Assembly: GCA_963457665.1 (NCBI GenBank)
Contig: OY735219.1
Location: 43,780,714 to 43,844,713, forward strand
DNA: 64,000 nucleotides
Direction of reading: 5' to 3'
From: Thysanoteuthis rhombus
Lineage: Eukaryota > Mollusca > Cephalopoda > Oegopsida > Thysanoteuthidae
In this document: one piece after another, positions 1-64,000 of the stretch
How the letters are laid out: every line of letters begins with the position of its first letter
How positions within the stretch are numbered: position 1 is the stretch's first letter
Made by a program: the position numbers and the translations under genes
The notes under the pieces: generated by a model
Told to the model about the DNA's origin: nothing
Seen by the model: the letters and a program-made list of their open reading frames with translations, nothing else
Database searches by the model: none

Positions 1-1252
1 TGAAATGCACTTTATGTATGAGAAAATAATTTCAAGTTTTATAGGTATGATTTCACACTTGAAAATGTGCTGAGAGATGTATTAATAAATTGAAAACGAA
101 ATACAAGATATAAATCTGAAAGGTTATTTTGTGTATTTCAAAACTTAAAAATCTTTGCGAATTCATAGAAGTAATGACATCTCTGTGCTAGTAGTAGTGC
201 TACTCAGAGCTAGTAGTAGCAGGTGCACTGAGAGTTACCTGATAAACAGGAGTTAACCAATAGCTGAAAAAAATTGTGTGGTTTATTTAAATATTCTGTA
301 AACAAAATTTTATTCTTAAAGAATTCTAATGCCAAAAATAAAACAGCTAAAATGAAATTCATAAGTGGTAGTCAAGAATTACTTCTTTGAATTGAAAATC
401 ATTAGTCATTAAAATAAATTGACTGGACTATCAGAAAATATACGAGTTACCAAACTTCCAAATATGAATAATTATATTCAGAGTAAGGAAAACTAATTAT
501 GCATGTCAACTTGGAGAACATTTCTTTCAAGGATTTGGAACTGATTATTAGGAAAAAATAAAAAAATCCTAGAGAAAAAAAATTACAATAGATTATCCAA
601 TAATGATGGCTATACACAACGTATACAGATTTTACCTAGTTTTTCTATAACAAAAGAATCGTCTACGTCCATATACCACCAAGTGCATTTGAAACAAATT
701 ATACTGCTGTAAAGCTTGTTCATTATGTTTTCTATAGCCAAATTTACGGCCATCAAAAAGACCTGACAAAATCAAGAAGCTCAGTAGTGAATGTAACTAA
801 GAAAATAGGACCCAACTCAAAGGAATTTAAGACCGGTCACTTTCCATTCAATTCTTCACAGGTAGTCCCCTAATAGATTCATTTTATTTGAATCTTTCAT
901 CAAGTGGATTAAATATGCAGTCAAAATATTACAAGTACACTTATACATTACAAATTTTTATTTAAAAATTTGATTGATAGACGATTATTCATATTTTTAG
1001 GAGATGATCAAAGGTTACTTACTAGTCTCCATTTGGTGTCCAATCTGCCCGTACCAAGTATTCCATCCAAGGAAAGAATGTTTTCAGAGATGTTGGCAAA
1101 ATTTTTATTTTAGCATCATCAGAAATCTTTCAAGAGAAAAAAAAAATCTTCAGAAAGGAAAAAAAAATAGGTATTCCATATTGCATAAAATTAAATTTTT
1201 CAACTCTTTATGATTCAACAAAGGACACAAGATTTTGTTCTTATTAACTTAC
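1..1252. other. DPP8/9 intron, left edge of window
   Basis: This AT-rich sequence follows the most 3' visible DPP8/9 exon in the direction of transcription (minus strand). I looked for the next expected exon, the one carrying the conserved segment after the lysine-rich propeller strand, and found no splice-flanked coding stretch. Only short homopolymer runs are seen. The remaining DPP8/9 exons must lie to the left of the window. Confidence 0.6.
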
Positions 1253-1314
1253 CTGGCCTTCACTATTTACTGCAAATTCTACTATTTTTAATGTACTTTC
1301 AGCATTATCAGTAC
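1253..1314 (-). CDS. DPP8/9: DPP8/9 coding exon 5 (residues ~303-323)
   Basis: This 62-nt exon is flanked by an acceptor ending TTGCAG on the minus strand and a donor reading GTAAGTT. The leftover base of the previous exon completes a Gly codon, and the peptide reads GTDNAESTLKIVEFAVNSEG plus Gln. It aligns with the human DPP9 stretch that follows the Tyr-Arg-Tyr-Pro motif (the 'ALKLAEF' strand of the propeller). The exon ends in phase 0. It is the last DPP8/9 exon in the window. The gene is cut by the left edge, so the rest of the propeller and the alpha/beta hydrolase domain with the Ser-Asp-His triad are not seen. Confidence 0.85.
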
Positions 1315-3111
1315 CTGCAATAAATATCAGAGACCACTTATAGAAATAAAGATGCAATAAAATGTAAATATATCATGTACATTTTGACCAATCATAAAAT
1401 GGTGTAATTTATTAATTGATCAAGTTACATTTAATAGATATATAGATGAATTCTTTCTTAATTCATTACTTGATTTTTAAAGTATATTCATATATGAAGA
1501 CAAATGAGTCGGAACCAGTTATCAACAATATATACATCCAATGTTAAAAAAAACAAACCCAAATTTGACAACACAGTGGAAAATATTTTCTTAGATATAG
1601 ATTTTGTACACAACACAATAAATTGAAAAAAATGTAATTCACACCAAGAGTTTATTCTTTTTTTTCCCCCCAATCTGCACTGTTTATTCAATGCCATACA
1701 TAGACAGCCTGAAAACTGTACAAAATCTTTTTTTTTTTTTTTTTGAGAAGAAAGTTTTGTTGATTTCCATGAGTGAGACCCCGATTACTTTTGGAAAAGC
1801 ATCAGTTTAGATATAGTAAGCAATAAATGTTTAAATTTCCAGTCCTTTAGCTCTATTGGTATGACCCACACATGTGATATATACATGGCCAGCCAATCAC
1901 ACCAACTTAAGAAAAATGAAGAAACCTATGTTGACAGTTTGGATTGACCATTTCTAATAGATGATTTCATACAACTACAAATGAAAAAAAAAAAAAAAAA
2001 CGTTTCATCAAAGGAAGACCCAGGAGTTAGGTAGAGTTTAATTTGATACTGAACAATAAGTATAGAAGTTCAAATGTCCCAATTAGTTGATATAAAATGA
2101 GAAAATTTCCTTCCTACACTATCTTCTCTGTCCTTCCCACACAGCAACCTTCAAGTCCAAATGATCCACTCCTCTTCTCACCCTTTAATCAAACAACCTA
2201 ACCTTCCCTTTTGTTGAAGTCTTACCAACATAGTTGTACCATGGCAGAATAATTAGAGAAGATTAACCTAGATTTTGCATTGTTAAAATAAAAAAAAAAC
2301 AATTTGCATCAAGATATTAAAATTGTATATCTACAACAATTTGACCAAAAATGTTTATTGTATAAAAAATGAATAAATAAAAAAAGCTTCCCAAAAAAGT
2401 AAACCAGAATATCTTTAAATCCCATATACAATGGACGATTGTCTCAAAATGACTGAGTGCATGCCTCTCAGCAAGATAGGTTCCCCATCTATAGCAAACA
2501 AAAGGTGCATATTTATGAAGATAATGATATTTGTCAACTCAATTTTGTAATTTTTTTTAATCATCTTCTAATGAAACCTTACATATTTTTCTACACAACT
2601 TCCACTTACATTTCTCAAAATAGTTATCACTCAAGTTGAGTAAAATAAATATATTATTAAGAAATTATTCTAGATATCTGTACCTCAAAAAAATGAATCA
2701 CCATAGCCCATACATCTGAAAAATTATCTAGAAAAAGATATCTTATCTAAAAGAAAAAAAAAAAAAATACAAGTACAAGATTGGGCTATAGAGATCCAGA
2801 GCATTTTTTGGAAAAAAAAGTTGTTAGACAATGACAAATGGTGTACACATGCAAACTTTCAAGGTTGTAACCCTAAAAATGTGACCAGTAGCAGCCAGGA
2901 CATAGATGAACATAGTGAGAAGAATCAAGAGCTCAGTTGGTTGGTTGGGTGGGCCATTTGTGGACTACAGTGATTCGATTGGTAACTATAAAATAGTGTG
3001 AAATAATTGTAACAGTAGTTTACAGAAGAAATTCTGGAAAAGAGAGGTGTTTTTCCCCATGCAATATTTTCATTCAATTCTTTATATGTAATAGTGTAAT
3101 TTGTAACTTAC
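1315..3111. other. DPP8/9 intron 4
   Basis: AT-rich intron between two DPP8/9 exons. It contains poly-T at about 1722-1744 and poly-A runs at about 1983-1999 and 2750-2766. I see no coding or RNA gene. Short open frames here have no protein-like character. Confidence 0.7.
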
Positions 3112-3234
3112 CTGCCCTGGGATAACGATACATATCCATTTGTTTACTATCTGTGGTTGGTGCAAACGTGTGTAAAATTTCCACGCAAGATTCATCTACT
3201 TCTTCATATAAAATGCTGTAAGTGTTGTCACCAG
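3112..3234 (-). CDS. DPP8/9: DPP8/9 coding exon 4 (residues ~262-302)
   Basis: A 123-nt exon with acceptor TTTCAG and donor GTAAGTT on the minus strand, entering and leaving in phase 1. Translation gives a peptide containing YSILYEEVDESCVEILH and ending DMYRYPRAG. This corresponds to human DPP9 'RILYEEVDESEVEVIHV...SYRYPRTG'. The YEEVDES strand and the YRYPR motif are hallmarks of the DPP4/DPP8/DPP9 propeller; in this family the second is followed by the Gly-Ser/Thr turn that is seen in exon 5. The exon is flanked immediately on its 5' side by diverged duplicated intron sequence. Confidence 0.93.
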
Positions 3235-3278
3235 CTGAAATAAATATGTAAAGTTTTTAAAATGTTATTACAAATACA

Positions 3279-3500
3279 CTCAGCTACTCAAGTTATGAAG
3301 ATAAATAGATTCCGATGTTGATGCAAAGATTTCAACAATTTACTGCAAAAAGCAAATGCAATTTTCATTATCTCAAACTTCTCAGAACATATATCAGAAA
3401 AGCAACTAGCTCTGCAAGTTATGAAGACAGAAATTATCACTCAATGACATTTTACTTTTTTTAATAACATTCTCAAACTTTTCATATCAGAAATTTATTA
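3279..3500. repeat. diverged two-copy direct repeat beside DPP8/9 exon 4
   Basis: The string 'caagttatgaaga' occurs at about 3289 and 3415. The string 'tctcaaactt' followed by 'catatcagaaa' occurs at about 3371 and 3471. Order and orientation are kept, as expected for an old tandem duplication of about 100-126 bp with indels. Confidence 0.4.
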
Positions 3501-3884
3501 GTCATTCGTACTAAAATTCAAATCTTGTTAAAAGCTCACTTTACTTATCCAAGCTACAGAAAACCAACAAGCCTGAAGTAGCTGTTGTGTTAGCAATAGA
3601 AAAAGTGATTTTCCTAGATGCAACTTGAATTAGGTTTAAAATTTGAAAACTGTTGAAAAGCAATGAACATAAAAAAAAATAATATTTTTTCAAATATAGC
3701 ATACACTTTTTATCGATATTTATTATGAATATAATTCATCTTAAAGTGGGAATGGCAAAAAACTTACCTAATCTATTGTACCTGTTATAGATGTATAAAC
3801 AAAATTTTTTATTGTAACTTTTTAGATACATCCTCAAAACTCTATAAGGCATGTTTCACTGGGTTAGTCGGTTGCTAAAATGGT

Positions 3885-4110
3885 AAATATCAATTTCTTC
3901 AACAATATCATGTTGGATTGACATGAAACTTGGTCCACACCTTCAGATGAACCACCTCCTCTTCCTGATGCAGCTACTACTACTACCACAACTGATAATG
4001 CAAAATATTAATTTTCTTAGCCATATCCTGCTTGATGGGTATGAAACTAGGTCAAGACCTCTGGGGAAAACATTCTCATCTTGCAACCTTGGATGGTTCT
4101 TGTTTAAAGT
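3885..4110. repeat. two-unit tandem repeat, period ~118 bp, in DPP8/9 intron 3
   Basis: Unit one starts 'aaatatcaatttcttcaac' at 3885 and unit two starts 'aaatattaattttcttagc' at 4003. Both continue through 'catgaaacttggtc' or 'tatgaaactaggtc' and then a Pu-rich segment. The match is imperfect but ordered over the whole unit, so this is an old duplication or two copies of one repeat. The chance open frame of about 67 codons across it is not a gene. Confidence 0.5.
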
Positions 4111-4351
4111 CAGTAAACTGATTTAAAAAAGACACTAATAACTTTAATTGTTTACCCAAAGAAATCCCCAGGAATAAAAAGTGAACAATAACCCTTCAAG
4201 CATCCAGTGCTCAAGTCAAATTTAAATCATACTTCAACTACTATATTCAATATTCATTGAAATAATTATGAAAAAATAAGTATCATTAGAAACAAACAAA
4301 AAATAGATGCAACACAAGCTGAACAGAAATTAAAACAAGATGTCCATATTA

Positions 4352-7190
<2,839 letters not shown>

Positions 7191-7365
7191 CTTTATGAAC
7201 ATGAGTAAGTCTCCTTTGACAGCCACTCTTCAGGTGGGTAACAGACAAATCACTATCATGCACAAATGCCACCAGTTCAGAGTTAGTAGGACAGAATGTT
7301 GGATTAAGGCAAGTTTGGTTACAAGATGAAGTACCACCGACTTCACGAAACAGAGCTTCATCACT
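7191..7365 (-). CDS. DPP8/9: DPP8/9 coding exon 2 (residues ~164-221)
   Basis: A 175-nt exon, phase 0 in and phase 1 out. The acceptor reads TTTCAG and the donor reads GTGAGTT on the minus strand. The translation includes CLNPTFCPTNSELVAFVHDS and ends with RRLTHVHKG. This parallels human DPP9 '[39 protein letters not shown]', i.e. the first propeller blade after the Arg-Lys-Arg-rich segment of exon 1. The fit of frame and family order on both sides makes this exon secure. Confidence 0.92.
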
Positions 7366-7439
7366 CTGAAATAGAATTCAGAATTTCATTTGAAAACATA
7401 ACAAAAAAATTTCAATTTGAAAATTGAGTAATTGGAAGT

Positions 7440-7850
7440 CTCAAAGAAAGGGTTACCAAAATCAAGGAAACCATTAATATCCAAGTCAAGCACTGAACAT
7501 ATCATATCATATGCATTCAGGGAACCTCTGAAAGGTAACACAGTTGGAGGCAGAGATTCAGAAAGGTAAGTCAATATTAAGGGGGTAACTCCTGGAATGT
7601 AAAACACAGATGGGGAGAATCTCTGAACAGTGAACTATGGATAATAAAGGAAACCGCTGAAATGTTAAATGCGGATAAGGGGGGGAAGGAGACCAGTGAA
7701 AGGTAAACCATAAATAAGGGAGATCCATTAAAAGAGAAACCACAAATGGGGAAGTGTGCCATTGAAATAGAAAATGAAAATATGAAGGACAACTAGAAGG
7801 GAAACCAAAAATATAAGGGAACACTAGAAGGGAAACTATAAATTATATGA
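7440..7850. repeat. degenerate minisatellite in DPP8/9 intron 1, period ~45 bp
   Basis: About nine imperfect units with a purine-rich core like 'ggggaa..ctgaaaggtaaac..ataa' run from just upstream (minus sense) of coding exon 2. Examples are 'cctctgaaaggtaac', 'cgctgaaatgttaaat', 'ccagtgaaaggtaaacc' and 'ccattaaaagagaaacc', each followed by 'ataaggg' or 'atgggga'. Because the unit is purine-rich, its complement is open in several frames at once, which creates overlapping spurious minus-strand frames at 7386-7824. The block ends in a poly-A run at 7862-7880. Confidence 0.7.
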
Positions 7851-10800
7851 TTTATATTTATAAAAAAAAAAAAAAAAAAACAAAGCCCAATTTTGATATA
7901 TAATCCCATGCTTGTGAATGTTGATGACATTTTTTTTTGTGCTATTCTTCAGTGTTCTTTTATCATGTCTATTATATCATAACTCGAGACTGACAAAGTG
8001 AGTTATAAAGATGTGTGAACATATCTAAAAATAAATAAATTACATGATAGATAAATAGATACTAGTTCTCTGCTGGAATTACCACAACAATACACTTCTA
8101 AAATAAACATATTACTCTTTTGTACATAAATAAATGCACCGAAATGAAAATTAGACAAAACTGACTCTTGTGCAAGGTTATGTTTTAATTACAAAAACTA
8201 ACCACTGCACTATGAGTGAATATTCAACAACAAAATGAAAATTCCAAGAATTGTTCAGATGGAACTCATTTTTGTCTTGCTTATGTGGTTCCCACAACAT
8301 TTCATCAGATTCATTCAATCGGCTTCTTCGGGTGTACTAGCTGTACAGAAAGAGTGATTTTCTTTTCCTAATAGTGCAAACCAAAAAATTACCTCATCAC
8401 TGTTTGCTACAGTTTTCTGATTTGTGCAACTAGAAAAAGAAACCTTCTCTTTCCATTCAGATAGTGCACCTGGAGGAGGGCGTAAAATGGATTCAACAAA
8501 ATGTTGTGAGGGATATAAACAACACAAAGAATGAGTTCAATTGTCCAAACAGTTCAGGGAATAATAATGTGTCTTCTTAAAATTGGATAATAACAAAACA
8601 AATAGTTCATCAATATAAATATTATTTTAATCTCTTCTCATTCTTGAATTTCTATCTTGTATTTTTGGCTGTGGATGACAATACAGTTATGCAAATTTGT
8701 CTTATATAATGTATCATGACATTTCAAAATTTTTCAAGTGGGTGATGAAATATTTTTTGTTCAGGATTGTATGTTTAGATATCATTCAACTTTTACATAA
8801 GGCTCCATTAACCAAATAATTATACTCATTCATACATTCAAACACTTACAAAAGACTATACTAATTTGATCTCAATGATATATGAACCTTAATGAGTGGT
8901 GTGAAATACTAACTTCCACTATAAACAGTATGGAAGAAGTTACCATTGGAGAATAATAATGAAAATTGAAGTCTGATAGCTTCATTTTGTCAAGTGATAT
9001 GTAGTCCAAATAATATCAAAGAAAACGTTAGTTCTGTTTCTATAAAACACAGTATTAATCAAGAAAGAGGATTTCCAAATAAGGATTATCTATCAATAGT
9101 GACCTCTGGAAATACACACATACAAAAAATAATATACAGTAAATTGATAATCCCACAAAAATTCTATGATTGATCACTTTTATATATTTGTACTAAGGAA
9201 GAATCTATAAAAGGAACTCAAATAACACAACATTCAAACAGCTCAAAAACTGAGACAATGTTTTGGAAGGTTTATAAGATGATTTTAGTATGCAAACATA
9301 CTGAAGATAATAAACATTATGTCGAAAGGTTTTCTAGATGAGAATAACTGAATAATACATTTCTATTGCAATTTTTCTTCAATATAGATAATACATTAAA
9401 AAATTGATTGGCATCACTTGATAATTTGGACTATGTGTACCATTAGAAGATTTTCTTAACACTAGTCAAATGTGAATTCATAGTAACTATTTATAAGACC
9501 CAACTTTAAGTAAAATGAATGGAAAAATGCACACAACAGAACTGGGCTTTGTTGAAGCAAATTCATAAAAAAATGATTTCCATGACACTGTGGCTTCATA
9601 CTAGAAGAGAAAAAGAACAGACTTTGATCAAGAACTGCATCATTGTTTATACAATTTTTGTCAACATTTGTTTCTGTAATATAACTATTTCTTTCCAATT
9701 GAATTTTCAAGATAATCCCCATTTAAATAAATAATCATTACATCAAAAATGAAACAGAAAATATTGTCCAAAACGCAACATAATTCATGGTAAAAAAAAG
9801 TTTTAAATATATACATGAAGTGTAAACACTGCTTAGTTGGCTTTTTTTTCTTTCTTGTACTTTCTATTTTTCATCTCAAGTATTGATCTTTTTTTAAAGG
9901 AATAATGACAGTGTGACAATCTATCTTTACCAAGGCTTTCTCTTACTTATTTACCCCCCACTTTTTAAGATTACAGCTCACTTTCTTTGTTAAAAATGCT
10001 GACTATCTTTCTTTCACCACTCTTCGGGTCACTGAATTCCTTACAAATGCTGTTAACTTATTTAAAATTGGCCTTCACATTAAATTTTCACTTTCTTAGA
10101 ACTTTCAACTTACATTGCAGTCAAAAACATACTGTTAATGTACATCAAACAATGTAATTGGATTTGTTCGATTGACTTTAATACAATGTTTCAAGTTTAA
10201 GTTCATATTAATTAGAATAAATTGTTCATAGCCAGTACTTGAAGACGATATTGTGGTAACTCACTTAGAAAGAAATTTCTGGTTTCAAAACCAGACTGAG
10301 TAGATTTTTTTTTATAGGAAAACATGCAGAATAGTGTCGACAACTTACTCAAAAGATCAAACAGTTCATAGAGGTAACATCTACAATTCATGAAGGAACA
10401 GTTAAAAAAAAACAAAAAAACATTAACTCTCAACAGCAGCACAATAACAGATTTTCACTCCAAGTTGGTCAAAATTAGAAGTATTGTTTTTACATTAAAA
10501 TCATATTCCAATGAGACAGTCTGTTTTTTTTTCAATACTATTTTATAGCTTATAACAAACCCAATTAGAAATAGCAATGTAACATTCCTCTGAACTTTTA
10601 AAATGTTTTGGATTACTTCCCAGATGAATTAATAACTAGTTATTGAATAATAATTTTATATAATGAAATTATTAATTAAGAATAATTCATAGCCATAGAT
10701 CATTTGATATGCCACTACTCGTTTCAACTAGATGTGATATTGTACAATCCATTATACTGGTATTTTTGAAGACGACATTCAGTTCTTCTTCACACTTTGG

Positions 10801-11369
10801 GAATTGAATGGTTTATAATTTACATAAATTATATAATTTCTTTAATTTGTTTTAGTTAACCAGCTAAACAGGGAGATGAAAATATTTCTGTGCACTGATT
10901 TCCAATAAAATTTCCAAAATAAATGAAAAATTAATTTTTTCATAACATTTGCACAATTTATAAATATTCCTCATTCCCATCCTCATTGTCTGTTTCAAGT
11001 GCAATAAAATCCATAGTTTCTTCTCATGCAGAAAGTAACATTTCACAAGTGATCCTTAAAATGAACAAAATTAAACTTGTGAAAGATAATCTCAGAATAT
11101 ATGCAGCAAATCAGCAACTAAAGAGACAGGATCTATTTTTAACGTCATCTACAATTGATTAATACCAAAAGTCGCTAGGTGCAATACGGCCATTTTCATA
11201 ACCACACTAAAGTTAATTCCATAAAAGATGGCCACTATCATTGCTTATAACATCCAACCATGATTCAAAGACAAAAATGTAGAAGGGATGCTTTTCAAAC
11301 TGAAATGTAATACAATGTAATTCAATAAATAGTGAAACTTGATGCAAACCAAAACTGAGGAGTACTTAC
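7851..11369. other. DPP8/9 intron 1 (coding), remainder
   Basis: AT-rich intron. The phrase 'caacttttacataagg' at about 8788 recurs at about 15436, so at least one dispersed repeat passes through. No coding exon or RNA gene was recognised. Open frames of 60-86 codons at 8315-8527, 9462-9734, 10212-10442 and 10864-11046 are not protein-like. Confidence 0.6.
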
Positions 11370-11858
11370 TGTAATATTATCTGTACACACATACATACTA
11401 TTGTGAGCTGGGAAAACAAATTTTCCTTCCTTCTCCACGAAGTCAAAATAGGTAATTCCAAATACGCCAAGCCGTTTGCGCTCCCGTAGCAATTGTTCTT
11501 GTTTGGACATATGGCCAGATAAGGGCATCATTTGGAATGAATGCAGCAACTGCTTCCAAGTCAAATAAGGTGTTGAGTCTGTGAATTCATTAGGAACATC
11601 CACATACAGAAATGTGTTCTCCCGACTCTTGGCAGGAACACCAAGGAAATACAAGCGAGTCAGGGGGCCAGATTCTGTGTGGATTTTACGAAAGACAAAC
11701 TGAGATGGGACACTGCTGGCAAGACTGGTGATAATTTTGCGGGTGTCTCTGACTGCTTTGCGCAGCTCAGACCAGGATTTCTTTCCAGGTTTGGTCAGTT
11801 CAGGAAGTGGTGAACTAAACACCAACTGAAAAGGATCTGGCAAAAGCTCTGAGGCCAT
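11370..11858 (-). CDS. DPP8/9: dipeptidyl peptidase 8/9, first coding exon (residues 1-163)
   Basis: DPP8/9 is a cytosolic S9B prolyl-type serine peptidase that removes N-terminal Xaa-Pro/Ala dipeptides; in mammals it also restrains NLRP1 and CARD8. This exon carries the start codon in a strong context (CACCATGG) and runs 163 full codons to a GTAAGT donor, in phase 0. Diagnostic stretches are KSWSELRKAVRDTRKI, LTRLYFLGVPAKSRENTFLY, LTWKQLLHSFQ and LLRERKRLGVFGITYFDF. The last is nearly the human DPP9 'LLRERKRLGVFGITSYDF'. There is no signal peptide or membrane anchor, as expected for DPP8/9 and unlike DPP4/FAP. The frame stays open a little past the donor (to 11322), but the family match stops exactly at the splice site. 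Confidence 0.97.
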
Positions 11859-11908
11859 GGTGTAGCCAATTCACTCAAGATGTGGACCACAGCCAACACC
11901 AGCCAAGC
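11859..11908 (-). other. DPP8/9: DPP8/9 5' UTR part of the start-codon exon
   Basis: On the minus strand a pyrimidine-rich acceptor 'TTCTCTTTTTCAG' ends at 11909. It is followed by about 50 nt of leader up to the ATG at 11856-11858. At least one non-coding first exon must therefore lie upstream; the best candidate is at about 15.6-15.85 kb. Confidence 0.7.
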
Positions 11909-14599
11909 CTGAAAAAGAGAACAAGAATTATAGTGTCACGATTAAAGAGCATCAAGAAAATACAGTTAGAGATGAATAGCCAAACATAGCTATTCTTCAA
12001 AAGCTATTTGTGTAAAAATAATAAATATCAACTAAACTGAAAGCAAAATGATATCAATAAATGATTTATATAAACATTACTTTTGAAAAGTAAAAACATT
12101 AGACAAAAATGCTATGTCTCTTTTACTGATTTCTAAGTATATTATCTTCACTACCTAACAAAAGAGTAAAAGATATCCTGATTGAGTATCGATGTATGAA
12201 GAAATATAATTTTATTCAACTTTGTATGGTTAACACTTATGATTTTATTTTTCCTATTCTAGCTGAAGATTTTATTAGAATTCTAAAATTGAAAGTTAAA
12301 TATAAATCAAGCCAAAATAAAGTGAGTAATTTTTTAAAAAAACTTAAAGCATCTATTCAAATTTGTTTTGATAAACTTTGAAATAATTGCTAGATTCTGG
12401 TAAGGTGTTAAATAGCCCATTTGTTTGTTTATGCAAACCATGATGGTATGAGGAAGTCTCATTCAAGATGTCAAAACTTTCATTCACTGATGATAATATA
12501 TATGGTGACACAGCAAATACTAAAAAATATCTAGAAAGTATCACATTAAATGTGTGAACAGATTAAGTGAATAAGAATTCAAAAATGATCATTTAATAGT
12601 GATCTATGTTCAGCTACAAAACTTTTGCAAAAGTTCAGGGCATTGCCTAGGAGAGAAAGGATGCATTAATTCCCTATTTTGCAAACTTAATTTATATCAA
12701 GATACACAATCAATTTGACAAAGACTTGATATGCATAAATATCATACTTGCACAATCTATGTAAGAGTGCAGTCGACATATATCTACTAAATATTCATAC
12801 AGAATACAGATCATTTTGAGACTAAGAGACTTCAGTAAAAAATAAATAATCTCTAATTACAAGTACTTTGTATAATATGTGAAAGACCAAGGCAAGTTCT
12901 CTTAGGTTCATATTTAAAATGGCTGTCTAAAGGACTGAATACAATTACTTGCAAAAATAAATTATCCATAGCAAATTTGCATTGCCCACAAATACTTATA
13001 TTATTCAATATTAGCATTTTTTTCTTATAAACAGAAACATAGTAGCCCAAATACCTATATGAAAAGAATTTTCAAATTTCGCTTACAAAAACCAACACAA
13101 ATACTTTTTTTTACAGTACAGAAAACATGCTACTGCTACCAATTATCTTTGACATAAATAAGGGGTCCCTTGAGTGCACAAATTCATTTTTCAGAATATT
13201 TCACATAAAAAGTAAATAATATTCTTTTTGAAATTCAGTAATCATCAAGTATTTTCATACAAAATTATTGTAATGGCGACTATTTCATTTTTGGAAGATT
13301 TTTGATTTAAAGTTTTAAATTAGTCAAAATCAAACTTATGCTTCAGGTAGTTTTTCTCTTTTCTATAACCAACTTTAAGCCATATTCTTTCAGTTGAAAC
13401 CAAAATTACAACTTCAAAGATATTTATATTATTATATTTTTAAGAATTTTTGCAAACAGTTCAATATGGTTAATCTTTTATAACCAATATAGCACATAGA
13501 ATCAAACAACTCTATAAGAATTGACTATAATCTAGCTTCCCTGCTTCAAAATCAGCTTCGCTACCCCAGCTATAATAATATAGAACTTCAAAACACAAAG
13601 AAGCCTACAATTGACTCTGAATTACTTAATGTTTCCAAATCAGGTGCATTATTGACACTGAAAGAATATGTACAAGGGGTGAGACTATTTGCAGAACCGA
13701 ACAGAGATAAATGATATACTGAAGAGAGTCTCATTTAGGTTTTCTGGTTAAATTACAGCTTTTTAGAAATATATTCTATTTACATAGTATTGATGAAACT
13801 CACTAAAGCCCAAGTTATGATTTGCTGAATGTTAATACATACATGCACTTCTGAAGTATCTTTGACAACCCATTTTTAAAACAATTCATTTTTTTTTCAA
13901 ATTATTACCAAGCTTTTTCTCAGTTTACTGGGAAGAAAAAAACCCAAAAAAAACCCTAAACCTTTTCCACAAAAACTTTTTTCATATTGGACTTCTTTTT
14001 TTTTTTAAAGTCCAAAGAAGAGGATTTACTCAACAAAGATGAATAATAATTGAAAGGAGTCTTATTTGGGGTTTATGATTAAAATTAATCACTACATCAA
14101 TGATCAACAAAGTCAGCTCTTGACTCAGCCAATATCTACAAAATGCCAATTAAGAGCTATGCAAAGTTGCCAGAATAGAAGAGTAAATCTTTGGAAGAAG
14201 TTCAATTTCACTTTCGTTATTTTTTTTAGGTGAAAGTGAGGGAAAGAAATTATTTCCTCGGGATAATTTACAATCAGAGACAAACCTTTGGAGAAAACAA
14301 GTAAAAGAGATTTTTTAAAGTAAATATTTTGGTGATTTGAAAAAATTTGGTTGAGATTTTGTGTTATAGATGGAATAATGAACTAGAAAGTACTCAGCCC
14401 TATGGCTTTTTTCAACAAGATCTTGGGTGTGCAAAAGCAAAATTCCAAGTGTGCAATTTGACCAAAGTGCGCAGAATTATTTTTAGTTCAAGTAAATCTC
14501 ATTTTGTTTAAAAAAAACTGATAAAATGTATCCTAGGTATTACATGAAAAATTGATGCATAAAAAGCACAAATTGTTGCTTAAAAATTCACCAGAATGC
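11909..14599. other. DPP8/9 5' UTR intron, unique-looking part
   Basis: AT-rich intron sequence with poly-T/poly-A runs (about 13888 and 13990). I see no exon, RNA gene or clear repeat in it. Confidence 0.55.
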
Positions 14600-15460
14600 A
14601 GGAAATGAGGTGTCTGAAATTCAAAATCTCCATCGGGTGGACCCCCACTTCATTAGTGTCCTCGGCATGAGGCCCCAGGGGAGATTCCCTTATTTTATCA
14701 CATTGAACTTTAGTTATTGTCGTTTTCTCCAGACTGATTTAAACTTACAGCAAACAAACAAAGACATTATCCGTATCTTTGATCTTTCAAAGTGTGCAGC
14801 TTTATCTGGCAAAAAATATCTAGGGTGTGCACTTGCCACACTTTGAAGTCTGGACTTACAGAGCACATACCCTGACAATGACGTTGGCAGAGGTGAGTAA
14901 TTGTGCACGGATCTGCCCCGAAATTTAATCACTCCTTTCATGGCCCACCCTCCTATAAAATCTCACTGAAATTCATTGAAAACTTCCGAAGATGACATGT
15001 GGTGTGAACACATAACTACGACCTGGGGGAGGTAATTGTGCATGGATAAACCCAAAAATTCAGTCACTTCTTCCGTAACTTATTGTCTACCCATCCACAA
15101 AATTTAATTGAAAACATCTGGAGATATCGTGGATAGTCATTAGCGTATACATAAAATGTATGGAAAAAGCGACAAAACATCTACATTTTAAAAAATCTCT
15201 GGATCCGCCCCAAAATTCAACCACCTTTTCCTTATCCCACGGCCCACCTATCCACAAATTTACACAGAAATTTATTATCTTGTGGATAGACGGACACGAC
15301 CGAATATACCTTTTCAACTTCGTTGGCAGTGGTAATAACAACAAAATCCAAGTTACAGCTAGGAAACAGAAAAGGAAATTGACCAACGATTACAATTATA
15401 CACCACGCACGAAAGAATAATGTATCGAAGAACTTTCAACTTTTACATAAGGATACATTA
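14600..15460. repeat. cluster of diverged ~150-180 bp repeat units (dispersed family A)
   Basis: Three ordered units share the blocks 'ggat(c)tgccccgaaattta' / 'ggataaacccaaaaattca' / 'ggatccgccccaaaattca', then 'cactt/cctttcc..cccatggcccacc', then 'cacaaaatttaa', then 'gaaaactt/atctggagata'. A 'gttggcag(a/t)ggt' block follows at about 14882 and 15322. The units begin near 14900, 15040 and 15195. An end fragment 'caacttttacataagg' at about 15436 also occurs at about 8788. Small open frames inside (14610-14846, 15087-15420) are by-products. It sits just downstream of the probable DPP8/9 promoter. Confidence 0.6.
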
Positions 15461-15624
15461 ACCGAATATCGCGAAGAAAAGAGAGCAAGTTAGTACTTAA
15501 ACTAACCATGCCATGAAACAACAGGTGATTATTTCTTCGTATTTATTTCTTTATTCGATTCACAACGGACAAACGTAGTTAACAGTTGGTAGTGGAAGAC
15601 AATTACATGAAGAAGCAATGCACC

Positions 15625-15920
15625 TTACCTGCTGCAGACAGTGTTTACTGCGAAAAACAGTGGGCGCATACAGATTTTTTTCAAGTATATTGTGTATGTA
15701 TGTGTGTAAATAAGTGACGACGAAAGACAAGACAACGGCAGTAGCGGCAGGCAGCCATGGCCGGTTGTGTTGTACACACTTACCTCGTTCTCACTGACTT
15801 CCGGCGAACACACAAACGCCAGTCTCAACTAGGCACAGCTGATAACTTGTGTTTAAATGTGTGCAATAAACGTTTCTATGGCACATAGCACAGCTGATTA
15901 TTTCACTGCTCAGCTGATTT
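15625..15920 (-). promoter_or_regulatory. DPP8/9: probable DPP8/9 promoter and first non-coding exon
   Basis: CpG content rises here relative to the surroundings. On the minus strand there are two good donors, GAACGAG|GTAAGTG at 15784/15783 and CAGCAG|GTAAGGT at 15629/15628. Either could splice to the acceptor at 11909. A CCGGAAGT ETS-type site (plus-strand ACTTCCGG, 15797-15804) lies close to the expected start region, as in many housekeeping promoters. Three CAGCTGAT boxes (15836, 15891, 15911) and a two-unit repeat (15931-16002) lie immediately upstream. The exact transcription start cannot be read from sequence. Confidence 0.5.
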
Positions 15921-15930
15921 GTGAAAGATT

Positions 15931-16002
15931 CCTAACATAACAGAACTGACAGTTTTATATCTCCAAAGGTTACTAACATAACAAAAGACAATTTTATATC
16001 TT
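15931..16002. repeat. two-unit ~39 bp tandem repeat upstream of DPP8/9
   Basis: 'cctaacataacagaactgac' then 'agttttatatct' (15931-15963) is repeated as 'actaacataacaaaagac' then 'aattttatatct' (15972-16002). The copies are near-identical. Confidence 0.6.
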
Positions 16003-17600
16003 AGATCTAATAATACATGGACCTAGTCATAAATGCAACTCATTAACTTGTGTTTATTAAAAAATAACAAGTACACATAAACAAAACCAGCTGGAATACA
16101 TGCTGTATACGCCACAGATTCTTGCGATGAACAGAGGTTCAAAAATGTTCATTGTTTATCATTATCATTACTACACTAGTCAATTCCTGTGATAGATGAC
16201 GGATATTTGAATTTCTACGAGATGATTCTCTTTTTTACTAAACTCATTTAGAGGGAATTTTGGTCAAATTTTGAATTTTTTTTTACATCATCTAATAAAA
16301 AAATCGATTCCCTTTCAATGAAGAGGCATCTGAGGAAGATATCTGGCGCCGTTTATATAAAGGGTATACAGAAATATACCGGCAGCAGTAATACTTTTTT
16401 ATTTTTTTTAATTGTCAACATCAAGTGAATATTTCATAAATATATTATGTAAATATTGAGTAGAAAATATAAATAATATAATTTTTTTGGTACAATGTAG
16501 AATAAATAAATGGAATATCATACGAGATTTTTTGGTTATAAGAGTTTCAACCTCTATTTTTTTCAACTTCAGGTGAGCTCTCCTCCCTCATAACGCCATT
16601 TTGTACGGAAATGTGTTGACAAAACACTTCTACAACTTTTTTTTATTGTTCTTTCTAAAAATCTTTCGGAAAAAATTCAGAATTTTGTTGTTCTACTTTC
16701 AAAAAAAAAAAAAAAAAAACAGCAGAAAACAAAACAAAAAAAAACAAAGAAAACAATCTAAATATATATTTTAAAAAATATATTCAAATCGCTATCTTTT
16801 ACTGAAGTTCAATAATTTGCCCATTCGAAAACAACACAACTTAGGCGTGAGGTCCCCCTTAAGGTGGAAGAGTCCATCGTTTCAAATATTTCCATCAGCA
16901 AAATTATTACGGATAGTGAAACAAACCAAAAAAAAATCACATCATCTATTATAGATAGGAGAGTAAACTGATTTCTCCTATCATCCGAAATTCAATCATT
17001 CTAAAATAGGTACGCAAGCTAATGCTTTACTGTACAATTTGCTAACGAGTGAAAAAAGGTTTATTGATGTACAATTGAATGATCAAAGAATGGTGAATTG
17101 AGTTTCTCAAAAATCTATCATTCCTAAATGGCAAAATATGTCTTTGAAAATTACTCTCAACATCTGATTTTGAATGAGAGAAGAAAACAATCAGCCCACA
17201 CTAAGTTGTGACAATTTGCTAACATCATCTGCCATACTATGTTAGCAACTCCCACAAAGTTCCAATGATCATGTCAAATTTTTAAAAGGAAGATTAAAAG
17301 ATAATTTTTGTGATTCAAGACAATTTCAAAATTAGAAACTTCACTTCAATATTTTTAATCTACTGATGATAAAAATTACAAATCTAACCTCAAGTCATTC
17401 AAAAAGAAAAAAGGTACAAATAACCTCAATGCAATAAAAACCATTTACCACCCAGGGAATTCATTTTTAAGTTGAATTGTGTGCCAATACTCATTGAAAA
17501 CTGACCATTTTGTGTGTGTACAAACACTAATGTAAAAGTGTTCAACAATTTTGACATAAGTTGACAGGGATTTAGAGTATTGAGAAGTGACTGGGTTGTA
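16003..17600. other. intergenic, nothing recognised
   Basis: AT-rich intergenic sequence with a poly-A run at 16701-16720. No gene, RNA gene or convincing element was seen. Confidence 0.5.
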
Positions 17601-17619
17601 AGATATCCAGTCAGGATAA

Positions 17620-18200
17620 AAATGACATCAGGGATTCACTCATGTTCATGAAGAGAGAGATGAAGGTAGGTACCAATATTGATCACCAAAAAAGGCTGGA
17701 TGCACACAAAGCATATGTCTGCAAAGAGGGCCAGGCAAGGGGAAGCAGGGGCTGTCCATTTCAGGGGTGAACAAATGGTGGGGGGGGGTTTTAGGACAGT
17801 GGTGAGTAAAATTATGGGACAACATCCAAAGTATCTATGCCCCAAGAGATGTTTTACCTGGACCTCCCTTTCATCCCCAAATGTCATCGTAACTAACGAT
17901 GGCAGTTGATCATGCTGAGAGTTTTGTGTACACACCACAGTTTTTGAGCCAGAGACTTCATTTTTGGGATGTAAACCCTGTTAGTGCATGGTGGCAGATT
18001 TCAAGATTTTTAAAAATTTGGATCTTTAAGCTGAAACAGGTGCATTCTGTCAGTGAGCTTCATAAATACAATAAGAAAAGAAAAAAAAGAAATGAAATTG
18101 TCCAACACTGCTGATCACAATATCTGCATAAGACATACCACATTCAGATTGTTGTTGCTCGATGGGACTGTGTAGTGGCATCCGGGGGGGGGGGGTGTCA
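17620..18200. other. locally GC-richer intergenic block with poly-G runs
   Basis: This stretch is richer in G than its surroundings and contains runs of G at 17779-17787 and 18184-18195. Overlapping open frames (17636-17938 minus, 17679-17909 plus) have no recognisable domain. Composition suggests an inserted repeat, but I found no terminal repeats. Confidence 0.35.
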
Positions 18201-18950
18201 TTTTAAGGCCGAAATGCACATATATCAAAAATTAAATAAAACCCATATCAATCAACTGAAATTGACAATTTTTGGTACTTCTATGTATTTTGAGATGAAG
18301 AAGCAATTTAGGGATATTTCAGCATAGATTTTTGTGATTTAGGTCAATATTCCCAAACCACATTTTCTTGTTTAAGAAGTCATGAATATTGGTTTCATCA
18401 TTATGCCTCTTTTGATGATGAAATCTGTCGTATTTCATGGCATAAACATCTTAATGAAGGTTATGTAGATGCAATGAAAGACAGCAGTACTGCAGCATGA
18501 AGGGTTAATATTATCTAATCAAATACTTTTCAGGTTAATTTTTATGCCTCAAAAATAGATCCATCTAATAATTTTTGTGTTTGCTTGAATGATTACCAAA
18601 ATAAATATACTATAAAATCATTATTGCCTTCACAAATAGGAAATCTTGTGGAAAATATCATCGAGACATAAAGAGTTAACCATTCAAATTAGTATTTCCA
18701 GTATACTGAGCCTATAAAACCTTAGGTTATACACTGCAATAAATCAAAAGTATGAAATCATGATTCAAATATCAATCAAATCAAAGTTACATTTTCTAGA
18801 AAGAACAATTCACTTCTTTTTGCTTTTTCCTTCCCCAAAAGTTTGGCTTTATAAATGATATAGATATTGCTCAATGACAGAACATTGGACTGAAAGTTGC
18901 AAATTCTAAGATAATATTATAATGAGAAGTAGTAGTTACATTCAATTTTC
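18201..18950. other. intergenic, nothing recognised
   Basis: AT-rich sequence without gene-like features. Confidence 0.5.
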
Positions 18951-18954
18951 TATA

Positions 18955-19070
18955 CAAAAGGTCCCCGCCATCATAATGCGGATGTTGGGGTCCAAGAAAG
19001 CCATCTGTGTTATAACCAGACAACAATAACAGTTGGTTAGGCCATATCCAAGGGCAGGCGATAATAGGTA
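18955..19070. repeat. probable repeat with palindromic 'ggtccccgcc..ggatgttggggtcc' head
   Basis: The 34-bp segment starting at about 18960 is nearly self-complementary ('ggtccccgccatc' against 'gatgttggggtcc'). It is followed by 'aagaaagccatctgtgttataacc'. Its GC-rich, structured head in AT-rich DNA suggests a mobile repeat; the family is not identified. Confidence 0.35.
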
Positions 19071-20290
19071 GAAGACAGCAAACATCATCTAAAAATTAAG
19101 TCAAATTTGACCAAATAAGCAAAGGCATTCTTCCATGTCTTTTTATTTAAAAAGTACCAACAAAATAAGTACAATGTATTATGAAGTATACTAAAATTCA
19201 GTGTTTAAAAACAAAATATTTACATGAAATCATGAGTTGACCACAATGGCATGAAACTGATCAATAACAATAAAAATATAAATATCCATCAATTTGATAA
19301 AATTATATATCAACAAGAATTTTGTTCATATTTACTACAAACATTAACCAACTAGATCCTATTGCATCTACTATTTGTATTCTAATTTTGTTGCAATTAA
19401 TATTGCATAATCAAAATATGGTAAGGCTAATCCATACACTGAATACAGAAAACCAGCATAATCATTCAGGAAACTGATTTAAATATGTTGAAATTCAGAA
19501 TCCATCAATAGCTGACCAATTACTTATTTAAATAGCACTCGTCAAGTGTCAAGAAGCTGATGAAAGGCACACAGGCTAAGTCTATCTTTAAATGGAATGT
19601 TAATAATTGAAGTGGGAGTCAACAAGGTGGTAATTCAGAAAGACCACTTACTGTAGTTAGACTCCAATATGATATTTACTTTGAAAACCAGCCTTTCACA
19701 CTCACAAAAAAAACAAAAAAAATTCACAAGCCATACAACTGTGCTGAGTTGACATTTTGCAATGGAAGTTTTTTTCATGGATGATTCTTTTAAATACAAA
19801 TTATTTGATTACTTTTAATTAGATGAAGCATTTTCATTATTATTTGATTCTATTATCTTACTGTTGCTTTCAAAGCAACAATGATAATTAAATTTTCATT
19901 GCGATCCAAGTTAGTCAGTTTCAAGACTTTTGAATTTTTCTATGAAGCATTTTCACTATTATTTTATTACTGAAGTTTTATTCCAGAATATTAATGCTGC
20001 AATAGAAAGTAATTAAGTGGAGTAAAAAAATCCAAGATGTTTTATATATGAAATTAAATCTAAAAATAAATGTATTCACAAGGTGGAGTTAATAATCAAT
20101 ATTTCTTTCGTCGAAAAACATAAACATAACCTTAATTTGTTCAGTGTGAGCATGCAAAGGTATTTTTTTCTTTTTTTTACAACTATCTTTATGCTATTTT
20201 CAAGCTATTATAACCAAAATGAAACTTTCAAAGAAGATATTTAATCATCACAATACATTTTGAAAGCATGTTAAAAAAAAAAAAAGGGCA
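19071..20290. other. intergenic with short internal duplications
   Basis: The motif 'atgaagcattttca(t/c)tattatttga/tatt' occurs at about 19823 and 19944. A near-palindrome 'gttgctttcaaagcaac' lies between them at about 19863. Otherwise AT-rich, with no genes. Confidence 0.4.
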
Positions 20291-20489
20291 TGGTTAGATG
20301 CCATGTTGTAATTTAAAATCACTTTGTCTGTCTGTTAATTACAAGAAGGAAAGCAGCATTTTAGTGTATTTGAGAGAGATCATCAACACACACCAATTCA
20401 TGATAAGTTGGTCAAAAGTTGACTGGCCTTTTCTTCTTTTGTCTCTGTCAACAAATTTGAAAAGAAGTATACATTTGTTTATTCATTCA

Positions 20490-20935
20490 TTAGTCTGTCT
20501 GTCCACACAATATCTACGAAGGTCCACAATGAATTTCAATGATATTTTTGTGGAGAGATATGCCAGGGGGGGTGCAGATCCAGGATTGTTTTTTCTGCTC
20601 GAGATATTTCCCAGTTTCATTTTGGATTTGTATGAAATTCTGCACTATCACCTCTGCTATGTTGCAGCTTTAGGTCAAAATGACATAATATTCCCAAATT
20701 ATTTTCTGTCTGCATGATATCTTCAATGTTTTTAATGAAAATTCAATCAGATTTAGTTGCAGCGTGGACTTCACACTACGGAACTATTGATTACATTTTT
20801 GTACGGATCCATGCACAATTATCTCTTCTAAATCATGATAAGAAAAAACCCCACAGATATCACCAAAACGTCATGCCTGTCCATACAATATCTCCGATAG
20901 TTATGAATGGATCTCTATGAAATCCAGTTGAAGGG
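20490..20935. repeat. two fragments of dispersed family A
   Basis: 'tgtctgtccacacaatatct' then 'acgaaggtccacaatgaatttcaatg' starts at about 20497. 'tgtccatacaatatctccga' then 'tagttatgaatggatctctatgaaat' starts at about 20877. Both share the core 'CAATATCTCCGAAAGTT..AATGAATTTCTATGAAAT' with copies at about 50.29 kb and the cluster at 14.6-15.4 kb. A plus-strand open frame of 139 codons (20298-20717) runs through the first copy and is an artefact. Confidence 0.55.
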
Positions 20936-22900
20936 TTAACAATAGAGTGAGATGATTACAGATTGAGAAATTATTACTTTTTTGGACATGCACATAACTG
21001 TGACAGTGGCAGGCACATGCAGGAGTATTCCAGGGATGGGGCAAGAGAATATATTGGGTAGGTGGACAAAAATATATAAGGGACTAGAGAGAGCCTAAAC
21101 TGTGAATCGTCCCAGGCCTCTGGAGGTTTCAACTTTCAAGCTCCCTCACCCTCAGAGGGAAAGCCCCATCCAGGGGAGGGTAAATGTTCAATCACCCCCC
21201 AGCACACACTCATGGGGGTATGCACCCAGAGTGCTTTCTAGTATATAGATGCAATATCGTTTTGTTTTCTCATCAAAAAAAAAAATAATCATACATTTTT
21301 CCTTCTTTGAAAGTGAGTTTTCCTAAAATCAGCTCAAAATTCTTCAAGTAACACAACGTGAACTCACCAAATTGGAACTAAATCTTCGCAAATTTTTCAA
21401 GTAGTATGCAGACTGATGAAAACATCTCTAGGTCATAGGCCTGGGTTTAACAAAAAAATAGGAATATCTCCAGTCACAATCCAAAGTATTTACTCAAATC
21501 ATTGCAGTATTGTATATATTCCCAGTAAATGTATGAAAAATAATAGGCCATTATTTTAAATGGGTGTGGCTTCTTAAAATATCATGTGGATAGATTGTTG
21601 TTGTTATGACCATTATTTGCTTCTATGAATATATTTCAACAATTTTCTAATCTTTATCTTTGATGGTCAAGTAACATAGCTAGCTTTGTTAAGGGTAATC
21701 AAAGACACCATGGGTATTAATTTACAATAAATTGGTACGAAAAAAAAAGCGTAATTACACACATTATCACTCTGCTGCAGAGCAAGATTCAATTTTTTTT
21801 AAATTTGTAAATAAACAAGTGTGAGCGATTTTTTTTTTCAAAATATTCAATCTAACCTGCCTACTTCCAAAAAGCGAACATTTCAGCAGACTATTATTAT
21901 TCCTTTGCCAACTCAACTGTGGTTGTTGTATTAAGCGAAGTCAGTGTTACATACACTAAAACATCATATGTGAAAAGGATGTAAATGTCAAATTACGCAG
22001 ACAAGGAAATGGTTTTTCATTGTAGTAAACGGACAGATTTTGTGATTAAAAGATATTTGTAAACAATAGAAGTGGAGAGGGTATTTAGAATGTCCATTAA
22101 ACAAACAATAATGAAAACTCCACGAAATGTTTTTATTTTATAGGGCCCTCAACTTTACCAAGTCCCAACCATCAATACAAGATGGGAGGGCAAATCTATG
22201 GGTGACCCCACGCGTCAACCTTAATTGTTTCATTCATAATACAATAGCCAGTGGGTAATAATGGGCTATTTTCAGTCAGTTAACAATAACATGATCGCAT
22301 GGAACTGATTTTCGAACACAATATCAAAACAATTTCTTTTAAATTACTTCAAAAATTTATTTACCAAATCTTAACGCAACAGATTTTGAATTTAAACATT
22401 TGGCATACTGGCATCCATAATTCCCTTTCTCGTTTCAATAATGACTCACGTTAAATGTAAGAAGAAGAACTGAAAGATTGTTCATTGTTGTTTTTTTCAC
22501 AAGGATCTAGTGGTTAAAACAAGTTCGATACCAACAAAATTGGTAAACCTGAGAATAGACACATTAGAAAGTTTATTGAAGGAGTACAAAGTAATTAATA
22601 TAAGATCGGTGGAGGGAAAAACGGAAAGCTAGCATAACATTCCAATGCGGACCCCGATTTATTTGAGACCATGGCACGTTCGTTATCTCATCTTCCATGT
22701 AGTTCTATCGCTCAATAAAAGTTTAGCGATTATTAATCACAGATATTTTTGATTTGAAAGAAGATGTTAAAGGCACACAATTCCACAAATATACCCACAA
22801 ACTAAATTTCAAAATTAAATAATAGGCGATCACGACCAAAAAAATTAAGAAGAGGGTGCGTCCGGCATTGAAGAAAATACAAAGAAAAGCAAATTAAAAA
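20936..22900. other. intergenic; a GC-richer block at 21.0-21.24 kb
   Basis: 21000-21240 has unusual C/G-rich patches ('ccctcaccctcagagggaaagcc', 'cagcacacactcatgggggt') that suggest a repeat relic, but no ends or coding potential could be found. The rest is AT-rich with no recognised feature. Confidence 0.4.
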
Positions 22901-22984
22901 AGTCAACAGGTGAAGTTAGAGCAATAAAATAAACGAATTTTTAGGTTCGCAACGTAAACACTGGTTATGCAAAGAGTTTAGGGA

Positions 22985-23165
22985 GGACACTAACCTTCCG
23001 TGAGGTTCTATAGAGAATCAGTCCCGTGTGAGTCAGTAATTGCGAAGAAGCAGGAGTCCCCCAATAGTGTGCGTGTACTTTGGTGGCAGTGCAGAAAAAC
23101 AGAATTGTTCAATGCCGGTTGTTTCCTGCTGCTGCCTCGTTTTCGTATTCGTCTTACCTTATTCC
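22985..23165 (-). promoter_or_regulatory. possible alternative DPP8/9 upstream exon or independent promoter-like island
   Basis: A small CpG-containing island. On the minus strand it carries potential donors CACGGAAG|GTTAGTG (about 22995) and GGAATAAG|GTAAGAC (about 23158). It could be a far-upstream non-coding first exon of DPP8/9, or an unrelated transcript. Open frames at 23000-23316 on both strands lack protein features. The call rests on composition and splice-like sites only. Confidence 0.25.
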
Positions 23166-23199
23166 TGAACATATCCGCTTTTGCCTCATACACGCAATG

Positions 23200-24455
23200 A
23201 CATGTCTAAAACCACACTTCATGTTAGTACGTGTGTGCCATACGCACTTGCTACATTTATCAGTTTTAATCAGAAAAAAAAACGTAAATGTGTCTTTTAA
23301 TCGCAAAATAGTTTAATTAGAATAGATATAAAATGAAAAATATTTTCTGATGCAAAATTGATTCGTGTTGTGATGTTGCAATTATCTCTAAGCGTCTATG
23401 GTCCGTACCCACAAGACTAGCATAGCATTCATTTTCCCTTCAGCGTCTACAAGTTACAACGCATAAATGACACATCGAGTTCTTGTTCTTGTTGTTTTTC
23501 AAACATCTCTGCACTCTCTGCATTTTTGTTACAATTTAGTTTTCTATTCGATTTTTTAAGAATTTTTAAAATGAGTTGTAAACTTTTAAATGAAAAAACA
23601 GGTCTGGTTAATCACTCTGTAGAAACTGTTACGCAAGCAACATCTTTTGGCAGCCACGTTACAGTGTTGTGGGTGATCAATTAAATTGTATTAGTCACTT
23701 CTCTTTCCTTTTGTTGGATAGTGATCACTAAAAAGTTAAGTAACTAACGTACACAAACTTAGGGATCAATCTAGCATAAACTTACATTGCAAACTGACCT
23801 CTCCTCTAGAAAAAAATTGGGGGTGGACAAAACAAGCTTTTTTTCTTGACATAATAAGGAGTAAATGTTTAAATCTTAATCTTTTTTAGTTCCATTGGTT
23901 TGGACATATTTTGAACCTTTCTTTCCTACCTTTCATCAAAACAATTTTTAAACTTTTTGACTAGTACTTCATCATTTTATGTAAGCCACTCATATTCTGA
24001 CATATATACATATATGTTGCCAATTTAGATAATTTTTTGTTTTTTTCCTTTTTTTGAATCTGGGTATCACTGCCAAATTTGTGAAAATTCCAAGTTGGCA
24101 ACACTGGACTCAAAAATTCAGAAAATAGAAATTAAATTCATTTGAATTGGCAACACCATAGATGTACGGGAACTCTTTCTAATGCGGGTCAAGAAGCTTG
24201 ATTTACCCAAATTTTTCAACTGTACCACCTAAATTACGTTGATTTGCCCGAAATTTACAAGTTTTGACAAAATTAAGGGGGACACTTCATCCTCTCTTGG
24301 TTTGTATGCAACAACCTATTTACTCACTACCAGAGTTGTAATTCATTGCAAAGGCAAGCGCAAGAAGGAGAAAATAATATTCTATAAAAGCCATGAAGAT
24401 TTAGATAGAGAGAAAAAGTGAGACCTTGTTAAAATCATCCAATTAATAATTTCAT
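23200..24455. other. intergenic; short 'ttggcaacac' repeats
   Basis: AT-rich. The words 'ttggcaacactgg' (about 24094) and 'ttggcaacaccat' (about 24149) are a short direct repeat. The complement of this word recurs at about 30935 ('cagtgttgccaatt'). No genes seen. Confidence 0.45.
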
Positions 24456-24469
24456 TTATCACACACATA

Positions 24470-24535
24470 TATACATACATATGTGTGTGTATACATATAT
24501 ATATATATATGTGTGTGTGTGTTTGCTTTGTGGAT
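24470..24535. repeat. TA/TG microsatellite
   Basis: Alternating 'atacatacatatgtgtgtgt' then '(at)n(gt)n' tracts immediately left of the 24.56 kb hairpin. Confidence 0.85.
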
Positions 24536-24557
24536 GTGAAGTGATCTGAATGAATTT

Positions 24558-24669
24558 TGATGAAAATGAGAATTGGAAGGTAAAGAGAAAAAACTAAAAA
24601 AATTTGAGGTGTAACACCAATCTTTTGAGTTTTTTCTCTTCACCTTCCAATTCACCAGTCATTTTCATC

Positions 24670-24671
<2 letters not shown>
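24558..24671. repeat. long imperfect hairpin (inverted repeat) between microsatellites
   Basis: The left arm contains 'gatgaaaatga' and 'gaattggaaggtaaagagaa' then 'aaaact'. The right arm is its complement ('agttttttctcttcacc' then 'ttccaattc', and 'tcattttcatc'). The arms match except for one mismatch and a 5-nt bulge ('accag' on the right arm). The roughly 25-nt centre is itself partly self-complementary ('ggtgtaacacc'). Plus-strand RNA would fold into one stem of about 45 bp. It may be a MITE or a hairpin RNA source; the sequence alone does not decide. Confidence 0.75.
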
Positions 24672-24672
<1 letters not shown>

Positions 24673-24711
<39 letters not shown>

Positions 24712-24735
24712 TACATATATATTTATATATATTGA
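24673..24735. repeat. (TA)n microsatellite
   Basis: A long 'atatat' tract with one interrupting 'gtttac', immediately right of the hairpin. Confidence 0.9.
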
Positions 24736-25035
24736 TTCACCAAAGCTCTGCAAATGGCCCAACCAACCAGCTAAGTGGGCTGCAGATGTTTCTAGATGTT
24801 ATTTTACTCAATTTTAGATGTTCTCCAGTGGTGAAATGTCATCAAGATTCTCACCATAATTATTCTGCGATAGAATTTTTTTTTACATGACTTCAAATTT
24901 TGATGGTTGTTCAATCATTGGCTATGATGACAACTATGTACGTACTTTGAGCAGTCTTCTAAGGTCCGTTTTCGGCAATAGGTCTTCCCCAAGTAAGATG
25001 TGTTGGAAGGGGGGAAGGGCATTTGTGCAAATTGA
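24736..25035. other. intergenic, nothing recognised
   Basis: No gene-like feature. The open frame beginning at 24887 runs into the SINE-like segment and is not protein-like. Confidence 0.45.
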
Positions 25036-25039
25036 ACAT

Positions 25040-25125
25040 AAACTGTTTGAGACTGAGTTTGAACTCACAACCCAATCCTACGTGCCGTCCACCGCTCGCA
25101 CCTCCTTATATAGGTATATATTGCT
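25040..25125 (-). mobile_element. tRNA-derived SINE head (antisense)
   Basis: On the minus strand the sequence reads 'aggaggtgcgagcggtggac' then 'ggcacgtaggattgggttg' then 'tgagttcaaactcagtc'. It contains an A-box-like 'TGCGAGCGGTGG' and a B-box-like 'GAGTTCAAACTC' about 34 nt apart. That is the layout of a pol III tRNA-related promoter with a shortened middle, as in tRNA-derived SINEs. It does not fold into a full canonical tRNA by eye, so it is not called as a tRNA gene. Confidence 0.45.
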
Positions 25126-25359
25126 TAATGTCAAGCATTAGGTTTTGGCCAGTAGGACATTAGGCGAACATTGTATAATACTGCATATTATACAAACCTA
25201 TTATGGCATACAGGACCATAGCTACACTACTTGTACTGACTAAATGGCCAAAATTATGCAGTTTGATATAATGTGTACATTTTTATATAGAATACATTTT
25301 AAATGATATATATGAGATGCATCATTAGACCAGTTTAGGCCTGCTTATACACACACTAT

Positions 25360-25700
25360 CATCATCATCAGCAGCAGCTTTTTAACATCTGTCATTAGAT
25401 ATAGACTTTCCCTAAGATTCGCAATATCTCATGAATCTATCTAAATTGTTATGCCATTTTATCTTCTACCTGCAATTCCACATATGATCTGGGGATCTGT
25501 GTTATGAGTGGTGATGTCAAGTGGTTGTATGACATTCTTGCAACATGGCCTGCCCATTGCCATTTGAGTTTACTATGATATCTCTGAATCCAGTTTTTCT
25601 CTAATGAACTGTCTTGTAATCTCTTCATGTGATATTAAACACAATCCTCTCTTGAGCATGTTGCAAAGTTCTCAGTTTGAGAGCAAATCTTTTGTTAGAT
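25360..25700 (-). mobile_element. second degenerate RTE-type LINE 3' end
   Basis: This segment shares, in the same orientation, long interrupted blocks with the element at 5.81-6.39 kb: 'catcatcatca', 'gacattcttgcaacat', 'cccattgccatttgagttt', 'gatatctctgaatcc' and 'tttttctctaatga'. In minus-strand translation these encode the 'KWHW..VARM' region. It is more decayed than the first copy and has no usable frame. Confidence 0.6.
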
Positions 25701-26440
25701 TCCATGTTTAGCTGTTTACAATTGCAAATTTGCATTCAGTATTTGAATTGAAAATATTACAATAAGTATATTTTCAATTAGAAATAAAGAAATATTGAAC
25801 AAGTTTTGTATGTATTACAGTACAGTTACAAACATACAGTAATATATTAGAATTGGTAAGCTTACATTGACAAAACTTCACCATTGTTTATTCTGATCAG
25901 CTGTTATAAATGTTTGTGCGTATATAATGTTTAAATACCATAGGTTTTGCAATTCTTTATGCAATCATTTTCATATCTTGAAGATGAATATTCAAAATTT
26001 ATTCCATTTCATGAAAAGAAACAACTCTTTACCTTCAAAATTGATGGAAGAATTCATGAGGAGTAAAAAAACACATAAGAAAGGTTCAGTAAAAGGTTTA
26101 TTGATACAAGTATTAATGGATTATGGTAACTTTACAGTAAAAAATTGCAATTGGTTGGTACTGACAAAAATACCATAAAATAATGAAAGCAAAATTGTAT
26201 AGAATGTCCTCAAAATAGAAACATCACAGCACCAGCCTATCGTGGGCCACATTTTCTTAGTAAAACAATGCACTTACGACACAGGGGACACTAAATTTAT
26301 CTTTTCATTTGTGCAGTAAACTTTTGTGCAAAATATAGTTTCTTTTCACTACATTTTTTACCTTTTTATTTTTTAAAACTTTTTTTGTCAACACTATCAT
26401 ATACAAATACCCCCCCATCCCACCTCACTTTGGTTCCAGG
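25701..26440. other. intergenic, nothing recognised
   Basis: AT-rich. The 83-codon frame at 25927-26178 has no recognisable domain. Confidence 0.45.
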
Positions 26441-26444
26441 AAAA

Positions 26445-27290
26445 ATGCTCACATGATAAGAGCCCACACAAAAATCAGCTCACAGTCATAAGGAAAAAAG
26501 CCCACAAAGAAAAAAGCCCACAAAGAAAAAAACCCACATGGAAAAAAGCTGATACAGAAAAAACCCAACATGGGAAATATTTTTTGTTTCCCCCCCATGA
26601 ATTTAGAGTGATATTTCAGAAACAAAAAGTTCTGTTTAGAAAACCATTCCTCTCATGTAGGTATTCGGGCAAATATGTTTAACTATTTTTAATGACCAAT
26701 TGATAACATTAAGCAAGGGATAAAAAGATTGGGGAGAATTTTAATTTATTATTATAGATTTACATTCATTATTAAACATTCATTATCAGGTATTAAATTC
26801 ATTACTAAAAACATCAAAAATTAAAACCTGTTTTAAATGATTTTTATTCATTTTACTTAATTTTTTTATTAATTCAAGTAAAATATTTGCAACTGAGTGA
26901 TTTGATAACAACAAACTCGTGATAACATTATGCGTGATTAAAATAATCAGCTTCTCCTAATCTTATTCCTTTTGAAATGCAGAATGAGCGACATCTCTAC
27001 CAATTGAACAATGCTGTCTATTACAATCACACTCAAGTTAGGAATGAAATCGTAAAACTCTCATGAATTTCCTTTGCTGAAATCAATTGATTAAAGATAT
27101 TTTTAAAATTCTGTAGTTTAATTTTTAATGCTTTGAACTAAAAATTTCCAAACATTCGCCATATTTGTTGGCATATAAGATACATGTGGGCTTTATCTAA
27201 AAGTAGCAGAAATTATTTTCCACATGGGTTTTTTCTGAGGGAGCTTTTTGTTGGGGGGAATATTTGTGTGGGCTTCCCTCATGTGAGCAT
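26445..27290. mobile_element. 846-bp foldback element with ~30 bp matching ends plus internal matches
   Basis: The left end 'atgctcacatga' (26445-26456) then 'gcccacacaaa' (26462-26472) is matched, inverted, by 'tttgtgtgggc' (27263-27273) then 'tcatgtgagcat' (27279-27290). Further in, 'aaacccacatggaaaa' on the left pairs with 'ttttccacatgggttt' on the right (about 27215-27230). The left arm also holds a short tandem array of 'aaaaaagcccacaaag'. The centre is AT-rich and non-coding. This is a non-autonomous element of MITE or foldback type; no transposase is present and I cannot assign a superfamily. Confidence 0.7.
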
Positions 27291-27309
27291 CTTTCTGCCC
27301 CACACCCTT

Positions 27310-27615
27310 CTACACATGACTGGAATCATCAACAAAACAGTCTTCAACAGGAATTTCCACACTTTCTCCCACAGGAAGACTCTTAGGTTTAATAACCCAC
27401 ATTGAGTTATCATCGGCAAGAATGATAACACCTGAAAGATCTGGCTGAGTCCCTTCTTGGCAAATATAAACCAAATGAAGAAAAATTTTCCAAGTAAAAT
27501 CAACGTCTGAGAAATTTTGAAATCTGTTAAAAATCAGCATATCATTCAATTTTAATAAATTTTTCAATGCTTTATGCTTTATCAAAGAACGATTTATTTC
27601 AAAAAATTTTTCCAT
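27310..27615 (-). pseudogene. unrecognised open frame with a protein-like C-terminal half
   Basis: A 101-codon minus-strand frame starts right at the outer edge of the foldback element. Its second half (DLSGVIILADDNSMWVIKPK followed by SLPVGESVEIPVEDCF) has the strand-turn look of a real protein. The N-terminal half is low-complexity Lys/Leu/Asn. No splice sites or start context support a live gene. It may be a decayed exon, a processed copy or chance. No function is assigned. Confidence 0.25.
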
Positions 27616-28640
27616 TCCAAATTTCTGAGAAGAATTTTGTGATTTCTACCACACCTCTTATTAATTTGATGATTTAAAGATATGTCCCATGAGATATAAA
27701 TTATGTTTACCTTTTTTAGAAAAATATTCTGGAACCGCTCAAATTGAATTCTTACTTTGAGATTTAAAAAATAAGAAAAATTGAATAAAATATTCTTCTT
27801 GGAAAATTCAAATAGAACAAAATAAAATATCTACTGGGTGAATTTTTCAAATATTTTCATATAGTTTTTTCACCATTTCAAATTATGGGAATTCCAAAAT
27901 CATTAATGCAGATGACAACACATATTTTTGGCACAGCACAGCTGTAGTGTATTTTAGTCTTGTTTATTTTTCTTGCTCGAACACATTTTGTGTACTGCAT
28001 TGTGTATTATGCGCCTTATGTCTACTGTGTGACTTGAATATCAGCCAGAATTAGACTGTCAATAGCCAATTATAGATATCAATCACTACCAAGCTGAAAG
28101 GTGTTGATAAATAGCGTTCAAAATTGATTTTTCACTTTTTTAATACAAAATGTAGGACATTTTTATCAGTCCAAGTGACTGATGATAAATTGAAAATTTT
28201 TGCTAAAATTTTTCTTCATTTGACAATAACTTTCTTTTCGGTGGATTTTCAACAACAGAATTTTTAATTTAAGATTTTTTTCACTGTCATTTATATTAGT
28301 ACCATTATTGATTCCTCAATATTGGAAATCTATACTGCAATTGATGAAAATACATTTTTCATTTTATTTAGACAAAAATTTGAGCTAATTTATTTCAAGG
28401 AAAATCATTTTTAAATACTTGAGAACAGAATTTTTCAAATTCTAATTGTTACATTTTTTAAAAACATTGATTTTCTGGTGGAACTTTTTGTTCACTATCT
28501 ACCTCAAAGGGAGGGGTTTTCTCATCAAGAAATATGTTCAATGTTGTTGAATTTATATTTTTTCTTTTCTCCATAAACTTACTTATAAGCAGCAAAAACA
28601 ATATGGACATCAGTATGATTTCCCAAATGAGATCCCATTA
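27616..28640. other. intergenic, nothing recognised
   Basis: Very AT-rich sequence without coding or repeat structure I can identify. Confidence 0.5.
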
Positions 28641-28644
28641 AACA

Positions 28645-28872
28645 TCCAGCATGCAGATCTTGTAACCTGGCCAGGTGATTCAAAAAGTTTATGCCGTTGA
28701 ATTACTGGTTCCCCATGAGGAAAGTATTGACTGGGCACATCAATGTAAGCTGGAAAAGTACAAAGATTCACGAGAGTCATGTCTAAGACATTGCAGGAAT
28801 AACAACATATTTTATAGTGAAGTCAAATGCCAAGGCTTTATGGTCAACCACAACTGCATAGCCAACTAAATT
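28645..28872 (+). mobile_element. retroelement ORF fragment ('ELTVPWEE' region)
   Basis: The plus frame reads VYAVELLVPHEESIDWAHQC followed by KLEKYKDSRESC and, later, SEVKCQGF. This corresponds to the conserved '-VYFIELTVPWE----A-E-K--KY--L---C---GW---VEVGCRGF' region found in many reverse-transcriptase-like retroelement polyproteins of fish, corals and molluscs. A stop and diverged residues show that it is dead. The minus-strand frame at 28783-29088 over the same DNA is a shadow. Confidence 0.6.
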
Positions 28873-31385
28873 CAGATTAACACCATCAGAGAAAAAGAAA
28901 TGTATCAAGAGCCTCAATGTGTCAAGGGGCAGGAGCTGCACCTGTTTGAATCTGGCACTCCAACACTGTGAAGAAAAACCAACTATGTCTGGTGACATTG
29001 TGAGGTACTGCTGGGGCACACAGGTTGAGTAGTGACAATGCTCTGTCCCAAACCCCAGGAACATCATCTGATGAAAGCTTAATTGCACTGCTGCTATTTT
29101 GGCAATAGTATTTCTATGAATTTATTTAAATACATAAAGAATAAAAGATTGTTATGATAATGTTTTCTAAAGTTATATATTCTTGAATTGAGTCACTTCT
29201 TTTATTTTGAAATTAATAATTTAGATTTACAAATACTGTCACTCACTGAATATACCAGCATATCTGCTCTTAACTTACATTATCTTGACAAAATGACTAC
29301 CAAAGTCTTTGATTTGGCTAAAATAATTACTCTCAAAATTTCACTCACTCATTTTATTGATAACACTAGATCATGTGATTTTGCTGGGTGAACCAACATT
29401 GTAGAGATAAAAATTCTATAATTCATATTCCTGTAATTGTTTTGTAGTTTGCAGATGATAAATACAACAAAAGATAAAAATCATGAAGAGCTATGTAAGT
29501 ATTGTGCTTTTCATTCTTTTGTTTGTAACAGAAAAGTGTTTCATGGTCAAGTGGTCTTCAGTTCTTTTTCAAGTATTCATAGAAGCATGTGACAAATGCT
29601 TGGCTATAATATGGAAAAATTTGTTCCCAAACCAGTCTGAAGAGATCATTCTCAAAATAGCTTAAAATTCATAGAGGAAGATTCTCATTATCCAGATAGT
29701 ACATCTACTTTTAGGAAACTTTTCAATTTCATATTTGGTGAGTGAAACAAGTACCTTGATTCAGTATGTGTAGATATAATGCACTGTTATGAGAGTAAAA
29801 AAAGATAAACAATGAGAATTTTAGAAGTATGTAGATAGTGAGGGAAAGTATAATAACACCATACCCACATGTTCCCACAGCACAACACAACTGTCGGACA
29901 GCAAACATATAATGTCATAAACCAAGTTTGTGTTGATGAAATTTGTTGGCACTTAGAAAATTCTCATTCTTAATAAAACAAGATCCTTCTTCAAGTTGTG
30001 AGCCTATGTTATTTCCACTTGAATTAAATATAAAAATAAATAAGTATTAGCTTTGGGTGTGAAACTTCAAACCTAGCCACACATGCAATATGTCACTTCC
30101 TTTAGCTCCTGTCTATATAAGCACTAACATCAAGTAACCATCGCTTATTTCAGCCTCAATTTTTGAGTCGGTTACCTTATTTCTTTCTTTTAATCTTCTG
30201 TGCCTTGCTTCAGCGAGCAAGGAATTTTTGTGTTGGGTTTATCATTTTTAAGTTGCCAAATGATCTTTAAAAACCGAAACTTTTCACAATACAGTTCTCA
30301 AATTGCAAGAATAAACTCCTCATAAATAAAAAAATGTCTCTTGTATAATTATGACCTTTTATCAACAGTTATAGGCTGGCTGCATATAGGATTTTAAAGA
30401 TAATCAAAATCATAGGGAAAAGATGAACTTTGTATTTCTACTTCATCTTTTTAGTTGTTTTAAATTATACCTAATATTTAAATACAATTCTGTTGTTCGA
30501 AAAATATTTAAATTGGATTCATTTTCAAACAATCTATTGAGCTCTATAAATTTTATCTAAAACAGTAAATTTTTAAAATAAGGGAGACTGATAGCAAATG
30601 CAAGCTATATCGATCTGCTTTGTATTGATTTTGTAAACAGATTTTGTTGTTATTTGACACACATCTAGGTTTGTTAGCACTAAAATAAATCAGTTACAAA
30701 AATGTTGTTAAGGAAGTAGAAGTATTGCTCACATCAAATACTTAAGTTTAAACTTCAGCCAATCAGTCCAAGAAATCAGTTTACAGAACCTTATGGATGA
30801 TTAGTCGATCAATATCCTTCCTTGTGAACTAAAGCTTCATTTATTGACTACTGAAACGTTTTTGTCTAATTCATTTCCCTAGCTAAGTCAGAGTGGAGAC
30901 AGGTCAAAAAAAATTAGGGAAGGTGGGAAGGCAGTGTTGCCAATTTTAAATTTGAATATATATGTCCATCTTCCAGTTAGACTGGCCTCACCTACCCCAA
31001 CCCCAATGGTTTTCCCTTCATTTTCCTCTGGTTTGTAAAAATGGAAAATTTGTTACAACAAAGTCTCGTTTACAACGCGTTAGAAAATGGACCACCTCAT
31101 TAGAAATAGCATTATAAAGGAAAAATTTATGAAGTAGAATAACAAGCATGTGACTAACTTTTTTTCCAGATTCTTACAGATTGGGTGTAGTAAAGAGAAC
31201 AAAAATTGTTTTTCTTATAAGTTTTATACATTTCAATACTCTACTTTCATGTTCAAATACTATATAATGTTTAGGCCCTTCTTTTATTTCCCAAAACTTC
31301 TTTAAGGTGAAGTTGATTTCATAAATATTTCATGACAATTGACAATTGTCATACTTTTTACCTTGAATTACCTCATCTTCCTTTA
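28873..31385. other. intergenic, nothing certain
   Basis: AT-rich. Short frames at 29188-29391 and 29483-29665 are not convincing: the second begins with a hydrophobic run but has no family match. The word 'cagtgttgccaat' (about 30933) and the segment 'tctcgtttacaacgcgttag' (about 31064) look like repeat scraps. Confidence 0.45.
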
Positions 31386-31387
31386 AA

Positions 31388-32075
31388 GGGTTAAAAGTGA
31401 GGGAAAATTCATTTTCCCTTTGAAGGGGTCAAAGTCAAGAGAAAAGTTTCTCATTTTCTAAGTCAAAAGTGAAAGGGAACTTTTTTTTAACTTTTAGAGT
31501 TCAAAAGTGCAGGGAAACTTTTTTCACTTTTACGGGTTGAAAGTGGAAAAAAATTTTTTTAAAGTAAAGAACTTTTTCTGAGAATTATAAGGATCAAAAA
31601 GTGAAGGGAAACTTGTCCTACTTTCATCAGTCAAAAGAGGAGGGGAACTTTTTCTCCACCCTTAGGTGTCAAAATTGGTGGAATTCATTTCTATTTTTAG
31701 GGGTCAAAACTGAAGTAGATTTTTTTTAACCCTTTTAGAAGTCAAAGGTGAATGGTAACTATTTACTCAACTTTTTGGGGTCAAAAGTGAGGGGATACAT
31801 TTTTTCAATTTTCAGAGTTCAAAATTGAAGGGGGATGTTTGTTTTTTTATCTCCAGGGAAACTTTTTTTTAATTACTTTCAGTTTCCAAAGGTGAAATGG
31901 AACTTTCTACTTTTGAGGATCAAGAGAGGAAGAAGACTTTTTTTTACACTTTAGAGAGAAATTTTTTCTTCCCTTTTCAGGGGTCAAAAGATAAGGGAAA
32001 CCTCTTTCTACTTTTAGGAGTCGAAGGAGGAGGGAAACTTCTTTCCACCCCTAGAGGTCAGAAGTGAAGGGTAAT
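31388..32075. repeat. degenerate minisatellite, ~17 units of ~40 bp, each unit self-complementary
   Basis: Units follow the consensus 'ggggtcaaaagtgaaggg' then 'aaactttttt' then 'ctacttttag'. About seventeen starts can be counted (for example near 31420, 31460, 31500, 31590, 31700, 31775 and 31980). Within a unit, 'aaaagtg' and 'cacttttt/tactttt' are complementary, so every unit can form a small hairpin in either strand. It directly abuts the sequence leading into the 32.3-34.0 kb foldback. Confidence 0.8.
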
Positions 32076-32324
32076 TTACTATACACGTATCATTTTTTTT
32101 TATAATGACTGGAATAGAAAAATTACTTGCTCTTGTGGGGAAAACTTTTCACACCTTGATTCACAATTTACCCTACCTTGCACAGGTATTTCTGATTTTA
32201 ACTGGGATGGAAAAACTACTTACTCTATTCGATGACAGTAAAGGCTGAACATTTCCTAAAGCCTGATTCACAAGTTAATTGGTTTCCTGATTCTAATTGG
32301 GATTAAAAAAACAGGGGGCTTTCA

Positions 32325-34015
32325 ATTACCCAAACCTTAGATTACTGACAGTTCATTTGCTTGAAGTTGATTGGCTGATTCAGAATTCCCCACAAATCTA
32401 AGGGAGACAATTCAAGGGTCTTTGTTTGATGGCTAATCATTTACAAAAACACCAGCTGACTTTCTTTTCTTCTAAAATTAGTGCGATGGGGTTATGTTTA
32501 CGGTTTATAAAAAAAAAACATAGTATCTATTATAAAAGTACTATTTATTTACGATAAGATTTAATATTTACAATATATAGAGGATACCTGTACGCATATG
32601 ATCGTACATGAAATTCCAATTTAACAATTGGCGATTTTTTGCCACAGAGGACCATAAGCATGAACATCTCCTGCTTTAGAAATCATGTTTTTATGCTTAG
32701 ATATTTACTGTAATTATTTGTAACTAATGCACATCCCAAGTTATGGGCTATGAAACCCAGAGGAAAAACCATCTCCTTTTTAATAAGCAATGACTTTTCA
32801 GAATCTGTAACAGTAAGAAAAAGTTTGCTTCCAATTCTTGATTTTTATGTAAACCTTCAAAGTCACCTTTGAATATATATAAATATGAATATGTGCATTA
32901 TTTTAATCATTTACTTGTTTTTATTTATTTGCAGTAGAAAGAACACGTTTGATGTTTTTAAAACTCAAACTGGGTTCTTTCTGCATATGAAAAAATGTTT
33001 ATGTGAAAATAACATGTACATTTGAAGAAAACGAGAATGAAACAATATTTGAAGAAAATTATTCACATATATTTATTGATATGTATTTCTTCTTTGAATA
33101 CGAATGTAATTAATGAAATATTAGAAAAAAGAACACCATTGAATGCAACTGGTCCAAGATCAAAACCAAAGTATCTGGTAATTTTTCTCTGTTCATTTGA
33201 ACACTCATTTCAGCATTCTTTTTGGCAGAACTATTTGAATTTAATTTTTGAAAAACAAAGTATAACATAAGTTAAAATCAGTGTTCCTCGGATTAGTATT
33301 GTTTTTAGGGCTAGGTACTTGATTAATAATCCTTCGACTGACATCAATCTCCAGAAGCACATGATTTTGAACGCTAAATTTAATTGTGGATAAAGTAACA
33401 ATCGCTTATTATCTAATATTACATTACTACAACAGCGCATAATGAAGGGATATCAAAAAATAAAATTGATGAAATGATTATTGGCTCTATTTTGAGTGAC
33501 ATTTTATTCCTGTTGTGTTGAGTTTATAGTATCAGCTTTGTAATTTCAAAATTTGTTTTTTTTTACTTCCTATTACCAGTAAAATGCTCTATTTTCCTAA
33601 CAAATTTAACAAAAAAGGAGTAATGCATAGTTTAAATTGGGTCAATAGATTTAAAAAAAAAACAAAAAAAACAGAAAGAACTTGTTTCTTAAGCAGAAGA
33701 TATATGTTTATGGTTCTCTGTCGTGAAAAATCGCCAATCATTTAAATTTGTTTTTCATAGATGATCATATGTGTACAAGTAATACGCTAATTTGTTAATT
33801 GATTACTAAACATAAAAGATACTTTTATTTTCATAAATCAGAAACAACATACTCCTACCGAACAGATTTTAGAAAAAAAAAGTCACCAAGTGTTTTTGTA
33901 AATGATTAACTATCAGACAAAGGCCATCAAAATTGTCTTCCTTACATTTGCGGGAAATTCTGAATCGGACAATTGGCTTTAAGCAAATGAATTTGAGATA
34001 ATCTGAGGTATGAGA
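32325..34015. mobile_element. ~1.7 kb foldback with ~330-400 bp inverted arms
   Basis: The left arm (about 32325-32700) and right arm (about 33690-34015) are inverted copies. Matching blocks, outside to inside, include 'tcatttgcttgaagttgatt' against the complement at about 33985, 'gattcagaattcccc', an exact 18-mer 'aatcatttacaaaaacac' (32435-32452 against 33890-33907), 'catatgatc', 'ggcgatttttt' and 'cagaggaccataagcat'. The roughly 1 kb centre is AT-rich without a recognisable gene; an 82-codon frame at 33022-33270 is not protein-like. The element is non-autonomous or an inverted duplication. Confidence 0.75.
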
Positions 34016-34229
34016 AATAGATACAGACCTATTCTCTATTCAATCGTCTATATCATAATTTGCAGTGGTTCTGTCTGTCTGTAACACCAAGGGAGGCTAC
34101 TTTGTAAAATGGCTTTCGGAATGGTCTTCCTCATTCTATCATTGTTCTTAAATTGTTTGGCATTTTCAAGTAGCTAAACTATTGAATTATCTTAAATAAA
34201 TGATCTCCATTTTATCAAATATGTTTTTG
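34016..34229. other. spacer between foldback and short tandem repeat
   Basis: AT-rich; nothing recognised. Confidence 0.4.
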
Positions 34230-34460
34230 TTTTAAAAACACCCCAACGAGTTTTTCCAGATATTACATGGCTCTAGATTTCCACTCCTACGTATGCTATT
34301 AGCAAAGCAACTGGTATTTTTCTAAATAAAATATGATTATTATCAAAACTTTCAGTAATTTACTCCATGTACTGAGAATGTGTTACTGGGTAAAAACACC
34401 GACTCGGACAGGCATCAATTTGGGTATACCGTCAGCAAAGCAACGAGTATTTAGTACTCA
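34230..34460. repeat. diverged two-unit tandem repeat upstream of HBS1L
   Basis: 'taaaaacaccccaacgag' (about 34232) and 'taaaaacaccgactcgg' (about 34391) are each followed by 'agcaaagcaac(t/g)(g)gtattt' (34301 and 34434). Indels make the spacing unequal. Confidence 0.5.
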
Positions 34461-34779
34461 TAAATGTAAGAAAATCATGTTCATGAAAACTTTTCTGTTT
34501 CTTATAAGTCTTCTCATTATCCTGACAAAATATATAACACCGTGAACATGTCTATTGTTTGAAAATTACTTCAGCTTCAACACAACAACTTAAGTTATGT
34601 TCTTTACAGAAGAAATAGTATCCTTGTGAGTACTGGAGAAAATAAAACTTGGATTATGATAAATTATGTAACGGTGCAAGTTATCAAAATCTGATTTTCC
34701 TACATTTTTGGTTGTTTCTTGATACAATAGAGTGGAAAGTCGTCAGTCCAAATTTGTAAATGATAATCATCACAATCGA

Positions 34780-35111
34780 TATGATCACAACATTCGAGTT
34801 CAAGGCCGCGCGCTACACTATGGCCTGGGGATGGCTTGCATAATAAAATATATTTCAGTCGGTGTCTGCTGACGAAAGAAGTTTCGAAAAAATAGGTTGG
34901 ATTTATTTTATGAAAAGCAAAGTTGAAACCAGTTTTGTTTCGTTTTCTAATATCAATTTAGCTAAATTTCAGTTTCGAAACCAATTCAACTAGCTTTGTT
35001 TGTCAGCCAAAATGTCGCTACAACCACTGAATTGAACTCGTGTGAAAATAATCTGAAAAGGAAGTTATTTTGGACTTTTTCGCTTCTTACTTACACGAAA
35101 TATTGTCCCAA
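34780..35111 (+). promoter_or_regulatory. HBS1L: HBS1L promoter and 5' UTR region
   Basis: A short CpG-dense patch 'ggccgcgcgc' (34803-34812) stands out from AT-rich flanks about 300 bp upstream of the HBS1L start codon. A GGAAGT ETS-like word lies at about 35060. There is no convincing TATA box placed by a start site. One upstream ATG opens an 8-codon frame (listed separately). The transcription start probably lies between the CpG patch and 35000; this is inferred. Confidence 0.5.
35012..35035 (+). promoter_or_regulatory. short upstream ORF (7 residues) in HBS1L leader
   Basis: ATG at 35012 in the context 'aaaATGt' reads MSLQPLN and stops at 35033-35035, 76 nt before the HBS1L start codon. 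It does not overlap the main frame, so reinitiation is possible. Whether it is in the mRNA depends on the transcription start. Confidence 0.35.
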
Positions 35112-35154
35112 ATGGCACGACACAGAAATGTGCGAACGATGAAATATGAAGATG
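35112..35154 (+). CDS. HBS1L: HBS1L coding exon 1 (residues 1-14)
   Basis: The ATG is followed by MARHRNVRTMKYED and a GTATGT donor, leaving one base (phase 1). The first eight residues are identical to human HBS1L (MARHRNVR), which fixes both the gene identity and the start. HBS1L is the eRF3/EF-Tu-like GTPase that, with Pelota/Dom34, rescues stalled ribosomes in no-go and non-stop decay. All five short exons of this gene in the window are in phase 1 at both inner junctions, so alternative 3' exons can be swapped without frame change. Confidence 0.95.
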
Positions 35155-36408
35155 GTATGTTTCTTTTCTATATTTGATACAAATTCCCGTTTGATTTTAT
35201 AATTGTTTTATGCCAATAACAATATGGCCGTGTCTTGTCTAGAAAGAACGACTACTTTCTTCAACTCGGGTTCTTTTTAAACTATAAGTACTAACTATTA
35301 GTGGAAAACACCCACCGGTTCAACCAACTATTATCGTTGATTTTAAAAAGCAGAGATGGGCTCTCTGTATGATTGTATTTTGATGTCTTTTCACTTGTAA
35401 TTTTTAAATTCCTTGCCCGACAAATAATTTACGAGTAAACGCTTCTTGGTGAAGAAATCCTTGAAATTCGAAATGAAAATACATCTGCTCGATTTCAAGA
35501 CCTTAAACAAGAATTATCCTTCTCTGTATTATTTTAATTTCCAGCTTAACCTTTTCATGAAAATTACTTTCGCTTACACACTATGGTTAATTTCAATTTT
35601 TGAAAAATTTAACTTAATTTTACAAAACTATCACACGCAGTTGCCTGAAACTTTCTTGGAGTGAATTTGAAATGTTTATAACCCGAAGCTTTTGGTTTTT
35701 ATAGTCTTATTTGGATTAAAATAACTTCTTTCCCTTTTTTTTTTTTTTTGTAAATTAAATTAAAATTCATGACTAATTTTCCCCTCTGCATTCTTATGAG
35801 CTTCTTTTCTTTTTCCAAACTGACTGAATTCGTTCAAAATGTTTAAAGAATAAGATACTAAGTACATGAAATCTAAAACGTATTTGATTGACTACAGTAT
35901 GCGATCGTATGGGTAAGAAATCGTTTGAACGATTTTTCTCCGTCTACATAATTCGCACTCACCACTACCGACTTAAAAAAAAAGAATTTTTTTTTAACTA
36001 TGTTATTTTTAACCTTTTTTTCTCTCTCTCTCTTCCTTTTATCCAGTGTACTTGAATATTTGTGGTGCGATTAGAGACTTAGGCTCTACGGGCAATTAGG
36101 TTCGTTTTTTTCCTTGTCCTGCTCTGTAGGTACGTCAAGAGCTGGGATGATATAAAAATAGAAAAAAAAAACGTTTAACTATTTTTACATAACAGGACAA
36201 AAGAAGTAAAGTTGAAAGTGTGACATTGAAATGAATTGTGGTGTTAACAACTGACCATCACATCATTAGAATTTTCTAGTCGATATTTTTCCTGCTGTCA
36301 CACAGAACAAGGAAACATGAAAGAGAAAATGATAAAAAAAAGCACTAATATTTTATTTGAATTACAAAAATTCGTTGAAAAGAAATTCCCGGTGATCGTC
36401 TCTATTCA

Positions 36409-36531
36409 ATTGTTACCTTTCCCGTTTCAAAATAGCTGCATTTCGTTTAAAGGTTAGATTTATTGATTTGAAATTCAACAGCGTCAGTTATTCTGGAATG
36501 GAGACCATTTTAAAACTGGAAAGGTAACAAT
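36409..36531. mobile_element. ~123 bp MITE-like element with ~27 bp terminal inverted repeats
   Basis: 'attgttacctttcccgttt' then 'caaaat' (from 36409) is matched, inverted, by 'attttaaaactggaaaggtaacaat' (to 36531) with two mismatches. The word 'ccggtga' lies shortly outside both ends (about 36390 and 36532) and could be a flanking duplication, though it is not directly adjacent on the left. Confidence 0.55.
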
Positions 36532-39149
36532 CCGGTGAATGTTCTCTTAAAAGTTGACTATCAGGTTAACGATACAATCATCAACTTTTTTTTTACCATA
36601 GTAATAACACTGGCCAACAATTTTGACTTAGAGATTCTTTCTCTACCACAAATTTTCCCCCGGTCATTTGGTCTTGCAAGTTGAGGCACTTGGTAGTTCT
36701 ATAAGCATTAGTTATGAATTAATAATAGTGTCCAAAGTCGAAGTAATTGGAATATTAGATTGTTGTTACAACTACAGCTTCATACTTAGAGCCATCTTAC
36801 CATTCGTTTCTGAGAAATTGTGATATTTTTTAGGCTCTGATAATTGTAGCAGTGGGAAAACACCTTTCTCTATCCTTACATTCGTATTGTTTTCAGTGAG
36901 AAATAAATTTCGCATGTATATCTGTTCTGATTTTTTCCATTTAAGGTTATATATATTTCAAACTATCTCGTAGTTACGGACTTGAGCTGTTCTTTTAGTA
37001 TTTTGCAATGGTATACTTACTTTTAATTTAGCGATCTTGTGAAAAATCAATGCATCGCTTATGATTGAAAAGTATATTTTTTGGTTTTATATCACTTTTT
37101 TAATAATCGAAGGGAAAGACTAATGTGATTGGACCCATATCATTTCTGAATCGACATTGCACTTGGTGACTATATCTGATTACAGTGTTCACGTGGCATT
37201 TTGTTCACTAACTACGACGTGACAACCGCTTCCGAAACTAAACTGTTTCGTTCGTTATTCACTACGAGCTATCTTTTGTTTTATGCCAGTGAAAATGGGA
37301 GATCACTCCTACTTAGTAAAGCACCAATGAATATTTACGGTGAAGGGAAAGCATACAATAGCTAATAGTAGCTTTGTTGATCCAAATGATAGTCATTTTG
37401 AAGATACGAACTCCATTGAAGACATATTGGCCCATCATAGGAACTCAGTACCTAAACAAATGATAAAAATCAACTTATTGATTTTTATTTCCCCCTTAAG
37501 TATATGTGTGTGAAAGAAATCCACAAAAAGCTCATAAGGGGAAGTAACCGAATACTCCGAAGCCTCACTGGGGACTGAAAATATCTATCCAGTTTACGAC
37601 TGTAGTTACATTGTAAATCCCCCCTACAAACACACACGCACACTCAAAGAGCAGAAAAAAATCCTAAACACTAACTAAATCCGGGAAGAACTCTCAGGGT
37701 CTAAATGAATTAAAGGCTCGGAAAATTACTTGTGATTCTTTTTTCTTATTGGTTAATCTATTCGAATCTTGAACAATTTTTCAAAAAATATATTGTGTAA
37801 GTGCAAAAGTTTGCATCCGTATGGAGGCGCTGGGATCTTTTGCACACTTCCTAATAAAGTTACTTTCCTTTTTATTGCTTGAAATTTTGCTTTTCATCCA
37901 TCCGTAATTAATTTTTGGCGATTCTTTTTTTTCTTTTTCCACCAACCGTGAGTTGCGTCCCATCTTACCGACTCAAATCTCGTTTTGTTTCAACAACGAA
38001 CACGGACGATATTAATTATACGTTTCGCTTAATTTTTTGATTAACATTGTTTTTGTGAACGAGTTGTATTTTAGTATTTATAGATTTTCGTAAAAGAGAG
38101 TTACTCACATTTCTGCATTTAAATTTAAACACGTTCTATGTCTTAGTGTCATTTACAAGAAAAAATTGAATTTTTGCGAACTAATATTTACAATTTAAAT
38201 TTTTCTCAGCCTTTAGTTTGTCAGGATTCTTTTCATTTTATGTACTTCGATATCAGTTTTTAAACTGGGATGAAAGTCGACAGTTTTCTAAACAGGGAAA
38301 AATTGGATGTTAAGACCAATTTTCAAATCGGGTAACAGCGTTAAGAAGGAATTAAGTTAACCCAAAAGAGATTGGTTAAAGAGAGATAGACAGCGTTCTG
38401 TCTTTCTTTTTGATTGGTCCTGAGCATTGGTAATGATAGAAATCTATAATGTAGAGTGGACAAAGAAAAAGGAATATTTTCATACTGTCATATTCCTTCT
38501 TTTAGATCCATTCCCAAGATAAAGAAGAATGAAAGACTAAAGTGGATTTTTTTACACCAGCTTCTAGAACTTCTCTTTTCTGTTGGGGTGAGTCACTTCT
38601 TCACTTGAGACGCAGTTAATCTTAGCTTTGTGGTTGTAATGAACGGCTTGATTCTTCCATAGCTCATCCATCCTCTCTATAAATATGTTCACACTCGGGG
38701 CTGTTACTCCATCTTTAAGAAGGATGTTCCAAATTGGCACTGTGGGAAGCTGTTTCTTCTCAGCTCTGTTTTACATTTCTTCATCTTATGAAGTGAGAAA
38801 AGGAAAGCTGGCTATACACTCCATATATATATTTATAACAATTGCATTTTCGATGATATTTTTTGTTTGATTTTTTTCATGCAGTCATTTTTGTTTCAGA
38901 TGTTCTAACAAGGATTAGCTTAAAAACTCAATAGGAGACAGTTTTATTACAGACACAAATAAGTACAAATGCTGTCCAAAAATGTACATACAACATTGCA
39001 GTTTTTGAACAGTCTATTCTTTTTGTCTCTTATCTAACTTGACACATTAGTGTGGCCCGCTTATCTGGGAACAAGATGAAAGCATATAATTTGGTGCACT
39101 TAGAGCTGTAGATGTTTCCCCCTAAAAGTTTGATTTTGAGTCATTATTC

Positions 39150-39400
39150 ATTTTCAATATGATACCCATCTACCAGTGACAATGGTTTTCAGGTCAATTT
39201 TCATATCAGCAATAAATATATGATACTAAGAACATAATTGGTTCTTGGGAATTGCCATTTTGATAATGCATGCAAGTCATTGAAAATTCAAGATGGCTGC
39301 CATGACTGGTATGAAAATTATAATGAAGTTGCATAGACTAGTGTGATATGGATGAACTTGGTGTCAAAGCATGCATTTTTTTTTTTTAAGATGCAAAACT
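39150..39400 (-). repeat. repeat family B, copy 1 (inverted)
   Basis: The minus strand of this segment matches 40393-40655 plus strand over its length. Shared blocks include 'tgctttgacacc', 'cttcatta', 'catggcagccatct', 'aatttccaatgacttgcat' and 'gacaacggttttcag' in order. Together with copy 3 it forms an inverted pair about 1 kb apart. Confidence 0.65.
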
Positions 39401-39654
39401 CAAATTTGGAACTTAATGATTGCCCAGAGACTGCTTTCTATCTCACAATTCAGTTTGATCTCTGTGTGCAGTCAGAAGCTGGTATCCACACCAGAACTAC
39501 CTTCAGTGTGGAGATGAGGCTATTTAAACATACGTGAGGGGTTTTATGAACCCTCCTGGATATGCCTAGCAGATGCAGTCTAGTCCATCTATGTTTCTGG
39601 CAAATGTAAGGAGAGATGTGTTGGGTAGTGGATGTGCAAAAAGTCTTCCTTAGA

Positions 39655-39895
39655 CTGCACAGCCCTCTGTTACTGAAAAGGAGTGCTGAATTGATTTTCC
39701 TACAATAGTTCCTTGCTTTGGGTAATTATCAATGTCACTTATATTCAACGACATGCATGTATTACTCAAATGACAAGACCTTCTGTGTGGTAAATAAATT
39801 CAACTCATTTTGTCTTCAATATCATATTATGTCCATCACTGAAAATTAATAAAAAAAAGTCGTCGTTGGCAGCCATTTTGAATTGTCATTTTATG
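39655..39895 (+). repeat. repeat family B, copy 2
   Basis: Shared with copy 3 in the same orientation: 'ctactgatactgcaaaggggattgctgaat'-like head (here 'ctgttactgaaaaggagtgctgaat'), 'gcatgtattactcaaatg', 'gtcttcaatatcatattatgtc' and 'gttggcagccattttgaa'. Confidence 0.6.
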
Positions 39896-40229
39896 ATTTT
39901 TATCATCACCATTAATGATAACAATTATAATTTTTCAACGTTGAAAATGCTAGCCAAAATAATGATAAGATGCATCTATAGGTTCGTGATTAGCATTTCA
40001 AGCTTATCTCACAGATCATTACACATACATTTGAGATCTAGGGTTCCGTGGGATGAAGTAAAACCAAGATTAAATCTATGGTAAATGGTTGTAGTAAATG
40101 TGTTTATTTATAAATTAGCTATAAAGATACTTTACTGAGTACTTTACTCAGAGAAGAAAAATGGTTGTTTTGGGCAACATATTAGAAATTTATGGCTCAA
40201 TATCCAAGTTTTTAGGCTTGAAATTTCTA

Positions 40230-40655
40230 GTTAAGCTGTCCCACTACTCTGATACTGCAAAGGGGATTGCTGAATAGACTATCCTGCAATAGACTCTTGC
40301 GTTAGGTAGTTATTGTTATCACTTATTTTGAGTCTTGAATTTTGTGATAGAAGGATCCTCTAAGTAATTATAAAGTTCCAAATTCAAATACTGCATCATG
40401 AAAAAATGTATGCTTTGACACCCAAGATCATCCATGTCAGACTTGTCTACACAACTTCATTACAATTACAATTTTCATAACATTCATGGCTGCCATCTAG
40501 AATTTCCAATGACTTGCATTTATTATCCAATTGGCAATTTCCCAAAACTATATATGGTACAAAATCCAACTAATTATGTCCTCAATATCGTATTATATCT
40601 ATTGGTGATTGGAAAATTGATCTGAAAACCGTTGTCATTGGCAGCCATTTTGAAA
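40230..40655 (+). repeat. repeat family B, copy 3
   Basis: A direct partner of copy 2 (same head and 'ggcagccattttgaa' end) and an inverted partner of copy 1. It contains 'gcttgcatttattatccaat'-type and 'gtcctcaatatcgtattata' blocks. The repeated 'ggcagccattttga' word may mark the element end. Confidence 0.65.
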
Positions 40656-40805
40656 TATGGGTGACACATTGAAGATTCGCAACATGGACAGCATATTGAA
40701 AATTCATGATGGTTCAATATCCAATTCTTGGGGGAATACCTTTAGCTATAAGTACCAAATTATATGCTTTCATCACAAAATGTACAATTATTTAGCTAAG
40801 CTCCC

Positions 40806-40809
<4 letters not shown>

Positions 40810-40849
<40 letters not shown>
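40810..40849. repeat. (TA)n microsatellite
   Basis: An uninterrupted 'at' dinucleotide tract of about 40 bp. Confidence 0.95.
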
Positions 40850-40850
<1 letters not shown>

Positions 40851-42589
40851 CATAACAATCCTGATCAATATCATAAACTACTCCATTACAGTGCTACATT
40901 AAATTAAAGTATCAGGTGAAGTCTTTTAGCATTCGAAACAAATTTTGTAGTCCAAATACTTGATTACCTCCCTCTTATTTCTTTACCTTGCTTCATATTC
41001 TGATCATGTATTCTTTCCATAAATGAAAAAATGAAATATAATTCAACATTTGTATAACTTGAAATTTGTAAAATGTTAATAAATAATTGAAAAAAGTCCG
41101 GCTTACCTCCTTTGGATTGTGAATCTTGCACCAAAAATAAAACAAGATAGCTTCCAAAATGCAGTATAATTTGTTATTCATTATTTATTTGTTTTTAACC
41201 ACTGACATTGTCGAAAATGCTCACTAGGAGATATTTCTATCAGCAGAATTGTTATCTTTCAGTTTAAGAGTCCAGAAAAGATCATACAGCTCATTATGTA
41301 AGTAAGTGATAGCGTACAGCTGATAAGTTTGCAGAAGCATGCCCTCATTTAGATGCATGATTTTAAACTGGACTCTTGAAAATAGGCCAGTGTGTGTATG
41401 TATATATCTATTCATCTGTATGTGTGCATATATTTCTTATGAAAGATTATCAAAGAATTTTTCATATCAATTTTACTACAAATTCTGCAGAATTCCTGTG
41501 TAGTTACTCTTATAAAAAAATTGAACTTTTATGCTATATAACAAATCTGACAAGGATACTTGTCTATACAAAGTATCTTATTATGTCAGTAATTGGTTAG
41601 GATTTTTTCATTTGTTGCAAATTAATATATAATTATCTTTTAATGTGGAGGTTCTATTAAGATTACAAATTAGGCCAAATAAGAAATGAAGTTACAATAA
41701 AAGTGATAAATCGGACAAATCTTGAATATGAATTGTGCTTTCTCATATGGAAGAATTTTCATCCAATGCAGATATTTATTTCTATGCTCTATAATTCAGT
41801 GATTAAATTATTGGGCTTTTGAATACTGAAAATGAATATCAACCAATTGAACCAATATTTGAATTGTGAATGTTTTAATATTTTTAATCAAAACTTTGAT
41901 CATAATTTTGTTGATGAAGATTCTTTCGTCAGGCATATATAATTACTTATGAAGATTGTTGATTTGGATAAAAAGTAGCTATTCTCTTGTATTTATAAAT
42001 TTTCTAAACAGAACTTTTATTGGTTTAAATTTTCATAGGATTATTTTATATCTTTCAGGAAATCATTAATTTAAAATTGTAAAAAGGCCTTTCCATAGTC
42101 TACTATCATTATCAGAATTTGATGCATTCACTTGATGCTTGTTCTCTGAAGTAATGAGCAAGTAGTAGTAATCATATATATCACTGTTCTATTTGGTTGT
42201 TCCAATCCATAAATTATCCTCATAGATATTTGTTTTCAACAGTTTATTTTTGTAGGTTGATTGACCATTGAAAATGGTAGGCACCATCATAATTTTCTTT
42301 TTTAGAAAAGATTTTGTATGATTTTTAAATTTTATTTTTACAATTACAAATCAGATAAAATACTGTTTTGGTTGATGTAACATCTCAGCTGCTGGAAGTA
42401 TAAGTTTGTAAAGTTGACAGACCTAGACACTCACAGTTATCTACCCCAGATAAGGGACCATTCTGTTTACCCTTTAAAGAAGCTGCATTGGTTTAGATAT
42501 TGGATCTAAAAGAATGCATGTGTGTTTGATAGCGTAACCAGACTATTAAGTTCTGATCTTACCTACTGGATTTAGACAACTTGAAAATA

Positions 42590-42940
42590 TCACACTAGCA
42601 ATGAAGATGAGAGACACACCTCAAAGAGAAGGTTCTTGCAAAAGACCCCAACTTCACAACCTTGATGAGATAAAATGAGGACAGACACGAGAAACAGGAA
42701 GAAAGGGGATGTGTAGTCTGAAATAAGTGCATAAAGAGACGCAAGCAGTGTCAAAATTGATGAAATGATAGAAACTCTACATCTTCTAAAAATCCAGAGG
42801 CAGAATATAGCTTCTAGAATAGCAGAGACACAACCAAACAATCCAACTGCAAAAACTGCTAAAGTGAATATCCTCAAGGACAATGCCCAGCCAATGGCAA
42901 TTAATGTTTCGCTTGCAGTGGCAAAAATAATTTTTCCCAC
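42590..42940 (-). pseudogene. unresolved hydrophobic 116-codon frame, possible dead membrane-protein copy
   Basis: The minus-strand frame begins MGKIIFATASETLIAIGWAL. It contains at least three runs of about 20 hydrophobic residues (near residues 5-40, 42-53 and 60-92), like a multi-pass membrane protein. Upstream on the same strand another frame shows FAIAVAL and LPGYICKWEK after a stop, suggesting a frameshifted relic. There are no clear introns and it lies inside an HBS1L intron in antisense, so a decayed retrocopy is possible. I cannot name a family, and chance hydrophobic translation of AT-rich DNA is a real alternative. Confidence 0.25.
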
Positions 42941-43546
42941 TTACAAATATATCCTGGTAAGAAGATTTGAAGGATAACTGAGGGCATTAATACAGATGAA
43001 GCCAACTACAGAGCCACTGCTATGGCAAACGATAAACAAATCCATCCTTTGCAGTTGTTGAGATGCACAAAACTGAGAGACTTGAAAACGAATGAAAATG
43101 GGTAGAAATCATAATTGGTAGTGCGTATACCATGCTGTATACTGATACAGGAGGCAGTACATGCTGAATCATCCACTCAGACATACATGATTGTTGTATG
43201 GGGGGAAACGTAATAACAGCAGATTAATCTCCATGCCTGGAGCTGCCACAAAAATATGGATGTTAAGTGAATGATGCTAAGCACCAGGTTTACATTGGAA
43301 TTTCCACAGTTCCAGCTAGTTGAGGTAATTCTGCTAGATATGCTGTTGATATCATGAAAGAAAACACTCCTAGAACAAAGACTTCTTCTGTTGATAAAAT
43401 AGAAATTGAAATTTTAACATTTCATTGCGTATTTATTATTAAGCACTCCAGTTAAACTTCATTTCATTGATGAATTCATGCATTTTAAGAAAGTATATTT
43501 CAATTTATATTTTTCAAATTTAAAAGTATACTTGATTTATTTTCAG

Positions 43547-43624
43547 AATTCTTTGATGAGGATGATGTTGAAGATTGTTATGGACAATCATTTGATGATA
43601 AATATTGTATCTCACCTGGAACTG
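43547..43624 (+). CDS. HBS1L: HBS1L coding exon 2 (residues 15-40)
   Basis: A 78-nt exon with acceptor TTTTCAG and donor GTAGGT. With the carried-over G it reads EFFDEDDVEDCYGQSFDDKY followed by CISPGT. This parallels human HBS1L '[25 protein letters not shown]'. The acidic YGQS-DD-YCISP block is the most conserved part of the HBS1L N-terminus and may contact the small ribosomal subunit. Phase 1 out. Confidence 0.96.
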
Positions 43625-43923
43625 GTAGGTTTTTCTCTACAAATTAATATACAATAATTATTCTTTAAGTTTTCTCTAATGAACATTTTTTTTCTTTACA
43701 TTTAATTACACTATGAAGGTTTTTTTTATTCTTTTGATGATTTTTTTTTTAATGTATTATAACACAATTATCAAATCGCCCCATGTTTGCAAAAATTTAT
43801 GAAATAACATAGATTATTGATAATTTTTCTTTGCCAATTTTTAAATGGTTAAAATCTGTGAAGATATCACTTAAGTTTTTTTCTTTATTTTCTGAAACCT
43901 TGTTGGAAACTTTATTCCCTCAG
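43625..43923 (+). other. HBS1L: HBS1L intron 2
   Basis: A short AT-rich intron of about 300 bp. It contains no other feature. Confidence 0.85.
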
Positions 43924-44088
43924 CTGCTCAGTTCACATTTTCTCGAGGATCTAACTTTGACCTTGGTTCTTATATAAGTGGAGATTCTTCTGCGGTTATT
44001 GCCCCCCAAATGCCAGAAATCATCACACCAAAGTCCCAAGCAGCTAAAGTCACACAAAACATACAAAAATACAGTGACTTGGATGAAG
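43924..44088 (+). CDS. HBS1L: HBS1L coding exon 3 (residues 41-95)
   Basis: A 165-nt exon, acceptor CCCTCAG, donor GTGAGT, phase 1 both sides. It reads AAQFTFSRGSNFDLGSYISG and continues to KYSDLDEA. The opening AAQFxxSR matches human 'AAQFIYSRRDK'. The middle is a low-conservation Ser/Pro/Ile linker, and the end leads into the three-helix HBS1 N-terminal domain completed by exon 4. Confidence 0.93.
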
Positions 44089-45349
44089 GTGAGTAGATTC
44101 TTAATTATTCATGCTATCAGTGTAGCATTATGTGTAGGAAAATGGAAATATCTTGATTTACTTGTTTACTAGTCTTTTACTTCATGCATAAATGCTTTTA
44201 GCCACTTAGCCTGTATTGTGGAAAAAACAAAGAAGGCTTTATTATAAAGTATATCAACATATTTTTTTTTAAAAAAGCTTTAGAGTTATGTTGTCTTGAA
44301 AAGCATATTTTTGCATGTACAGCAATACCTTGTATAGTGTAGTTATGGTATGGTGCAGTTTAGGTCTTTCTGTACTAATTAATGCACATAAGTTCAAGCT
44401 GAAAATTAAGTTGTAAGAAAACTTAACACTGCACAGAAAATTTTTGAACAAATTAACCACGCTAATTAAGGTATATCTATCCTTTAATATAAAATTCTAT
44501 GCGTATGTCATTACTCTCAGTATATCACAACTCTTTTTTTTTTTTAATTGTTTCAAATTCTGTTTTGTCTGTATTTTTTCTTGTGTGTGTGTCTGTGCTA
44601 TATTATATTCTACTTTACAATCCCCTATTGAGTTCAGTGAAGATGCTGATAAATGATGACAGCATGATTCATTTCATTCCTTTGAATCCAAAGAAATAAT
44701 CTTGGAATTTACCTATGTTCTTATTTCTCAGAAAATGAACACTGGGCTAGGAGGTTTAGGTTCATTACTGTACATATAGACCACTAATTTCTAATCTAAG
44801 CACAAAACTCAGAAAAATTGATCTTCTAAAAATGTAATTTTAAAATTTTCTTCTCATTTTCTGCCTATATTCCTTACTGCACTTTAGTTAACTTCAAAGA
44901 AGCATGCTTTTTATCTGTATGTGGAAAAAGTGGAGAACCATTTTTTACAACAGTGAAATTAGCTTAAATTAGTCAGTGATTCTGAAACTGACAACTTACA
45001 TTTCATACTTCACATGTTTTTACATCACACAAAAATTGTAATGTAAGCATTGCTGTTATTTTCAGTCTTTTAACTTTAAATGAGATAGGTTCAAGACTTC
45101 AGTGAATTGAATGTTGCTACTTTTGGAAATTCTAGTTAATAATGAAAACTGATTGCTACGTTCCCCAGTGTATTGGATAACTTTTAAAATTGACTTGCAT
45201 CTCATATGTTTCTATCAGAATAAGTTTCCTTGAATTTGGAAATTTATTTGATTTCAGAAATTACGATCAGTTTCAGAGTGAGTAGCTATTTCTAATAAGA
45301 AAATTTCAAGTTTTAACTTCTTCTGATCTAAATAATATTTTATTACCAG
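44089..45349 (+). other. HBS1L: HBS1L intron 3
   Basis: AT-rich intron with only short chance frames (for example 44444-44699). No repeat or gene was identified. Confidence 0.7.
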
Positions 45350-45484
45350 CTCGCCTGAATTCATGCCTGGATCAAGTTCGTGAAGTTATTGCAGATTTGC
45401 ATCCCCAAGAAGTGCTGGTAGATTGCATTAAAAAGCACAACTTCAATTGTGAAGCTGTATTGAATGAATTGCTATCATCTCCAG
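45350..45484 (+). CDS. HBS1L: HBS1L coding exon 4, HBS1 N-terminal domain (residues 96-140)
   Basis: A 135-nt phase-1 exon, acceptor TTACCAG, donor GTAAAT. It reads ARLNSCLDQVREVIADLHPQ followed by EVLVDCIKKHNFNCEAVLNE. It aligns with human '[42 protein letters not shown]'. This is the HBS1_N three-helix domain (roughly residues 89-138), a UBA-like bundle, which in HBS1 binds near the mRNA entry of the 40S subunit. Confidence 0.96.
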
Positions 45485-47171
45485 GTAAATATTATATACT
45501 ATGGGTTGTTCATCTCCTTCTTGTTAATGTTGGTCATATTGTGGAGAGGTTTTAAGGAGGGTGGATCTTTCTCAAAAACCTACCTATCCCTCTCATAGAC
45601 TTTCTCTCCTCTCTGAAATGAGTAATTGCCGCTACCCACAACAGACTGGTTTAATCACTGTTGCTGGGTGTAGGTTATTTGATTTCTACGTATCCATCTG
45701 CTTATATACCCAACCCTAAGTATTCATGATATAAACTTGCGCTCATGCACCCTTCAATGGGAGAAAATGTTGTTTTGATTTGTTTTTAATTCTTTCCTCT
45801 CAATAGATTTTTATTGGGGGGTTCAATTTACAATGAAATTGGTCCCTTAGTTTTCATACCTTTTTTTTTTTTTTTTTTTTTTTTTTTTGTAGTCATTAAT
45901 ACTTGATTCTACCACTTAATTTACAAAGATAAAAAGCAGCATATATGGGTGGGGGTGATATTCCTCTGACACCATCTTAGATGATGTAGAGAGAGTCCTA
46001 GCTGGTGCCACCAATGGTACCTGCTTTTTGGAGAAAAGGAAGATTGTTTGGCATGCAATAATGGGTGGTTGTTCTTTCCACCCTCCTCTTCCTTTCCCCC
46101 CTATTTGTGGCTTCAGAGAAGGAGGGTAGTTGATGCAAATTGGGTGAAGCCGTCTGCTCCTCCTCCAGCACTTATTGCCACTTGATTGCCATTGATCAGC
46201 ATTTATTAGCTGTTGCTGCTGCTTCACTTAAGTCCTCCTGCTCCACCAGAATTTGATGTTTTGTTTTTTTTTTCTAAAGATAATTTCATAGATAATTAGT
46301 TCTAGTATACACACAAGTTAAATTGATTCATTTATGCAAGTTACGGATTTATTTGTTTTTTATCAGTTCCTGCAATATTTTTTTTTTGCCATTTGTGCTT
46401 CCGAGAGGCAGCTTTTTGACAATAATATCTGTCATGAAATATGGTAAAATAATTTGACGAAAGTAAATAGTTTTATAATTAATTTGAATGACTTTGAATG
46501 ATCAATGGGCAAAAAATTGTTAGAAATCCAAGTGTTGGATTTCTAACAATTATATGCAATTAACAATCAGGCTGAATGTCTGAATGAAAATAATTACAAA
46601 ACTCATTATCTGTTACAAAAAGCTGACTTTCTGCTCAACTCCAAAAATCTAGATTGTAACTTCCCTCCTAAAATAGCATAATTTCTTTTGAAAGATATTT
46701 TGTAATCATAAATTAAATATAATTTTAAAGAGTACAGCATGAAGCATACAAAAGTATGTTTTATTTTTTCTTGATTTCTATGTCTAGACTTTGGACTACA
46801 ATAAATTTTTGTTCTTTCCATTTATAATAAACATTGTTTGCAATTTTCACTGTTTTAATTTGATTTGGTATCCAAGAATTATGACTTGATGATGTAAATA
46901 TGAAGATGACCATAATTGTTTAAATCAACCAGTTGTCTGCATTTTAATTATCAAAATTGTTTTGAAATAATATTTGCAGAATAGAAAAGTTTATTTCATT
47001 TGGAATGAACTTCTTGCCTTTCTAACTAATGTTATTGCCCACATGATTTATGACAAGATTTAACGGTGATATCATTTTTAGGATTTAATTCTTCGTTTAT
47101 ATTTTGTATACTGTCTAGGATTGTATTGTATTCATTGTTCTAGTGATTGGCTTTATCTCCCATTTTTGCAG
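45485..47171 (+). other. HBS1L: HBS1L intron 4, with poly-T and GC-richer block
   Basis: It contains a poly-T run of about 27 (45861-45887). A GC-richer block at 45940-46240 is open in both strands (103 codons on the minus strand) but has no recognised domain; it looks like an inserted repeat. The perfect hairpin at 46516-46550 is listed separately. Confidence 0.6.
46516..46550. repeat. perfect 16-bp inverted repeat, 3-nt loop
   Basis: 'attgttagaaatccaa' (46516-46531), loop 'gtg', and its exact complement 'ttggatttctaacaat' (46535-46550), inside HBS1L intron 4. No T-run follows and no gene end is near, so it is not a terminator. Confidence 0.85.
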
Positions 47172-47219
47172 ATGCTCCCAAACCTCAGAGACAACCAAGA
47201 CAAGGACGTAGAGTACAAG
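47172..47219 (+). CDS. HBS1L: HBS1L coding exon 5 (residues 141-156)
   Basis: A 48-nt exon with acceptor TTTGCAG and donor GTGAAT, phase 1 both sides. It reads DAPKPQRQPRQGRRVQ, a short basic Pro/Gln/Arg linker. It is not conserved in sequence with vertebrates, but it has correct splice sites and phase, and it sits between the HBS1_N exon and the large terminal exon. The isoform fork (Ski7-like or GTPase form) probably lies after this exon. Confidence 0.75.
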
Positions 47220-48235
47220 GTGAATGCCTTTATTTTTCTTTGTCATAATCAAGTGTAAATCTTAAAGTGTTAGAGCAAATACTGGCTCCAGGAAACTGGG
47301 TTTGGAATGTAAATATTCTGATTTTAAGTGTCATGGAGAATTTTCTGGCAGAACAAATTTTGAATGAGTTGTTTGCTTTTATAAAAGCCAAGGACAGAAA
47401 ATTGTTCAAACTGTTTATTGTATTATATATTATGCTGTTGCAATAGAAACAATATTTCTAATATTTACTCGAATGAAACTATAGGATTTTTTTATTTAAT
47501 CTTTTAGTTATTGAAGTATAATCATTATGTCTTAAGATCAATCTACAGCAGAAGATTTTGTATACTCTTGTTGAAGATATTGATTATAGATGATACTAAT
47601 ATAGACATTTGCTTTGTGTTTTCTATTTTGAGGAAAGTTATCCGTCTAAAATAATCAGACTATGAAATCTCGTGTGGCTTTTTTGTTGAAAAAATATTGT
47701 CAAACTCTTGATGAGTTCTGATAATTTTCGTATGTAGCAACAATGACAGATGACAATGACGAGACCAAATGCCAGTGATGTCATGCACAAATAACTGTGA
47801 TGTACATGAAAACGCAGATAACAAATCCACTCCCCCTTCTATAGCCCAACTCAGGTCGACTTGTTTTGCTAAAGTTCGCTAATTCCATTTACAGGAACTA
47901 CTAATAAAAGATTTGAAATGGGACTCATGGTTTTTGAATAATAGTGTATGAAGAAATGGATTCTGTTTTTTTTTACCTTTTAAATTCTAATGTAACAAGG
48001 AATTCGACTCTTTCATGGCCAAACTTGTTTTTATTGAAATTGAACTCCATTGATTGATAGTTGTTATTTAGTGATTATTTAAACCTGGTTGAATATGCCA
48101 AATGAAACCTTCTCAGACAGCAGAGTGATGTTTTATCAAAATTTAAAATTCCAGTTTGAAAAATGAAGACATTCACTCAATATATAGTGACTAAAGTCCT
48201 CATAAGTGGATACTTGTTTTCACTCAATGGTGATT

Positions 48236-48360
48236 GTGATGTACCAGAAAATCAATCCGGTCAGATATCCCATTCTGGATTTACAAAAATGAATGTTTGT
48301 CTTTTTTTCTTGTAAATCCAGGACCAGGTATCTGACTGGATTATTATTCCAGTACATCAC
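48236..48360. mobile_element. 125-bp MITE-like palindrome with ~51 bp terminal inverted repeats
   Basis: The left arm 48236-48286 starts 'gtgatgtaccagaaaatcaa' and ends 'tctggatttacaa'. The right arm 48310-48360 is its complement with about eight mismatches. The centre is only 23 nt. A compact element with arms nearly filling its length is typical of MITEs. Outside the arms I see no unambiguous target duplication. Confidence 0.75.
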
Positions 48361-50284
48361 TGATGATTATGTCAGCGTTCATTCACTTAAGTGATAACTG
48401 CTACTACAATATTTACTCAAACAGATTGTTGATACTTTTTTAAATGAAAAATGATAGTATAGATTTGTTTTGTAATGCCTCTGCATGACAAGATGTTTTT
48501 ATTTGATGAGTGGCTACTAGTAATGATCTGTGGCTTGTTTGCATCCGCCTCATTATATCTGAAAGATTTTCCACAAAATATAATTTGTTTCTATTGCCAA
48601 ATAAATTTCCTTATTTTGTGTGACGAGTTATTTAATTGGTATTTTTCAAAAATGTTTCAATCTTTTTTCTGGTACTGTTATAGTGTCTGTGCATGCACAC
48701 CCACTTGATATTTTGAGTTATAGAGATTTTTAAAAATAAAGCTATGTTGGCTTTTTTTCTTAGCAATTATAGCCAAACCAAGAATTGAAATAAAAAAAAA
48801 TCTGTCCATTTTGATGGTTCAGGTAAAGTTAGAATGGCTTCAACTACTTATATTCATTATGGTGATGAGTGTATAATGTATGCAATTGATGATGTGCAAT
48901 AATTTCAACACCAAATCTTCAGATTTTCATAAAACATGACATAGTCACTAAAAATGCCAAAATGTGAATGCACAGGTCTACACTTGAAACAGTTGCACCA
49001 TGGTTTCCAGAAATTATTACAAATATATATGAAGAAAAATATTCTAAATGTTTGCTACTAAACATTAAACTTTGATATGAAAATACTTGAAAATGAAATA
49101 AATTTGAAATGAGGCAGATGCTGCTGGTTTTATCTGAAAATGTACAATTGGCCATATTTTCTATAGATTTGGTTTCATCTTGTAGTTTGTGCTTTTACTC
49201 TCTTGGACAAATATTTCTGCAGGCTTGTTGATGGGTATTGGACATAGAATGCACCACCAATGGTAAAGTCTTAGTTTTTTTGCTTGCCATGTTTTAATAG
49301 AAGGGACATATTTATATCAGAATTGAAATTTTGGAGGAAAGGAAAAATGTTGAACAATTTTTTTGTCTGTTTCATTGAAGGATTTGATGTGTAAGAAATT
49401 TTTTCAGGAATTATATATTTTAGTTTTAAAAGTGAGAGCAATTGAGCCTATATATTTCCATTGATATTGTCTTCTTTTAAGATTACTTGTTATCTTGACT
49501 TTTAACCACAATGTACAAATTTATACTTTCCCTGCCAATATTGGAAGCCTTATTAAATCAGATGGTGTTTTTTTTGTTTGTTTTTTTCCCCAAAAATATC
49601 GTTTTTAAATAAATTGGTTAGGTTTTCAAAATTTCATTCTATGCTAAGTTGTATTATTATTTTAATAAATGTCTTGTTAATATAAAGACTTCATATTGAT
49701 TATTTTAAAGTTCACAAAATTATAATGGTTATATTTATGTTTTTCTTTATATCTCAATTGAAATAATCGTCCACCTTTTGTATTTTTCAATATCACATTA
49801 ATTTGAAGGATTATATTTTTTTTTTTAAGTATTCTAAAAAAACAGGTTGAAAAGCTATATCAGGTATAGAATATGGCTCTAAAAGCTTTTCCTTTCCAAA
49901 TTATCCCATGGTATGTAAGTAAATTTCAGGATGAAATACAGGAAAGAGGGAATTATTTAATGAGTGTCAAAATTGTTTTAGTGATTGGATTACTCAGCTA
50001 TGACTTAGTTGCCTACATTTTTTGTGCTGAGAAAATGTTATTTTAAAATAATATTTCATTGTAAATAAATAGTAGCATGTTCACATAGTTTTCTCTTTTG
50101 GTATTCTAATTGTATAGAGATATTTTTGTTTTTTCAATATTCACTGTATTTATGTTTTGGTGATGTAAATATTAGATTTTTGTGCTTCTAGATTGAGAGG
50201 AATTCATGTCTTCTTATGAAAAGTTACTTCAACAATTTACCTTTTAAGTTTTATCATACCTGTAATTTTAGGTGCAAAATATTT

Positions 50285-50343
50285 CAGTATATTTCACAAT
50301 ATCTCCGAAAGTTCTCAATGAATTTCTATGAAATTTTGTAAAA
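50285..50343 (+). repeat. fragment of dispersed family A
   Basis: 'cagtatatttcacaatatct' then 'ccgaaagttctcaatgaatt' then 'tctatgaaattttgt' carries the same core as the copies at 20.5, 20.9 and 14.6-15.4 kb. Confidence 0.55.
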
Positions 50344-50407
50344 GAGGCTATTGGCTACAGAAGTGATTTAATTATGAGGCTATTGGCTACAGAAGTGATT
50401 TAATTAT
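50344..50407. repeat. perfect 32-bp tandem duplication
   Basis: The unit starting 'gaggctattggctacagaag' (50344-50375) is repeated without a mismatch at 50376-50407, which indicates a recent event. It directly follows the family A fragment. Confidence 0.95.
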
Positions 50408-50435
50408 ATATATAGCAGTTATTTGGCCTTTGCAT

Positions 50436-50500
50436 TATCAGTGGCTGTTTAGTTCAATGGTGGCAGGTTTGATTCCTACAGCAGCCCCATTTATTTTTTT
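50436..50500 (+). mobile_element. tRNA-like SINE fragment with A- and B-box
   Basis: 'agtggctgtttagttcaatgg' resembles a tRNA A box/D arm. 'caggtttgattcctac' carries a B-box-like GGTTTGATTCC at 50466-50476, followed by an A/T-rich tail. The boxes are only about 24 nt apart, so the anticodon arm is missing. The preceding phrase 'agcagttatttggccttt' recurs at about 50708, showing that the region is repetitive. Confidence 0.4.
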
Positions 50501-50726
50501 AAAATTGTTTATTCTATTTACATTGTCTAAATTGAATGATATATTGACCATATAATGACGGTATATCATTTCAAATAAATTTCTGTATAATATAACGCAA
50601 TTTGTAATTAATTCTGTTGGACTAAATATGTCCATTTCTCAAATACATAACCGTCATGTTGAAAGAGATGAATAGACTGAAAAAATGTGATGAGAATTTG
50701 GGTTGAAAGCAGTTATTTGGCCTTTC

Positions 50727-50729
<3 letters not shown>

Positions 50730-50758
<29 letters not shown>

Positions 50759-50760
50759 TT
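50730..50760. repeat. TA/TG microsatellite
   Basis: '(at)n' passing into '(gt)n', at the end of the SINE-like neighbourhood. Confidence 0.85.
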
Positions 50761-53700
50761 TGGTTATTGTGAATTACTTTTGATTTACAGTTCTGAATGT
50801 GAAAAGCTAAACTTTAGTAATAAATACAGACAATATATCTAATTCAAGGATATATATAATAGTTTTTATATCAGTTCAGTTCTATTGAACAGATTTAAAA
50901 ACCTAGAAAAATTTACATAGTGTTCTTTTAGCCAGATTATTCTGAAAACGGTTTCAGGAAAAAATTGTATTACACTATGGAGCATACTCATTGAATTGAT
51001 ATAAAAAAAACTTATGTATTTTTCTAAAATTTTCCTTTTCTAGTGTAATCATGCAACTAAATATAAGCTATGAGTCTTTCTTCTGTTGTAATCACTGATA
51101 AAATATAAAAGCAATCATTAGGAAAATCAGATTATTCAGAAGCAAGAAAAATTGGCCTAATACATACATTAATACTTGCATACACAAATTAACACAACCA
51201 GTGATGAGACTGACAAAAATTAGTGTAATTAATCAAGGTAGCAAATTGGTAGCTCAGAGCCTCTACCAAGAGTGTAGGGAAAGAAAGTGAGGTGAGAGGC
51301 ATGAAGCAGTGTCGTATCTGCCAGCTACTGGTTATTTTGTGCATTAATGGACAAGATTGTCACTCAGGGTTGCCAGCTATATTCGATTTTGAGCATTCTG
51401 TATGTCATGAAAATTTTAATCAATCAGATATCCAAAATTGTTCAAAGTTTGTCCGATTTAAGACTCTACATATATCCAGATGAATATTTCCTAAACCATA
51501 ACAGCTCTGCATACAAACCATCCTTCAAAAAATTATGTTTTTATTTTATTATTTGATTATCAATTTTCTTTTTGTCACTAAGTAGTGAAATAGAAAGGTC
51601 AATACATTTGAATTACAATGTAAACTACTATCTTATTGCTAGAGCATATTTAGATGAAAATAGCCAAAATTTTCATGGAAGGTGTCGACATTGATCCGGT
51701 CTCAAAAAATCATCATTGTATCTAATTTTCATTTTAGTTTTTCAATTTTTAAAAGATATATTGTCTACATTTTCAAAAAGGGTAATTGTACGAACAGAAG
51801 TTTCAGATTATGACCGAAAAAGACTTAGATTGACCGTTGACGAATCCAGTTCAGATGCCTGAATTGTACAACACCCAACGTACAATCACTTCTTGGATTT
51901 ACAATACTGTGTAGTTATGGCGTATAATTATTTTTGCATAATTTAATCTTAGGTTGAAGTTTACAATTAGCAATTTTTTTTTAACCTCATTAAAGCACAG
52001 AATTCCAAAGGTCATACACGCATTCACACTTGAACACGACTTCTTCCCCTGATAAAAGTTACTTTTTCTAAAAAAAACAAAAAATTTTGGAAGAGGTGAT
52101 GGTTGGATTCGAGCAAAGTAATTCAAAGCACTTTGCTATGGAGGGAAAATATTTTTTGATAATCTTATACTCATGCTCACTCCAACAAATCCTAATTTTT
52201 GGAACATCCACACCCAATTTTGAAAAAACTAACCTGCCAGGACTTTTAATTATTCCTGCTATTCCTGTAGTGGACAGAATATTTGCAATGAACTGATTTT
52301 GTCTGACATTTCCCTAATCTGCAGATAAGTGGTCTGTTAATAAGAGTGCTTACCGCACAAATTTTTATTTTTTTTTTTTAAATTTTTCTTTATTATGAAA
52401 TTGTCTTCCACTTTTAAGTGTATGATGCTGCCATTGATTCATACAAAAGCTTATTAAGTAGAAAATCCTGATTTTTTTTTCCTTTCTATTTTCTTTTTTT
52501 TTTTTTTTGCTGACTTTCCCCAGAAAACAGTTTATAATTCAGCCACATAAATTTACATCTTAAAATACCATACCAAGTTGAATATATCGTTAAGATTTTG
52601 TTCTAAATGAGTGATGGATTCCAAAAACATATTTTTATACTTGATGTAAGACATTAGCAGGAACTTCCTATCCTCATCCTAACTATTTGGCCTTGTACCA
52701 GACTCAGCTAAGCTTAACAAAGAAAAGTGGCTTATTGTGGTGGCTGAGGTAGTTTTATATTTTCTACTAGCGCCAGTGATCAATGTTTAAGCCCTTGTTT
52801 TCAACTGATTATTTTCAAAGCTGGCATATCTTCACTGTTTGGAAGATTTGTATTACACCCCTCTTCCCAATTCAGTCTACGTTATTAGAAATATCTACTT
52901 GATACAAGAGAATAATTGGATTGGAAGTTTCTGTGATGTATCTTCCATCTGATTGATCACTTTTTTAGGGGCTTTCCAAACAATTTTTTAAGAAATATTT
53001 TAATCCTTTGTTTTTTCTTTTGATTAAGTATTGTTAATGGTTTCATCAAAGTTATTCTTATTGTGGAATCATTTTATTGATATTCGATAGATTTTTATTG
53101 TTGTTGATAGTTTCAAAACTCTATCCAAAGTTCCTTTTAACACCAGCATAAATTCTCCAGGCACTTCTCATTTCAAATGAGCTTTTTCCAGTTTGTATGT
53201 GTGTGTGTTAATGATATAACAAGAATATGGCGTGCATACTTTTTAAAAATTGTTACAAAAAATTCAAATTGTATGGAGTAAGTATGATACAGTTACTCTC
53301 AAACCACTTGATCAACTCAAATTAAACTTGGTGAGATGATAAATCTTCAACTATGATGTTACATCACTTTTTGATCCAATGATATAATATGGCTTTAAAA
53401 TTTGGCAGTTTAACATTCTGAGAAAAGAGGTAACTAAGATAAGAACTTATTACATCTCTGCCTTTACATGCACATAGTTTGGGAGCTTTTATCAGTGCAC
53501 ACAGCCAAGACTCATTTTATTTAATTATAACACTACCATTTGAAAGTGGCAGTTTTAAAAACAAGGACAATCATTAGTTTTGTATAGGTGTGTTTAGAGA
53601 AGAGGCCTCAACCATTTCTTTTTTAGTGTTAATCAGGGGGATTTTTTCATCAACTTTCAATGTTTCTTATTATATCTAAAACTTTTTTTATCATAAAATT

Positions 53701-54584
53701 TACAGTGGTTCAGAATTTTTTTTCTGTTTGAAAAAATAGAAAGCTCAAGGGCAGAGAGAAAAGAATCCACCTTTTGAGTAACGTCTCTTATTACATGTTT
53801 TGTAAACTGTAAGAAGGTGGGGCAGTATATTTCAGGTTCACTTCTTAGTACATTTTAGTTCTTCTAGTACTTTTAAGATGTTTTTAACTGAATATGATCT
53901 CAAAAATTGATCACTTGATGATATACACTAAATTCTTGATTACCCATCTGCAAAGTTTTTATCGGTTGAGAAAAGAGAATGAGTATTTGATGATTCAACT
54001 ATTTATTTGGCATTGATAAAGTTTGATCTTGATTTTCAGTCTGAAACAATTGTTTGTTTAATGGTTTCTATATTATCTATCTAGCCATTAAATTAGAAAT
54101 TCAATGTTCAGCATAACAATCATGTGCATGATTCAGGGATCAGAATTTAGAGGCAAGGATTCTTTTTCTCCACTCCAAGATTTCTGTTTTTTTTTACTTA
54201 ACAGTTTTTCATTAACTCTTTCTGGAGTGGCAAGAAATGCTCAAACTGTTGTCAACATTAAAAATAAATGATACCTAGTCATTCTCATTACGTAAATTCT
54301 CTTGTCCACAATATAACTAAGAAGAAATGCACACATTGACTGGAATAACTTTTTTTTTTCTATTTAATAGTTTTTACTCAATTAAATGAATATATGGATG
54401 ATTATGGTACCTCTGAATTTCTACTTAGTAGAAAAGTTTAATGACTCCGCCATCAAAAATGGATCACATCACAAGGACTGATTTGAAACATCACTGCTAA
54501 AGAAGTTAACATCTGTTACTTTTGCACTTACTGTATTTGGTCAAATACTAAGGCTAGTACAAAATTGTCTGTTTTAGTTTTTTA

Positions 54585-54890
54585 TAAAAAAAAAAAAATT
54601 TTAAAAAAAGCCATTATTTTATTTATTTCTTATTTAGATGAAGTATTGCAATCCATTTTTATTCATTTTTTTTTTTTTTACAACTATTTACCCTCATCCT
54701 AACCTTAACAACTTGTTATTTTTAAATCACAATTAAACTTGGTTTTAGTAAAAAAAAAAGCCATTATTTAATTATTCATTTATTGTAAACCATGAACTGC
54801 CGTGTTAGTTAAATTGTTGTTTTTTTTTTGTTTTTTTTTATTCATTTTTTTTTTTTAAACATCTAAAGATAGGGATGAGGGTGAATAGTA
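54585..54890. repeat. A/T-homopolymer repeat cluster with direct and inverted copies
   Basis: 'aaaaaaagccattattt' occurs at about 54604 and 54756. 'acaactatttaccctcatcc' (about 54681) is inverted at about 54867 ('ggatgagggtgaatagtagt'). Long poly-T runs lie between. This looks like two nested or opposite copies of one A/T-tailed repeat. Confidence 0.55.
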
Positions 54891-56841
54891 GTCTAAAATG
54901 ATAAAAATAGTGTACAGTTCTTTATTTAGATTAGGAAAAAAATTATGAAATAATTCTTTTTCTTTCTTTCTCTATTAAAATCAAAATGTATGCTTGAACT
55001 ATTTGTTGAATAATAATTTAAAAAAACAATAGGATGAATAGTATTCAAAAATCAATCCAAATGTTTTAATACTTCATCAGTAGAGGAATAGAATGGTCGT
55101 TTTTTTTACTGAAACTAAAACAGACACTGCCATGCCGGACTTGATACTCAAATACATCCAAGATAAGTGTCAGCTTCTCTAGCAGTGAACAGTCAAGATA
55201 TGATTCATTTTTTATGTCGGAGTCGTTAAACTTTGCCTTGTAGTTTTTACTTTGTTGAATAAACATTTGAGCAGTGCCTCTGAATTTGAGAGTTAAAGAA
55301 AATATCTTTTGTAGTCTTTTTTTTTTCTTTTTCTTTATATGTTTTCTTTCAAAAGACTTAGTTTTTTTGAATAAGCCAACTTTGGTCTCGCCCACACTCA
55401 AGCATTGCATGTTTAGCATCAGTTTCTGTATGGAATAATATTGTTTTTCAATGATCAGTAGTTGAATACTTGACTATATCCTTCCTTATGCAATGAATTT
55501 TACCTATTTGGGGGGGGGTCTATCCTGGTTCACCTCTTGCCTTTGCACATACTGATTTCTGTGATGAGATTGATAGCATTATTGAATTTCAATCAATTTC
55601 TGTAAAGTATAAACAAAGAGACAGATCTAATTTTCTATATCGTGAATTTAGCTATTGTCATCTATTTTTCATTGTTCTAGAATAACCATTTCATATGGTA
55701 ATTGTTCACATACTAAAATATATTTAATTTGTGATTAAATGATTGTGAATATTTAAGTTGTTTATTTTAAAGATCATAAGGGTTTTGAAAAGTCTTTAAA
55801 TAATGCTCATGCACACTTTCTCACCGTCTGCTTTCTATACCACACTTGTTTCTTTATGTGAAATTTTCAATGGGTAGCATGCTAATTTTGAGGTTATGGT
55901 TCCGATTTGCTCTTGTATTCATGATTGTCATATTTTGAAATTTTTCTTTCTGGACAAACATGTTCTCAGTTTTTTTAATGGTATTGAATACTTCAAATAT
56001 TATTCAATTGGACTTGGGATTTGCACAATTTTTTCATAACAGTTGAATATTTGAGATTAATTTTATGCCAAATGCTTCAAACTCTAGTTTTAATCTTTGA
56101 AAATTGTGAGAAGATTCAGTTTCTTAGATTAATTTTGCTTTGTGGGAAGTAAGATCATATCCATCTTCTGGTTTAGAGTATTGGTTACATTGTTTTTATA
56201 ATGACCTTTTGCCTTGATTTGATTTTTATGTCAAGAAATCATTGCAAGTTTGGTCAAATAGTATCAACTGATATATATTTATAATATATTACTATTACTG
56301 TTAGTAAATAATACATCATATAAAATCATTGTAGTCATTTCACTACTTTCATATCACAGTCAGTCTGTGTATGTATATAATCTGTATATTGAATTGAATA
56401 GTATGAATATTTACACTGTAAAAATTTCATTTTATGCTTACATATAGAAGCAATAGCAGATCTCAACTCGTCAGAGCTTATTAATTTACAAAAATCTCCT
56501 CAAAGGGGGACTAATCTTTTTGAATAAAAGGAATGAATAAGATTTCTTGATTCCTTTTTCACAGTATCATACTGTCTTGATTCTTTATGAAAATACAATC
56601 ACTCTTTTCCCCTGTTGATTATGTGAGGTTATTGTGTCAGTGCATCGTGTATATGATCAACTTTGATTAATGATATGCTAACAAAGAGCCTCTGTTTACT
56701 TCCTTTCTTTCATATTGTGTTCATCTCTTCCACAACTTCTGCTGTTTGGAAATATGCTACCAACACTCCGGTTTGCTGCATCCATCTTTCTGGCTCCTTC
56801 ATATTAATTTTTGGCTTTCGTAAGGTAAGAATTCCCTTTAG

Positions 56842-58826
56842 ATTTATATGCTCAATCTGATACTATTTCATCTGAATATGATGATGTTGATGATGATGAT
56901 TATGATTATGGAAGAGATATTTCCAAACGTAGCTTAGTTATGGCTGTGCCACATTATAAACTCTGTCAAGAATACAACAGTGTTGGGGAAGAGGAATGCT
57001 CCTCCTACAGCAGTCTCAACTCTGGGGACACTGAGGACCAAGTGTCTTTTCTTTCAGAACAAAATAGGAATTCACCTGGCCATAACAAAGTACAAATAAT
57101 GCATCACTTGAAATCTGGCAGCACATCCAGTGAGAATGTTGCGCCATCCACGGAAAGTAGTGATGAGAATGATGATTTAGAAGTTGATGGTGGACCTCAA
57201 TCTAATTATGATGGAAGAGTTGAACAATTGACATGCTTTCCTGATACTACTGACAGCAGCAGTGTGATTTGTAGACCCAAGGAACATTTTGAATCGCCAA
57301 ATGTTACACCCAATAATTGTGAGAGCTCGTTGATGAATAATAGTTGTAATGATATGAGATTAAATTCCTCGAAGGCCATTCCTTCATCTGCTACCAAATT
57401 TCTAACACCTAAATCTGATAAGCAGGAACTTTTGAAACTTTTTGCAATGGCTAATATAAATAAACAAAAAATGGAAGAATCTGCAAGTTTGGCCTCAGCC
57501 AATAATGAAGACCTCTCTGCCTTTCCTAAGCCATCCCTTTGTGAAGAGATTTCTCGAAGTCCACTGCAAAATCAAATAGCCAAAGAAAATTCATGTAAAT
57601 CGTCTTTAGCAGATATTTTTCAACAAAGACACAATGGCCCCAATAATAATGACCGTTCATATATCATTGAGAAGTGTGAAGAATGTTCTGCTAATCAGGG
57701 CAATTCCAAAAAGAATTCCAACAGAATGAGTTTGGCTGATCTTGCTAAACAGCGTTTTGGGTCAGATCTCCAAGAACAGGTCCCTGCAGTTTGTGGGTCT
57801 TTGTCTCAGAAGACAAGCTCTACCTGCCCAAATAAACAGAATAATTTGCCTTCAGTTCAGCCTTCCTTAACAAATTCTAGTAGCAAGCCTTTAATTGATC
57901 TCACAAATCATTGTTTTGGGAAAGGTTTAAATTTTTCTAATCAAAGTGGCAAAACATTGATACTTGACAATTTTCAGTCTTTGAATTCTGTTAATGAAAC
58001 CAGTAAAGAAGTGAGCGTAGAGAAATTGATTCCTACTGATAAGGCAACTTTGTCTCTAGGAGATCTCATGAAACAAAGATCATGTTCTGTTATATCTCCT
58101 TTTCAAAGTAATAAGGATTTCTCATTAACAGATCCTTATGAATTGAGACCTGAAGATTCTCCCCAGGTAATTGGTAAGAAAACACTTGATGTGGAGCCAG
58201 GTAAAAAGATTATTGATGCTGATATAAAAGAAAGTGAACATTCCTCTTCTAAAGCCTATTCTGATAATTCGAAAAAGAACTCTCCAACAGAATATTCCAA
58301 CAATGAAGACAATGATTTTACAATTTTCCATAACAGTCCCAAGAAAGATTGCCAACCTATGTCATTAGGAGAACTTTTTAGTCAAGTGAATAACAGTAAG
58401 ATTGACTCAAAGTGTGACAATACAAGCAAGTTGGAAGATTTATGGCAAGGACCATCAAGTAAACGCAGAACTGAGCAGCAACTGAATAAAGATGTGGAAA
58501 CAATTGAGAAAAAGTTCCTACTCCCATCATTTCTCAATGAAACTAGTAATGAATATCAGAATTTGAAAATAACTTATGAAGCATCAGCATCCTTGTTTGG
58601 CAGAGTGGTTTCTTACCATCCCAAAAGTGTAGAATGTACTGAAAAGATGCCAAGAAAAAAACGATATCACAAATTCTCTTACAGAACACAGACATGTGGC
58701 ATGAATTCCAATGAGGAAACTAAACTGGCCCAAATTGTTCCATTTGACTTTTCTACTCCATCACCTGATGATATTGTTAAAAAACACCAAAGCCAAGCCT
58801 TTGGTCATAAAAACACTATTGCTTGA
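56842..58826 (+). CDS. HBS1L: HBS1L Ski7-like terminal exon (residues 157-817 of the short isoform)
   Basis: This large exon is open for 661 codons in the phase-1 frame set by exons 1-5 and ends in its own TGA (58824-58826). Joining gives an 817-residue protein with the HBS1 N-terminal domain but no GTPase domain. It starts with an acidic stretch (YDDVDDDDYDYG, residues 169-180), then a long Ser/Asn-rich disordered region. Five short motifs follow: SSLADIFQQR (410-419), MSLADLAKQRFG (452-463), PLIDLTNHCFG (506-516), LSLGDLMKQR (560-569) and MSLGELFSQ (663-671). Near the end come SLFGRVVS (739-746) and PFDFSTPSPDDIV (790-802). Vertebrate HBS1L makes the same kind of isoform from a big alternative exon. 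That product (HBS1LV3) acts as Ski7, tethering the cytoplasmic exosome to the SKI complex. The stop-ended exon strongly supports the same design here. The acceptor at 56840-56841 (TTCCCTTTAG) is preferred; one 12 nt upstream (56828-56829) keeps the same frame. Confidence 0.88.
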
Positions 58827-61800
58827 TTGAGTAAAAGGGGCCATTACTCTTATGTTTGAGGAACGTAATTTTTTTGAAGTTTTCAAATTTTCACTTTTTT
58901 TTTACCACATTTGTACATAATATGATCACTTCATTTCAAATTGCCACAAATAAGAAATTAGTTCCAAGCATTACACATTCATTATGGATCTTACTAATAA
59001 GGAAATTCGTTGAAAAATGAATCTAGTGATGCAGATGACTAGCATTCAATGTGATATATTTCCGTTCTTTACAATGTTTTAATGTCATTTTTATGGTCTA
59101 CATTTTCAAAATCTCTTCTCAGTTCCAGCCAGTTTGTAAAATCTGTCTCTGTCTCTCTCACACTCATAAGAACAACTCTGGTATTTTTTACACTTACAAA
59201 TTTGCTTGATTATTACAGTTTAAATTTTTAGGTAAGTTATTTTAAGCTTGGAGCATTGTGCTATATTTTAGCTTACTGAAGAACTTCAGGTAATTGGAAA
59301 TTTTATAAGAATTTTATTCATCTTATTCAAAAAGTCTATTAGCATTAAAGCATACATTTTATTGTCAAATAACTACAGTTGAACACTTGCCTACTATTAA
59401 CCATACTTATATAGGATATCTTTTATGTTTATGATAAAAATTATGCTTGATTCATTTAGAACTATCATTTTTATTTAATGCTTATAAAATAATCCACTTT
59501 GAATTTACTTGTCAAAATTTTAGGAATAGATTTTGCTCGAGACCAAATCCAATGATTTCATCTCAGTTTATGTGAAAGTTAGTCTCAGTAGTAATTAACT
59601 ATCACTCATTCACTGTCTTAACTGTGAAATTTCTTAAGCAAATATACATTTATTCAGATAATACAAAATACTTCTTGTACCTAAGATTGTATTTTTTTTT
59701 CTCTTAATATAAGTTATATGGATCATAAGATAATAATTTTCATTAATTCAGTTTCTATGATGGCAGCAAAAATGGTATTGTTTTTGTCTCATTTCTCTCT
59801 CAGTTCATTCTTTTGAATCATAAACTTTACTATTCATTATTCAATTCACCATTACTGATATAAGCTATATTTTCTGTGCTTCTTATGTCTGACTATTTAC
59901 TGTATGAGGCAGCGTTCAAAACCAAATATTTTTTACCACGTTTACCCTCCAAAAATTGTAGGTAAATTGTGAAACCCTCCAATTAACTTTCCTAAGATAT
60001 GGTCTAGGAATATGTTGAAACTATTCAATATTTGTGATGTTTCAAATTATTAAAACCTGGAAGGATTTTTTCATATTTTCATGTATTTTCATGAATATAT
60101 TTTTGTTGAATATATGTAAATAAGTTATTTAAAACTTTAATTTCTTGTCATTTTGTAATTTTAATGACTTTGGTAATTTCCAATATAGTAAGATCAAACT
60201 TTAAATGCAAAAATTGAATAATCTAAGGCATCGTCTTGAAACTGAAAAAGTTCAATTTTAATGAATTAATTTTAAATCTTCATTTAGTGGAGATTTGGAG
60301 CAAAAATCAAGAACATTTTTAATAATTCTTTATGTATGTACTAATCTATGATTTAATTCTCAATATGTGATCATTCTTCAACCTAATAATCGCTCTAAAT
60401 GCTTCAATGAATTGATTTTTAAAGAAGAAAGGTTGTGGGTAAGATGTTTGATAGGATACATCTCTATCATGTTCAAAAATAAACATTTTTTTTTTACTTT
60501 GCTATCAGAATTAACATTCTCGGCAATTTGAACTTTAAATATTAACCATTTTATAGTCAACTGAGATCCTTTTTAAAATGTAAATCAAACTTGCTAATTT
60601 TGCAAATATTCTTAAAGCTGTGCTACCTTTGAGCTAGCCACTTACCTCAGTTCTGTTTGTAAGACAAGCATTAAACAAAAGGAGAGTATTGTTTACAAGT
60701 AATGAAATGTTCTAATATATTGAATGAAAATATTTAAATTGTATTTTACAGAATTTTCCCCAATTAAAGACTTTACAAATAAGACTAAACAAAGTGATGC
60801 TTGACAGCTATTTTGTATCAATTTCACATAAAAAAATTTATTAGGTTTTTACGTATGAAATGTTGTTGTTTTTTGGGGGGTAATACTATGGTAAAGGATG
60901 ATATTAACAATAAAAATGTTGAACATTTGATCTAATTATGACCTATTTGAAGCAATCACTATTTTCTGACAATGATGATGTGCCATCTCTATAAGATTCT
61001 TTAGGTTTAGGGGTCACAAATCCAGTAAAAGAATGAAATATGGCTTACAGATATGAAGTTCAAAATGCTTGAAAAGATGATTATCTCTCTAGGAGAAATC
61101 TGAGGTGAATATAGAGGATACTGCAAGATTCCATATCCAAATTTTCTGAGCTTAGACCCAGACAGCTGAGAGTCAGGTATGGTCATGGAGCATTTCATTC
61201 AGTTCATGTCTGACTCATTTTCCCAACTTTAACTTTTTTTATTGCCTTGAGAAAATTAGCCAAACTTCTTTTGTAGACACCATTGTTGTAATAGGCTCAA
61301 AAACCTCTAATGATAATGAATTATATCTCTTTTCACATTTCTATTGATAATGAATTGTATCTCTATTCGCATTGAATCTGTAGAAAATATGATTCCATTA
61401 GAAAATCTTTTAATTTTTAGCATTATTATATTCGCTGCGAAAAAAAAAACAGACATTTCATTTGTAACAACCTAATATTCAGATTTCTTCTTCAAGTAAA
61501 TTTTTTTACATTGAAGTTAAAAAAATACTGGTTTGGTACTTTCTAAGAAGTACTAGATAAAATAAGATTCTAGGGTTCAGTGAAATGTTTACCTGAATTA
61601 TCCACAACAAAAAAAAGATTTTATGATTTTTAAAAAATGGTCTTCGCTAGTGATCCAGTAATCATCTAAGAACTGGAAGATTTATTTAACACTTGAAATT
61701 GATTTGGATGACTGTTTTACTCTTAATGGTAGACCACAATGTGTGGCCATATTGTCTGAAATTCTCAGATTAGATATTGTCAATTAGTTATTCAGACTAG

Positions 61801-64000
61801 TATCCATGTCTTTGTCAGTTTATTATAATGAATTAGCTGAAACATTGCTATAAAAACTGGAATGAGGATACTTGGAATAATTTGTGGAGTACATGATCAT
61901 GTTGAGTTTAGGTAAGTCACAAAAATGTGACATTTTAGGAACCAGTAACTACTCTTATCTCGGACATTTGATACTATCTTGGGATTTGTTTACTCTTTCT
62001 TATCACAAATATAGGACATATCCCTAATGGGTGACTTGCTTGCTCTTATCAAAAACTTGATACCTTTCTTAGGTATAGCCCTGCCTTTTAAAACTTTAAT
62101 AGCTCATCATCTTTCTCTTAAAAATGAAGTCCAATGATAATTTGAAATGACATGTTTGCCTTTATTATTACTGATATCTAACTATCTTGTGCCTAGCACG
62201 TCTTCAGTTTCTATTTTATTTCCATTAAATGTCAACCAGCTTGCTCTAACCATTCAAAAAAGATAATTATTCACTTGTTTACTGGTTTTCTTTGTTTTTG
62301 GACCTTATAGCTCTTCCCTGTTAGCTTTTTAAAAAATTTAATTGAAAAATTATTTACAATTTGTTTCACAGAAATATACTATGTATTTTTATTTTAGAAT
62401 ATGTAACTATCAAAATTTTCAAATGCCTTCAAATGAAGGTGTGTTCTTGTATGTTTGATGCACATGATTGAAATTTGTCTATTGTGTATATGTTACTCAC
62501 TGCCATTGTTTGATGCAATAAGTTCATCACATACTTTTTCTTTTACATCTGGTATATTTTTATACTTATAATTTTCAAATTCATTTTCTATGTTTACTTA
62601 CTTTTTTTATAAGTTTTAAAATGATATACTCTACTGAAAGGGCAACTTCATGCATAACTTTTTAAAGTGAATTTTTTTTCTTCATTTGTAGATATACATA
62701 ACTCCAATTCTAAATTATGGACTTTCAATGCTTATTAAATTCCTACTTTTCATTTGGTGGAGATAATTATTTATTACATTGATACATTATCCAGATGTAA
62801 ATAGGTAAAAATTCACGTATTTATTTTGTATGATATAGTTTTGCTATCACTAATGGTTTTTATCTTTATTTTCATTTTTTTCAAAGAGATTCAAAAACAT
62901 TATGATTTACATGAGAAATAAAATTTATGACCCATCCGTCAGCAATTTAGGAATCAAGTGAAACCTTTAGGACACAAAAGGTCTTCCTATTTGTTGGCAC
63001 TGTTGATGTAAGTTGATTGTAAGCTCTTTGGATAGGTACAGAGTCAGGAAGCTCATCAGCCTATAATTGTTGAATATTCCGTTAACATTTTTCTTCATCC
63101 ACCATCTTACTACAGCAAAGAATAATTAAAGTTTCTCTAGCAAACCTATTTCTCTAAAATTTTGTTTATCAACAATAAATCCAGGAACAACTCCAGTGCT
63201 GTTCATATTCAGTTATATCCAATCTTTATTATTCTTTTATCTCAGCATCTCTATAGTTTATTGGATTCAATCGACCAGTCACATTCTTGTATAATTAGCA
63301 AAAAATGTCTTGTAATTTCTCTCCTTTTGGCAGCTATTTTTTATACATGATTGCCTGTACATTTTGTTTGTATTTTATATGTTTTATATGAAGAAAGTTT
63401 GAATAAATTTTTATTATTTTTTTTTAATTATATATTCTCTTTATTGCTGATTTATTTTTTATATTGTTGATTTATCATATTCCTTTGCTTCATAACATCT
63501 TTTGAATATTTAAGTCCTAAAATAAGGACTTTATCTAGAGAATGAATCCAATGTTTATCTTTTCTATCCACTGCTTTGAGATTTTTGATAGGAATTTTAA
63601 AAGCAGTTCACATGACTGAACTAACGTAAAGATGAAAAAGACCATGAATGCTGCTGACCAACCTTGTCAGGTTATATTCAAACTTCTTTGGTACTTTTGA
63701 AATTGTGACGAATGAATAGATTAAAACTAGATTTAATTGGAAATTTTAGTTGCTCAGTAGAAACTGTCAATCTTTTTCTTTTTTTGCTTCTCTCTCTTTT
63801 TGCTCAGCTGCAATCTCTAAAAATGTTTGAATTCTCCCCCCCTCCAAATGGTGACCAATTTAGTATAAATTTCCATTGCAAATTGAACACCCACTAAAAA
63901 CCTGGGGTTAGGGTAGAAAAAAACACTTTCAGGAGGTTTCAAGGTTGCAGCATGAAAAATGCATTCTATACAGCTTCCACACTTTAAGAAATCTTTAAAA
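58827..64000 (+). other. HBS1L: 3' UTR of the Ski7-like isoform, then HBS1L intron to the window edge
   Basis: AT-rich sequence with no recognisable coding exon. Candidate poly(A) signals are ATTAAA at 59344 and AATAAA at 60478 and 60909; which is used cannot be told. I looked for the HBS1L G-domain exons (P-loop, switch and DAPGHKDF motifs) and did not see them, so the exons of the full-length isoform should lie beyond 64000. Small frames at 61007-61198, 63162-63350 and 63712-63897 are not protein-like. Confidence 0.6.

Follow-up and report, generated by a model that had tools for sequence, protein, structure and literature searches.

The window, i.e. the whole stretch of 64,000 nucleotides that was analysed, very probably encodes a SKI7-type isoform of HBS1L, composed of five N-terminal coding exons and a single large terminal exon at 56842-58826 (Table 1). 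We base this identification on an exon chain that is in phase 1, on a joined frame of 817 residues, on the likeness of the N-terminal part to HBS1_N and Hbs1l, on a SKI7-like C-terminus and on a counterpart of the human SKI3-binding helix. Such an isoform is not new in kind, as SKI7-like proteins have already been published for cnidarians, molluscs, brachiopods, echinoderms and others (Brunkard & Baker 2018, PMC6143672). In vertebrates, the corresponding exon converts HBS1L, a ribosome-rescue gene, into SKI7, which links the RNA-degrading exosome to its helicase. The repeated motifs found in the middle of the terminal exon are a modest new lead.

Table 1. Features of the HBS1L/SKI7 locus (window coordinates; residues numbered in the joined frame)
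Feature	Position	Strand	Basis or remark
HBS1L coding exon 1 (MARHRNVRTMKYED), donor atg|gtatgt	35112..35154	+	GT/AG borders, joined frame
HBS1L coding exon 2, acidic stretch YGQS..YCISPGT	43547..43624	+	joined frame; tblastn 2.8e-4
HBS1L coding exon 3	43924..44088	+	joined frame
HBS1L coding exon 4, most of HBS1_N / UBA-like domain	45350..45484	+	PF08938; tblastn 1.6e-6
HBS1L coding exon 5, donor aag|gtgaat	47172..47219	+	joined frame
SKI7-specific terminal exon, 1,985 bases, 661 residues (157-817), TGA 58824-58826	56842..58826	+	frame, homology; possible alternative start 56830
Motif copy 1, SLADIF (residue 411)	57603..57620	+	pattern count
Motif copy 2, SLADLA (residue 453)	57729..57746	+	pattern count
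Motif copy 3, PLIDLT (residue 506); as PLIDLTNHC, similar to human PLSQLANRC	57888..57905	+	pattern, comparison
Motif copy 4, SLGDLM (residue 561)	58053..58070	+	pattern count
Motif copy 5, SLGELF (residue 664), putative counterpart of the human SKI3-binding helix	58362..58379	+	alignment; PMC11540850
SKI7-like motif candidate ASASLFGRVV (737-746)	58581..58610	+	partial likeness to metazoan consensus
KRYHKFSYRTQ (763-773), putative counterpart of human exosome-binding loop 582-593	58659..58691	+	alignment
Patch 4-like motif PFDFSTPSPDDIVKKHQ (790-806), predicted exosome-binding by homology	58740..58790	+	phmmer, alignment

The HBS1L N-terminal exons

Exons 1 to 5 are bordered by GT/AG, and each of the five junctions is in phase 1, the one from 47219 to 56842 included. 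At this last junction, the AAG|gtgaat border of exon 5 joined to 56842 yields the split codon G|AT, after which the frame remains open to the TGA at 58824-58826, for 817 residues in total; the claim of the preliminary description that exons 1-5 join a stop-ended exon of 2 kb in phase is thus confirmed. The 156-residue product of these five exons matches the Pfam family HBS1_N (PF08938, E 1.3e-8, score 35.5 for a cut-off of 26.4) and aligns, starting at residue 1, with mammalian Hbs1l in 5lzw (E 3.8e-20). A tblastn search of the window with the human HBS1L sequence recovered exon 1 (E 0.94), exon 2 (2.8e-4) and exon 4 (1.6e-6, with 43% identity over 42 residues) and gave no separate match for exons 3 and 5. 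The identity at exon 4 would be in keeping with a non-vertebrate animal, and the preliminary term 'invertebrate' is plausible. In the mouse domain, named UBAh, the ubiquitin contacts are Val87, Leu88, Leu112 and Leu116 (PMC13232801), and the alignment with 1ufz, with numbering moved by hand, places Val, Ile, Leu and Leu at these sites in the window. Asp107 of mouse UBAh is described as invariant in the same source; by the same hand transfer, the UBA-like domain of the window (45350-45484) has Asn at this position.

By analogy with vertebrates, exon 5 would be the last exon common to the SKI7-type and HBS1 transcripts, and we infer that the two are produced by alternative splicing at this locus. 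The preliminary description had called this fork visible in the sequence; the SKI7 branch is seen, but for the HBS1 branch no credible match to a GTPase exon was obtained on either strand of the 64 kb window with the tblastn query described above. This absence means little, because the window extends only 5.2 kb beyond the SKI7 exon and the introns of the gene reach 8.4 and 9.6 kb (the latter between exon 5 and the SKI7 exon), so that GTPase exons may lie further downstream. A gene encoding only SKI7, whose GTPase half was lost or moved to another locus and which undergoes no alternative splicing here, would also agree with a search that found exons 1, 2 and 4, missed exons 3 and 5 and returned no GTPase exon, and comparable splits occur in grasses and S. 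cerevisiae (PMC6143672). We nevertheless judge it quite unlikely, given the short sequence available downstream relative to the introns and given that in human the alternative exon 5 comes before the rest of the exons (PMC6143672).

Coding status and start of the terminal exon

The open frame at 56829-58826 comprises 665 codons, whereas among 100 first-order Markov copies of the window no ORF in any of the six frames exceeded 181 codons (mean of maxima 129). The codon positions of the exon are unlike in composition, with 42% T at position 3 and 41% A at position 2. That the exon is coding is settled by the homology of both halves of the product, the N-terminal part and the exon itself, to HBS1L/SKI7, and the case rests on this homology rather than on the splice signal. 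Indeed, the acceptor at 56842 is weak, as it ranks 312th of the 606 AGs in 47220-58826 with a simple splice score, and 12 AGs of fitting phase are present in 56829-57399, including 56842 and 56830, the latter 12 bases upstream. The exact exon start is therefore uncertain, and the phase match alone is little proof since any acceptor has a one-in-three chance of fitting the phase. The first part of the exon (56842-56937) is GAT-rich DNA that would encode an acidic run (EYDDVDDDDYDYGRD), whose coding status is less certain than that of the rest because an in-phase acceptor at 56938 would omit it.

The weak acceptor and the 9.6 kb gap after exon 5 could suggest that the frame is driven by a promoter of its own, as a separate gene or retrocopy without any link to HBS1L splicing. 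This is highly improbable. The frame is homologous to that portion of human SKI7 which splicing attaches to the N-terminus of HBS1L; it follows exons 1-5 immediately on the same strand, in phase with them, and its first in-frame ATG lies at residue 190, inside the frame. No Pfam family was matched at E up to 10 by the 660 translated residues of the exon, in agreement with the earlier proposal of an 817-residue product devoid of the GTPase domain, and no relative of the exon was confirmed in the viral contigs searched. ATTAAA/AATAAA signals are located 3' of the stop at 59344, 60049 and 60478 (the last being the first AATAAA) and are candidate ends of the SKI7 transcript.

A candidate exon of 260 nt is located at 56565-56824 and ends 17 bases upstream of the SKI7 exon. 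Its acceptor, after ttttcacag, scores 5.5, like that of exon 5 (5.4), and its donor AAG|GTAAGA ranks 15th of the 3,024 GTs of the + strand, both by the same simple score. Joined to this candidate, exon 5 would be followed by a TGA after 8 codons; considering this stop and the 17-base spacing, the candidate, if used, would act as a poison exon and exclude the SKI7 exon. With the thresholds placed at its own scores, three splice pairs are found on the + strand of the window and 0 on the - strand. Elsewhere in the window, a DPP8/DPP9-type dipeptidyl peptidase exon (11325-11870, - strand; PF19520, 1.9e-20; best PDB match DPP9, 7crw_D, 5.4e-31) is transcribed away from HBS1L, and the long ORFs at 20298 and 55069, two of the three other long ORFs submitted, gave no Pfam match.

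Similarity of the exon C-terminus to human SKI7

When the exon product was compared by phmmer with 177,635 distinct PDB sequences (E up to 10), the single match was an HBS1L isoform chain, 9g8m_E (E 4.9e-5, residues 763-812 covered). With the last 114 residues only, this chain was retrieved at 4.6e-6 and the sole other match was Cas2 (E 1.3). We assume that chain 9g8m_E is the construct covering residues 369-632 of human SKI7 in PMC11540850. Human numbering was obtained by adding 364 to the chain index of 9g8m_E and 367 to that of 9g8r_E. These offsets follow from where the two constructs begin and end (369-632 and 372-546) and from how long their chains are (274 and 179), and with either one Leu falls at 454 and Ile at 458, in agreement with PMC11540850.

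Residues 765-810 align without gaps to human SKI7 584-629 with a score of 102 (shuffle mean 29.7; equalled by 0 of 2,000 shuffles), so that the similarity to HBS1LV3/SKI7 on which the preliminary description depends is present. The matched human region contains most of loop 582-593, which lies between RRP43 and RRP45, the stretch 602-616, which binds CSL4, and the helix from 617, which touches SKI2 (PMC11540850). In the Patch 4-like motif, PFDFSTPSPDDIVKKHQ keeps all the fixed letters of PFDFxxxSPDDIVKxNQ save one (H for N). Upstream, the candidate SKI7-like motif is less regular: relative to the motif RxxxFxxxL and its metazoan consensus A+PShFAahL (PMC6143672), ASASLFGRVV keeps A, S, the hydrophobic residue and F, with S and V in place of R and L (Ser738-Phe742-Val746). 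It does not fit the strict RxxxFxxxL pattern, and phmmer left this region unaligned to the human protein.

Repeated SLxDL-type motifs in the middle of the exon

The pattern [SP]-L-x-[DE]-[LI] occurs 5 times in the 661 exon residues for 0.16 expected (0 of 20,000 composition shuffles), and a broader pattern, which takes in the human copies as well, again occurs 5 times for 0.09 expected (0 of 50,000 shuffles), these figures being guides only because both patterns were framed after the sequences were known. The narrower S-L-x-[DE]-L-hydrophobic, taken from the human helix, has 3 copies for 0.019 expected (0 of 100,000 shuffles). In the compared pieces of human SKI7 (147 residues), 4 similar copies are present, SLTELF 375, TLSDLC 393, PLSQLA 414 and SLSELI 453, for 0.05 expected (0 of 50,000 shuffles), a count biased upward because some of these pieces surfaced through their resemblance to the query. 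KLEDLW (residue 686) was considered as a sixth copy and rejected for its low score (1.6) with the five-copy matrix. The likeness between copies is at the protein level, since the serine codons vary (TCT, AGT, TCT, TCA) and none of the 5 direct-repeat DNA families detected overlaps a copy; DNA-level repeats were accordingly rejected as the origin of the motifs.

The fifth copy probably corresponds to the helix by which human SKI7 binds SKI3. This human helix (451-464), which includes Leu454 and Ile458, lies in a cleft that SKI3 forms between TPRs 29 and 30, and the L454D/I458D mutant served to validate it (PMC11540850). Residues 652-677 align to human 440-469 with a score of 49 (shuffle mean 30.2; reached by 2 of 2,000 shuffles), and the flanks align as well, with FHN-SPKKD..SLGEL..NNSKI in the window and FHKASPTRD..SLSEL..DNSQI in human; Leu665 and Phe669 occupy the places of human Leu454 and Ile458.

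The likeness of the window copies to human SKI7 is apparent only in context. In an 11-residue comparison, the best pairs are human 375 with window 411 (score 24), 414 with 506 (25), 393 with 561 (22) and 453 with 664 (18), and window 664 is slightly closer to human 375 (20) than to human 453. The matrix of the window copies gives 3.8 on the human SKI3 helix, where the median of the best scores in shuffled human letters is 3.6, and 10.6, 8.4 and 10.6 on human copies 375, 393 and 414 (95% point 8.6; 99.9% point 17.7). The human piece 371-385 aligns modestly to the window (40 of 2,000 shuffles), at copy 5 and not at copy 1. The common order of the human and window copies is only suggestive, being equalled by 8 of 120 orders for five copies and by 48 of 720 for six.

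The copies other than the fifth could be sites for another partner or merely amphipathic low-complexity stretches, with no role in SKI docking, a reading to which we give slightly less than an even chance. It agrees with the outcome of a PDB search (E up to 10) with a 16-column profile built from the five window copies, in which human SKI7 was absent and the seven weak matches (E 0.084-3.3) included GTSE1, with its LIDL repeats, and designed helical repeats. It also agrees with the alignment of human piece 390-432, which holds two copies, at shuffle level only (417 of 2,000), and with the assignment of human SKI3 binding mainly to the Leu454/Ile458 helix; according to PMC11540850, a single major helix binds SKI3 and a second, predicted one contributes little. 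On the other side stand a motif excess far above composition, the similar copies in the human SKI7 pieces, the way in which the fifth copy aligns, flanks included, with the SKI3 helix and the protein-level nature of the likeness. A large help from the other human copies is disfavoured because fragment 372-546 contains all four human copies, yet one helix within it is the main determinant, validated by L454D/I458D (PMC11540850). The other copies may thus have a different ligand, a weak affinity or no binding activity.

The motif excess, the fifth copy and the human copies suggest an old multi-copy docking array, although several tests of such an array gave weak or negative results, and the preliminary idea of lineage-specific motifs in the disordered part is not upheld, as the motifs look shared with human SKI7 instead. 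No description of a repeated motif in SKI7 was found in a literature search that covered titles, abstract openings and parts of SKI7 papers.

Proposed mechanism and significance

From the vertebrate arrangement, we expect a transcript with the five N-terminal exons that ends in the 56842-58826 exon rather than continuing into GTPase exons. The common N-terminus would let the protein engage either the 40S subunit or ubiquitin present on stalled ribosomes, and the last ~80 residues are predicted by homology to bind both the exosome ring and its CSL4 cap. Between them, the disordered middle would present the five SLxDL-type motifs, the last one as the presumed counterpart of the human SKI3-docking helix, and the protein would thereby tether SKI2-SKI3-SKI8 to the exosome, consistent with the requirement for HBS1L3 to bridge SKI and exosome (PMC8860381). 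With much less assurance than for the preceding steps, the other motif copies might add weaker docking contacts and make the linker a multivalent tether.

A more general hypothesis is that the long insert in animal SKI7 forms an ancient array of docking helices of the SKI3 type (5 here and at least 4 in human), acting as a multivalent tether or as a sliding ruler between helicase and exosome, and that splicing of the SKI7 exon may also be set by competition with the candidate poison exon at 56565-56824. We regard this combined hypothesis as speculative and rather unlikely. The motif array nevertheless offers a testable role for the middle of human SKI7, described as an insert of unknown function (PMC6143672), since one of its copies is a demonstrated SKI3 contact in human. 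Moreover, a stop-ended SKI7 exon following an HBS1L N-terminus, i.e. the vertebrate-type arrangement, is seen here in the genomic sequence of an animal quite diverged from mammals in this gene, which bears on the evolution of the metazoan gene structure, a question left open in the account given by PMC6143672.

Comparison with known SKI7 systems

The predicted product resembles human HBS1LV3 (HBS1L3, SKI7) in having the HBS1L N-terminus followed by one stop-ended alternative exon without GTPase domain, a Patch 4-like motif, a counterpart of the SKI3 helix and, preceding this helix, similar SLxEL-type copies. It differs in the number of exons, as four precede the human alternative exon 5 (PMC6143672) for five coding exons here, in the spacing of the copies (18-39 residues in the human pieces compared, 42-103 here) and in the candidate SKI7-like motif, which lacks R and L of RxxxFxxxL. 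The exon-specific part has 661 residues here and ~488 in human (632 in total, 144 shared; PMC11540850), so that its earlier description as much longer than the vertebrate exon was overstated (~1.35 times). Zebrafish Ski7 also differs, with 576 residues in total (PMC7924785). Unlike the locus described here, S. cerevisiae Ski7 is encoded by a separate gene and keeps a C-terminal GTPase-like domain; it binds Ski3 via other elements (PMC11540850) and was absent from the PDB matches of the exon product (phmmer, E up to 10). S. cerevisiae Ski7 nevertheless has a Patch 4 motif and bridges exosome and SKI (PMC6143672, PMC7924785), the function predicted for the isoform encoded here.
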